Shown here: positions 1 to 49,153 of the stretch, piece by piece
How the letters are laid out: each line of letters starts with the position of its first letter
Position numbering within the stretch: the stretch's first letter is position 1
Assembly (NCBI GenBank): GCA_016778985.1
Contig: JADHOM010000015.1
Coordinates: 1 to 49,153, forward strand
DNA: 49,153 nucleotides
Reading direction: 5' to 3'
DNA from: Alphaproteobacteria bacterium
GTDB taxonomy: Bacteria > Pseudomonadota > Alphaproteobacteria > Puniceispirillales > UBA1172
Translations under genes and position numbers: made by a program
The notes under the pieces: generated by a model
Seen by the model: the letters and a program-made list of their open reading frames with translations, nothing else
Database searches by the model: none
What the model was told of the DNA's origin: nothing

Positions 1-542
1 TCATTCAGCCGATCTAATGCCTCTTTGGATATATCAATTGATGAGTCATATAGAATGACATTCTGCTTTTGCATAACCAGAGTATAGCCATTTTCTTTTG
101 CTATATCAGTGATAATTTGAAACAGCAAATTGCGTATCTGTTCATTTGCTTGTTGTAGCGATAAATCAAACTCACGCCTCTGTCGTTGTATTTTTTGCTG
201 CAATAATGAGACCCTATCCTGAAACTGCTTGAGACGCCGATTGAACTCTGCCTCATCAAGAATTTCTTTTTGTGAATCAAGTTCTTGTTCTTGCGTCCGC
301 AGGGTTAATTGCTCTTCTTCTGTTGACGCCAAGAATTTCTGATTTTCTTCATCAATGATAGTGCGAATTTTCTTGGTAGCCTCGGATTGCTCAAGAATTC
401 CATTAATATCTACAACCGCTATTTTGATATCCGCTTGATCAGCATCCTGAGCCATTGCCGCCGATGTTGTCGTGACGATAGCGCCACCCAACATTGTAGC
501 GGTCAATAATATAACCCAACATAAATATTTGATCTGTTGCAT
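1..542 (-). CDS. skp: OmpH/Skp-family periplasmic chaperone, 3' end beyond window
   Basis: Read from the minus strand; too close to the edge to appear as a closed ORF. The start is the ATG at 542, 15 bp after the bamA stop, and 180 codons are visible before the window ends. A signal peptide of about 32 residues ends in SAAMAQ. It is followed by the beta strand IKIAVVDINGIL and a long charged, Gln/Glu/Lys-rich helical region (roughly residues 75-140), then a second beta segment (GYTLVMQKQNVILY). This is the Skp/OmpH layout: a small beta body with coiled-coil tentacles that hold unfolded outer-membrane proteins in the periplasm. Its place directly after bamA is the usual one. Family assignment is firm; only the last few residues are missing. 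Confidence 0.9.
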   Translation of the reverse strand, partial: MQQIKYLCWVILLTATMLGGAIVTTTSAAMAQDADQADIKIAVVDINGILEQSEATKKIRTIIDEENQKFLASTEEEQLTLRTQEQELDSQKEILDEAEFNRRLKQFQDRVSLLQQKIQRQRREFDLSLQQANEQIRNLLFQIITDIAKENGYTLVMQKQNVILYDSSIDISKEALDRLN

Positions 543-556
543 TATATTAGGGCGCA

Positions 557-2827
557 TTAGAACCGCCCCCCAATGCTGAATTGAAATTCTTGTTTTTTGT
601 CATAACTTTTTTCATTTAATGGAACAGACCAGAAGAACGATAGAGGGCCAATAGCGGTATCCCAGAAAAAGCCATATCCAAATGATGAGCGCATATCATT
701 ATCATCTGCGCCGGTCACCCTTGACGGATAATCTGTTCCCCAAAGTGAGCCAAAGTCATAATAAACTGTCCACCGAACCCCTAAATCCGGATTGAACCCA
801 TAGCTGGAAATGACATTGACTGTGCCTGCATAATACTGATTCCCGCCAACAACAGAGTTATCACCTGTATCGCGGGGGCCAATTCCATCACGGGCAAATC
901 CGCGTATTTTCTTACCACCAATCACAAAACGGTTAGACCGTGAGACGTTTTCACCAAGCCCATCAACAACGCCAACTTCACCTCCAAAGCCAATGACAAA
1001 GCGCTTAAAATTAAAGGGCATAAAATATTGGCTCCTTACCGTTGTTTTAAGGAATTGAACATCACCGGCAATGCCAGCCACGTTATTAGACACACGCCAA
1101 TAATATCCGCTACGCGGATCAAACCTATTATCACGTTTATCCTGCTGCAAGACATAGCTGACCTCAGATACTACCTGCGCCCCTTCATCACCACTAGTTG
1201 ATGTCGCCTTGGATGATTTCGTTGTTGTTTGGGTTTCAGCAAGAAGATATCCAAAGCGGTGAGAATAATCATTTTGCGCGCTAAACCCAATCCCGGTATC
1301 AAAACCCTGTTTTTCTAGCGTCACGTCTGAAAAGGTTTCTTCCTCTCGAAAGATATCAAGGCTACCGCTAAGGTTTCTATCAAAAAGATAAGGTTCGGTA
1401 ATCCCTGCACGGAAGTTTGATTTACTGCCAGACACCGAAACATTGGCCCGTAAGCCGCGGCCGCTACCAAGAAAGTTACTTTCCTCGATACCAATTTGAA
1501 CTGACCCATCATCAACCGAAGAATACCCAAAACCGAGAGTAAAGTTACCTGTTGACTTCTCCTCTACTTCAACCTCAATGATAGATTGATCGCCTGCCGA
1601 CCCCGGCAACACTCTGCTCGTCACATTGCCAAAATAACCAAGGTTGCGAATATTACGGATAGAGTTTGTCAGTTTTAGCTGATTAAAACTATCGCCTTCG
1701 ACAAGCTCAAATCTGCGCCGGATCACACGGTCCAGGGTTCTGTCATTAGCAACGATACGAATTTCCTCAACAAAATTGCGTTCGGCTCGACCAACATTAA
1801 TCGTCAGTGCCAAGGTCGCATTTTCTTTATCTAGTTCAAAATCTGGCTCAACATTGACAAAAGCAAAGCCATATTCGCCCAGTTTATCGGTTATCCGCGT
1901 TAATGTGTCATCCAGATACCGCACATCATAGACATCACCAACATCAAGCGTCGACTCAGCTAACAGGATATCATTATTGACTGTCTCAATCGCAGAATTA
2001 ATGACAATGTCAGACACCGTATATTGTTTACCCTCATCAACATGGAAGGTTAAAACAAAGCCTTGCCGGTCTGGCAATAATTCACCCGATGAGCGCAGAA
2101 TAGTGAAATCAGCATAACCGTTCTGCAAATAAAATTGACGAAGACTCTGTTCATCAAGGGCAAGCCGTGCTGGGTCATATTTGTCATTTGAGGTAAGGAA
2201 AATATACCATTTTCTTTCCCTAGAGACGACAACACTCCGCAAGGCGCGATCACTAAACTGCTGATTGCCAATGAACTTAATTTTACTAATTTTAATCAAT
2301 GGACCTTCATTAACTTCAAAGATCAGGTCAACCCGCTTATCCGGAAGCTCAATAATCTTAGGTTCAATTTTGGCGGCATAACGGCCATTTTGACGATAGG
2401 TTTCCATCAAAATAGCTTTACCTTCTAGGGCAATTTGCCGGGTGAAAACACGTCTTGGTTTTATGTTTAGAATATCCAGTAGCTGCTGATCTTTGAGGAC
2501 TTTGTTACCCTCAATATTAATGCGATTAATAATTGGATTTTCATCAACCGTAATAATCAGCTTGTCACCATCAAGGCGCACCATGACGTCATGAAACAAA
2601 TCCGTTGCAAAGAGTGATGATATCACTCGATTGAGATCAGATGGTGAAATCTCATCGCCAACTTGTATCGGCATATAAGATTGAACCGTTGACGGGCTAA
2701 TCCGTTTCGCACCTTCAATGATTACCTCAGATAATGTGACTTGCTGCGCTTGAGCCGAAGGTGCACTAACCATAAGCATCATGCTCATTAACCAAAGAAT
2801 TAGTAATTTGCTCAACCCAAGTTTCAT
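557..2827 (-). CDS. bamA: Outer membrane protein assembly factor BamA
   Basis: Omp85-family core of the BAM complex, which inserts beta-barrel proteins into the outer membrane. An N-terminal signal peptide ends near PSAQA. About five POTRA repeats fill residues ~30-430 and a C-terminal 16-strand barrel fills the rest, with the loop 6 motif KKIRGF and a terminal Phe (GGRF). I chose the ATG at 2827, not the in-frame ATG at 2842, because GGAGAG lies 5 nt upstream of the 2827 codon and nothing similar precedes 2842. That gives 756 residues, normal for the family. It lies between rseP and skp, as in most alphaproteobacteria. Confidence 0.97.
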   Translation of the reverse strand: MKLGLSKLLILWLMSMMLMVSAPSAQAQQVTLSEVIIEGAKRISPSTVQSYMPIQVGDEISPSDLNRVISSLFATDLFHDVMVRLDGDKLIITVDENPIINRINIEGNKVLKDQQLLDILNIKPRRVFTRQIALEGKAILMETYRQNGRYAAKIEPKIIELPDKRVDLIFEVNEGPLIKISKIKFIGNQQFSDRALRSVVVSRERKWYIFLTSNDKYDPARLALDEQSLRQFYLQNGYADFTILRSSGELLPDRQGFVLTFHVDEGKQYTVSDIVINSAIETVNNDILLAESTLDVGDVYDVRYLDDTLTRITDKLGEYGFAFVNVEPDFELDKENATLALTINVGRAERNFVEEIRIVANDRTLDRVIRRRFELVEGDSFNQLKLTNSIRNIRNLGYFGNVTSRVLPGSAGDQSIIEVEVEEKSTGNFTLGFGYSSVDDGSVQIGIEESNFLGSGRGLRANVSVSGSKSNFRAGITEPYLFDRNLSGSLDIFREEETFSDVTLEKQGFDTGIGFSAQNDYSHRFGYLLAETQTTTKSSKATSTSGDEGAQVVSEVSYVLQQDKRDNRFDPRSGYYWRVSNNVAGIAGDVQFLKTTVRSQYFMPFNFKRFVIGFGGEVGVVDGLGENVSRSNRFVIGGKKIRGFARDGIGPRDTGDNSVVGGNQYYAGTVNVISSYGFNPDLGVRWTVYYDFGSLWGTDYPSRVTGADDNDMRSSFGYGFFWDTAIGPLSFFWSVPLNEKSYDKKQEFQFSIGGRF

Positions 2828-2932
2828 TATTCTCTCCACCATATCGGGAACTACTATATGACAACTGTTCGCGTTTTCATAGGATTAACCAACTAAATCA
2901 CGTTAAGTCCGGTTTAACCAACCCGAGTTTAA

Positions 2933-4030
2933 TTAACATGGTGAAGTTACCCAGCTCACCACATCAAAAAATGTAAACATAAGTATTAAGGTCAACAAGA
3001 AAGCAATTCCAAGCCGCATCACCCATTCTTGCCATTGTGGTGATAAAGGTCTGCGCATGATGGCTTCCAGCCCAAAAAATACCAGATGCCCGCCATCTAA
3101 TGCCGGTACAGGCATTAAATTGACAAATCCTAAATTAATTGACAATGCCGCAATCAAGATGAGGAATTGAATAAAACCTCTTTGATCAAGCGCGTTTTGT
3201 GCGGCCTCCCCGGTAATTTCCGCAATTTTGACAGGGCCGCCCATTTCCCCTTTATTGGCTTGACCAGTGATTAAGCGGCCAAGCCCACGCAACATAGCTA
3301 GCGATAAGGTGTAGCTTTCCTCCATCGCCGCAACAATGGACGCACCAAAGCCAAGCTGTTTAATCTCACCACTGCGGCTAATGACGCCAAGCTGGCCATA
3401 TTCAGCACCTCGACATTCGTCAATAATTGTTAGAGGCGTGACGGGCATTTCACTAACCCTGCCATCACGGTTAATCGTAAAAATCAACTCCCGGCCGGGA
3501 TTTTCAGCAACATGGATACGCAGGTCATTAAAATCATCAATCTGATATCCATTGACGCTAAGGACACGATCACCGATTTGCAGACCTGCTTGGTCAGCGG
3601 CACTGCCTTCCATCAGCTCATCAATCACTGGCGGCGTAAACGCCTTACCCATCATCATGAAAACGGTAGCAAAAATCGCAATTCCTAGAATAAAATTGGC
3701 AATTGGCCCCATTGATACAATAAAGGCGCGGCTAGCCAATGACGCCGACATAAAGCTGCCTTCTTGCTTTGCCGCATCAGCATCAGGGATTCCAGATGGG
3801 TCTTTATCGCCGCGCATCCGAACATAGCCACCAAGCGGAATAGCCGAAAACCGCCAGCGCGTTCCATGACGATCATTAAAGCCAAATAGCTCTTGTCCAA
3901 AGCCTATGGAAAAGACCTCAACATAAACTCCAGACCGGCGCGCCGCCCAGAAATGTCCGTATTCATGAACAAAGACGATAACAGTCAGAACAAATAAGAA
4001 TCCAAATAGAAAGATAAGCGTGTCGAGCAT
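2933..4030 (-). CDS. rseP: Site-2 intramembrane zinc metalloprotease RseP
   Basis: M50 family protease that cleaves membrane-anchored anti-sigma factors and remnant signal peptides in the inner membrane. The zinc site HEYGH is at residues 22-26 inside the first membrane helix. A PDZ domain occupies the middle (around EGSAADQAGLQIGDRVLSVN), and the third zinc ligand region NLMPVPALDGGHLV lies near residue 310, followed by a last membrane helix. At 365 residues with a single PDZ domain it is the shorter alphaproteobacterial form; the E. coli protein has two. It starts 3 bp after the dxr stop, so the two are likely co-transcribed. Confidence 0.96.
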   Translation of the reverse strand: MLDTLIFLFGFLFVLTVIVFVHEYGHFWAARRSGVYVEVFSIGFGQELFGFNDRHGTRWRFSAIPLGGYVRMRGDKDPSGIPDADAAKQEGSFMSASLASRAFIVSMGPIANFILGIAIFATVFMMMGKAFTPPVIDELMEGSAADQAGLQIGDRVLSVNGYQIDDFNDLRIHVAENPGRELIFTINRDGRVSEMPVTPLTIIDECRGAEYGQLGVISRSGEIKQLGFGASIVAAMEESYTLSLAMLRGLGRLITGQANKGEMGGPVKIAEITGEAAQNALDQRGFIQFLILIAALSINLGFVNLMPVPALDGGHLVFFGLEAIMRRPLSPQWQEWVMRLGIAFLLTLILMFTFFDVVSWVTSPC

Positions 4031-4033
4031 TGT

Positions 4034-5245
4034 TTATCGTCTTTCCTCTAACCAAGATGAAATGCGTATTTTTGTTTCTAAATCAGTCGCCAGGATATGA
4101 TCAAGGCTGATATCCGATAGCGCCGAAGCCGTCGAAACCATTGCTACCTTAGGCATATCCGATAATGCATGATCAATAGCGGCAATAATATCAGTAAAAC
4201 CAATCTTCTGATCAAGAAATGCCGCCACAGCCACTTCGTTTGCAGCATTCAGGATAGCCGGCGCTAGGCCGCCCATATTCCATGCTTGGCGGGCGAGCCC
4301 AACAGCGGGAAACCGCTCATGATCTAGGCCCATAAAATCTAATGCCCCAATAGCAGTCAGGTCTATTGATTGTTCTGCCCATGGCAGGCGATCTGGCCAT
4401 GCCAACACATATGATAATGGAACCCGCATATCCGCAGGCCCAAGTTGGGCCAGCATACTGCCGTCAGCATAGTTCACTAAGCCATGGATAATTGATTGCG
4501 GATGCACGACAACATTGACCTTATGCTCTGGCAGATCAAACAGCACACAGGCCTCAATTACCTCAAGCCCTTTATTCATCATCGTTGCAGAATCAATGCT
4601 AATCTTGCGCCCCATTTGCCAGTTTGGATGCCGTAACGCCTGTCCCACCGTTGCCGCCGCTATCTCTGCTTTCGTGGCATGCAGGAACGGCCCACCAGAG
4701 GCGGTTAGCGTGATATCTTTAATCGCATGGTGATGCGGTTTCGACCAGACTTGAAAAATGGCGTTATGTTCCGAATCTGTTGGCAGTATCGTGCCACCAT
4801 ATTTGCGGCATGTGTCCATCAGGATTGCCCCCGCCGCAACCAGCGATTCTTTATTAGCAATGGCACAGGTGCCGCCTTGTTCAAGCACTTTCAGACTAGG
4901 CAGTAATCCGGCAACGCCACTAATGCCATTAATGGTGAGATCACAGTCTAGCATCAACAGATCAAGCAATGCGTCCATTCCCTGATGAATTACAACACCG
5001 CTATCAGCTAGCCGTGATTTAAGCTGCTCATACCCGTCGGCGCCCGTTATCACAACATGCGCGGGCTTAAACCGTTCCGCTAAATCCGCTAAGGCATCAG
5101 CATTGTTATGCGCGGCCAGTATCTGCACCGAAAACTGATCAGGATATTTAGCGATAAGATCAAGGCTAGACATGCCGATTGAGCCAGTTGCGCCCAACAC
5201 ATTTATGATTTTAGCTGGTACCATTTTGGCTGGCCTTTGTGTCAT
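4034..5245 (-). CDS. dxr: 1-deoxy-D-xylulose 5-phosphate reductoisomerase
   Basis: Second enzyme of the non-mevalonate (MEP) isoprenoid pathway; converts DXP to 2-C-methylerythritol 4-phosphate with NADPH and a divalent metal. The NADPH-binding GATGSIG motif is near the N-terminus, the catalytic region SGGPFLHA lies mid-protein, and the metal/substrate segment contains SIDSATMMNKGLEVIEA. The ATG at 5245 is preferred over 5254: it forms an ATGA overlap with the cdsA stop codon, and AAGGA lies 8 nt upstream. With uppS and cdsA in the same operon, isoprenoid precursor supply, undecaprenyl synthesis and phospholipid synthesis are encoded together. Confidence 0.97.
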   Translation of the reverse strand: MTQRPAKMVPAKIINVLGATGSIGMSSLDLIAKYPDQFSVQILAAHNNADALADLAERFKPAHVVITGADGYEQLKSRLADSGVVIHQGMDALLDLLMLDCDLTINGISGVAGLLPSLKVLEQGGTCAIANKESLVAAGAILMDTCRKYGGTILPTDSEHNAIFQVWSKPHHHAIKDITLTASGGPFLHATKAEIAAATVGQALRHPNWQMGRKISIDSATMMNKGLEVIEACVLFDLPEHKVNVVVHPQSIIHGLVNYADGSMLAQLGPADMRVPLSYVLAWPDRLPWAEQSIDLTAIGALDFMGLDHERFPAVGLARQAWNMGGLAPAILNAANEVAVAAFLDQKIGFTDIIAAIDHALSDMPKVAMVSTASALSDISLDHILATDLETKIRISSWLEERR

Positions 5246-6039
5246 CCTAACCATCCTTTGTCTAGCATAAGATAAAGCAAAGGCAGCGCCAGTAATGAGC
5301 CATCAAAGCGATCCAATAAGCCGCCATGACCAGGCAATAAACGGCCGATATCCTTCAAGGAATGGCTGCGCTTATACCATGACTCGATTAAATCACCGGC
5401 AATCGCCACCACCCCTATCGGTAATGCCAATAAAGCTAAACCCACATCACCGCCAGATAGGATAAGATATAGCAGAATGGCAAGCGGGCTAAATACTATC
5501 CCGCCAATAGCACCACTCCATGTTTTCGCTGGGCTTATGGCTGGCCATAACTTTACCCCACCAACACGGCGACCAACCAGAAATCCCATCGTATCAACTG
5601 AGGCTATCGTAACCAGGCCTAAGACGAGCCAGACACCACCATCATCAAAACGCAACAGCTCAATAAGGGACAAGCCTAAGCCCGTCAGCAATATCATCAT
5701 GACCAAGCCAGAGATATGACGAAAAGAAAATAGCCCAATAAAGACTATCGCTATCGCCATTACGGTGCCAACCATATAGAGCGCAGCAGGATCAAATCCC
5801 ATATGCCTTGCCATGAGAGAGAGCAAAAGCGGCATGGCAATGGCGGTGATGATAAGCAGAGTGGTAAGGTCAAGGCGGTAAGCTCTCGCTGACAGCGCTA
5901 GCTCAGCTGACATAAACAGAACAAAAATTAAAGAAAGAATTAGAGCGGTTATCCCACCAAACCATATGACCACAAGTAAGGGCAATAGAATCAATGCCGT
6001 GATCAGTCTTACGGCGGTTTCTTTTTGGACCATACTCAT
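5242..6039 (-). CDS. cdsA: Phosphatidate cytidylyltransferase (CDP-diacylglycerol synthase)
   Basis: Polytopic inner-membrane enzyme that makes CDP-diacylglycerol from phosphatidate and CTP, the branch point to all phospholipids. The protein is almost entirely hydrophobic helices. The family signature is present as SPAKTWSGAIGG (near residue 170), followed by the C-terminal signature SLKDIGRLLPGHGGLLDRFD. Length (265 residues) is normal. The first or third codon (6039 or 6033) could be the start; no strong ribosome site separates them. Its stop codon overlaps the dxr start by 4 bp. Confidence 0.95.
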   Translation of the reverse strand: MSMVQKETAVRLITALILLPLLVVIWFGGITALILSLIFVLFMSAELALSARAYRLDLTTLLIITAIAMPLLLSLMARHMGFDPAALYMVGTVMAIAIVFIGLFSFRHISGLVMMILLTGLGLSLIELLRFDDGGVWLVLGLVTIASVDTMGFLVGRRVGGVKLWPAISPAKTWSGAIGGIVFSPLAILLYLILSGGDVGLALLALPIGVVAIAGDLIESWYKRSHSLKDIGRLLPGHGGLLDRFDGSLLALPLLYLMLDKGWLG

Positions 6040-6078
6040 GCTTTCTACTAGCTAGTTTGCCCAGCATCCATAATTTGA

Positions 6079-6819
6079 TCAGCCAATATATCGAGAGGAT
6101 TTGTCAACACTATTGCCATCACTGCCAAAACGACGCTCACGAGAGCCATATTCTTCCAATGCTTGATCTAAATCAGTTGGGCTAAAATCTGGCCAATACA
6201 TCGGCATAAACAAGAACTCGGCATACGCCATATCCCATAGCATAAAATTAGATATGCGCTTTTCGTCACTGGTTCTAATGAGCAAATCAATCGGCGGTAA
6301 TGGCGCGGTGTAGAGATGGTTTTTGATTAGTGTTTCATCAATATCAGAGGCATCTTTTTTGCCTGCCGCAATATCTGCTGCTATCTCACGCATCGCCATC
6401 GTGATATCCGATCGCCCACCATAATTCAGCGCAACGGTCAGATTAATCCCTGTATTGGCGGCAGAAAGATCAACTAACTCAATCACTTTTTTCTGAATAT
6501 TTAGTGGAAATCCAGACAAATCCCCAATCGTTCTCAGCCGCACATTCTGGTCGATTAGTGCCTTGCCCTTACGATCAAGAAAATAGCGAAAGACGCCCAA
6601 AATATCTTTGACTTCATTGGCTGGCCGCGACCAATTTTCGGTGGAAAAGGCAAATATTGTTAACCAAGAAATGCCCTGCTCATGCGCATGTTCAGTGATC
6701 TTTTCAACCACTGACGCGCCTTGCATATGGCCTGACCTGATGGGCATACCTCGCGCCTTGGCCCAGCGGCGATTGCCGTCCATAATGATAGCCAGATGAT
6801 GAGGTATTGCTGTTTTCAT
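6079..6819 (-). CDS. uppS: Undecaprenyl diphosphate synthase (cis-prenyltransferase)
   Basis: Condenses isopentenyl diphosphate onto farnesyl diphosphate to make the C55 carrier for peptidoglycan and other envelope polymers. The catalytic motif AIIMDGNRRWAKARG is near the N-terminus. The C-terminal substrate block reads RTSDEKRISNFMLW, then AYAEF and RERRFG. The family usually has GGE or SGE where this protein has SDE, so a glycine is replaced by aspartate while the flanking Arg, Glu and Ser ligands are kept. The ATG at 6819 is used; the preceding TTG would add one residue. It lies 11 bp after frr. Confidence 0.96.
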   Translation of the reverse strand: MKTAIPHHLAIIMDGNRRWAKARGMPIRSGHMQGASVVEKITEHAHEQGISWLTIFAFSTENWSRPANEVKDILGVFRYFLDRKGKALIDQNVRLRTIGDLSGFPLNIQKKVIELVDLSAANTGINLTVALNYGGRSDITMAMREIAADIAAGKKDASDIDETLIKNHLYTAPLPPIDLLIRTSDEKRISNFMLWDMAYAEFLFMPMYWPDFSPTDLDQALEEYGSRERRFGSDGNSVDKSSRYIG

Positions 6820-6830
6820 CAATTTGTATT

Positions 6831-7385
6831 CTATACCGTCTTAATGTCTTTTTCTTTTGTTGCTAGCATCTGATCGACTTTGCTGACATGATCATCAGTT
6901 AGTTTTTGCACTTTGGCTTCTAATCCGTGGCGTTCATCTTCACCATAATCGCCATCTTTTTCCCCTTTGCGCACCTGCTCAATACTATCACGTCGGACGT
7001 TTCTGATAGAGACGCGTGCCGCCTCTGCATATTTTCCAGCTACTTTTGCAAGCTCTTCTCGGCGTTCCGATGACAGATCAGGCACCGGTATCCTGATCAA
7101 TGTACCTTCGGCTTGGGGGTTAAGCCCCAGATCAGATTCGCGGATTGCTTTTTCAACCGCGGGCGTCATGGAGGCATCCCAAACTTGCACAGTCAAAAGC
7201 CGAGGTTCAGGAACAGAAATATTGCCAACCTGATTAATTGGCATGCGTGAGCCATAGGCCTCAACAGAAATTGGTTCTAACATCCCAACCGAAGCGCGGC
7301 CAGTTCTCAGCCCCTGAAATTCGGTTTCAAGAGCGGAAACGGCGCCCTGCATGCGTCTCTGTGTATCATCCATATTAAAGCTCAT
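6831..7385 (-). CDS. frr: Ribosome recycling factor
   Basis: With EF-G, splits the post-termination ribosome. The 184-residue protein matches the family along its length: N-terminal helix with LETEFQGLRTGRAS, beta domain around VEAYGSRMPINQVGNISVPEPRLL, and the long C-terminal helical arm with RREELAKVAGKYAEAARVSIRN. Its ribosome-binding site AAGGAG overlaps the last codons of pyrH, 4 bp upstream, which suggests translational coupling. Confidence 0.97.
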   Translation of the reverse strand: MSFNMDDTQRRMQGAVSALETEFQGLRTGRASVGMLEPISVEAYGSRMPINQVGNISVPEPRLLTVQVWDASMTPAVEKAIRESDLGLNPQAEGTLIRIPVPDLSSERREELAKVAGKYAEAARVSIRNVRRDSIEQVRKGEKDGDYGEDERHGLEAKVQKLTDDHVSKVDQMLATKEKDIKTV

Positions 7386-7389
7386 GACA

Positions 7390-8130
7390 CTAGTCTCCTT
7401 TTTTATCGGTAATCAAAGTGAATTTATCCTCATGCCGCAAGACACGATCAAAACTGCCTTGCTTTTCAATCGAAAACACAATCATGGGAATATCATTTTC
7501 CCGTGCCAAAGAAATCGCTGACGCATCCATGACAGCTAAATCCCGTGACAATACATCTTTATACGTCAATTGTGGATGATGTATGGCATTAGGGTCTTTT
7601 TCTGGATCAGCCGAATAAACCCCATCAACGCGCGTGCCTTTGAGGATAAGGTCGCAATTCATCTCCGTTGCCCGAAGCGCCGCCGCCGTATCGGTGGTGA
7701 AAAATGGATTACCTGTGCCAGCCGCAAAAATGACGACACGGCCCTTTTCAATATGGCGTTTGGCACGACGGCGAATATATGGCTCACAAACAGCACTAAT
7801 TGGCAGGGCAGATAAGACCCGCGTATTAACCGATAAATCTTCGAGCGCGTTTTGCATGGCAAGGGCATTCATCACCGTTGCTAGCATACCCATATAATCA
7901 CCGGTTGCTCTTTCCATGCCAGATGCAGCACCAGAAATGCCGCGGAATATATTACCGCCGCCAATGACTAGGCAAATCTCAATGCCTTGTTCAATCACAT
8001 GCTTGATTTCTTCGGCGACGCGAGACACCATTGCCGGATCAATACCGTAGCTCCTCTCCCCCATCAAAGATTCACCAGAAATCTTAAGAAGTACGCGTTT
8101 GTATTTATGAGAAGGGGCTGTATCCGGCAT
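7390..8130 (-). CDS. pyrH: Uridylate kinase (UMP kinase)
   Basis: Amino-acid-kinase-family enzyme that phosphorylates UMP to UDP in pyrimidine synthesis. The N-terminal phosphate-binding strand reads [13 protein letters not shown], the central glycine-rich loop [12 protein letters not shown], and the C-terminal half has [16 protein letters not shown] and [19 protein letters not shown]. An in-frame ATG exists at 8172, but the ATG at 8130 has AGGA 6 nt upstream and gives the usual N-terminus just ahead of the first strand (246 residues), so it is preferred. It lies between tsf and frr in the standard order. Confidence 0.96.
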
Positions 8131-8215
8131 AGCAAATCCTATAAATTGCATGAGAGCAAAAGGCACTCTCATGCAATAGATTAACGCATTTTACCGCCAT
8201 AAAGCCAGTCAGAAA

Positions 8216-9136
8216 TCAGCCTTTTAGCTGGGCTGCTACTTCAGCGGCAAAATCAGTTTCTTCTTTCTCAATGCCTTCACCCAAATTGAAACGAATAAAG
8301 GCAGTTAAGGTGATCGGTGAACCTGCCTCTTTTGCGGCATTTTCGATCACTTTTGATACGACAGTTTCACCATCCATGACAAAAACCTGTTCCAACAGAA
8401 CAACTTCTTTCATGAATTTCTTCATTCTGCCTTCAACCATTTTTTCGGCAATATCAGCAGGCTTGCCAGACTGGATAGCCTGATCAACAAGCAGTTTACG
8501 CTCACGCGCAACATATTCAGGATCAAGATCATCTTCGCTCAAACTAGCAGGAGCAGTGGCAGCAATATGCATAGCTATTTGACGACCTAGCTGTTCAAGA
8601 ACACCAGCATCAGCGGTAGAGGAAAGACCAACAAGCACGCCAATTTTACCCATACCATCAGCAACCGCATTATGGATGTAAGACACAACAACGCCATTAT
8701 CAACAGATAGTTTAGCTATCCGCCGAATTGACATATTTTCACCAATCTTGGCAATTTTGTTAGTCAGTTCGTCATCAACAGAATGGCTTGCCCCAGTATA
8801 AGGCATGTCCATCAGTGCCTCAAGGCTATCGCAATTCGTGCCAAGATCAGCCAATGTCCGGACAAAGCCCTGAAACTCATCATTGCGAGAGACAAAATCC
8901 GTTTCTGAATTGACTTCTATGACGGCACCAACAGCCCCTGATGTTTTCACAGCAACCAGTCCTTCGCTCGCAACACGGCTGGCTTTTTTGGCAGCGGCGG
9001 CTAACCCCTTTTTCCGCAACCAGTCAACAGCCGCATCCATATCACCATTTGTTTCATCCAGTGCTTTTTTACAATCCATCATGCCAGCACCAGTGGACGT
9101 GCGGAGGTCTTTTACCATTTGAGAAGTAATCGCCAT
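8216..9136 (-). CDS. tsf: Translation elongation factor Ts
   Basis: Guanine-nucleotide exchange factor for EF-Tu. It starts [12 protein letters not shown] and continues with the N-terminal UBA-like domain containing [12 protein letters not shown]. The EF-Tu-contact motif is present as [11 protein letters not shown]-like [15 protein letters not shown]. Two Ts core subdomains follow, and the protein ends in a C-terminal module with [13 protein letters not shown]. The length of 306 residues is usual. It follows rpsB by 135 bp, a gap in which I see no further gene. Confidence 0.97.
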
Positions 9137-9271
9137 TGTTCAATCCTCAGGTTAAGGTTTAGTTGAAATATCATTTATAGTGACCCCAGCCAATTAGCGG
9201 CTGGAATCAAAAATAATGCTGTGCCTGCCTTACTGGCTTGCCTGTTCGTCTAGCTCACTAGCGGCTGGCGC

Positions 9272-10078
9272 TTAAGCCGGTGCCGCTTCTGCTGGCTCTT
9301 CAGCTGGTGCTTCGGCAGGCGCGTCGCTAGCAATGGTCTCTTCAACAGGCGCTGCTTCTTCGCCAACATCAGCACCTGAACGGATGATTTCTGTTTTCAG
9401 ACCTTCGATAACTGATCCGGCAACGAGATCACAATAGAGACTGATCGCCCGTAATGCATCATCATTGCCCGGAATAACATAATCAACCCCATCCGGGTTG
9501 GCATTACTATCAACCACAGCAACCACAGGAATATTCAGAACATTGGCTTCTTTCACCGCAATGTCCTCTTTATTGGTATCAATGATGAAAAGCAAATCTG
9601 GCACACCACCCATTTCCTTAATACCGCCGAGCGTCTTTTCTAGCTTATCGCGTTCGCGGGTCAAGGTAAGGGTTTCTTTTTTCGTCAATGCGTTAACATC
9701 TTCGCCACTTAACCGTTCTTCCATTTCACGCAGACGGCGGATGGATTGGGAGACGGTTGACCAGTTTGTTAGCATACCGCCAAGCCAGCGGTGATTAACA
9801 TAATACTGACCACATGACTTTGCCGCTTCGGCAACGACTTCTGATGCTGATGGCTTGGTGCCAACAAACAGCACACGACCACCATTTGATGCAACCTTAC
9901 TAATCGCCTCAAGGGCTTGGTAAAGCATCGGCACAGTCTGTTGCAGGTTAAGAATATGAATATTGTTGCGATCACCAAAGATGAACGGCTTCATCTTAGG
10001 GTTCCAGCGGCGAGTATGGTGACCAAAGTGAACACCAGCTTCGAGTAGCTGACGCATGGTAAAACTAGGCATAGGCAT
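9272..10078 (-). CDS. rpsB: 30S ribosomal protein S2 with acidic Ala/Glu/Pro tail
   Basis: Small-subunit protein S2. The conserved N-terminus reads [20 protein letters not shown], with further blocks [21 protein letters not shown] and [15 protein letters not shown]. The ORF runs open to 10156, but the ATG at 10078 has AAGGAG 7 nt upstream and yields the normal [10 protein letters not shown] start, so the longer version is rejected. The last ~30 residues are a low-complexity Ala/Glu/Pro tail, as in several alphaproteobacterial S2 proteins. Confidence 0.97.
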
Positions 10079-10141
10079 AATCATGCTCCTTTTCCGGTTA
10101 AGCCTCCATGAAGGGTGAGGAAGCGGTTTTGCCGATCCACC

Positions 10142-10170
10142 GGAAGGCAATGCCAAGCATTGCCACCTTC
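10142..10170 (-). promoter_or_regulatory. Hairpin in the rpsB 5' leader
   Basis: About 65-90 nt before the rpsB start, the minus strand holds GGCAATG-CTTGG-CATTGCC, an exact 7 bp stem, extended outward by GAAGG/CCTTC-like pairing. It sits where S2 autoregulatory leaders occur in other bacteria. I do not recognise a named family, so a regulatory role is inference. Confidence 0.35.
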
Positions 10171-10261
10171 ATGTGCGAATTCCAATCAATTATTGGTAGC
10201 CCTTGATTAGCGACAAACGCGCCCATTTGCAAGTATTATTGTTGAAAAATTGAGGAAACGT

Positions 10262-13200
10262 CTAAAGAAAGATGTTACTGATTGAAACTACCCCATCAAG
10301 CGATTTCACGTGCTGGCGAAAGCCTTGGCTGAGTTTATAAGAACCATCTAGTTTCAGCATGACTTCATGGGTTTGCACATGCATTTTCAAAATGAGCTTT
10401 TGCCGCCCTTCGCCATCACGCGCAAGCCCACTAGCAATACCAGAAAACGCCGAATTATCCATGACATGCACCACCATTCCCATAGTTTTCGTTTCAATTG
10501 CGGTATCTAGCGGTAAGACTTCTCTCGCCAAGAGCTTGACGCGGTCATCGTCACGGCGGGCGCTTACCTTCACATAGATCGGCTCATTTTCAATCAAGTA
10601 TTCTTCGGCAGCGGCCAGAACATCACTAAATAGAGTAACGTCAATCATGCCCGTGGGGTCAGTCATCTGCATAAAAGCGAAGCGGTTATTATTCTTCGAT
10701 GTTCTAATCTGCTTAGCGTAGACAAGCCCAACAAAATGAAGGTCAACCGCGTCTTTTGTGTCATTAAGTTTTTCCGATAACTGGCTGGCAAAGGTGATAT
10801 TGAGTGGCGTTAATTGATCCATGTATTCATCAAGCGGATGGGCGCTCAGATAAAGCCCCAAAGCTTCCATTTCAAAGGCTAGCTTGTCCTTTGCTTCCCA
10901 TTCTGGCCGTTGTTCCAGAGGGATATCTAGCGCCGCACCGGCAACGGTATCAAACAAGTTATCTTGCGCGGTTTCGGCTTCTTTCCTGGCGATTTGGGCA
11001 TAAGATAGAATACGGTCAATAGCATCAAACAAGGTTGATCTGGTCATGCCAAAATCATCTAAGGCCCCAGATTTGATTAAGTTTTCAAGCATCCTGCGGT
11101 TAAGATTGGCAGCCCCACGGCTGGCAAAATCCTCAAGTGAGGTAAACGGGCCGTTCTGCACCCGCTCATTAACCAGAGCCTTCATCAGATCATAGCCAAC
11201 ATTGCGGATAGCCCCCAAGCCATAGCGGATACCCTGCCCCCCGGGACGTTCTTCAACCGTAAATATCGCCTCAGAATAGTTAACTGATGGCGGCAACATA
11301 GCGATATCATAGCTGTTACAATCTTGCCTAAAGACCGCCAGTTTTTCGGTATTGCCGATATCCATTGTCATTAGTGCCGCCAAAAACTCAGCCTTGTAAT
11401 GGCGTTTCAGCCATGCCGTTTGCCACGCAATAAGGGCATAAGCGGCGGCATGTGATTTATTAAATCCATATCCGGCAAAGGCACTAATCTGATCAAAAAT
11501 CTGCCCTGCTAATTTCTCATTAATATTATTTTTTGTTGCGCCAGAAATAAACTCACCGCGCTGGGCAACCATTTCGGATTCGATTTTCTTACCCATAGCA
11601 CGGCGCAAAATATCAGCCTTGCCAAGACTATATCCAGATAAAACCTGTGCCGCTCTTTGCACCTGTTCTTGATAAATCATAATGCCATAGGTTTCTTCTA
11701 GCACTGGCTCAAGCAACGGATGCATGTAACTCACCTCTTCGCGGCCATGCTTACGGGCTATATATTTCGGGATATTTTCCATCGGCCCCGGACGGTATAA
11801 AGCGACAACAGCAATAATATCCTCAAACCGGTCAGGTTTAAGACCTTTCAGGACTTCACGCATACCGCTTGATTCAAGCTGGAACAGCCCAACCGCCTCA
11901 CCTTCTCCCAGCATGGCAAAGGTGGCTTCACATTCAAGCGGGATATCGCCTAATTGCAGATCAATGCCCTTGCGTTTGATCAGATCAATCGCTTGCTGCA
12001 AGACGGTTAGCGTTTTCAGCCCGAGAAAATCAAACTTCACCAATCCGGCATCTTCCACCGATTTCATATTGAATTGGGTAACTGGCAATTCTGATGCTGG
12101 ATCACGCGCCAACGGCACCAATTCAGCCAATGGGCGGTCGCCAATCACAACCCCCGCGGCATGCGTTGACCAATGCCTTAATAAGCCTTCAATCTGTTTT
12201 GAAATATTGACCAGGTTCAATATATCTGGATCACTTTCAACGGCAGCTTTTAGGTCTTGTTCGGTTTTCAGCGCCTCAGAAAGTTTGACAGGTTTCGCCG
12301 GATTACTTGGCACCAGCTTAGCAATGCGATCAACTTGACCATAGGGCATGCCTAGCACGCGGCCAGCATCGCGCAGCGCCGCTCGTGCCTGCAGGCTTCC
12401 AAAGGTGATAATCTGGGCAACCCGATCATCGCCATATTTTTGCTGAACATAGCTGATGACTTCTTCACGCCGATCACGGCAGAAATCAATATCAAAATCA
12501 GGCATTGAAATCCGCTCAGGGTTCAAAAAGCGTTCAAACAGTAGCCCCCAACGAATAGGATCAAGGTCAGTTATTCCCAATGCATAACCAACTAATGATC
12601 CGGCGCCAGACCCACGTCCTGGCCCGACCGGGATATTCTGCTGTTTTGCCCAATTAATGAAATCAGCAACAATCAGAAAATATCCTGAAAAACCCATCTT
12701 GGTAATGATATCCAGCTCAAGCTCAAGCCTATCCTCATAGGTTTTGCTCATTGCCTGTACATCCGCCTCAGCATAGGCGCTATCCCCTGTCAGAGCTTTG
12801 ATTTGCTCAAGCCGTTCGGCCAAGCCCTGATGCGATAGGTTACGCAGCCAGACTTTCTCATCACTGCCATCAGGGGTGGCAAAAGGCGGCAATAAAGGGC
12901 TGCGTTTTTCAACTGCAAAGGCGCAACGGCGAGCGATATGCGTAGTGTTTTCAATGGCCTCTGGAAGATCAGAAAATAATGCCCGCATCTCGCGTTCAGA
13001 TTTGAAATAATGCTCATTCGTTTCATGCCGGCGATCATCATGAAACAGGGTTTTGCCCTCCGATATACAGAGCAAAACACTATGCGCGTCAGCATCGCTT
13101 TGGCTCGCAAAATAGCAATCATTGGTGGCAACAATCGGAATATTATTGGTATAAGCCATATCCAGCAACTGCGGCTCAGCAATAGCCTCAGCCTCTATGC

Positions 13201-13714
13201 CATGCCGCTGAAGCTCAATATAAAGCCGCTCTGGAAAAATCGGCATCAGAGTAGCAAGGCGCTTGTTGGCAAGATCAGCTCTATTTTCAACCAATGGGGC
13301 GGCAAGAAAGCCGCGCTTTGCCCCGCCTGTTAGAATAATTAGCCCTGAGGCATGGGCGCGCAAATCTGCTACCGGAATATAGGGGTCATGCCTACCTGCC
13401 AGCAAGGCACGAGACATCAATAGAGATAAGTTTATCCAGCCTTCCTTGTTCTGAACCAGCAGAACAACCTCACCCAAAGCATCGTCCGTTGCCTCATCTT
13501 TGAGCATCACTTGCGCGCCAATAATGGGCTGAATACCTGCTTTTAATGCGGCTTCTGAAAACTCCAGCGCGCCATAACTATTGAAGGTATCGGTCAGCGC
13601 CAAAGCCGGCTGCTGCATCTTTGCCGCTTTTTCAATCAGCGGCTTGATTGGCATCATGCCCTCAGCAAGCGAATAAGAAGAATGGGTGCGTAAATGAATA
13701 AATGGAGACGTCAT
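10262..13714 (-). CDS. dnaE: DNA polymerase III alpha subunit
   Basis: Replicative C-family DNA polymerase. An N-terminal PHP domain starts at FIHLRTHSSYSLAEG. The polymerase core carries GPGRGSGAGSLVGYALGI and the catalytic aspartate pair in PDFDIDFCRDRREEV. The finger/helix-hairpin-helix part (YRPGPMENIP, YQEQVQRAAQVLSGYSLG) follows, then an OB-fold near residue 1000. At 1150 residues it is the normal dnaE1 type. The track of open codons extends upstream through a TTG to 13759, but the ATG at 13714 directly precedes the PHP domain and is chosen. It lies next to the lolDC pair on the same strand. Confidence 0.96.
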   Translation of the reverse strand: MTSPFIHLRTHSSYSLAEGMMPIKPLIEKAAKMQQPALALTDTFNSYGALEFSEAALKAGIQPIIGAQVMLKDEATDDALGEVVLLVQNKEGWINLSLLMSRALLAGRHDPYIPVADLRAHASGLIILTGGAKRGFLAAPLVENRADLANKRLATLMPIFPERLYIELQRHGIEAEAIAEPQLLDMAYTNNIPIVATNDCYFASQSDADAHSVLLCISEGKTLFHDDRRHETNEHYFKSEREMRALFSDLPEAIENTTHIARRCAFAVEKRSPLLPPFATPDGSDEKVWLRNLSHQGLAERLEQIKALTGDSAYAEADVQAMSKTYEDRLELELDIITKMGFSGYFLIVADFINWAKQQNIPVGPGRGSGAGSLVGYALGITDLDPIRWGLLFERFLNPERISMPDFDIDFCRDRREEVISYVQQKYGDDRVAQIITFGSLQARAALRDAGRVLGMPYGQVDRIAKLVPSNPAKPVKLSEALKTEQDLKAAVESDPDILNLVNISKQIEGLLRHWSTHAAGVVIGDRPLAELVPLARDPASELPVTQFNMKSVEDAGLVKFDFLGLKTLTVLQQAIDLIKRKGIDLQLGDIPLECEATFAMLGEGEAVGLFQLESSGMREVLKGLKPDRFEDIIAVVALYRPGPMENIPKYIARKHGREEVSYMHPLLEPVLEETYGIMIYQEQVQRAAQVLSGYSLGKADILRRAMGKKIESEMVAQRGEFISGATKNNINEKLAGQIFDQISAFAGYGFNKSHAAAYALIAWQTAWLKRHYKAEFLAALMTMDIGNTEKLAVFRQDCNSYDIAMLPPSVNYSEAIFTVEERPGGQGIRYGLGAIRNVGYDLMKALVNERVQNGPFTSLEDFASRGAANLNRRMLENLIKSGALDDFGMTRSTLFDAIDRILSYAQIARKEAETAQDNLFDTVAGAALDIPLEQRPEWEAKDKLAFEMEALGLYLSAHPLDEYMDQLTPLNITFASQLSEKLNDTKDAVDLHFVGLVYAKQIRTSKNNNRFAFMQMTDPTGMIDVTLFSDVLAAAEEYLIENEPIYVKVSARRDDDRVKLLAREVLPLDTAIETKTMGMVVHVMDNSAFSGIASGLARDGEGRQKLILKMHVQTHEVMLKLDGSYKLSQGFRQHVKSLDGVVSISNIFL

Positions 13715-13804
13715 GTGGTTAAGTATCGCCCAGACGACTAGAGGCTGACAAGTCGCCAATCATTTTTGTTTCAGAAACGGACAGCTAAGGGCAGGCGAAT
13801 GCGC

Positions 13805-14521
13805 CTATCCCACCAACTCGCCTTTGCGAATCGTCAACACTCTATCCAGCGATTTTGCTAATTCCATATTATGCGTGACGAGGAGAGCCGCCGTTCCTGT
13901 TGACCGCAGAATAGCGACCAAATGTTTGAAGACACCGGCTGCCGTATCAGGATCAAGATTGCCCGTTGGCTCATCAGCAAGCAGCAGTGACGGCACATTA
14001 GCCACTGCACGCGCGATGGCGACCCTTTGCTGCTCACCCCCTGACAGCTGGCCTGGGCGGTGATGACGGCGCTCGCTCAAGCCAATCATATCAAGCAATT
14101 GTTCGGCACGGTCTTCGGCAACATGGCGTGATAGACGGTTCATAATCTGTGGGATAATAATATTTTCCAACGCCGAAAACTCTGGCAACAGACGATGAAA
14201 CTGAAAGACAAAGCCGATCGAATCTCGCCGCAGGACTGAGGTTTCCTTGTCATTAAGCCGATGCGTGGCTTTGCCCGCAATAGTGACTTGGCCGCTATCA
14301 GGCTTTTCCAGAATACCGGCAATATTAAGCAAGGTTGTCTTGCCCGACCCACTAGGGCCAACAAGGGCTACCAGCTCACCTTTTTTTATCTTGACCGATA
14401 CATCTTTCAGCACTTGGATAACCCGATCACCTTGATGAAAGGCTTTCGACACATCATTCATCAAAAGCACAGTGTCTTGATCATCTCTATCCATCACAGT
14501 TTCCGCCATATGATCACCCAT
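13805..14521 (-). CDS. lolD: Lipoprotein-releasing system ATP-binding protein LolD
   Basis: ABC ATPase of the LolCDE complex, which extracts lipoproteins from the inner membrane and passes them to LolA. Walker A is GPSGSGKTT, the signature is LSGGEQQRVAIARA, Walker B is LLLADEPTGNLD and the switch histidine is in LLVTHNM. The gene overlaps the lolC stop. ATGs at 14545, 14521 and 14509 are all in frame. 14521 is a compromise; 14509 also has a GGGTGA-like site 5 nt upstream. Confidence 0.95.
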   Translation of the reverse strand: MGDHMAETVMDRDDQDTVLLMNDVSKAFHQGDRVIQVLKDVSVKIKKGELVALVGPSGSGKTTLLNIAGILEKPDSGQVTIAGKATHRLNDKETSVLRRDSIGFVFQFHRLLPEFSALENIIIPQIMNRLSRHVAEDRAEQLLDMIGLSERRHHRPGQLSGGEQQRVAIARAVANVPSLLLADEPTGNLDPDTAAGVFKHLVAILRSTGTAALLVTHNMELAKSLDRVLTIRKGELVG

Positions 14522-15770
14522 AACGAAGCGCTTCTGCAGGGGCAATGCGTGAGGCGCGCCATGCCGGATAGACTGATGACAAAAATGATAAGGTAATCGC
14601 CATAATAATGACGTTTATCACTTCATTAGGATCAACTTTGGCTGGCAAGGTTGATAGGAAATAAATCTCCGCCGCGAATAGCTCGGTTCCGGTCAGACTT
14701 TCGACAATATTTTTAATGCTATCGATATTCCAGCAAAAGCCAAGCCCTAGCAGGGTGCCGATAACCGTTCCGACCAGACCAATGCTTGACCCTGTCATCA
14801 TAAATACCCGCATAATTGAACCCTTGGTCGCACCCATAGCACGCAGAACCGCAATATCATTATTTTTTGACCGCACCAGCATGATCATGGATGAAATGAT
14901 ATTAAATGCCGCGACCAGAATAATCAGCGACAGGATAATAAACATGACATTGCGTTCTACATTAAGCGCTGTCAGGAAGCTCTTATTGCGCTGGCGCCAA
15001 TCATATACCCGCATATTTTGGCCAATGGTCTGATTCAAATTCATGCTTATCGGTTCTAGCTGATCAGCATCATGAGCATAAATCTCAAGCGCGGTTACCG
15101 TGTTATTCATGGCAAAGAACGACTGAGCATCATCCAAAGGCATGAAAATAAACGCCTTGTCATATTCATGCATGCCAACATTAAAGATACCAGCAACCTC
15201 AAAACGCCGGCGTTCAGGAATTGTTCCAAACGCCGTTTTTTTACCATATGGTGATAACAGCGACAGCGTATCACCTGTCTTGACGCCTAATGTCCGCGCT
15301 AGCTCATAGCCAATAAGAATACTTTCCTTTTTCTTTATGCCTTCAATACTCGCCGCATCAAGCACATCCCAAAGCGGCTTGCGGGCAGCTAAATCTTCCC
15401 AGCGCACCCCGCGCACAACCGCACCAGAAGCAAAGCCGTCATGACTAGCCATGACCTGACCTTCGATTTGTGGAGTCACCGCCATAATTCCAGGTATGCC
15501 GCCAATACGACCAGCCAATGTATCAAATTGTGGTATCCCTTGCGGGCCACTAGAATAGATAACCAAATGCCCATTCAATCCCAAAATTCTGCCGACCAGC
15601 TCAGCGCGAAAGCCGTTCATCACCGACATCACAATAATCAGGGTGGCAACACCAAGTGAAATCCCCAAGAGCGAGAACCACGCAATAACGGAAATAAAGC
15701 CCTCAGATCGCCGTGAGCGGATATACCGCAAGGCTAGCATGCGCTCAAGATGGCCGAAAACTCCGCTCAT
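14514..15770 (-). CDS. lolC: Lipoprotein-releasing system permease LolC/LolE
   Basis: Transmembrane subunit of the lipoprotein exporter. One membrane helix near the N-terminus ([20 protein letters not shown]) is followed by a ~220-residue periplasmic MacB-like domain, then three C-terminal helices in an FtsX domain containing [17 protein letters not shown] and ending [17 protein letters not shown]. The single permease gene next to lolD, with no second lolC/E copy here, suggests a homodimeric LolF-like arrangement; that is inference. The start ATG at 15770 forms an ATGA overlap with the proS stop. Confidence 0.93.
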
Positions 15771-17116
15771 ATGGCGCCTTGTCCTTTTAGCTGTTCTGCC
15801 AAATGAACAAGCAAAGCATTGGCCGCGGCATCAGGTGACATATTTTCACTGACGCCAGTTTTTCTGATTTTGAACTCAACCTCACCATCTTTCATGCCGC
15901 GCGGGCCTATAATGATTTGATAGGGGATGCCGATTAAATCCATCGCGTTAAGTTTCGCCCCCGGGCTGTCCGCGCTATCATCCATCAGCACATCATAGCC
16001 AGCATTAGTCAACTGCCCATAAAGCTGTTCTGACACTTTATCGCAATCTTCATGACCGGGTTTCAAATTAACCACCACAGCATCAAATGGGGCAACAGAT
16101 TGCGGCCAGATAATGCCTTTATCATCGTGACTAGCCTCAATGATGCCACCAACAAGGCGCGATACGCCAATGCCATATGATCCCATATGAACATGACATT
16201 GCTTGCCGGTTTCATCAGCCACACTGGCGCCCATCGGGGTCGAGTATTTTGATCCAAAATAAAAGATGTGACCAACCTCAATGCCGCGTGTTGTCATTAA
16301 TTGATCAGATGGAATGGGGCAATTTGCGGCATCATATTTTTCATCTGTGACCGCATATAACTCAGTAAAGCGGTCAACAATTGGCTGCAAGTCGGCGGCA
16401 TAATCCACTTCACCCGCATCAAGGCTGTAATTCATCCAATCTTTATGGCAAAAGACTTCGCTTTCTCCAGTATCAGCGAGAATAACGAACTCATGACTCA
16501 TATCGCCGCCAATCGGCCCAGTATCGGCTTCCATTGGAATAGCGGTCAACCCAAGCCGCTTAAAGGTCAGCAAATAGGACACAAACATCTTATTATATTC
16601 AATCCGCGCCGCCTCAGCATCAATGGCGAAAGAATAGGCATCTTTCATCAAAAACTCACGCCCGCGCATAATCCCAAACCGCGGCCGCACTTCGTCCCTG
16701 AACTTCCACTGAATGTGATATAGATTTAACGGTAAAACCCGATAACTTTTGACATGTGAGCGAAAGATATCGGTGATCTGTTCTTCGTTTGTCGGCCCGA
16801 ATAGCATGTCCCGATCATGCCTGTCCTTGATCCGCAACATCTCCAGCCCATAATCATCATAGCGCCCTGACTCTTGCCATAATTCAGCAGGCTGAATAGT
16901 TGGCATCAGCACCTCAACAGCGCCTGCTCTGTTTTGTTCTTCCCTGACAATCTGTTCAATCTTGCGCATGACTTTCAAGCCCAGTGGAAGCCAGCTATAA
17001 ATCCCTGCACTTGATTGCTGAATCATGCCAGCCCGAAGCATCAAGCGATGAGATACGATCTGCGCCTCTTTCGGCGTCTCACGAAGAGTTGGAATAAAAT
17101 ACTGGCTTAAACGCAT
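15767..17116 (-). CDS. proS: Proline-tRNA ligase, alphaproteobacterial short form
   Basis: Class II aminoacyl-tRNA synthetase charging tRNA-Pro. Recognisable blocks are [22 protein letters not shown], motif 2 with [27 protein letters not shown], and motif 3 [18 protein letters not shown], followed by an anticodon-binding domain. At 449 residues it lacks the ~180-residue INS editing insertion present between motifs 2 and 3 in the E. coli type. Alphaproteobacteria commonly have this short form and rely on separate editing proteins, none of which is seen nearby. Confidence 0.96.
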
Positions 17117-17212
17117 GGGGGTTTCCTTATCATCTCAAATTAATGTCTTTATCAGGGCTTCTGTTATTAGGGTTTCTGGTGTTGGTGATATCGGCAATTG
17201 CTGCTTAGATTG

Positions 17213-18301
17213 TTACAACAAAACTGACGGTAGGGCAAAATGTGGTCTGTTACTATCATCAAATATATCGTCAATCATCTTATCTGTTACATCGTCAAGG
17301 CTTTGATGCGACCATTGCGGGTTTTGATCCTTATCAATGACCGCTGCTCGCACACCTTCTGCAAAATCAGGATACTCCGTTATGCGCTTAGCCAAACAAT
17401 AATCTAGCAATAAGGCAGAAATATAACCATCTGAAGGCGCGCTGGTAAGCAGCCGATGCGTCACTTTTAATGATAATGGACAGCGCTGGGTCAGCGCCTG
17501 ATAGAGTGGTGCGGCAAGGCTGTGATCAGATACTGCCGCCGCATCACGAATATCTTCAAGTCGATCATGCGCCAAGATATCATTTATCCAGTCAAGATGC
17601 GGCATCAACAGCATCGGTTCAACATCACGGCTAGCAAATTCGGCAAGCACATCATCAATATATTCTTGATCAGGTCTGGTGGTTAGGGCGGCTATGGCGG
17701 CTTTTAGCTCCGTTAGCTTGTCATGCGGGATAAAATAATCCATAAGCCCCGATGCTATCACATCGCCATGCCCGATGCGGGTTCCTGTTAGCCCGATATA
17801 AAGCCCTATTCGGCCAGTTGCCCGCCGCAGGAAAAGCGAGGCGGCAACATCGGGGAACAGCCCGATCCCTGTTTCTGGCATGGTAAAATCAATCCTATCG
17901 GTGATCACGGGGTGCGAAGAATTAAACAAAAGCCCAGAACCACCGCCCATCACTAGCCCATCAGCAATGCAAATCACCGGCTTGGGGAAGCCAGCAATGA
18001 TCATATCCATCCCATATTCAGCTTCAAAATAATCCAGCGCTTCAAGTGATTTCCCCTGCATACTTTCTAAGGCTTCGCGAATATCACCGCCAGCACAGAA
18101 AGCGCGTCCTTGGCTAGCACAAAGCATGACCTGATGAATGGTATCATCATGCCACCATTGCTCAAGCCTATGCCTGATCTGATGGCACATTGTTGTTGTC
18201 AGTGCGTGCAACGCCTTTGGCCTGTTCAGCATAATTTGCCCAGTCTGGCTTCCTGTCTGGCCAATAGTATCAAAATTGAGATATTCGGTTTCAATGCTCA
18301 T
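17213..18301 (-). CDS. Enoyl-CoA hydratase/isomerase family; probable 3-hydroxyisobutyryl-CoA hydrolase
   Basis: Crotonase-fold protein of the ECH_2 subgroup. The oxyanion-hole glycines lie in GRAFCAGGDIREAL and the second signature in GLVMGGGSGLLFNSSHPVITDR, with MPETGIGLFPDVAASLFLRR carrying the acidic residue typical of 3-hydroxyisobutyryl-CoA hydrolases of valine breakdown. The C-terminal extension (SLKVTHRLL, then FAEGVRAAVIDKDQNP.W) also matches that subgroup, as does the length (~362). The in-frame codon at 18349 is passed over for the ATG at 18301 (MSIETEYLNF). Its substrate is inferred from the family; no other valine-pathway gene is adjacent. It is divergent from hemB. Confidence 0.85.
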   Translation of the reverse strand: MSIETEYLNFDTIGQTGSQTGQIMLNRPKALHALTTTMCHQIRHRLEQWWHDDTIHQVMLCASQGRAFCAGGDIREALESMQGKSLEALDYFEAEYGMDMIIAGFPKPVICIADGLVMGGGSGLLFNSSHPVITDRIDFTMPETGIGLFPDVAASLFLRRATGRIGLYIGLTGTRIGHGDVIASGLMDYFIPHDKLTELKAAIAALTTRPDQEYIDDVLAEFASRDVEPMLLMPHLDWINDILAHDRLEDIRDAAAVSDHSLAAPLYQALTQRCPLSLKVTHRLLTSAPSDGYISALLLDYCLAKRITEYPDFAEGVRAAVIDKDQNPQWSHQSLDDVTDKMIDDIFDDSNRPHFALPSVLL

Positions 18302-18412
18302 GCCTGATCTATACGCCAAATTAAGGCTATTGAGAAGATAGCAGAGCAAAAGAACACCTGAAAATTACCTCATATATGCGTCAATCTGGTTCAGCAATTG
18401 CAAGAATACAAT

Positions 18413-18441
18413 TTGCACCTTGTCATAGCTATGTTTATATA
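18413..18441 (+). promoter_or_regulatory. Possible sigma-70 promoter of hemB
   Basis: TTGCAC, a 17-nt spacer, then TATATA, ending 5 nt before the hemB ATG at 18447. If real, transcription would begin at or within a base or two of the start codon, giving a leaderless mRNA. This fits the absence of any purine-rich ribosome site ahead of that ATG. Sequence inspection only. Confidence 0.4.
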
Positions 18442-18446
18442 ACCCT

Positions 18447-19463
18447 ATGACTAGACAAAATAATCTTATGCCCGGCTATCCTGTCACCCGATTACGGCGC
18501 GGCAGAATGAATATGTTCAGCCGCTCAATGCTGACCGAAAACACGATACAGCCAAGTAATTTGATCTGGCCGGTTTTTATCACAGAAGGCCAGAATATAG
18601 TTGAGCCGATTGAAGGCCTGACCAATGTTGATCGGATTAGCCTGGATATTCTTGCCCATAGAGCAAAGATGGCATATCGATTGGGGATACCTGCCATTGC
18701 TATTTTCCCGCGCATTGATCCAGCCCTTAAAGACGATGATGGCAGCAACGCCCTAGCCAGTGATAATCTGGTCTGTCGTGCCATTGCCGCCATTAAATCG
18801 GCTGAACCTGAAATGGGTGTGGTGGTTGATATCGCCCTCGACCCCTTTACCACCCACGGCCATGATGGGATTATTCGAGGTGGTGTTGTTGATAATGATG
18901 CGAGCCTTGAAGTGCTAATTAAACAAGCGATTAATTATGCCCGATCTGGCAGTGATATTGTGGCACCGTCGGATATGATGGATGGCCGTGTTGGCGCTAT
19001 TCGGGCGGGGCTAGATGAGGCTGGCTTCACGCAAGTGATGATCATGTCCTATGCGGCGAAATACGCATCATCGCTCTATGCGCCGTTTCGGACGGCGGTA
19101 AGCGCTGGCGCACTTGCTGAGATTAAAGACAAAACAAGCTATCAGATGAACCCTGCCAATAGTGACGAAGCCATGCGCGAAATTGCCCTGGATATCAAGG
19201 AAGGTGCCGATTTTATCATGGTGAAACCAGGGATGCCTTATCTGGATATTATTCGCCGTTCTGTTGACCAATTTAATATTCCTGTGTTTGCTTATCAGGT
19301 TAGCGGCGAGTATCAAATGATCCAAAGCCTTGCCAGCACGTTGCCTGAGGATAAGCAAAATGCCTTGATCATGGAAATGCTGGTCAGTTTCAAACGCGCT
19401 GGATGTACAGGAGTTTTGAGCTATTTTGCTTATCAGATTGCCGAATGGTGGAATGAGACTTAA
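18447..19463 (+). CDS. hemB: Porphobilinogen synthase (delta-aminolevulinic acid dehydratase)
   Basis: Condenses two 5-aminolevulinate molecules to porphobilinogen in tetrapyrrole synthesis. The two Schiff-base lysine regions are MSYAAKYASS and FIMVKPGMPYLD; APSDMMDGRVGAIR is also conserved. At the site where zinc enzymes carry a cysteine triad, this protein reads DIALDPFTTHGHDGI, the Asp-rich variant known from zinc-independent, magnesium-activated alphaproteobacterial enzymes. Length (338) is normal. First of three plus-strand genes with ilvA-like and bpt. Confidence 0.97.
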   Translation: MTRQNNLMPGYPVTRLRRGRMNMFSRSMLTENTIQPSNLIWPVFITEGQNIVEPIEGLTNVDRISLDILAHRAKMAYRLGIPAIAIFPRIDPALKDDDGSNALASDNLVCRAIAAIKSAEPEMGVVVDIALDPFTTHGHDGIIRGGVVDNDASLEVLIKQAINYARSGSDIVAPSDMMDGRVGAIRAGLDEAGFTQVMIMSYAAKYASSLYAPFRTAVSAGALAEIKDKTSYQMNPANSDEAMREIALDIKEGADFIMVKPGMPYLDIIRRSVDQFNIPVFAYQVSGEYQMIQSLASTLPEDKQNALIMEMLVSFKRAGCTGVLSYFAYQIAEWWNET

Positions 19464-19498
19464 TATTTAATAAACATAAACCTAAAGAAGATATAGCC

Positions 19499-20716
19499 AT
19501 GACTGTCACCCCTGATGCTATCCGCGAAGCCCATAAAGCCATGGAAGGCGCGGTTCTTCGTACCCCTAGCGTATATTCGCCAGCGTTATCGAGCATGATC
19601 GATGCCGATGTCTGGTTGAAGCTTGAAAATCAGCAAATCACCTCATCATTTAAGCCGCGTGGTGCCTTTACCCGAATGAGCGCATTGACCCCTGATGAAG
19701 CCAAGCGCGGCGTTATTTCCATGTCAGCAGGCAATCATGCGCAGGCCGTTGCCTATCATGCCAAACAAATGGGGATACCTGCGGTTATTGTTATGCCTGC
19801 ACAAACCCCCTTTGCCAAAATTAATCGCACCCGCGCATGGGGAGCAGAGGTTATTTTGGAAGGCCGTAATCTGAATGAATGTGAAGGTGTTGTTTCGCAA
19901 ATTATAGCTGAACGCGGCATGACACTAATTCATCCCTATAATGATGAGTTGGTGATGACAGGTCAGGGATCAGTCGGCTTGGAAATGCTTGCCGATAATC
20001 CGGATCTTAATACGCTGATCGTCCCTGTTGGTGGCGGCGGCTTAATCTCAGGCATCGCCATTGCCGCGCGTGATATTAATCCTGATATCCGCATTATTGG
20101 TGTCGAAGCCGAATTATGGCCAACCATGACAGATATGGTGGCTGGTGATGATATTCGCGGCGGCGGCGAAACCCTGGCTGAGGGCATTGCCGTCAAAAAG
20201 CCAGGTGCGCTTACCATGCCAGTTGTCCGTGATCTGGTCGATGAGATCGTGCTGGTTAGCGAAGTCATCATAGAACAAGCGGTCGGGGTTATGGTGGAAC
20301 AGCAACGTCTGGTAACAGAAGGTGCGGGTGCCGCCGGTGTCGCGGCACTGCTCCAATATCCTGAAAAGTTTAAAGGCCATAAATGCGGCGTTGTGATTTG
20401 TGGCGGTAATATTGATCCACGCTTGCTGTCGGCGGTACTGACCCGCAATATGGCGCGGGATGGCCGGATTGCTCGCCTGCGGATTGATATTACGGACGAG
20501 CCGGGAATGTTGGCTGGAATCACCACTGCGATCAGTAGCTGTAAATCCAATATCATTGAGATTTTCCACCAGCGCATGTTCCAAGATGTTCCCCCTAAAC
20601 TCGCCAAAATTGATGCCGTGATAGAAACGCGTGGCGGCGATCATCTGCAAGAAATTGTGCAAGCGATTAGGGATAAAGGATTTACCGTGACCGTATTATC
20701 GGATATGTCATCATAA
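19499..20716 (+). CDS. ilvA: Threonine ammonia-lyase (threonine dehydratase) with C-terminal ACT-like domain
   Basis: PLP fold-type II enzyme deaminating threonine to 2-oxobutyrate. The PLP lysine is K52 in SSFKPRGAF, the phosphate loop is PVGGGGLISG, and the asparagine loop is SMSAGNHAQAVAY. The last ~75 residues (IARLRIDITDEPGMLAGITT onward) form a single ACT-like domain, so this is the ~400-residue class rather than the long two-ACT biosynthetic enzyme of E. coli. The role, isoleucine synthesis or catabolism, cannot be told from sequence alone. It lies 35 bp after hemB with AAAGAAG upstream of the ATG. Confidence 0.9.
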   Translation: MTVTPDAIREAHKAMEGAVLRTPSVYSPALSSMIDADVWLKLENQQITSSFKPRGAFTRMSALTPDEAKRGVISMSAGNHAQAVAYHAKQMGIPAVIVMPAQTPFAKINRTRAWGAEVILEGRNLNECEGVVSQIIAERGMTLIHPYNDELVMTGQGSVGLEMLADNPDLNTLIVPVGGGGLISGIAIAARDINPDIRIIGVEAELWPTMTDMVAGDDIRGGGETLAEGIAVKKPGALTMPVVRDLVDEIVLVSEVIIEQAVGVMVEQQRLVTEGAGAAGVAALLQYPEKFKGHKCGVVICGGNIDPRLLSAVLTRNMARDGRIARLRIDITDEPGMLAGITTAISSCKSNIIEIFHQRMFQDVPPKLAKIDAVIETRGGDHLQEIVQAIRDKGFTVTVLSDMSS

Positions 20717-20728
20717 TCTGAGGTGCAG

Positions 20729-21481
20729 ATGAATAACAGAAATGACATCTCATTTACCGACCCTCTGGTCATGCGCGTGACGCGGCCATCACCTTGTTCG
20801 TATTTGCATGGGCGCGTAGAACAGCGGCTTGCCGCCGATATCACATCCCAACCGAAAAGCCATGATCAGCTGGCGAAAGCTGGATTTAGGCGTGTTGAAA
20901 ACTGGGTTTATCGGCCGATTTGTGCGAATTGTAATGCCTGTAAGCCATTACGCATTCCATCAGGTAACGTCAATCAAGGTCAGCTCCAGATCAGCCAAAG
21001 CCAACGCCGTATCATTAAGAAAAACGCGCATATTTCGCGTGATTTGCTTGATAATTATGGCACTGATGAACATTATGAGCTGTTTCAGACCTATCTGAAT
21101 AGCCGCCATAGTGATGGCCAGATGGCGGACATGGATAAGAGCAGTTATGCGGCAATGATTAATTGCAGCCCCATTGACACGGTACTGATCGAATATAGAG
21201 ATCAAGGGGCGCTTTACAGCGTTATTTTGGTTGATATTCAGGATGATGGGCTATCACTTGTTTATAGTTTCTTTGATCCCAAGAAACAGCATCTATCGCC
21301 GGGAAGTTTCATGATATTGGATTGTGCGGCGGTCGCGCATCACATGGGTTTGCCCTATGTCTATCTAGGCTACTATATCGCCACATCACATAAAATGAAT
21401 TACAAATCCAAGTTTAAGCCAGCCGAGATACTATCAAATGGCCACTGGACTCCGCTTGCTGAGATAAATGAGGATATCTAA
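20729..21481 (+). CDS. bpt: Aspartate/glutamate leucyltransferase (Bpt; arginyl-transferase family)
   Basis: Transfers an amino acid from charged tRNA to the N-terminus of proteins, creating an N-degron for ClpS/ClpAP. The N-terminal ATE domain has PCSYLHGRVEQR and the cysteine cluster RPICANCNACKPLRIP. The C-terminal ATE domain has YSFFDPKKQHLSPGSFMILD and YVYLGYYI. The leucyl (Bpt) rather than arginyl assignment follows the short bacterial form and is probable. I use the ATG at 20729, with GAGG 5 nt upstream, over the GTG at 20723. Confidence 0.9.
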   Translation: MNNRNDISFTDPLVMRVTRPSPCSYLHGRVEQRLAADITSQPKSHDQLAKAGFRRVENWVYRPICANCNACKPLRIPSGNVNQGQLQISQSQRRIIKKNAHISRDLLDNYGTDEHYELFQTYLNSRHSDGQMADMDKSSYAAMINCSPIDTVLIEYRDQGALYSVILVDIQDDGLSLVYSFFDPKKQHLSPGSFMILDCAAVAHHMGLPYVYLGYYIATSHKMNYKSKFKPAEILSNGHWTPLAEINEDI

Positions 21482-21494
21482 CAAAGGCTCTGAT

Positions 21495-23696
21495 TTAAGT
21501 AAATCGTGGCGGTTTTGGGAAGCCAACAGGAACAATTTTACCCGCGCTGGCGCGTTTGCCAAGCCAAGGCGTGATATCTTTCTCTGTTCTTGTCCGGCCA
21601 CCTGATTGCAGCCAGCTCAAGCCGTCCTCAGCATTAAAGCTAGTCGCATCGGCAAGCCACGCATCTTTATAGCGCTGTAAAATCACGCCCCTGCCTTTAG
21701 CCATAACGGGGATATCATCGGCATTAATGATCAGCATTTTTCGGTTACTGCCAACTAGCGCAACACTCTCACCCGCTAAAGGTTTTGCCGCTACCATCCG
21801 CGCCTTATCCATAATCGTCATAACCTGACGGCCTGTTTTCGTCTGGGCAATAAGCTGATCAATCTCAGTAATAAAGCCATGCCCCGAAGACGAAGCCAGC
21901 AATATCTTGCCCGGCTTCACCACCATAATGGAAATGATGGGGGTATCGGCGGCAATGTCTATCATTAACGCCAATGGCTCACCAAAGCCGCGCCCACCGG
22001 GCAGTTTTTCGATAGAGATGGTATAGAAACGGCCATTTTCCAGCCCGATCACCAACCGATCTGTGCTATCAGCGTGCAGATGAAACTTAGCCGCATCACC
22101 TTCTCTAAAGCGAATATCAGCATCAGGCTCAATCCGGCCCTTCATGCTCCTGATCCAGCCATTTTCTGAACAGACAATCGTCACCGCTTCTTTTTCGACA
22201 AGCATGTCAGCAGGATCACTATCCAAAACAGGCTGCGGCTCTATTTGTGTCAGCCGCTGATCGGTTTTTATAAACTGCGCCCGCATCGCCTTAATGCTGG
22301 ACGTAATCACAGCTCTCTGGCGCATCTCATCAGCCATCATAGCGTTGAGGTCTGCGGCTTCAGCATTGAGATCATCACGTTCTTTTCTGAGCTCCATTTC
22401 CTCAAGCCTGCGCAAAGACCGTAGCCGCATATCCAATATCGCATTAGCTTGATTTTCATTAAGCCCGAAGCGTTCCATCAGCCGTGGTCGGGGGTGATCT
22501 TCTTCACGGATAATGGCAATGACTTCATCGAGATTGAGATAGACGACCAGATAACCTTCCAGCACTTCCAGGCGGGCGGTAATCTTGCCCAGTCTATGTG
22601 ATGTGCGCCGCCGTAGCACCACTAACTGATGCTCAATCCATGCCAGCAAGGCATCTTTGATAGACATCACCCCAGGCGTTCCTGTGGCATCCAAGACATT
22701 CAGATTTAGCCCAATCCGATATTCCAGATCAGTCATCCGAAACAGATTTTCCATCAACAGTTTGGGATCAATTCGGCGCGATTTTGGTTCAATAACAAGC
22801 CGAATATCTTCGGCAGATTCGTCCATAATATCGGCAATGAAGGGCAGTTTTTTAGACTGCATCAATTCAGCCATTTTTTCAATCAATCTGGCTTTCTGAA
22901 CCTGATAGGGGATGGCGGTGATGATGATTTTCCAGCCGCCGCCTTTTTCGGTTTCACATTGCCATGCCGCCCGCAACCGAAACGCCCCACGGCCAGTGGC
23001 ATAGGCCTCAGCCAGTTGTTCGTGCGCCTCTATTAACACTCCGCCAGTCGGAAAATCAGGGCCTTTGATAAAGTCCAGCATCTTGGCATGGCTGGCATTA
23101 GGATGCTTGATCAAATGCAGGGCGGCATCAATCAGCTCAATGGCATTATGCGGCGGAATTGACGTTGCCATACCAACAGCAATACCTTGTGCGCCATTGG
23201 CCAAGAGATTAGGGAAAGCCGCTGGCAAGATGACCGGTTCCTCGCCCTCACCATCATAGGTTTGCCGGAAATCCACGGCATCTTCGTCAATGCCGTCGAG
23301 CAAGAGCTGAGCGACTAGCGTCATGCGGGCTTCGGTATAGCGCATCGCCGCCGCGTTATCACCATCGATATTGCCGAAATTGCCTTGCCCATCAACCAGC
23401 GGATAGCGCATAGCAAACTCTTGCGCCAATCTGACCATCGCATCATAAATTGCGGCATCACCATGCGGGTGAAACTTACCCATAACATCACCAACAACCC
23501 GTGCTGATTTTTTGAAGCCCTGCCCCGGATCAAGGCGCAATAGCCGCATCGCATAGAGCAGGCGGCGATGAACAGGTTTCAGACCATCACGAACATCAGG
23601 CAATGAGCGTGAGGTAATTGTTGATAAGGCATAAGCAAGATAGCGCTGGCTTAGCTCCGATGAAAAATCGGTTTTGATCAATTCATTTTCAGCCAT
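21495..23696 (-). CDS. parC: DNA topoisomerase IV subunit A
   Basis: Decatenates daughter chromosomes together with ParE. The winged-helix and active-site region reads [37 protein letters not shown] and MRYTEARMT, the last holding the catalytic tyrosine. The 733-residue length and weak C-terminal beta-propeller without a clear GyrA box favour ParC over GyrA. At the position equal to Ser80 of E. coli ParC the residue is alanine. It converges with bpt and is followed by recO on the same strand, 6 bp apart. Confidence 0.93.
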
Positions 23697-23702
23697 CTTC
23701 GC

Positions 23703-24491
23703 TTATCCTTCCTCATGCGAGGGATGATCATTTGTAATATCAGACGCCATATCTTTGCCAAATTGCAGCATCACCATATTTTGCAATCTCTGTCTTGCCT
23801 CTGCCATAGGTTGATGATGAACCCCGAATATTCGGCGCGCAATAAAATGTCCGGTCATACGAATACCATTGATTACATCTTCTTCAAGTGATTTTGTGTC
23901 GCCCCCCAAAAACCCTGGGAGAATAAGCAAGCGAGGGATATGTTCGCCAGCCGCTTCTGAAGTCACAGCCGCACCGCTCCGTGGGCTGACATAGCGCAAG
24001 CCTTCGGTGACGCCACTAACCGCGCAACGGCTAAGCTCTAGGCCAAAGCCAGCCACCGCTAGCAAGCCAATTTCCCAGCGAATATAAGCCGCCAGCCAAA
24101 GCGGTGTATCGACATCAGATGATAACAGCTCTAGCATCGCCACCGTCGCATCATAGACGGTTTCAACTGGCTCTCTTTCAGCAATCGCGCCTTGCAGCAA
24201 TGCACAGATTGAGGTTAATGCCATCAGCCGCATACGGTCATTCATAATCGTTGCAGCATGCGCATCAGCCAGTTCCATTGTCATGCTGCCGAGATGTTCA
24301 TCCAGCCGCGCCCGCCAGCTCACCGAGACTTGATTTCCGGGCTGCATAATTGGCCGCATATTGCGGGATTGACCCCCGCGCACCAGACCAGCATAGCGCC
24401 CATAATGTCGGGTCAGGATATGCACAATGGCGGCGTGTTCGCCATGCGGTCGGCAATCAATGATGATAGCGGTATCCGTCCATTCAGGCAT
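23703..24491 (-). CDS. recO: DNA repair protein RecO
   Basis: Recombination mediator that loads RecA with RecR and RecF. The N-terminal OB-fold begins MPEWTDTAIIID.RPHGEHAAIVHILT and contains YAGLVRGGQS; the helical C-terminal domain has ARRIFG near the end. The ATG at 24491 lies 2 bp after the era stop and gives the usual N-terminus, so the upstream in-frame codon at 24518, inside era, is rejected. The four zinc-binding cysteines of some RecO proteins are not evident; only a few scattered cysteines occur. Confidence 0.93.
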   Translation of the reverse strand: MPEWTDTAIIIDCRPHGEHAAIVHILTRHYGRYAGLVRGGQSRNMRPIMQPGNQVSVSWRARLDEHLGSMTMELADAHAATIMNDRMRLMALTSICALLQGAIAEREPVETVYDATVAMLELLSSDVDTPLWLAAYIRWEIGLLAVAGFGLELSRCAVSGVTEGLRYVSPRSGAAVTSEAAGEHIPRLLILPGFLGGDTKSLEEDVINGIRMTGHFIARRIFGVHHQPMAEARQRLQNMVMLQFGKDMASDITNDHPSHEEG

Positions 24492-24493
24492 GA

Positions 24494-25387
24494 TCAGGCA
24501 TTGAAGTCTAAACCCCAATCCCTGTATCGAGCAGGATCATCTAGCCAGTTTTTACGAAATTTGACATGGGTGAATAAATGCACCCGACGATCCAGCATGG
24601 TTTCTAATTCTTGTCTTGCCGCTTTACCAATTCGGCCAATGGTTTTGCCGCCCTTCCCCAGAATAATGCCGCGATGGCCTTCTCTTGCCACGTAAATGGA
24701 GCACCGAACTTCAGCGCTACCATCATCACGTTCGACCCATTCCTCGGTTTCTACGGTGAGCTGATAAGGCAGTTCTTCATGCAGATTAAGAAACAGTTTT
24801 TCACGCAAGATTTCCGCCGCCAGCAAGCGTTGAGGCAGATCAGATAGATCATCCGGATCATATAAATAAGGGCTATCCGGCATTTGCTCCGCGAGCCATG
24901 CTAGAATATCATCCGTGCCTTTGGCTTTTTCCGCCGATACCATAAAGATTTTGGTAAAATCATAAAGCTCTGACAGCGCACTTGTTCGCTTGATCACATG
25001 TTCAGGTGTTGTCAGATCAATTTTGTTAAGAATAAGCGCGGCTTTCACTTGCTTTTCTTTGATACTATCGAGAATCCGCAACGTATCAGCATCAATCTGG
25101 GCGCGCGCCACATCATGCACCAGCATAATCACATCACTATCACCGGCGCCTTGCCATGCGGCACTTACCATTGCCCGATCAAGGCGGCGCTTGGGTTGAA
25201 AAATACCCGGCGTGTCTACAAAAATCACTTGGCTTTCATTTTCCATAGCAATGCCGCGAATACAACTCCGCGTGGTTTGCACCTTTGGTGTAACGATAGA
25301 TACTTTTTGTCCAATCATGGTATTCATCAAGGTTGATTTGCCAGCATTGGGCGCCCCGATCAGTGATACAAATCCTGCTTTGGTCAT
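24494..25387 (-). CDS. era: GTPase Era
   Basis: Ribosome-assembly GTPase that binds the 3' end of 16S rRNA. G1 is GAPNAGKST, G3 is DTPGIF and G4 is NKID, and a C-terminal KH domain contains GIILGKGGKTIGRIG. At 297 residues it is standard. Its ATG overlaps the rnc stop codon as ATGA, so the two genes are probably translationally coupled. Confidence 0.97.
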   Translation of the reverse strand: MTKAGFVSLIGAPNAGKSTLMNTMIGQKVSIVTPKVQTTRSCIRGIAMENESQVIFVDTPGIFQPKRRLDRAMVSAAWQGAGDSDVIMLVHDVARAQIDADTLRILDSIKEKQVKAALILNKIDLTTPEHVIKRTSALSELYDFTKIFMVSAEKAKGTDDILAWLAEQMPDSPYLYDPDDLSDLPQRLLAAEILREKLFLNLHEELPYQLTVETEEWVERDDGSAEVRCSIYVAREGHRGIILGKGGKTIGRIGKAARQELETMLDRRVHLFTHVKFRKNWLDDPARYRDWGLDFNA

Positions 25388-26148
25388 TGTCTTTTGCCCC
25401 CCGATGATGATGATGTTGCTGATGATGGTTTTGCTGATAGCTTAAGTGAATGGCTGAATTCATCTAACCAAGCCGCCGCCGCATGCTGTTCAGCCAGCCG
25501 ACGTGAGCTGCCCTTTGCCTCAATGGATTGATCATTTAGCGTTATGGCAACGGTGAATTGCGGCGCATGATCAGGCCCTGTGCGATCAACAATGCTGTAT
25601 TCGGGCAAGACTGAAAAATGTTTAAGCGCATATTCTTGCAAACGTGACTTCGCATCTTTTTCGAGCTGTGGGCGTGTTGCTAGTTTGTCTTTCCAGAGAG
25701 ACAGCACAACTCGCTTTGCCGCATCATAGCCAGCATCACGCCAGATCGCGCCAATTAAGGCTTCTAACGCATCGGCAAGCACTTTATCGGTATTAGCAAG
25801 ATCGGTGTTTGGCTGAACCCATAGGGCCTGCCCCAGCGATAACTGACGCGCCAATTCCGTCATTGTGATATTATCAATACAATCATGATAAAACCGCGTT
25901 AAAACGCCCTCACGCTCATCAGCAACTTGGCTGAATATGGCATCGGCAATGATCAAATTAATCACCCTGTCCCCCAAAAACTCAAGCCGCTGATTATTAA
26001 TATCAGAATGTATACTGTTATTAATGCTGGGATGGGTCATCGCCTCAATCAGCAATTTTTGGTCAACAAAATGGTAGCTAATCTTATCTTCCAGAGATTT
26101 TTGCGCGTTAATGATATGGTCTGGTAATTCTGGCTTAGTTTTGCCCAT
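25384..26148 (-). CDS. rnc: Ribonuclease III
   Basis: Double-stranded-RNA endonuclease for rRNA processing. The signature is present as QRLEFLGDRVINLIIAD (the family more often has NERLEFLGD), and the second acidic cluster is ADALEALIGAIWRDAGYDAA. The C-terminal dsRNA-binding domain runs from KSRLQEYALKHF through GSSRRLAEQHAAAAWL, and a Ser-rich tail follows. The ATG comes directly after the lepB stop codon without spacing. Confidence 0.96.
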   Translation of the reverse strand: MGKTKPELPDHIINAQKSLEDKISYHFVDQKLLIEAMTHPSINNSIHSDINNQRLEFLGDRVINLIIADAIFSQVADEREGVLTRFYHDCIDNITMTELARQLSLGQALWVQPNTDLANTDKVLADALEALIGAIWRDAGYDAAKRVVLSLWKDKLATRPQLEKDAKSRLQEYALKHFSVLPEYSIVDRTGPDHAPQFTVAITLNDQSIEAKGSSRRLAEQHAAAAWLDEFSHSLKLSAKPSSATSSSSGGKRQ

Positions 26149-26883
26149 TTAGTCTATACCCATCCCAATACGGCTAAAGCGAATAGCAAATGGCCATTTC
26201 CAAATCTCCCAGATATGGGCAGACCCATTATGTGAGAAGAACAAAAACTCCGCCCGACCAATAAGGTTCTTTTCTGGCACATTGCCAACCGACATCCGGC
26301 TGTCATTTGATCTGTCCCGATTATCGCCCATAAAGAAGTAATGCCCATCATCGACCAAAAACTCTCTGGTATTATTAGATAGCGGATAGGATTTATCCAG
26401 ACGTTCCAAAATCATATATTCGCGTCCATTCGGCAGGGTTTCCATATAGGCCTGAACGGCGGGGTCAGCGGCCGCTGGGTCTGATGGATCAAGATCATGT
26501 TCAACGCGCGGCATCGCCTGACCATTGATGTAAAGCACGCTATCAATGACTTGAATACGGTCACCAGGTTTGCCAACCAACCGCTTGATATAATCAACAC
26601 CCTCATTGCCCGGACGCCTGAATACCACGACATCACCATATTCAGGCTCACCCCGCCATACTCTATCTTTGATCGGAATAACCCCGAACGGAAAAGAATA
26701 CCTTGAATAGCCATACGAGTATTTTGATACAAAGAGATAATCACCAACACGCAATGTCGGTATCATTGACCCTGATGGAATACTGAACGGTTCAAACAGA
26801 AATGACCGAAAAATAACAGCGATAACAATCGCCCAGAATATGGTCTTGGCAAAATCAAACCATGATGACGATTTCTTTTCCAT
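26149..26883 (-). CDS. lepB: Signal peptidase I
   Basis: Removes signal peptides from exported proteins. One N-terminal membrane helix (residues ~14-30) precedes the catalytic serine S39 in IPSGSMIPTLRVGDYL; the general-base lysine is in DYIKRLVGKPGD, and the conserved FMGDNRDRSNDSR block is present. I chose the ATG at 26883 because GAGG lies 5 nt upstream; the in-frame codon at 26907 would add 8 residues. Position ahead of rnc-era is the common bacterial arrangement. Confidence 0.96.
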   Translation of the reverse strand: MEKKSSSWFDFAKTIFWAIVIAVIFRSFLFEPFSIPSGSMIPTLRVGDYLFVSKYSYGYSRYSFPFGVIPIKDRVWRGEPEYGDVVVFRRPGNEGVDYIKRLVGKPGDRIQVIDSVLYINGQAMPRVEHDLDPSDPAAADPAVQAYMETLPNGREYMILERLDKSYPLSNNTREFLVDDGHYFFMGDNRDRSNDSRMSVGNVPEKNLIGRAEFLFFSHNGSAHIWEIWKWPFAIRFSRIGMGID

Positions 26884-26932
26884 CACTGCCTCTTTCTTTA
26901 TGATCACAATACATCGAAATATTCAAATGGTG

Positions 26933-27322
26933 TTATGGCGCAGAAAATACCACAAAAGCAAGTGCCATGCCTGATTCATCTGACAATGAGATATCAATTT
27001 GCCAATTTTTAAGGGCTTTTGCATTGGCAGCATTCAAAGCAGACCCATAAAGCGTGACTTTCGGTGCCCCTGATGGATCGGGCAGAATTTCAATCTCATT
27101 AAGCGCAATAACCGCCTGACGATCAGCATTTATGGCTTTCCAGACAGCTTCTTTAGCCGCAAAGCGACTCGCCAGAAAGTCTATGCGGCGGCGGCCGCGG
27201 CTTATAGCTTCGTTTTGTTCTGCTGGTGTGTATATACGGTCAAGGAACCGATTGCCAAGCCGCTGGCAAGATGCCTCAATGCGAGCGGTGACTGTCATAT
27301 CTGTCCCAATACCAATAATCAT
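26933..27322 (-). CDS. acpS: Holo-[acyl-carrier-protein] synthase
   Basis: Attaches phosphopantetheine from CoA to acyl carrier protein. The metal-binding aspartate is D8 in IGIGTDMTV and the second motif is SRFAAKEAVWKA. Length (129) fits the family. The region after GTD is somewhat divergent (MTVTARIE rather than the usual DI..RIE). The start overlaps the pdxJ stop by 1 bp (TGATG). Confidence 0.95.
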   Translation of the reverse strand: MIIGIGTDMTVTARIEASCQRLGNRFLDRIYTPAEQNEAISRGRRRIDFLASRFAAKEAVWKAINADRQAVIALNEIEILPDPSGAPKVTLYGSALNAANAKALKNWQIDISLSDESGMALAFVVFSAP

Positions 27323-28113
27323 CAGGCTCGCGCTTCGTCCATATGTCGGCGCATTTCTATAATCGCTGGTTGCAGACCCATCATGACGCTCTCACCGATT
27401 AAGAAATGCCCAATATTAAGCTCGACAACTTCGGGGAGCGCGGCAATCGGGGCAACATTATCAACCCGCAAGCCATGACCGGCATGACATTCCAAGCCTA
27501 ATGACTGGGTTAGTTTTGCCGCCGCGACAATGCGCGCATATTCGGCGTCCCTTTCGGCACCGGCGGGCAAATCACAATAACGCCCGGTATGTAATTCAAC
27601 GATATCTGCGCCTAAATCAGCCGCCGCATTAAGCTGATCTGGGTTAGCCTCAATAAAGAGCGATAGCCTGATACCAGCGTCTTTCAGCGTTGCCAGAATA
27701 GGCGCTAGCCGCACCCGCATTCCAACCACATCAAGACCGCCTTCGGTTGTGACTTCTTCACGTTTTTCAGGCACGAAACAGGCCGCATTCGGCATCGTTG
27801 CAAGCGCAATATTAACCATCTCATCAGTTGCTGCCATTTCTAAATTAAGTGGCACAGATATCTCAGCCTTCAGCGCCTTTAAATCAGCCTCACGGATATG
27901 CCGGCGATCTTCGCGCAGATGTGCGGTAATGCCATCAGCACCTGCCTGCTCTGCCAACAGCGCCGCCTTAACAGGCTCCGGATGGTTACCGCCACGGGCA
28001 TTACGGATTGTCGCCACATGATCAATATTGACCCCTAACCGCAAATATGACTTTTGAGAGTATGGTTCTTGAGACATTGCCTTTGGCTCTGATGAAATTG
28101 GCTGGATTGTCAT
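27322..28113 (-). CDS. pdxJ: Pyridoxine 5'-phosphate synthase
   Basis: Final ring-closing step of the DXP-dependent vitamin B6 pathway; the substrate DXP is also consumed by Dxr in this window. TIM-barrel protein with [16 protein letters not shown] at the N-terminus, then [28 protein letters not shown] and [11 protein letters not shown]. The ATG at 28113 overlaps the rsh stop by 4 bp, which supports this start although an internal ATG (MSQEP) gives a more typical N-terminus. Confidence 0.96.
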
Positions 28114-30239
28114 ATCTTTTCTCGCTCAACACTTTCAACAAACTTACTCGACCGCATAGCCGCTAAAATGGCATTCAGATGTTTGATATGGGTCACCTCA
28201 ACATCTAGCTGAAAGCGGAAAAAATCAGATGACCGTTCGAGCAAGTGAATATTGCTAATATTGCCATCATATTGGCTGATCAGCATGGTGATTGAGGCAA
28301 GGCTACCCGGCTCATTCAGCAAGACAACGATCAAGCGTCCAGAAACATGCGCTGAGCCTTCTTTATCCCATTCAATATCAAGCCATAATTCGGGCATGTT
28401 ATTAAACTTCTCAAGGACGGAACAATCGACCCGATGCACTGTTATGCCTTTCCCCGTTGTGATAATGCCAACAATACGCTCACCCGGCAAAGGGTAGCAG
28501 CAATTGCCGTTATGTACGGCCATCCCCGGCACCAATCCCTTAATCTCTAGGGCAACGTTTTTTTGTTTAGCTGTGCTTTTACTTGGCTTTGAGATTGGCC
28601 GTAATTCAGGATCAAGTTTTTGCAAGATACTCATGGTATTAACCGTCCCCTCACCGACCAGCGCATAGAGATGCTGAACGGTTTCAGCCTCAAAACTGAT
28701 TAAACAAGGCTCCAGCATATCATCTGATAAATTGAGATTATGCTTACGGCTGTCTTTTTCAAGCAGAGCCCGGCCAAGGCGCGAAAACTCAACTTCTTTT
28801 TTAATTCTGATAAACCGCCGCAAGGCTGAGCGGGCGCGCCCTGTCGCCATAAAATCTTCCCACTCAGCGTTAGGAATGGCATCAGGGCTGGTAATAATTT
28901 CAACCTGATCACCATTTGATAAAACGGTGGCTAATTGCCGATGCTTGCCATTGATCCGAACACCAACACAAGTATTGCCAATATCCGAATGCACAGCATA
29001 GGCAAAATCGATCGCCGTAGCATTTCGCGGCAAGGCAATCAGGCGGCCTTTAGGGGTGAAGCAGAACACCTGATCCCGATACATCTCAAGTTGCGTGTTT
29101 TCCAAAAACTCCTCTGGGGTGTCTGCCCGATTAAGAATATCTCGCAAATCATTGAGCCAGTTAAAGCCTTTGATATCACTTGGGTTAATCTGGGTTTTGC
29201 CGGTTTTATATCGCCAATGGGCGGCGACGCCATCCTCGGCGAAACGATGCATGGCTTCGGTCCGAATCTGTATCTCAATCTTTTTCTTATATGGGCCAAT
29301 AATAGTCGTATGTAACGACTGGTACTGATTGGTTTTTGGCGTTGAAATATAATCTTTGAAGCGTCCCATGACGGTCTGATAATGCGTGTGCAATAGCCCA
29401 AGCGCCTGATAGCAAGTCGGGATATCATCCACAATAATCCGAAATGCCATGACATCTGATAACTCTTCCATATCAACTTTTTTGCTCTGGGTTTTGCGCC
29501 AGATGGAATACAGTGTTTTGGTTCGCCCCGTGACCTGACAATTAACCCCACAGCGCGTCAGATGCTCCTGCAATTCACTTTTAATTTGTTCGATCATATC
29601 CTTGGCACTAGCCGTCAGATATTCTAACCTTGATTGTATCGACTCACGCGGTTTTTCATGAAGCACCTGAAATGAAATATCCTCCAGCTCATTCTGCAGG
29701 CTGGATAGTCCAATACGTTCGGCTAAAGGCGCAAAAATACTCAAGGTTTCATGGGCAATACGCTCGCGTTTTTCGGCTTTCGTAATGGCAAAAATCGTTC
29801 GCATATTATGCGTCCGATCCGCCAGTTTCACCAATAAAACACGGATATCATTACTCATCGCCATAACGAGCTTGCGAAAGTTTTCGGCTTGCTTGTTATC
29901 GCTCTGCATTTCCATCTGGGTCAGCTTGGTAACGCCATCGACAAGATTAGCAATTTCTTGGGAAAATTGAGCTTTGATTTGCTCAAGGGTAACGCCGGTA
30001 TCTTCAACAACATCATGTAATAACGCGGTGACAATCGTCGATGGATCAAGATGCATATCAGCAAGGATAGACGCGACCTCAACCGGATGCGTGTAATAGG
30101 GCTCACCCGAAGAACGGGTTTGCCCCTCATGCGAGGTTTTACAAAACTCATAAGCGCGTGCAATCATATCCGCATCAAGTTGCGGATAATATGGCTTAAT
30201 TCGACGACAAAGGTCTTTAGCCGTTATGACAGATATCAT
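28110..30239 (-). CDS. Bifunctional (p)ppGpp synthetase/hydrolase, Rel/SpoT family
   Basis: Makes and degrades the stringent-response alarmone. The HD hydrolase domain is intact ([15 protein letters not shown], then [12 protein letters not shown]). It is followed by the synthetase domain ([22 protein letters not shown]), a TGS domain ([20 protein letters not shown]) and a C-terminal ACT domain ([19 protein letters not shown]). One long Rsh protein of this kind is usual in alphaproteobacteria. Starts at 30275, 30248 and 30239 are in frame; 30239 has GGAAG 4-5 nt upstream. Confidence 0.95.
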
Positions 30240-30318
30240 AGCTTCCATGAAAATAGAATCGCATGCCACCGGCAATTATGCCAAGCAAAAAGCGCAATAA
30301 GACAGAATTATATTGTTA

Positions 30319-30343
30319 AAATCGGTTTATATTGAACCCGATT
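30319..30343 (-). terminator. Weak hairpin between rpoZ and rsh
   Basis: On the minus strand AATCGG(G)TT pairs with AACCGATT around a 7-nt loop, with one bulged G, and is followed by TTTTAAC. It lies just after the rpoZ stop and could be a weak terminator or attenuator before rsh. The T-run is short, so this is uncertain. Confidence 0.3.
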
Positions 30344-30351
30344 AAGCCAAA

Positions 30352-30831
30352 TTAAATCTCATCTGTTTCGGCGCCAAGATCATTATCGCCAAATCCACCT
30401 TCATCAGCAAAGCTGCCTTCGTCTGCGGTGAAAATGTTTGCTGTATCAATGGCGGCTTGTGCTGGTGCTTCTTCTGTGCCTGCCGACTCAACTTGCATTC
30501 CACTTTCATCGGCAATCTGATCAACGCTGTCATTAGTATAGGCTGAAATATCATCTTTGGCGATGCTAGCCGCCTCATCATTGCTGGTCTGCTCTTCTTC
30601 ACGGCGACTAATTTGCTGAAGGCTTTTGATCAGTTCTTCTTGTATCTCTTCGGTGGAGATGGTTTCAGCCGCAATTTCACGCAACGCAACGACGGGATTT
30701 TTGTCATTATCACGATCAACCGTAAGCGGATCACCTGAGGCTATGCCGCGCGCACGCTGGGCGGCAGTCAAGACAAGATCAAAACGGTTGCTGATTTTTT
30801 CAATGCAATCTTCGACGGTGACGCGAGCCAT
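30352..30831 (-). CDS. rpoZ: RNA polymerase omega subunit with long acidic C-terminal extension
   Basis: Smallest RNA polymerase subunit, helping beta' assemble. The N-terminal ~70 residues match omega: [31 protein letters not shown], then [14 protein letters not shown]. The remaining ~85 residues are rich in Glu, Asp, Ala and Ser and end ETDEI, so the protein is 159 residues against about 90 in E. coli. Placement next to rsh is the common arrangement; omega also takes part in ppGpp binding in E. coli. The role of the acidic tail is unknown. Confidence 0.93.
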
Positions 30832-30933
30832 TTTTTCAACTCCATATAAAGGGATGACGCTTTATAATCAATTTATGAAAAAAAGACAACACCTGACATG
30901 ATTTGGATCGCCCAATTAAAAATGGCATGATGA

Positions 30934-31434
30934 TTACTCAGGTTTAATATTCTGCTCAGGGAGCTGCGAGATTAGCGCATCTATGGATTGCCCTGTCACT
31001 GGGTGCACCCAGTGCGGCGCCAGATCACGCAATGGATAGAGAACAAAGGCGCGCTGATGCATTCGCGGATGCGGTAATATTGGATTTTCTGACTGTACCT
31101 GACCGGCAAAATCAACAATATCCATGTCTATGATGCGGGCTTCGTTACGGGTGATGCGAATACGCCCCATATCCATCTCAACAATATGAATAGCAGCAAT
31201 CAGCTGATCTGCTGTCAGTTCTGTTTCAACCGCAACAACGGCATTATAAAACCATGGCTGATCGGATACTGGAACAGGTTCGGTGCGATACCATGGCGAT
31301 ATATCCAAGACAGTTAATTCTGTATCTGCGATGAGACGATCAAGGGCGGCAAGACAGCCTGATTTAGGATTATCATAACCAGATATTGATAAATTCGCAC
31401 CGATTCCAATATAAGATTTATAGTTTGTTTTCAT
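30934..31434 (-). CDS. folK: 2-amino-4-hydroxy-6-hydroxymethyldihydropteridine pyrophosphokinase
   Basis: Folate-pathway enzyme transferring pyrophosphate from ATP to the pterin. Motifs are IGIGANLSI at the N-terminus, WYRTEPVPVSDQPWFYNAV, and RIIDMDIVDF with LPHPRMHQRAFVLYPL, which hold the magnesium-binding aspartates and pterin-binding residues. Length 166 is normal. Other folate genes are not in the window, so it stands alone here, divergent from the NYN gene. Confidence 0.95.
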   Translation of the reverse strand: MKTNYKSYIGIGANLSISGYDNPKSGCLAALDRLIADTELTVLDISPWYRTEPVPVSDQPWFYNAVVAVETELTADQLIAAIHIVEMDMGRIRITRNEARIIDMDIVDFAGQVQSENPILPHPRMHQRAFVLYPLRDLAPHWVHPVTGQSIDALISQLPEQNIKPE

Positions 31435-31572
31435 GATATTTATGCTAATTTAGAAGAAGGTTCGATGATTGCCTCATTTATATTTATGTTGCAACGCTAT
31501 TATATCAATCATCACATTTATTTTTCCTTATAGTTCAAACTGTCATAATTTTAACGTATAGAAAGAATAACA

Positions 31573-32208
31573 ATGTTAAACATTAAATCTGATCTCCGCT
31601 TTGCTGTTTTCATTGACGGCTCAAACTTTCACGCCAGCACAAAAGCCCTTAACTTTGATGTTGATTTTGAAAAATTATTGCGAGTCTTACGGCAATCCGG
31701 CCATCTGGTGCGGGCGTATTATTATACCGCGTTGCCAGATAATAATGAGTATTCACCGATCAAGCGCATAGCTGATTGGCTGGATTATAATGGCTATACA
31801 GTGGTGTCTAAACCGTGGCGTGACTTCACCAATAGCGAAACTGGCCAACGCCGAATTAAGGGCAATATGGATATGGAACTAGCCCTTGATATGATCAAAC
31901 TTGCCAATCATGTTGAGCATGTTGTGTTATTTTCAGGTGACGGCGATTTCTGCCGGCTCTTGCATGAGGTTCAAGACAAAGGGGTTAGCGTCACCGTTAT
32001 CTCAAGCAATAAATTAGTTGCTGACAGTTTACGGCGGCAAGCTGATGATTTTATCGAAATGAAACAGATACAGCATCTGATCGAACGTGAAGATCATGTT
32101 GATCATGGTGATCATGTTGATCATGGTAATCATGGTAATCATGATTTTCATGATAATCAAGTTGATGCAAAAGATGTTAAAAAAGCTGAAGCCGAAATCA
32201 TTAGCTGA
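31573..32208 (+). CDS. NYN-domain (LabA/DUF88-like) protein with His/Asp repeat tail
   Basis: PIN-like predicted nuclease fold. The acidic catalytic positions expected of NYN proteins are visible: D15 in VFIDGSNF, D100 and E102 in NMDMELAL, and D122/D124 in FSGDGDF. Residues ~173-195 consist of six 3-residue units of the type D/N-H-V/G, encoded by a 9-bp tandem repeat, followed by a charged end. It starts the plus-strand pair with the uracil-DNA glycosylase, 10 bp apart, so the two may be co-transcribed. RNA or DNA processing is likely from the fold; no substrate can be named. Confidence 0.85.
   Translation: MLNIKSDLRFAVFIDGSNFHASTKALNFDVDFEKLLRVLRQSGHLVRAYYYTALPDNNEYSPIKRIADWLDYNGYTVVSKPWRDFTNSETGQRRIKGNMDMELALDMIKLANHVEHVVLFSGDGDFCRLLHEVQDKGVSVTVISSNKLVADSLRRQADDFIEMKQIQHLIEREDHVDHGDHVDHGNHGNHDFHDNQVDAKDVKKAEAEIIS
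32092..32145 (+). repeat. Six-unit 9-bp tandem repeat within the NYN gene
   Basis: Six consecutive 9-bp units, variants of GATCATGTT/GATCATGGT/AATCATGGT. They encode DHV DHG DHV DHG NHG NHD. The unit is a multiple of 3, so copy-number change would keep the reading frame. The +1 frame of this repeat is also open, which makes a false long upstream extension of the next gene. Confidence 0.9.
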
Positions 32209-32218
32209 CCAATCTGAT

Positions 32219-32857
32219 ATGTCTGTTAATCCACCACAAGATTGTCATTTATGCCCGCGGCTGCTAGAATTCCGCCAGCTTCAGCAAGCCAGGTTTCCAG
32301 ACTGGTATAATGCCCCTGTGCATGGCTTTGGCGCTATAGATGCAAAGGTCGCGATTGTTGGATTAGCTCCCGGATTGCGCGGTGCCAATCGAACGGGACG
32401 TCCATTTACCGGTGATTTTGCAGGAAATTTACTCTATCAAATGATGCAGAAACATGGCTGGACATCGGGGCAGTTTGATCCAGATGGGGATGATGATCTG
32501 GTATTGCATGGGGCACGAATTATCAATGCTGTGCGCTGTCTGCCACCACAAAATAAACCTCTGCCCATAGAGATTAAAACCTGCCGCCAGTTCCTTGAAA
32601 AAGACCTCCTGAACATGCCAGCGGTAAAGGTATTCATGACTTTAGGCCAGATTGCCCATAACTCGCTTCTGGATATGCTTAGCTTAAAGCGCAGTGACTA
32701 TAAGTTTTGTCATGGCGGGGAGTGGCAACTCAATGATGGCAGAACAATCATCTCATCCTATCATTGCTCGCGCTACAACACCCAAACACGGCGACTAACT
32801 GAGCCTATGTTCAATGATATTTTTACCCGCATTAATGCGATTATAAATCACCTTTAA
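32219..32857 (+). CDS. Family 5 (UDGb-type) uracil-DNA glycosylase with predicted 4Fe-4S cluster
   Basis: Removes uracil and probably other deaminated bases from DNA. The catalytic block is [19 protein letters not shown] (residues 48-66), with the extended Arg/Gly/Asn pattern of family 5 rather than family 4. The second block is [11 protein letters not shown], where the family usually has His-Pro-Ser and this protein has His-Cys-Ser. C9, C12, C107 and C122 fit the four iron-sulfur ligands. I start at the ATG at 32219; the open frame to 32087 is an artefact of the upstream repeat. Its 3' end overlaps the convergent smpB by 17 bp. Confidence 0.9.
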
Positions 32858-33305
32858 GCACTCTTGCCTTTTGGCGATCCCAATCACGGCGCTTAATCGC
32901 CTCACGTTTATCGTGTTTTTTGCGGCCTTTGGCCAGACCAAGCGCGACCTTGGCTAGACCCCGATCATTGAAATAAAGGCTAAGCGGCACCAGCGTCATT
33001 CCATCCCGATTAATATGCCCCAAGAGACGGTTTTGTTCTTTCTTTTTAAGGAGCAGATAGCGATGCCGTTTAGGGTCGTGATTGTCACGCGCGCCATCAT
33101 ATTCGGGGATATTGGCATTAATCAGCACTAATCGGCCTGATTCTTCAGCGGCATAAGCCTCCGCAATGCTGGCACGACCACGGCGCAACGATTTGACCTC
33201 ACTGCCTAACAGAATGAGACCAGCCTCAATCGTTTCGATAATATCGTAATCATGACGCGCCTTGCGGTTTTCCGCAACACGCCCAACAGATATGGTCGAG
33301 GCCAT
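32841..33305 (-). CDS. smpB: SsrA-binding protein SmpB
   Basis: Partner of tmRNA in rescuing stalled ribosomes. N-terminal [21 protein letters not shown] and [14 protein letters not shown], then the OB-fold with [16 protein letters not shown], and a basic C-terminal tail ([22 protein letters not shown]). Length 154 is usual. It lies 18 bp after dapA in the same orientation, a pair often adjacent in alphaproteobacteria. Confidence 0.97.
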
Positions 33306-33323
33306 TTTGATCCCCTATTTGAC

Positions 33324-34223
33324 CTAGCTGATCAGATTTAGCTGTTGCATGATCAGGCGGACAGTCTGTTTCGACGTATTGGATATATCTGTCATTGGCA
33401 GACGCATCTCCTCACTGCCAATGCCAATACCTAATAGACTAGCCGCATATTTGACTGGCCCTGGGCTAGTTTCACAGAACATCGCGCTATGAAGTGGCAT
33501 GATCTTGGCATTTATTGCCATAGCAGCCGCGATATCGCCAGCATCCCATGCTTCATGCATATCAGATAGCATCCGAGGAGCCACATTTGCAGTCACAGAA
33601 ATACAGCCATGACCACCAGCCGCCCGAAATGGTAATGCCGTCCCATCCTCACCCGATAACATGCTAAATCCTGAACCTATGGCATTGGCCAGCATGGTTG
33701 GTCTGGATAAATCTTGTGAGCTATCTTTGACGCCAGTAATATTAGGATGTTCAGCTAATGCGACCATCGTATCAATATCCATGCTGACAACCGAACGCCC
33801 CGGAATATCATAAATGACAACCGGTACATCTGATGCCTCGGCGACAGCTTCGTAATGCCGCATTAAGCCATTTTGCGTGGGTTTATTATAATATGGCGTC
33901 ACGACAAGAACCGCATTAGCCCCTACTTGGCTAGCATGACGGACAAAATCAACCGCCTCAGCCGTTGAGTTTGAGCCAGCGCCAGCAATAACAGGCACCC
34001 GGCCAGCCGCTTCATCAATACATAATTCCACCACGAGCTTATGCTCATCATGGCTGAGCGTAGGAGACTCGCCAGTTGTGCCAACGGGAATAAGGCCTTT
34101 TGTACCTTCGCTAATTTGCCATGAGACTAGTTTTCGAAAGGCGGCTTCATCAACAGCGCCATTCTTAAATGGCGTCACCAGAGCAACATATGAACCCCGA
34201 AAAAGTGGATCGCCTGTCATCAT
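33324..34223 (-). CDS. dapA: 4-hydroxy-tetrahydrodipicolinate synthase
   Basis: First committed step of lysine/diaminopimelate synthesis, condensing pyruvate with aspartate semialdehyde. The Schiff-base lysine is in ITGVKDSSQDL, the catalytic tyrosine in VVTPYYNKPTQNGL, and the threonine pair in PVGTTGESPTLS. The ORF extends to 34289, but family members begin just before LFRGSYVALVTPF, so the ATG at 34223 is preferred; the ribosome-site evidence is weak. Confidence 0.96.
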   Translation of the reverse strand: MMTGDPLFRGSYVALVTPFKNGAVDEAAFRKLVSWQISEGTKGLIPVGTTGESPTLSHDEHKLVVELCIDEAAGRVPVIAGAGSNSTAEAVDFVRHASQVGANAVLVVTPYYNKPTQNGLMRHYEAVAEASDVPVVIYDIPGRSVVSMDIDTMVALAEHPNITGVKDSSQDLSRPTMLANAIGSGFSMLSGEDGTALPFRAAGGHGCISVTANVAPRMLSDMHEAWDAGDIAAAMAINAKIMPLHSAMFCETSPGPVKYAASLLGIGIGSEEMRLPMTDISNTSKQTVRLIMQQLNLIS

Positions 34224-34351
34224 TATCTTATATCCCATAAAGTCAGTTTTCTGAAATGCGACAATAAAACTAACCGCGCTATACTTCAAGGTTTCGTTTT
34301 GATCTAAGATTAAATAGAATAATGATGCCCATATAAATCAGGATAGCGTAA

Positions 34352-35323
34352 ATGATACTGCCAAGTTATAGAGACCTAGAAGCCGCGGTTAAACGCACAG
34401 CACCGCATATCGTTCAGACGCCTTTACTCGAATCCGCTTTGTTAAACGACTATATTGGCGGGCGCGTTTTAATAAAGGCAGAACCCTTGCAGAAAACCGG
34501 ATCATTCAAGTTTCGCGGTGCTACCAACGCCATTTGGAACTTACCCGATGAGGTGACGCATGTTGTTGCCTATTCATCAGGCAATCATGCCGCCGCCGTT
34601 GCCGCCGCTGCTGCCTCACGCGGGATGATTGCAACAATTATCATGCCCGAAGACGCGCCAGCCATGAAAATCGCCAATACAAAGGCCTTCGGCGGGCAGG
34701 TTGTGACCTATGATCGCTATAAGGAAAGCCGAGAAACCATTGGTGCTAAATTGGCGAAAGAGCAAGGCGCAACATTAATCCCACCTTTTGAATATCTGCC
34801 CGTTATCGCAGGTCAAGGCACCATAGGGGTTGAGGTATCGGATTGGCTAAAGCAGCAAAATGTTACTCCTGATCAGCTGATTTGCTGTACTGGAGGCGGC
34901 GGTTTGCTAGCAGGGATAAGCATCGGTATTCACCACCATTTTCCAGATGTCACCATCATTGCCGCCGAACCAGAAGGATTTGATGATTTCAAACGATCAC
35001 TGGAGTCGGGCAAGCGGGTCAGCAATGATCCTAATGCGCGATCCATATGTGATGCTATTGTCACCCCCACGCCGGGTGAGATGACCTTTGCTATCAATAG
35101 CCAGCATGTTAGCCAGGCTGTTGCGGTTAGGGATGATGACGCGCTTAACGCGATTGCTGTTGCCTGGCAATATCTAAAGATTGTGGCAGAACCCGGAGGA
35201 GCCGTAGCCTTAGCCGCGATCTTGGCTGGTAAAGTCGATGTCAGGAATAAAACGACGGTTGTCATTGTTTCTGGCGGCAATGTTGATCAAGACATATTTA
35301 ACCGTGCCCTTAATATGCTCTAA
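34352..35323 (+). CDS. PLP-dependent threonine/serine dehydratase-like enzyme (no ACT domain)
   Basis: Fold-type II PLP enzyme. The PLP lysine is K53 in TGSFKFRGATNA, the asparagine loop SSGNHAAAVAAAA, and the phosphate-binding loop CTGGGGLLAGI. At 323 residues it ends after the catalytic domain, unlike the ACT-bearing paralogue at 19.5-20.7 kb. Family members of this size include serine racemase, threo-3-hydroxyaspartate ammonia-lyase and catabolic threonine dehydratase; sequence alone does not choose between them. Divergent from dapA. Confidence 0.8.
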   Translation: MILPSYRDLEAAVKRTAPHIVQTPLLESALLNDYIGGRVLIKAEPLQKTGSFKFRGATNAIWNLPDEVTHVVAYSSGNHAAAVAAAAASRGMIATIIMPEDAPAMKIANTKAFGGQVVTYDRYKESRETIGAKLAKEQGATLIPPFEYLPVIAGQGTIGVEVSDWLKQQNVTPDQLICCTGGGGLLAGISIGIHHHFPDVTIIAAEPEGFDDFKRSLESGKRVSNDPNARSICDAIVTPTPGEMTFAINSQHVSQAVAVRDDDALNAIAVAWQYLKIVAEPGGAVALAAILAGKVDVRNKTTVVIVSGGNVDQDIFNRALNML

Positions 35324-35364
35324 AATCCATGCTCTAAATATCAATATTGAGCAATTATTAAGGA

Positions 35365-35814
35365 TTAGCCACGGCCACGATATCCGGCAACACCCTGATC
35401 AGGTATCCAGACACCTTCAGGTGCTGTTCCATGCTGCCAGAACACATCAATCGGCATACCGCCGCGAGGATACCAATAGCCACCTATGCGAAACCAATGC
35501 GGTTCCATCAATTCCACGAGCCGCTTGCCAATATCAACCGTGCAGGCTTCGTGAAAAGCCTGATGATTGCGAAAGCTATTGAGATATATTTTCAGCGACT
35601 TGGATTCGACCATCCACTTATTCGGAATATAGTCGATCATGAGATGGGCAAAATCAGGCTGTGCCGTAACCGGGCAAAGTGAGGTAAACTCAGGCTGAGT
35701 AAACCTTGCCACAAACATCGTATCAGGATGCGGATTAGGCACACGGTCGAGAACCGCTTCTTCTGGTGATTGAGGAAGTAACGAAGGCTTCCCTAAATGT
35801 GTAAGATTTTCCAT
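35365..35814 (-). CDS. queF: NADPH-dependent preQ0 reductase
   Basis: Reduces 7-cyano-7-deazaguanine to preQ1 for queuosine tRNA modification. C47 in [15 protein letters not shown] is the thioimide-forming cysteine and D54 the proton donor. The NADPH-binding QueF motif is [15 protein letters not shown] followed by FHEACT. The 149-residue length is the unimodular (Bacillus YkvM) type. No preQ1 riboswitch is visible in the 63 bp upstream. Convergent with the PLP enzyme. Confidence 0.95.
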
Positions 35815-35877
35815 ATCAAAACCCTCTAAAGGTATTCATTTGCGTGTTGGTTATATTAGCATGATATATGTGTATAA

Positions 35878-36429
35878 TTAATGTGAATGCTTATCCATAT
35901 CTTTGATGTCTTTTGCCATGATAGCAATCTCAATCTCACCAGCTTTTTCAAAGATCAGTGTTACAGGATACATAGTATCAGCGGCAATAGGCTGATTTAA
36001 CTTCATAAACATAAAATGATACCCTCCCGGCTCAAGCATGACCTTTTCGCCAGCTGGCAGGGGCAGGCCATCAGCTAATGGCCGCATCCGCATCACATCA
36101 TTTACCATAGACATTTCGTGTATCTCCACCTTGCCAGCGAATGCGGCGGCAATCCCTATCAGCCGATCATCATGATCACCTTGATTATGGATCATGACAT
36201 AGCCTCCGGTCACTGGCTTATTGCCGATAGTTGCCTTAATCCAAGGATCATGCAAGATCAGGTCGCCAGCCATAATCTCATCAGCTTGTGCCAATGAGAC
36301 TTGTGCTAACGATATGGGGATGAGACTTGCCAGCATGAGCATCAGTCCAACCATCAGGCGCGCTATCACATTAAGATTTATGAACTGACTATCCAGCGGT
36401 TTCTTAGCCATGAAAGCCATGTTTTTCAT
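35878..36429 (-). CDS. Periplasmic PCu(A)C-type copper chaperone
   Basis: Delivers Cu(I) toward the CuA site of cytochrome oxidase. A signal peptide/membrane segment covers residues ~20-50. The copper motif is present: HEMSMVNDVMRM followed ~22 residues later by GGYHFMFM, matching H-M-x10-M-x21-H-x-M. A short His-containing tail ends the protein. The ATG at 36429 overlaps the glycerate kinase stop (ATGA), an unusual partner for a copper chaperone. An internal ATG (MAKKPLDS) at 36411 is an alternative start. Confidence 0.88.
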   Translation of the reverse strand: MKNMAFMAKKPLDSQFINLNVIARLMVGLMLMLASLIPISLAQVSLAQADEIMAGDLILHDPWIKATIGNKPVTGGYVMIHNQGDHDDRLIGIAAAFAGKVEIHEMSMVNDVMRMRPLADGLPLPAGEKVMLEPGGYHFMFMKLNQPIAADTMYPVTLIFEKAGEIEIAIMAKDIKDMDKHSH

Positions 36430-37775
36430 CCTGCCATGATAACAACTAAATCCGCCAGATTAGTACCACTAGACCCTGGCCGAAACAAGCCTCCGCACTG
36501 ATTAAGCAGGTTCCAGACATCATGCCGCAGTAACGCCTTTTGCGCCGCCGAAACATCTAGTTCCATCTGGCTGTCTAATATGGCGCCTGCCGCATCTGTT
36601 GGGCCATCTCTGCCATCGGTTCCGGCGGCAAGAATCAGCCACGGGATATCGGCATCCTGCATGGCAAGGGCAAAGGCAAGAGCAAGTTCTTGTGAGCGGC
36701 CACCTAGCCCATGATCTGAGGATAAAGTTACCACGGTTTCGCCGCCTGTAATGCCAATGACAGGCCGACCAGATGAGCCAGCAGATGAAGAAGCAGATGA
36801 TTTTATAAGCGTCGCCAAATGGCTTGCCATGTGACTAGCCTCACCTGCCAGACGCGGCAGTGCGATAATATCAAGCGGCAATGCTGTCGCTATGTTCGGC
36901 TTGATTGCGGATATCAGCCCCGTATGAACAACTTGTCTATTACTGGCTAAAATATGGCTTTTGACATGATCAAAAACAGCATGATCAGGGGGTAAAGGCG
37001 GTTTGGCTTGGCAGTTTTCCAGATGCCCAATAAACGCCTTCATAAAGGGGTAATCCGCTAGACCTAATGTTTTGATTAAATCCATGCTATCCGATAATGG
37101 AACAGGATCACCAACCATGATACCACTGCCGATAGACGCTAATTCATCATCTTCAACGTCTGAAATAATAAACTGTGTGATCTGAGCAGGATGTGCCATC
37201 GCCGCCAGCCGCCCGCCTTTGATTTTCGATACTAGGCGCCTGATTGCGTTAATCTGATGAATATCGCCACCACTAGCCAGCAGACGTTCATTAAGCAAAA
37301 CTTTGTCAGCCAAGGTTAGAGGCGGGTTTGGGTTAACCATCAATGCAGATGCGCCGCCACTAAGCAAAACCAGTAAATGATCATCTGCTGTTAATGACTG
37401 ACATAATGCCGCCGCTTTAAGTCCAGCCGCCAGACTCTGTTCATCAGGGACAGGATGCGAGGATAAGATTACTGGCCATAGATGCTGATTTGGCGCTGTC
37501 TCTGGATCATTGCCATCATCACTTCCAGCATGTGCTGGCGCAATGATAAGTGCCTTATTCGGCGCAACCCGCACCCCTTCATCATATGCCGCCTGCGCCA
37601 TGCCAAGAGCGGCTTTACCCACCGCAAGGATGGCTGAAAAACTCTCAGGCCTGATCTCTGGCTTAGCCTCTCGATGACCTGCCGCCAAGGCTTGCCGCAC
37701 CACCTGATCAGGCTGACCGGCAGCCACCACCTGATCATAAAGATTAATCGCTATCTGGCGCCAATCGGCAAGCAT
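36426..37775 (-). CDS. Glycerate 2-kinase, MOFRL family
   Basis: Phosphorylates D-glycerate, probably to 2-phosphoglycerate as in the serine cycle and glyoxylate assimilation (GckA/TtuD group). N-terminal DUF4147-type domain with AILAVGKAALGMAQAAYDEG and LVLLSGGASALM; C-terminal MOFRL domain with ITGGETVVTL, GRSQELALAFALAM and GTDGRDGPTDAAGAI. A Ser/Gly-rich linker joins them near residue 330. It starts 6 bp after the malyl-CoA lyase-like gene, so the two are very likely one transcript. Confidence 0.9.
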   Translation of the reverse strand: MLADWRQIAINLYDQVVAAGQPDQVVRQALAAGHREAKPEIRPESFSAILAVGKAALGMAQAAYDEGVRVAPNKALIIAPAHAGSDDGNDPETAPNQHLWPVILSSHPVPDEQSLAAGLKAAALCQSLTADDHLLVLLSGGASALMVNPNPPLTLADKVLLNERLLASGGDIHQINAIRRLVSKIKGGRLAAMAHPAQITQFIISDVEDDELASIGSGIMVGDPVPLSDSMDLIKTLGLADYPFMKAFIGHLENCQAKPPLPPDHAVFDHVKSHILASNRQVVHTGLISAIKPNIATALPLDIIALPRLAGEASHMASHLATLIKSSASSSAGSSGRPVIGITGGETVVTLSSDHGLGGRSQELALAFALAMQDADIPWLILAAGTDGRDGPTDAAGAILDSQMELDVSAAQKALLRHDVWNLLNQCGGLFRPGSSGTNLADLVVIMAG

Positions 37776-37781
37776 GCGCGG

Positions 37782-38741
37782 CTACCGCTGGTTCTGTCTA
37801 AGCAATTTTGCCATCGCCACAATGTTTTCAGCCATGCGCGTTGATGCGGCGTCAATCATCTGACCTTCATACATAACCGCGCCTGCGCCTGCCGCCTCTG
37901 ATGCTTCCAGTGCCTTTATCATGGCCTCAGCCTTGGCAATATCCTCATCGCCAGGGGTAAATATTGCATTTGCTAAGGCAATTTGTGATGGGTGGATAGC
38001 CCATTTGCCTGCCATGCCAAGCGCGCGGGCGCGTTTTGCAACAACATTATAGCCGTCAGGATCGTTAAAATCGCCATAAGCACTATCCATCGGGATAACG
38101 CCATTAGAATGACATGCGGCGACCATAGCTGATAATTGATAATGCCATATATCGCCGGGATAATCGGGAATAGCACCACCGATAGATATTGTCGGCGCCC
38201 GAATAGTAGCGGCATAATCACCAGCACCAAAATGCAGGGCTTCAAGTCGATGCGCGCCGATATAGCGGTTATAGCCTGCGATATCATTTATCGCCATAAC
38301 GCCGGCAGCGCTCTCAATCAGGCCTTCCATGGTGATGATACGGTCAAGCCCCATGGCACGACAAGTCTGGGTGATGATGAGATCAGCCGCATATAGATCA
38401 TCACGGCATCCCAATTTTGGAATAATAATCGTATCAATATAGGCCCCTGCCGCTGTGATCAGGGTCGTGATATCCTCGATTGTCCAGGCGGTATCCAGAC
38501 CGTTCACCCGCACTGATACAGATTTGCCAGCGCCCCGCCAATCGTGGGATTTTAAGGCTTCAATGGCGAGCTTTCGCGCCTCAGCCTTGGCATTTGGGGC
38601 AACTGAATCTTCTAAATCAAGAAACACTGCATCGGCATCTGATTGCGCCGCCTTTGCCATCATTTTTGCGGATGAGGCTGGGCTAGATAATAAACACCGG
38701 CGGAGCCGTGTACTAGGTTCTGGTATTGATAAATGAGACAT
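37782..38741 (-). CDS. HpcH/HpaI-CitE family CoA-ester lyase, probably malyl-CoA lyase
   Basis: TIM-barrel lyase cleaving or forming a CoA ester of a hydroxy acid with glyoxylate or pyruvate. Metal-binding acidic residues lie in DAVFLDLEDSVAPNAKAEAR, MEGLIESAAGVM and LHFGAGDYAATI. The C-terminal portion (ALGMAGKWAIHPSQI.LAN.IFTP) matches the malyl-CoA/beta-methylmalyl-CoA lyase branch rather than citrate lyase beta. With the adjacent glycerate 2-kinase this suggests glyoxylate-linked C2/C1 metabolism; substrate choice is inference. Confidence 0.85.
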   Translation of the reverse strand: MSHLSIPEPSTRLRRCLLSSPASSAKMMAKAAQSDADAVFLDLEDSVAPNAKAEARKLAIEALKSHDWRGAGKSVSVRVNGLDTAWTIEDITTLITAAGAYIDTIIIPKLGCRDDLYAADLIITQTCRAMGLDRIITMEGLIESAAGVMAINDIAGYNRYIGAHRLEALHFGAGDYAATIRAPTISIGGAIPDYPGDIWHYQLSAMVAACHSNGVIPMDSAYGDFNDPDGYNVVAKRARALGMAGKWAIHPSQIALANAIFTPGDEDIAKAEAMIKALEASEAAGAGAVMYEGQMIDAASTRMAENIVAMAKLLRQNQR

Positions 38742-38817
38742 AAATTTATCCTGTCAAAAGCAATATACGTTATCTATATGACAGGATCAATGGCGTGCAG
38801 GCAAGGTCTAAAGGGGT

Positions 38818-39879
38818 CTACCAGCCGGTTATATTAATGATGCGTTGTGCTGTTGGGGCATGCTCTGATAATGATTGCACGGGCAACTCATCGGCACGAA
38901 ATGCTCCCCAAGATGTCATTTCAGCATCATGGGCAACCGTGGGATTAACCGGATACTCATAATTTGTGCTGGAATAAATCTGCTGTGCTGTTGGCTCCGA
39001 CAACCATTCCAAAAATGCCACTGCTGTATCATATTTATCCGTACTCGCCACAATACCGGCGCCAGTAATATTGACATGCTGACCATGATCACCATCACCT
39101 TGATTGAGAAAAACAATGCGCAGAGATTTTGCCCATTCTTGCTGTTCGGTTTTTTTCAGATTGTACTTCATCAAGCCGTAGTAATAGGTATTCATAAGCG
39201 CAACATCACAAAGCCCGGCATGAATAGCACTGGCCTGCGCTCTGTCATTACCTTGGGGTTTTCGCGCCATATTTGCCACGAGCGCGGCCGCCCAGTCTTG
39301 CGCTGCCGCCTCACCATTATGGGCAATCAAAGAGGCTAGCAACGCGCGGTTGTATGGATGACTGCCTTTGCGCGTACATACCCGCCCTTTCCAGCGCTCA
39401 TCAGCCAAGTCTTCTATCCGCTTCAGCTCATCAGGATGGACACGTTCCGCCGAAATAACGGCTACCCTTGCTCGTGTAGATAACCCAAACCAATGGGCGT
39501 CTGGATCACGCCATTTTGCCGGAATATTTTTTGTTAAGACAGGTGAGTCCACTGCCGCAAAAATATCCATCTCATCTAATTCTGCCAGGCGTGAAATATC
39601 CACCGTTAGAACAATATCCGCTGGTGTATCATCACCTTCTGCGGCTAGTCTTTGTGCCATGCCTTTAGACAGATGCAAAACCTTTAACTCCACCCCTGTT
39701 TCTTGCGTATAGGCATCTAGAAGAGGCTCAATTAATTGCGCAGTTCTTGCCGAATAAATATTAAGCACTTCGGCCTGTGCCGCCTTCGCTATCAAGCTAA
39801 ACTCTGACATGCCAAGACCGAGAACCGTCACCGTAACCATGACCAGATATGATAATTGCCTTAACAGAACTGAAAACAT
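38818..39879 (-). CDS. Ferric-iron ABC transporter substrate-binding protein (FbpA/FutA-like)
   Basis: Periplasmic iron-binding protein. A signal peptide ends near AKAAQA; the mature part starts EVLNIYSARTAQLIEPLLDAY, typical of ferric-binding proteins, and the paired tyrosine motif NTYYYGLMK that ligates iron is present near residue 240. The single cysteine pair (VCTRKG and AGLCDVAL) may form a disulfide. No permease or ATPase gene is adjacent, so the partners must lie elsewhere. A Fur-like operator lies ~21 bp upstream of the ATG. Confidence 0.93.
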   Translation of the reverse strand: MFSVLLRQLSYLVMVTVTVLGLGMSEFSLIAKAAQAEVLNIYSARTAQLIEPLLDAYTQETGVELKVLHLSKGMAQRLAAEGDDTPADIVLTVDISRLAELDEMDIFAAVDSPVLTKNIPAKWRDPDAHWFGLSTRARVAVISAERVHPDELKRIEDLADERWKGRVCTRKGSHPYNRALLASLIAHNGEAAAQDWAAALVANMARKPQGNDRAQASAIHAGLCDVALMNTYYYGLMKYNLKKTEQQEWAKSLRIVFLNQGDGDHGQHVNITGAGIVASTDKYDTAVAFLEWLSEPTAQQIYSSTNYEYPVNPTVAHDAEMTSWGAFRADELPVQSLSEHAPTAQRIINITGW

Positions 39880-39899
39880 CTAAACGCTTTCCCTTTTTT

Positions 39900-39925
39900 G
39901 ATAATGAGAATAATTATCATTATTA
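39900..39925 (-). promoter_or_regulatory. Fur-like operator upstream of the iron-binding protein gene
   Basis: The plus strand reads GATAATGAGAATAATTATCATTA, a near-palindrome close to the classical Fur box GATAATGATAATCATTATC. It sits 21-46 bp before the start of the ferric-binding protein, in the promoter position for iron-dependent repression. In alphaproteobacteria the binder could be Fur or another iron regulator; the match alone does not say which. Confidence 0.7.
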
Positions 39926-39998
39926 CTACTAAATACAAATAACTACAACAAAATTCATCAAATGAAAATTACTACTTATTCATAAATTGGGGTAATTT

Positions 39999-40502
39999 TT
40001 AGAAAATAAAGCCTGGCTGAAAATCTTGGGGCGCCAGCTCAAAACTATCAAAGATAAAGCCGGGTGAAGTCACGCATGTCACCAAAACAAAATCATCGCG
40101 CGCTGAGGCGGTTTGCCAATGCCCGGCATTAACCGTCAGTTGTGGCACCTCACCTGCGGCAAGGTTCATGCCGATGGTCAATTGTTCCACTTCTGGCTTA
40201 TCATCCTCATCCTGAAGTGGCGGCACACGCGAAAACGCCAGTGCTCCACCAGCAATCCACGACCAAACTTCATCGGCATCCGTCACTCTATGCCAATGTG
40301 AGGTTTCGCCCTTTTTGAGAAGAAAATAAATGGCTGTCATGGCGCCGCGCGTCTCCCCATCGGGGCGACTGTTAAATGTCTCACGATACCAGCCGCCTTC
40401 GGGATGTGGCTGGAGCTCAAGGGCGGCAATAATGTCTTCTGCGGTCATATTCATGGTCATATTCATGGTCATATTCATGGTCATATTCATTGTCATTCTC
40501 AT
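39999..40502 (-). CDS. Cupin family protein (DUF985-type)
   Basis: Small cupin with the DUF985 hallmark LQPHPEGGWYRETF at the N-terminus, then AIYFLLKKGETSHWHRV, DEVWSWIAGGAL, and CVTSPGFIFDSFELAP near the C-terminus. The biochemical role of this family is unclear. The open frame begins with a TTG at 40577, just after azlD, but the first ATG is at 40502. It is followed by a run of Met codons from a 12-bp repeat, and the last of them (40448, MTAEDIIAAL) would give the typical family N-terminus. The true start is therefore undecided among several ATGs. Confidence 0.85.
   Translation of the reverse strand: MRMTMNMTMNMTMNMTMNMTAEDIIAALELQPHPEGGWYRETFNSRPDGETRGAMTAIYFLLKKGETSHWHRVTDADEVWSWIAGGALAFSRVPPLQDEDDKPEVEQLTIGMNLAAGEVPQLTVNAGHWQTASARDDFVLVTCVTSPGFIFDSFELAPQDFQPGFIF
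40443..40490. repeat. Four exact 12-bp tandem repeats at the cupin gene start
   Basis: Four perfect copies of GGTCATATTCAT, with a degenerate fifth at 40491-40502. On the coding (minus) strand they read as repeated Met-Asn-Met-Thr, so every unit supplies two in-frame ATG codons. The unit length keeps the frame, so expansion alters only the N-terminus and the number of possible starts. Confidence 0.92.
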
Positions 40503-40580
40503 TACATTCACTAATAAATATGCCTTTACCGACAGATACGGCAAGCCCTTTTCGCCTTTAAATGTGTAAAAACCCAAAAT

Positions 40581-40919
40581 TTAAGGCGAAATAATCAGGT
40601 CTAGGCAGAAAAACGTCAACGCCCCCGATGAAACCGCCAGCAATGTGTTGCCGCGCCATAGCATTAACCCAATTGTCACAGCAAAGGCGGGCAGTCTGGC
40701 CATCAAGGATGAGCTGGCAACAAGACCCGATGGATGCACAACAACAAGCATCATGACACCGCATACCATGGCATAAGCCACCGCATTAATCCATTTCATC
40801 AAAAGGCTTTCCGGTGATATCCGGTTAGCCAAGAGCACCCCAAGCACGCGCCAGATATCGGTAGCAATAAATGCGAGAATTATCAATAACCAGAGATAAG
40901 GGGAAGATGCATCTATCAT
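40581..40919 (-). CDS. azlD: AzlD-family branched-chain amino acid export subunit
   Basis: Small membrane protein of 112 residues with four hydrophobic segments, containing YAMVCGVMMLVVVHPSG and ending SGALTFFCLDLIISP. It follows azlC by 2 bp, the invariable partner in AzlCD exporters of branched-chain amino acids. Identification rests on size, topology and this pairing. Compared with the ilvA-like genes in the window no regulatory link is visible. Confidence 0.82.
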   Translation of the reverse strand: MIDASSPYLWLLIILAFIATDIWRVLGVLLANRISPESLLMKWINAVAYAMVCGVMMLVVVHPSGLVASSSLMARLPAFAVTIGLMLWRGNTLLAVSSGALTFFCLDLIISP

Positions 40920-40921
40920 GG

Positions 40922-41752
40922 CTAATCCCCCCTATTCTGATGGTTGGAAAGTTCTGATTTCGTTAGTCGGTGCTGGCGTTTGTGGCGCACTTGCCTTGCC
41001 GTAATCAGACGCGGCAACATAATCAATGTGCCGCCAGCCACACCAGCGAGCAGGATAGCCCATTCGCCAATGATAGGGTAAAGCAATGGCGCCAATACGC
41101 CACCTGCGACACCAGCATAGCGAAATAACTGTACCCTGATCTTGGCCACCATCATGAGGATATATAGCGGCGTTGTGAAGACAATCGCCTTGAGCATGAG
41201 CGGCGGCACCAAATCAACCAGATAAAAGCCGAGCAACGTGCCGAGCATACCAATAGCAAATAACGGCAACGCAAAAGCCATAAAATAAATCACCATAGCA
41301 CGATCAGCGACCTTACCGCGAACAACTGATAGCTGTATCCAAGTCGTAATCGCCAGAAAATGCATTAGGATGATCTGTTTTATGATGGCGGTGCCATGAC
41401 GGCGAAACCCTACTAAATCAACAGTTGAGACGACCATTAGCATCATCCGCATATTGGCCAGCGCCACCGCCATGAATATAACTGCCGCTGAGGCGCCTGC
41501 CAGATAGAGGCTGGCCAACGCCACCTGCCCTGGCATGCCCCAGACTAAGGCGCTGGTGGCAAGGGCTTCTTTCAGCCCAAATCCGGCTTCACGGGCAATG
41601 GCGGCAAATCCAACCATAGAAAAGAATAAGCCTAACCCCGGCACTTGGCACAAATCGCGGAAAGCCAGATAGGCCACTTGTTTTGGCTCATCCAACGGCA
41701 CAAAGCGAGCCTCTTGCGGACGCGGTGATAGATGGTCGTGGTCTTGCCCCAT
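40922..41752 (-). CDS. azlC: AzlC-family branched-chain amino acid exporter
   Basis: Inner-membrane protein with several hydrophobic helices; the AzlC blocks MVGFAAIAREAGFGLKEALA, WGMPGQVALASLYLAGAS and ALANMRMMLM are present. It has a hydrophilic N-terminal stretch of ~25 residues and a basic C-terminal tail (residues ~250-276). With azlD it forms an exporter for leucine and related amino acids or analogues; substrate is inferred from the family. Confidence 0.88.
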   Translation of the reverse strand: MGQDHDHLSPRPQEARFVPLDEPKQVAYLAFRDLCQVPGLGLFFSMVGFAAIAREAGFGLKEALATSALVWGMPGQVALASLYLAGASAAVIFMAVALANMRMMLMVVSTVDLVGFRRHGTAIIKQIILMHFLAITTWIQLSVVRGKVADRAMVIYFMAFALPLFAIGMLGTLLGFYLVDLVPPLMLKAIVFTTPLYILMMVAKIRVQLFRYAGVAGGVLAPLLYPIIGEWAILLAGVAGGTLIMLPRLITARQVRHKRQHRLTKSELSNHQNRGD

Positions 41753-41912
41753 AAATTACTCTTACTCGGATGTTTTTTCACGGTCAAGATCAGCAATAAG
41801 ATCAGTAAATTTCTTATCCAAAATAGATCACAGGCTTGTCGAATGAGATGAAGCAGATTAATCTCTATTCAAAAGATGTGATAAAATCAATATTGAGGGA
41901 GTACCCAAGGTC

Positions 41913-43820
41913 ATGGCATCACAATATCAAGATATCTATAATCAGTGGAAACATGACCCAGAAGCTTTCTGGATGCGCGCGGCAGATCAGATCGACTGGT
42001 TCACCGCCCCCCAAACCTGTTTTAATGGCAACGGCAATGCATCTGGTCAGTGGTTTCCAGATGCGGCCACCAACACCTGCTATAATGCTGTTGATCGGCA
42101 TGTCCTGGCAGGCCGTGGTGATCAGGCGGCATTGATCTATGACAGCCCGATTACCGATCAAGCCTATCAGATCAGCTATGCCGAATTACTTGATGAGGTC
42201 GAAACCCTAGCGGCAGTGCTGGCCAAGCGCGGCATCAGCAAAGGTGACCGTGTCATTATCTATATGCCGATGGTGCCGGAGGCCGTCATAGCTATGCTGG
42301 CGGTGGCACGGCTAGGGGCGATCCATTCGGTTGTCTTTGGTGGCTTTGCGCCGGCAGAACTTGCCATCCGCATTAATGACGCAACCCCCAAGGCAATGAT
42401 CACCGCCTCATGTGGGATTGAGCCATCGCGGGTCATTCCCTATAAGCCGTTGCTCGATCAGGCGATTGAAGACGCCACGCATAAGCCCGATTTGTGTCTG
42501 ATCTTACAGCGTCCGCAAATCACCGCAACACTGATAGAAGGCCGCGATCTGGATTACAAGGTGGCGATGACAGAGGCGCGCGCTGCCGGATTAAAGCAAG
42601 ACTGCGTGCCAGTGGCGGCGACCGATCCACTCTATATTCTCTATACGTCTGGCACAACAGGTCAGCCGAAAGGCGTGGTGCGTGATAATGGCGGCCATAT
42701 GGTTGCGTTGATGTGGACGATGGATCATATCTATGGGGTTGAGCCAGGGGATGTGTTCTGGGCGGCATCTGATGTGGGCTGGGTCGTTGGCCATAGCTAT
42801 ATCTGTTATGCGCCGTTGCTGTTTGGATGCAGTAGCGTGATTTATGAAGGCAAGCCCGTTGGCACCCCCGATGCAGGCTCATTCTGGCGCGTTATCAGCA
42901 GCTATAATGTTAAGGTTTTATTCACCGCGCCAACGGCGTTTCGCGCTATTCGCAAAGTTGATCCCAAAGGCGATTTAATCAATGCCTATGACATGTCAGG
43001 TTTTAAAGCCCTGTTCCTGGCAGGGGAGCGAACAGACCCTGATACGCTTCACTGGGCCGAAGACAAGCTGAACGTACCGGTCATTGATCACTGGTGGCAA
43101 ACCGAAACAGGCTGGACGATTGCCGGCAATACGCTGGGCTGTGGGTTGGTTGACGTGCCGGCAGGATCATCAGGGCGGCCGATGCCGGGCTATGATGTGC
43201 AGGTGCTTGATGATGGGGGGCACCCCGTTGATGCCGGAACGCTGGGCAATATTGTTGTCAAACTGCCATTGCCGCCGTCATGCCTGCCGACGTTATGGGG
43301 CGCCAATGAACGGTTTAGAGAGGCGTATCTGGATACATTTCCAGGGTATTATATGACGTCAGATGCGGGCATCATTGATGCTGATGGCAATGTTTTTATC
43401 ATGGCGCGTACCGATGATATTATTAATGTCGCTGGCCACCGGCTATCGACTGGCGGCATGGAAGAAGTGATCACCAGCCATGCCGATATCGCCGAATGTG
43501 CGGTAGTGGGCGCGGCCGATCAATTGAAAGGCCAGTTGCCTGTCGGCTTTTATGTGATTAATGACGGTGTTGATAAAACCGCAGAAGCGCTGGAAGCTGA
43601 GCTAATACAGCTCGTCCGCAGCCAGATCGGGGCGGTGGCGGCGTTCAAAACCGCTGTTGCGGTGAAACGTCTGCCAAAAACGCGATCAGGCAAGGTTCTG
43701 CGCGGGACAATGCAAAAGATTATTGATGGTGAGCCGTATAATATGCCAGCGACGATTGATGACCCGGCGATACTGGATGAGATCACCGAAGCGCTGAACG
43801 CACGCGGCTTGGTGAAGTAG
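41913..43820 (+). CDS. prpE: Propionyl-CoA synthetase (acyl-CoA ligase)
   Basis: AMP-forming acyl-CoA synthetase of the acetyl/propionyl-CoA synthetase group. The P-loop-like motif is LYTSGTTGQPKGVVRDNGGH, followed by HWWQTETGWTIAGN and the C-terminal lysine motif RLPKTRSGKVLRG with the catalytic lysine. The VVRDNGGH continuation and length (635) favour PrpE over Acs. It would activate propionate for propionyl-CoA metabolism; no methylcitrate or methylmalonyl genes are adjacent. A frameshifted copy of its last ~50 codons lies 1.8 kb downstream. Confidence 0.92.
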   Translation: MASQYQDIYNQWKHDPEAFWMRAADQIDWFTAPQTCFNGNGNASGQWFPDAATNTCYNAVDRHVLAGRGDQAALIYDSPITDQAYQISYAELLDEVETLAAVLAKRGISKGDRVIIYMPMVPEAVIAMLAVARLGAIHSVVFGGFAPAELAIRINDATPKAMITASCGIEPSRVIPYKPLLDQAIEDATHKPDLCLILQRPQITATLIEGRDLDYKVAMTEARAAGLKQDCVPVAATDPLYILYTSGTTGQPKGVVRDNGGHMVALMWTMDHIYGVEPGDVFWAASDVGWVVGHSYICYAPLLFGCSSVIYEGKPVGTPDAGSFWRVISSYNVKVLFTAPTAFRAIRKVDPKGDLINAYDMSGFKALFLAGERTDPDTLHWAEDKLNVPVIDHWWQTETGWTIAGNTLGCGLVDVPAGSSGRPMPGYDVQVLDDGGHPVDAGTLGNIVVKLPLPPSCLPTLWGANERFREAYLDTFPGYYMTSDAGIIDADGNVFIMARTDDIINVAGHRLSTGGMEEVITSHADIAECAVVGAADQLKGQLPVGFYVINDGVDKTAEALEAELIQLVRSQIGAVAAFKTAVAVKRLPKTRSGKVLRGTMQKIIDGEPYNMPATIDDPAILDEITEALNARGLVK

Positions 43821-43879
43821 GTTTCTAGCCTGATAACGTGGTTGAAATCTTCATCAAGAGGTGGATTGCCGCAAGAACT

Positions 43880-43913
43880 ACCAAAAAATTACCAAAAAAT
43901 TGCCAAAAAAATT
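43880..43913. repeat. Three-unit A-rich tandem repeat
   Basis: ACCAAAAAATT, ACCAAAAAATT, GCCAAAAAAATT in direct succession between the ends of prpE and the convergent lipoprotein gene. It supplies three T-tracts downstream of the terminator hairpin on the minus strand. Confidence 0.85.
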
Positions 43914-43937
43914 GAGAGAGGGAGCGCCCCTCTCAAT
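43903..43937 (-). terminator. Intrinsic terminator of the small lipoprotein gene
   Basis: On the minus strand ATTGAGAGGGG pairs with CCCTCTCTCAAT around a short CGCT loop (one extra base on one side), followed by seven Ts. It lies 14 bp after the lipoprotein stop. Two further T-runs follow within 30 bp because of the tandem repeat at 43880-43913. On the plus strand no T-run follows, so it serves prpE poorly if at all. Confidence 0.8.
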
Positions 43938-43950
43938 TATGATAAGTGGT

Positions 43951-44421
43951 TTATTTCTCTATAGGGATAACATAACTGGCTGGATACTCTCGGTGCTTGT
44001 CGGTGATGGAATCCGTAATGCCCAAATCAAGAAAAACGGCGCTGGCAATAATTTTGCCGCCAATCGTACTCGGCACAGATGCCGTGACCTCCCTGCCGTC
44101 TTCGGTTTTACAGGTCATGATAAGGACATCATCACTGCGTCTAATCATCTGCGTGCTGGGTATTTTAGCCTTGAGAGACATGCGTTTATTTGACAATTGA
44201 CAAGTGCCTGAACTGCCATCACTGAATGAGATTGCCATCGGCACAAACGCATCATTGGTTAGTGAGGCGCAAGACATAAGCGATAGACCGCCGACGATTA
44301 CAAGGGCGGTCCGAAGCAATGGCTTTGCCCGAAATAGTCTGCCTATTGGAGGGTTAATGGTATTAATAGTTGGTTTTCTCCCATAAGATTTTGTTAAATC
44401 CTGTTGGCAAGAAAAGGCCAC
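43951..44421 (-). CDS. Small predicted lipoprotein of unknown function
   Basis: Not recognised as a named family. A hydrophobic segment LRTALVIVGGLSLMSCAS ends in a lipobox-like LMSC, suggesting lipid attachment at that cysteine. The rest (~105 residues) has a serine-rich start, two further cysteines (GTCQLS and IMTCKTED) that could pair, and GGKIIASAVFLDLGITDSITD near the C-terminus. The open frame begins with a GTG at 44421, giving an oddly long segment (~35 residues) before the hydrophobic part; a TTG just ahead of LRTAL is a possible true start. It converges with prpE and ends at a clear terminator. Confidence 0.6.
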   Translation of the reverse strand: MAFSCQQDLTKSYGRKPTINTINPPIGRLFRAKPLLRTALVIVGGLSLMSCASLTNDAFVPMAISFSDGSSGTCQLSNKRMSLKAKIPSTQMIRRSDDVLIMTCKTEDGREVTASVPSTIGGKIIASAVFLDLGITDSITDKHREYPASYVIPIEK

Positions 44422-44644
44422 TAATAAAATCAGGAAAGAGGACTAGCGCGACTAACCCACCACACCATAATTGCATCCTGCAAATATTTTAAAAACATAT
44501 CTAGTTATCAGATTTTTGGCAAGAGGAATGTATCGCTGCGGGGGTTGAGGGTGAAGCTATCCTCGCTCTTGTTATATAAGCCCTCAGATTTTTATGCTGA
44601 AAACTGGTAGGGCTATATTGTATCTTTAGAAGTTCTACTATTAA

Positions 44645-45559
44645 TCATTCAAAGTAATCGGCATTAAGCTTTTTTACTTCAAGGGTTTTTTGCGAAACAC
44701 ATCCATCCCCATGTTTAATCATTAGCCTCGATAAGGTGTCACCATCTATCAAAACGATACGCTGGGGGACTTTTTCAGCTGTTTCTTTTGCTGACTTTGA
44801 AAATGAAGATGTCGTTACAAACAAACCCTTTTGTGCTTGCTGAACATTTAGGGCGCCGGTAAAACTTCTCACTGCCTCCGATGAAATAGTGCTGTCACTT
44901 TGATACCGCTTAGCTTGAATATATACGCTTTCAAGACCAAGTATATCCTGATTAATTAAGCCATCTACCCCGTTATCACCTGACTTACCCAATACCTGAC
45001 CTGCATTATCGTCATCACCCCCATAGCCAATGCTTAACAGCAAATCGACAATAACTTTTTCAAAAAAATCTGGCGACGAAGACTGCAATTGATCCAGCAA
45101 TTCTGCTGCCAAACTGTCCTCAATCTCCTCGAGAGCTTCCGTTATCTTATCAAGTGGGGTTAGCGCAAACTCATCTTCCTGTTTATCTGTACCCGCATGC
45201 GCCCTAGTGCCTTTTCTATTTTGAAAGTCAATGAATGCTGGCAGCGAACGTAAATCATTCACTAATATGTCTTCCTTTTGGGATTCAAAAAAACTCTGCC
45301 CATCAGGTGTAATGCTAACAAAGCCTCGCCTAGTGGTAGCCAGCAATCCTGCTTGAAACAAATAGATTGCAGCCCAATGGGTTCTATCAATATATCGTCT
45401 TTGATTACCGCTTTTTGTAGTCTCTAATCTTGCTTGAGCCGATAAGTCAAACTCATCGGCGATTTTATTTGCGCTCTCTCGCACATTGATTTAACCAGCG
45501 CTAGCAAGTCTCAACAAAGGCTGAAAAAATTTCGTAAAAGGCGGACAGGTATCCAGCAT
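44645..45559 (-). pseudogene. mrr: Mrr-type restriction endonuclease gene with one in-frame stop codon
   Basis: Mrr proteins cut methylated DNA. The C-terminal Mrr_cat domain is complete here, with GDNGVDGL and VYIQAKRY holding the D...QxK catalytic set. The N-terminal winged domain starts at the ATG at 45559, which has GGAGG 6 nt upstream, and reads CPPFTKFFQPLLRLASAG. A TAA at 45493-45491 then interrupts the same frame, and the reading resumes without shift as INVRESANKIADEFDLS. Bridging the stop gives 304 codons, the normal Mrr length. The longest uninterrupted frame begins only at a GTG at 45484, so a truncated protein by reinitiation is possible. A sequencing error at this base cannot be excluded. 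Confidence 0.88.
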
Positions 45560-45587
45560 CTTATTCCTCCAAAAGATCAATATCCCT

Positions 45588-45748
45588 CTGGCGAAACGCA
45601 CTTGCCCAAACATAAAACTAAGGTGTTGCGCGGAACGATGCAAAAGATTATTGACGGGATCAGTTTTACGACCCCGGCAACCATTGACGACCCAGCTATT
45701 TTTGATGAGATTACCGCCGCCCTCAAAGCACGCAACCTGATTGGTTAA
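45588..45748 (+). pseudogene. Fragment of a second propionyl-CoA synthetase 3' end
   Basis: Frame LPK..KVLRGTMQKIIDG, PATIDDPAIFDEIT, ending ARNLIG and TAA. By hand alignment about 34 of the last 48 residues match the intact prpE product at 41.9-43.8 kb. Relative to prpE, one codon is lost in the lysine motif (the Gly of SGK is absent) and two bases are inserted just before LPK, so it is frameshifted. Homology fades upstream of ~45588, right beside the mrr ribosome site. It is a remnant, not a gene. The divergence is too large for a recent copy. Confidence 0.85.
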
Positions 45749-46104
45749 GGGTAAGGGGTGATCATAGCTTGATAATCTTTTGCTGATGTTATTAGTAGCC
45801 ATAAATGTTTGTGGTGAAAACATAACTTAGGCTCAATGAGTTGATCAAAGAGGCCTTAACCCTCATCAACTACAGCCGTGTGTGAATTGCCTTTGATGCT
45901 ATATAACGCTTAATAACCTTTTTGAGAAGTGTCTAGCTAATAAGGTATTAAACTTCTAGCTGAAATATTATTTGGAATATGTATATACCTATAAATAGTT
46001 GTGGACAAAACTAAGCTGTGGTGTGAATATATTCAAAGCTTATGTTCCGGGCTTATTCTTTAATAGATCAAGAAAATATTGAAACTGAGATAAAGGCTCT
46101 TGAA
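45749..46104. other. Intergenic stretch with a hairpin and an imperfect repeat
   Basis: No gene seen. At 45840-45870 GTTGAT..GAGG pairs with CCTC.ATCAAC. Two similar ~30-bp segments start at 45801 and 45991 (both ATAAAT...GTTGTGG or GTTTGTGG, then AAAA and ACT/AAG), about 190 bp apart. The second lies just before the cyclase gene. Function unknown; both observations are by eye. Confidence 0.35.
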
Positions 46105-47862
46105 ATGCAGAGAAAATTTACCACGATTTTAGCTTTAGACGTCGTTGGATTCAGTAAACTTATGTCAATCGACGAAGATAGAACTTTGGTAAATTTACAA
46201 GCTAGACGGAAAATTATTGATCCACTTATCGAGATAAAAGGGGGTAGAATATTTAATACGGCTGGAGATAGCGTATTAGCAGAATTCTCTAACCCAGTAG
46301 ACGCTGTAGAATGTGGTGTACAAATTCAGAATAAATCAGTCTCAATTAATAACAAAGCTGATGAAGCTGATAGGATGAGTTATAGAATAGGCCTCAATAT
46401 GGGCGAAGTAATAGTATCCGACGGCAATTTATTTGGAGATGCAGTGAATGTTGCCGCCAGATTAGAAAGCCAAGCAATTGCAGATGGGCTTTGCATTTCA
46501 GAGAGTATTTTTGAAATTGTGAATATGAAGGTCAAAGTTTCATATGAAGACGCCGGTCAATTGAACCTGAAAAATATTTCAAAGCCAGTTCGGGCCTATA
46601 ATGTTTTAAAGTGTAAAGGCGCATCTCGTGGCATTATTAGTGCAGAAGCAGAACCTAAAGTCAAAATTGACACTGTTGGATCAGGTACTGTAGCTGTCTT
46701 ATTATTCAAAAATTTGAGTAACGATGAGGAACAAGGTTATTTTTGTGAGGGCTTCAGTGAAGACCTTATATCAGCCCTATCAAGACATAGTAGCCTTTTG
46801 GTCAGTGCTAGCAATGCTAGTTTCTCGTATGCAAGCAAAGACAAAACAAACAGCGAAATAGGGAGAGAACTAGGTGTTAGATATATAGTTGATGGTAAAG
46901 TAAGAAAAATGGGTGCACGAATGCGCATTAGTGTTTCCTTATTATCTGCCGAAGACGAAAAAATTATATGGAATGAAAACTACGACACAAACCTAGATGA
47001 TATATTCGATGTTCAGGACGAAATTGTCTCATCAACGGTGGCCAAAATTGTTGGGAAGGTTGAAAGCGACCAAGTTAAACAGCTGGCAAATAAAAAACCT
47101 GAAGTTATGGAAGCATATGATCTCGTTCTTAAAGGTCTAGAATACCACAGGAAAAGCTCAGTTTCAGCAGAAAACAACAAAAAAGCTTTGAGTTTATTTA
47201 CAAAAGCGACGGAAGTAGATCCTAATTATGCAAGAGCATTTGCTTGGAAAACCTGTTCGTTAGCAAATAACTCAGAATGGTTTCCTAACGATATGCCTGA
47301 TAACTGGATGGAGGATGCTTTTTCTTCTGTAAACAGAGCTATGGAATTAGACCCAGATGACCCAGAAGCTCACAGAATACTTGGTGCAGTGAAGCTTATG
47401 TTCGAAGGAGACATGGAAAAAGCAATATTTCACCACAAAAAAGCTATTGAAATATGCCCCAGTGATACTTTTCACTTAGCACGATATGCGGTTCTACTAT
47501 CGTATTTAGGTAAAGCCGATGAAGCAATAGAGCAGCTCGATAAAGCTTTACGGATTAATCCTTTTGGCTCAGATCTAATTTTCGAAACACAAGGTGTTTG
47601 TGAGTACCTTTTGCAGAACTTCTCAGAAGCACTGGAATCCTTTAAAAATATGCAGATAGATACTCGGACTAGTTTATTTTACTCCGCTGTGTGTCACAAA
47701 CTATTAGGAAATCTGGATATTTCGAGCGAAAAACTAGAAATTGCAAAGGCCGAAAGTGGTATGGATATTGAAAAATTTGTTACGACTCAGCTATATCAAG
47801 ATCCAACTATCTCAAAAGACTTGATTGCAAACTTGTCCGAAATAGAAACAGCCTCTAAATAA
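46105..47862 (+). CDS. Class III adenylate/guanylate cyclase with TolB-like and TPR regions
   Basis: The N-terminal ~170 residues form a class III cyclase domain: ILALDVVGFSKLM with a metal-binding Asp, NTAGDSVLAEF with the second, and NLFGDAVNVAARLES with the Asn/Arg transition-state residues. Next, GTVAVLLFKNLSNDEEQGYF begins a TolB-N/FlgO-like domain (~residues 195-330), and the C-terminal ~250 residues contain TPR-like helical pairs (YARAFAW, PEAHRILGAV, EAIEQLDKALRINPFG). No membrane helix is seen, so it is probably cytosolic. The ATG at 46105 has AAAGG 8 nt upstream and gives the usual family N-terminus; the upstream ATG at 46042 lacks a ribosome site. The gene is clearly more AT-rich than the operons to its left. 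Confidence 0.88.
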   Translation: MQRKFTTILALDVVGFSKLMSIDEDRTLVNLQARRKIIDPLIEIKGGRIFNTAGDSVLAEFSNPVDAVECGVQIQNKSVSINNKADEADRMSYRIGLNMGEVIVSDGNLFGDAVNVAARLESQAIADGLCISESIFEIVNMKVKVSYEDAGQLNLKNISKPVRAYNVLKCKGASRGIISAEAEPKVKIDTVGSGTVAVLLFKNLSNDEEQGYFCEGFSEDLISALSRHSSLLVSASNASFSYASKDKTNSEIGRELGVRYIVDGKVRKMGARMRISVSLLSAEDEKIIWNENYDTNLDDIFDVQDEIVSSTVAKIVGKVESDQVKQLANKKPEVMEAYDLVLKGLEYHRKSSVSAENNKKALSLFTKATEVDPNYARAFAWKTCSLANNSEWFPNDMPDNWMEDAFSSVNRAMELDPDDPEAHRILGAVKLMFEGDMEKAIFHHKKAIEICPSDTFHLARYAVLLSYLGKADEAIEQLDKALRINPFGSDLIFETQGVCEYLLQNFSEALESFKNMQIDTRTSLFYSAVCHKLLGNLDISSEKLEIAKAESGMDIEKFVTTQLYQDPTISKDLIANLSEIETASK

Positions 47863-47933
47863 CCCATAGCTTCAACTGAATTGCAGTATGATATTTTTTC
47901 AGTGCGATATTTTAATTGCTTTTTATTTGCAGT

Positions 47934-48120
47934 TTATCCATCCAGAATCTTTTTTCTGTGAGTATTATACCCCTCACCATAACCCTGACCCACACCAGCT
48001 GTAGCCCACCCCCCAATCTGGTCTATCATGTCTGCTGGACATTGAACTGCTCTAAGTCTGTCACGCATAGAGTGCCGAAATGAATGAACCACATACCCTA
48101 GAACAGCAACCACTATGCTT
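47934..48120 (-). pseudogene. C-terminal remnant of a tyrosine recombinase (phage-type integrase)
   Basis: Too short for a normal ORF call. The minus-strand frame ends TAA at 47934 and reads VVHSFRHSMRDRLRAV, MIDQIGGWATAGVG, then GQGYGEGY and a basic end. HSFRH is the H-x-x-R catalytic box, GGW the next conserved position, and a Tyr in GQGYGEGY the likely nucleophile. The frame runs back only to a TGA at about 48121 and the recognisable part starts near 48105, so at least 250 residues are missing. It marks an old integration end. Confidence 0.88.
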
Positions 48121-48140
48121 CATCCCAATACAGCAACCCC

Positions 48141-49016
48141 GACATAACTTACAAAATTCATATTGAGAGGGTTTACGAAAGTTTAATTCAACTTGGCTAT
48201 CTTGTTGAAGTTAAGTCCGGTGTTTTCAATGGGAATGTTCGTTTATTAACTCGATATGAAGCAACTGATAAGCTGACTTCTTTATTTGATGAGATGACTT
48301 TACTAACACTTCCTGTTCAAGAACGGGTTTCTGAAAATCCTGAATTGCTTCGTGTCCGGATTGAAGTTGATGGAATGAAGCAACTTGTTAGCTTTAACGA
48401 CAACGATGACATCCAAGAAATGCGAAGGAATTTAGAAATCATCAATGCTGCTCTTTCTACTCGATGGATAGACCTCGAACTGACTGATGATGAATTTGAG
48501 GAGCTCGAATTACGAATGCATCAACGGTCAATTGAGCGTAATGAAGGGGAAGGAAGACTACGTCTCCATGATAGGCAAATATATCGTGTTTTTAACAGTC
48601 TTGATTTTGATAGGGGTGGCCGATTTTATGGGGGTTGGTGGCAAATGGTTCCATCACAATACCGAAGCAAAATCTTGATTGATGGAAAGCGAACAGTTGA
48701 ACTGGATTTCAGCACTCTCCATCCAACCATCTTATATGCTCAAGCCGGGGTAAAACTTGAACAAGATGCATATCAAATTGCACTGAAGCCAGAAACCACA
48801 CCTGCTGGTAAAAACAGTGGTGATTTCCGTAACGTTGTTAAGAGAGCGTTCAATGCCATGCTTAATGCAGAGCATCGACTCAAGCAACCACCCCACGAAC
48901 TCAAACTAAGTGAATGGGGCATCAGTTGGAAACAGTTGGTGCAAGCCATCGAGTCAAGACATCAGCCAGTTGCAAAACAATTCTTTACTGGAACAGGATT
49001 AAGACTTCAGTTTGAG
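48141..49016 (+). pseudogene. Polymerase-like gene fragment, truncated at both ends
   Basis: Open frame of 292 codons with no upstream start codon between the stop near 48102 and the first ATG at 48294. The coding signal (IHIERVYESLIQLGYLVEV) begins well before that ATG, so the 5' end is missing. The central part has GGRFYGGWWQMVP, then VELDFSTLHPTILYAQAG, which resembles polymerase motif A (Asp, aliphatic/aromatic, Ser, ...). FRNVVKRAFNAMLNA resembles motif B with its Arg and Lys, and FFTGTGLRLQFE follows just before the insertion sequence. The expected motif C lies beyond the break. I infer a palm-fold (family A-like) nucleic-acid polymerase of a mobile element, but recognise no named family. 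Confidence 0.6.
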
Positions 49017-49153
49017 TGTCTAGCCCCATTTTTCAGTGCCACTTATTTTGTCGTTCTCTAATAAGGTTTCGGGGACGGGTGGTCTCATGCCCAATGCGTG
49101 ATGAGGTCTGATCTGGTTATATTGTCTGAGCCAGGTATTGATTGCGACCTGAG
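49017..49153 (-). mobile_element. Insertion sequence end, IS3-like, continuing beyond the window
   Basis: The polymerase-like frame stops resembling its family after 49016, and the following bases begin TGTCTAGCCCC, fitting a TG-initiated IS terminus. Inside lies the transposase 3' end on the opposite strand, its stop codon within the terminal bases, as is common for IS3-family elements. The other end and any target duplication are outside the window. Confidence 0.7.
49020..49151 (-). CDS. Transposase C-terminus, rve/IS3-like (partial)
   Basis: Forty-three codons and a TAG are visible: INTWLRQYNQIRPHHALG, then MRPPVPETLLEN. The pattern YN..RPH.ALG..PP is the hallmark end of DDE integrase-core transposases of IS3-type elements, following the catalytic Glu. 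The start is outside the window. Confidence 0.85.
   Translation of the reverse strand, partial: QVAINTWLRQYNQIRPHHALGMRPPVPETLLENDKISGTEKWG

What the first reader, a model, noticed from the sequence alone, without database searches (positions are those of the whole stretch)
48141..49016. Polymerase-like open frame next to an integrase remnant, cut at both ends
DFSTLHPTILYA resembles motif A and RNVVKRAFNAML resembles motif B of palm-fold polymerases, in the right order and about 50 residues apart. The protein does not match a replicative polymerase I know. Such a gene beside a tyrosine recombinase suggests a mobile-element-encoded polymerase of a poorly described group. The fragment predicts that intact relatives carry an acidic motif C (for example HDS/HDE) soon after the point where this copy is broken.
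Basis: inference. Interest (0 to 1): 0.65.

Follow-up and report, generated by a model that had tools for sequence, protein, structure and literature searches.

The report
Small polymerase of tRNA-integrated mobile elements
A broken gene at the end of this contig is the wreck of an unnamed family of small DNA/RNA-polymerase-like enzymes whose intact copies sit beside an integrase in compact mobile elements of 7-12 kb inserted at tRNA genes, and also in large phages such as cholera phage ICP1; they probably start the copying of the element's DNA.

Summary
Window 48102-49016 (+) is a fragment, cut at both ends, of an unannotated protein family (PHROG_4756, 'unknown function'; no meaningful Pfam, NCBIfam or PADLOC match). 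It starts at a breakpoint beside a tyrosine recombinase remnant (about 47940-48098, minus strand) and ends at an IS3 insertion (49017). AlphaFold2 of a full-length relative gives a confident palm/fingers core matching family A polymerases and single-subunit RNA polymerases.

Intact copies lie in 6.6-12 kb elements bounded by repeats of a tRNA 3' end. In 13 delimited elements only the integrase and this polymerase are shared by all; cargo varies and is often defence-type. Distant copies occur in large phages, alongside a separate conventional replicase in each complete phage checked.

Several discriminating positions are RNA-polymerase-like (no steric-gate Glu, D-x-Y, HDS). Best explanation: an origin-binding initiator/priming polymerase of the element; this role is inferred. 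Side finding: the accompanying integrase clade often has an inverted internal copy of its attachment site, a layout like the yeast 2-micron plasmid.

The parts
47940..48098 (-). Remnant of a tyrosine recombinase (C-terminal H-x-x-R box and following residues), N-terminal part lost
   Evidence: blastx against integrases found next to intact relatives: 60-80% identity, E down to 7e-25
48099..48101 (.). Breakpoint at which integrase homology ends and polymerase homology begins
   Evidence: Ends of the two homologies
48102..49016 (+). Polymerase-like gene fragment: end of the N-terminal domain plus the core up to just before the missing motif C
   Evidence: PHROG_4756 3.3e-27; relatives to 7e-49; alignment A1
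48126..48269 (+). Part of the N-terminal winged-helix-like region (QYSNPDITYK...LLTRYEAT)
   Evidence: Alignment A6 and model of the Leisingera N-terminal domain; structure matches are mostly winged-helix proteins but weak, Z below 7
48615..48629 (+). G-G-R-F-Y motif (second G and R invariant in the family)
48699..48725 (+). Motif A, E-L-D-F-S-T-L-H-P; catalytic Asp codon 48705-48707; the fifth residue after it is His where family A DNA polymerases have Glu
48765..48773 (+). D-x-Y motif (D-A-Y)
48828..48869 (+). Motif B (fingers helix), R-N-V-V-K-R-A-F-N-A-M-L-N-A
   Evidence: Invariant R and K in the family
49017..49153 (-). End of an IS3-family insertion sequence (transposase C-terminus) that cuts the gene; contig ends inside it
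   Evidence: 75-80% identical to IS3-family DNA on marine alphaproteobacterial plasmids; translation

Best explanation
The fragment is a dead copy of the polymerase of a small integrative mobile element. Shown: intact relatives are compact proteins (mostly 430-570 aa) with a minimal palm/fingers core of the family A polymerase / single-subunit RNA polymerase superfamily, a complete catalytic signature and strong purifying selection; in 6.6-12 kb tRNA-integrated elements the integrase and this enzyme are the only universal genes. Weakly supported: an N-terminal winged-helix-like domain. Inferred: after the integrase excises the element as a circle, the enzyme binds the element's origin through its N-terminal domain and lays down the first strand or primer there, more likely RNA than DNA because the ribose-excluding Glu is absent and several other positions are RNA-polymerase-like; host (or helper-phage) replication proteins then extend it. 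It would thus do the job that a primase or initiator does in known phage satellites. The window copy lost its start in a deletion or rearrangement that also removed the front of the integrase, and its end to an IS3 insertion.
For: Catalytic residues invariant. Motif C H-D-S in intact copies. AlphaFold2 core pLDDT 86-98 over residues 251-450 of the Leisingera protein; the 50 Foldseek rows shown are all family A polymerases, probability 1.00; VIA Z 13.3 for apicoplast Pol, 12.6 for mitochondrial RNA polymerase, about 250-300 residues at about 4-5 A. dN/dS 0.02-0.20 between relatives. Element boundaries: perfect tRNA 3'-end repeats of 17-54 bp, 6.6-10.1 kb apart, in 8 of 10 class-wide loci whose integrase abuts a tRNA gene, plus five earlier ones. 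Integrase and polymerase are the only genes in all 13 elements, and none of the element cargo genes scanned is a recognised primase, replicative helicase or polymerase. RNA-polymerase-like positions: D+5 never Glu (Glu 15/15 in DNA polymerases, Gly 8/8 in RNA polymerases), D-x-Y (D-x-H 15/15 versus D-x-Y 8/8), Q..D before motif C, H-D-S, G-R-x-Y. An RNA polymerase profile built here matches the family better (best 14 bits, 6e-5) than a family A DNA polymerase profile (6 bits, 0.02).
Against: No activity, origin or replication has been measured. Profile-profile comparison with either superfamily is weak (54% and 21% probability), so the RNA-polymerase lean rests on a few columns aligned by motif order. 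The residue eight after the motif B Lys is Asn or Gln, whereas both known groups have Tyr. Origin features such as iterons were not looked for systematically. Phages that carry the gene also have their own replicase, so in phages it must do something extra. The winged-helix call is weak.
Confidence: 0.5

Rival explanations
1. It is an accessory DNA polymerase (gap filling, end repair, or copying of the excised element from an existing primer), not an initiator.
For: Best structural matches are DNA polymerases; phages that carry it have a separate replicase, as expected for an accessory enzyme.
Against: The steric-gate Glu invariant in 15/15 family A DNA polymerases is never present. Only one enzyme besides the integrase is universal in the elements, and a repair enzyme is an odd choice for the sole extra core gene.
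Confidence: 0.25
2. It is a minimal single-subunit RNA polymerase that transcribes the element's (or phage's) own promoters, recognised by the winged-helix part.
For: RNA-polymerase-like D-x-Y, H-D-S, G-R-x-Y and absent Glu gate; RNA polymerase PHROG_414 is a weak hit on the motif C region (0.0055).
Against: About half the length of known single-subunit RNA polymerases (about 800-883 aa); the motif B Tyr is missing; no promoter consensus was sought.
Confidence: 0.15
3. It is a defence or anti-defence enzyme carried as cargo, like other palm-fold proteins in defence islands.
For: Elements often carry restriction-modification, OLD/AriA-like ATPases and caspase-like genes; virulent phages carry it too.
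Against: No PADLOC match in 22 members. Neighbouring cargo turns over while this gene stays with the integrase in all 13 elements (loci were chosen by this gene), which is the pattern of a core gene.
Confidence: 0.07

Closest known systems
Family A DNA polymerases (Pol I, T7 DNA polymerase; PF00476)
   Same: Palm/fingers core, motif A Asp, motif B R...K, motif C H-D; top structural matches
   Different: No exonuclease match; no steric-gate Glu; no motif B Tyr; H-D-S instead of H-D-E; no sequence match to PF00476
Single-subunit RNA polymerases (T7/SP6, mitochondrial; PHROG_414)
   Same: D-x-Y, H-D-S, G-R-x-Y, Asp before motif C, no Glu gate
   Different: About half the length; Asn/Gln instead of motif B Tyr; only weak profile similarity
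Pipolins and other self-synthesising elements
   Same: Integrated element with a tyrosine recombinase and its own polymerase (PMC7385651, PMC9710591; the tRNA sites are from my own knowledge)
   Different: Pipolins carry a primer-independent family B polymerase; here the fold is family A-like and the elements are small (6.6-12 kb)
Phage satellites such as PICMIs (PMC10803314), and tycheposons/VEIMEs
   Same: Small size, integrase, one replication-type gene (a primase in PICMIs), often marine hosts
   Different: The primase is replaced by a palm polymerase; no helper phage or packaging was shown. The VEIME paper is not held and the tycheposon paper was not among those found, so overlap with them could not be checked
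PHROG_4756
   Same: All 22 aligned members match it, best 4.9e-87: this is the family
   Different: PHROG_4756 is listed without any function

Membership tests
PHROG_4756 | Profile match | tested here: met
   22 of 22 members; window fragment 3.3e-27
Family A DNA polymerase (PF00476) | Profile match above gathering score | tested here: not met
   No PF00476 hit up to E 1 in 22 members
Family A DNA polymerase (PF00476) | Palm/fingers fold | tested here: met
   Foldseek prob 1.00 and VIA Z 13.3 to Pol I-type structures
Family A DNA polymerase (PF00476) | Motif A Asp with Glu five residues on | tested here: not met
   Asp 41/41, but D+5 is His, Asn, Gln, Ser or Ala, never Glu; Glu in 15/15 true DNA polymerases
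Family A DNA polymerase (PF00476) | Motif B R...K.......Y | tested here: not met
   R and K invariant; Tyr position is Asn/Gln (one Tyr in 40)
Family A DNA polymerase (PF00476) | Motif C H-D-E | tested here: not met
   H-D-S in 39/39 and 20/21; H-D-A in ICP1
Single-subunit RNA polymerase | Motif C H-D-S/H-D-D, D-x-Y, no Glu gate, G-R-x-Y | tested here: met
Single-subunit RNA polymerase | Motif B Tyr (T7 Tyr639) | tested here: not met
   Asn/Gln
Single-subunit RNA polymerase | Significant profile match | tested here: inconclusive
   hmmsearch 6e-5 best, within a small set; hhalign 54% probability over motif C only; PHROG_414 0.0055
Single-subunit RNA polymerase | Transcription from a specific promoter | not testable with these tools
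   needs biochemistry
Pipolin | Family B polymerase (piPolB) | tested here: not met
   Fold and motifs are family A/RNA polymerase type
Integrative element at tRNA genes | Tyrosine recombinase abutting a tRNA gene, direct repeat of the tRNA 3' end at the far end | tested here: met
   13 delimited relatives, two of them on a 14 bp repeat only; not applicable to the decayed window copy, which has no tRNA gene
Phage satellite | Mobilised by a helper phage | not testable with these tools
   needs infection experiments

The most novel reading that the evidence does not exclude
A previously undescribed branch of minimal, RNA-polymerase-like palm enzymes primes replication of small integrative elements; in the integrase clade that goes with many of them the excised circle would carry two full attachment sites in inverted orientation, so that the integrase could flip the circle during replication and amplify it as the yeast 2-micron plasmid does with FLP.
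Probability: 0.15. Interest if true: 0.9.

Novelty: new variant of a known kind. Interest (0 to 1): 0.66.

Why it matters
It gives a testable function to a protein family that is listed as unknown and that sits in one of the best-studied phages (ICP1). It also defines a group of compact elements, spread across the class searched, whose only shared genes are an integrase and a palm polymerase. If the enzyme primes RNA, it would be a very short member of the RNA-polymerase side of the superfamily and a third kind of replication starter for satellites and islands, next to primases and Rep proteins.

Tried and rejected
Sequence search of the PDB with the family profile: no match up to E 10, so the fold had to be found by structure. 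Viral scan with the single fragment: no relative; it worked with the alignment. Profile-profile with alignment A1 gave nothing; deeper ones gave weak matches (97, 98). The idea that the gene is the replicase of its phages was rejected: all four annotated phages scanned, plus Barba1A by annotation, carry a separate polymerase. The idea that inverted attachment sites are a property of the polymerase elements was rejected: they follow the integrase clade, about 10 of 13 clade integrases against 0 of 8 others in control loci, with or without the polymerase, and polymerase elements with other integrases lack them. Literature searches found no paper naming the family in these elements; the VEIME paper is not held. 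None of the listed PDB matches of the N-terminal model reaches Z 7, so a specific DNA-binding family is not claimed.

Full report
What is in the window. The window is one whole contig of a 2.1 Mb, 43-contig genome. Its right end holds an open frame of 319 codons. The frame matches a protein family from 48102 to 49016: PHROG_4756, function unknown, at 3.3e-27, and relatives in 22 of 60 related genomes, best E 7e-49. On the left, 47940-48098 on the minus strand is the C-terminal piece of a tyrosine recombinase, 60-80% identical to the integrases that accompany intact relatives. Integrase homology stops at 48098 and polymerase homology starts at 48102, so a single breakpoint truncates both. On the right, from 49017, the DNA is the end of an IS3-family element (75-80% identical to IS3 DNA on marine plasmids). 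The rest of the gene is not found in the genome. No tRNA gene lies in the window. Elsewhere most of the ten window proteins scanned look chromosomal (Pol III alpha, gyrase/topoisomerase IV A subunit, RelA/SpoT, Omp85 and others); an Mrr-type restriction enzyme lies at 44648-45484.

What the intact protein is. Relatives with a full frame are mostly 430-570 aa. Invariant or nearly invariant positions, in the numbering of the Leisingera aquimarina protein (L032), are G269 R270, R284, E296 and D298 (motif A), Y320, R337 and K341 (motif B), and H422 D423 S424 (motif C). AlphaFold2 on an alignment of 41 sequences gave mean pLDDT 79, with 86-98 for residues 251-450. Foldseek against the PDB shows only family A polymerases in its first 50 rows, each at probability 1.00. 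VIA-align gives Z 13.3 for apicoplast DNA polymerase and 12.6 for mitochondrial RNA polymerase, about 250-300 residues at about 4-5 A, which counts as a tie. No Pfam, NCBIfam or PADLOC family matches meaningfully. Close pairs of relatives show dN/dS of 0.02-0.20, so the gene is kept for its product.

DNA or RNA polymerase? I aligned 15 family A DNA polymerases (host and phage) and 8 phage RNA polymerases and compared discriminating columns. The family never has the Glu five residues after the motif A Asp (15/15 in DNA polymerases; Gly 8/8 in RNA polymerases). It has D-x-Y (D-x-H 15/15; D-x-Y 8/8), H-D-S (H-D-E 14/15; H-D-S 6/8), an Asp before motif C as in RNA polymerases, and G-R-x-Y. It departs from both in having Asn or Gln where both have the motif B Tyr. 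Profiles lean the same way but weakly: best hmmsearch score 14 bits for the RNA polymerase profile against 6 bits for the DNA polymerase profile; hhalign 54% against 21%. I treat RNA synthesis as the more likely chemistry, not as shown. The matching of columns across such distance rests on motif order and is an inference.

N-terminal domain. The first 200 residues contain a helix-strand-helix-helix-strand-wing-strand pattern. A separate model of this part (pLDDT 72) matches mainly winged-helix proteins in the structural second look, but with Z below 7 (the Foldseek list is mixed and has nothing below E 0.001), so DNA binding is plausible and unproven.

Where the gene lives. Of 34 copies from related genomes, 14 have an integrase within 8 kb; most of the others sit on short contigs or at contig ends. 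All 7 copies with at least 8 kb on both sides are linked; the product of null chances is 3e-9 (islands in general are rich in integrases, so this null is lenient). Among 20 loci from across the class, 15 have an integrase in the fetched region, and in 10 of them it abuts a tRNA gene. Eight of these ten show a perfect 17-54 bp copy of the tRNA 3' end 6.6-10.1 kb away. Five further elements, two of them with only a 14 bp repeat, bring the delimited set to 13 elements of 6.6-12 kb. In these 13, only the integrase and the polymerase are shared by all. This is partly by construction, since loci were chosen by the polymerase and delimited from the integrase; the informative part is that no third gene is common. 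Cargo includes type I restriction-modification, methyltransferases, OLD/AriA-like ATPases, a macro domain, a caspase-like protein in a further locus, and metal-handling genes judged from their sequences. Survey: 29 of 385 genomes in the class sample and 24 of 398 in the phylum sample, with only one of the latter outside the class.

Phages. Large phages of Vibrio, Aeromonas, Rheinheimera, Pseudoalteromonas, Shewanella and a few others carry more distant relatives, including ICP1 ORF100 (catalytic Asp residues present, motif C reads H-D-A). Each annotated complete phage checked has its own separate replicase, and 2L372X also has a Toprim/DnaB-type primase-helicase. So in phages the protein is an extra. 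In a tree the large virulent-phage copies and most element copies separate, and the window copy groups with Leisingera, Limimaricola and Loktanella (support values not examined).

Mechanism. The element has an integrase for excision and insertion and one other universal gene with an intact polymerase active site. The simplest reading is that this enzyme starts replication of the excised circle, the task of the primase in PICMI satellites, where deleting prim lowers copy number (PMC10803314). RNA-polymerase-like positions favour making an RNA primer. Steps shown: fold, active site, selection, element structure. Steps inferred: origin binding, primer synthesis, dependence of copy number. Probability about 0.5 for the initiator/priming role as a whole; about 0.9 that it is a nucleic-acid polymerase of the palm superfamily.

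Side finding. In the integrase clade that accompanies many copies, the integrase gene is flanked by inverted repeats of about 57-160 bp that end in the attachment core. In four delimited elements a second pair of 358-1053 bp inverted repeats (98-100% identical) flanks the polymerase segment, and the overlap of the two pairs is exactly the core in inverted orientation. The integrated element thus holds attL, attR and a complete internal attachment site turned round. Two of the four come from single-contig genomes, so assembly error is unlikely. The feature follows the integrase clade (about 10 of 13 against 0 of 8 other integrases in control loci; also in the window's own genome at a tRNA-Leu, L130) and is independent of the polymerase. 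The free circle would resemble the yeast 2-micron plasmid (my own knowledge). Against active flipping: the integrase start faces the tRNA in every case where the tRNA is visible. I found no report of this layout, but the search was limited.

Limits. Gene calls in fetched loci are mechanical. The VEIME paper is not held and the tycheposon paper was not read.

Noticed in passing
L032:7333-19027, L021:1249-8157, L025:7768-14475, L122:8313-15566: Elements with an inverted internal copy of the whole attachment site: two nested pairs of inverted repeats (75-160 bp around the integrase, 358-1053 bp around the polymerase segment) that meet exactly at the att core; layout like the yeast 2-micron plasmid.
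   Followed up: partly
L130:9111-10517 (own genome, G000 contig 5): An intact integrase of the same clade at a tRNA-Leu, flanked by a perfect 93 bp inverted repeat; the contig ends soon after and no polymerase is found with it.
   Followed up: partly
HQ641351.1 52721-54208 (L085:22722-24209): ICP1 carries a relative (ORF100 in NC_015157); other ICP1 isolates carry a more diverged version at a nearby position.
   Followed up: partly
L067:1849-3114, 6508-7773, 9855-11120: One IMG/VR contig shows three copies of the gene that score identically, either a real amplification or an assembly artefact.
   Followed up: no
L021:1189-10000: Two elements of this kind appear to sit in tandem at one tRNA-Thr: a second integrase with its own 92 bp inverted repeat follows directly after the first element's attR.
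   Followed up: no
L017:8489-8845, L024:10332-10733, L025:11293-11721, L029:9357-9788: A small protein (about 119-144 aa, no Pfam match in the two tested) recurs near the polymerase in four loci and could be a partner.
   Followed up: no
44648-45484: Mrr-type restriction endonuclease close to the remnant; may belong to the same decayed island.
   Followed up: no
46042-47862: Adenylate/guanylate cyclase domain fused to TPR repeats directly left of the integrase remnant.
   Followed up: no
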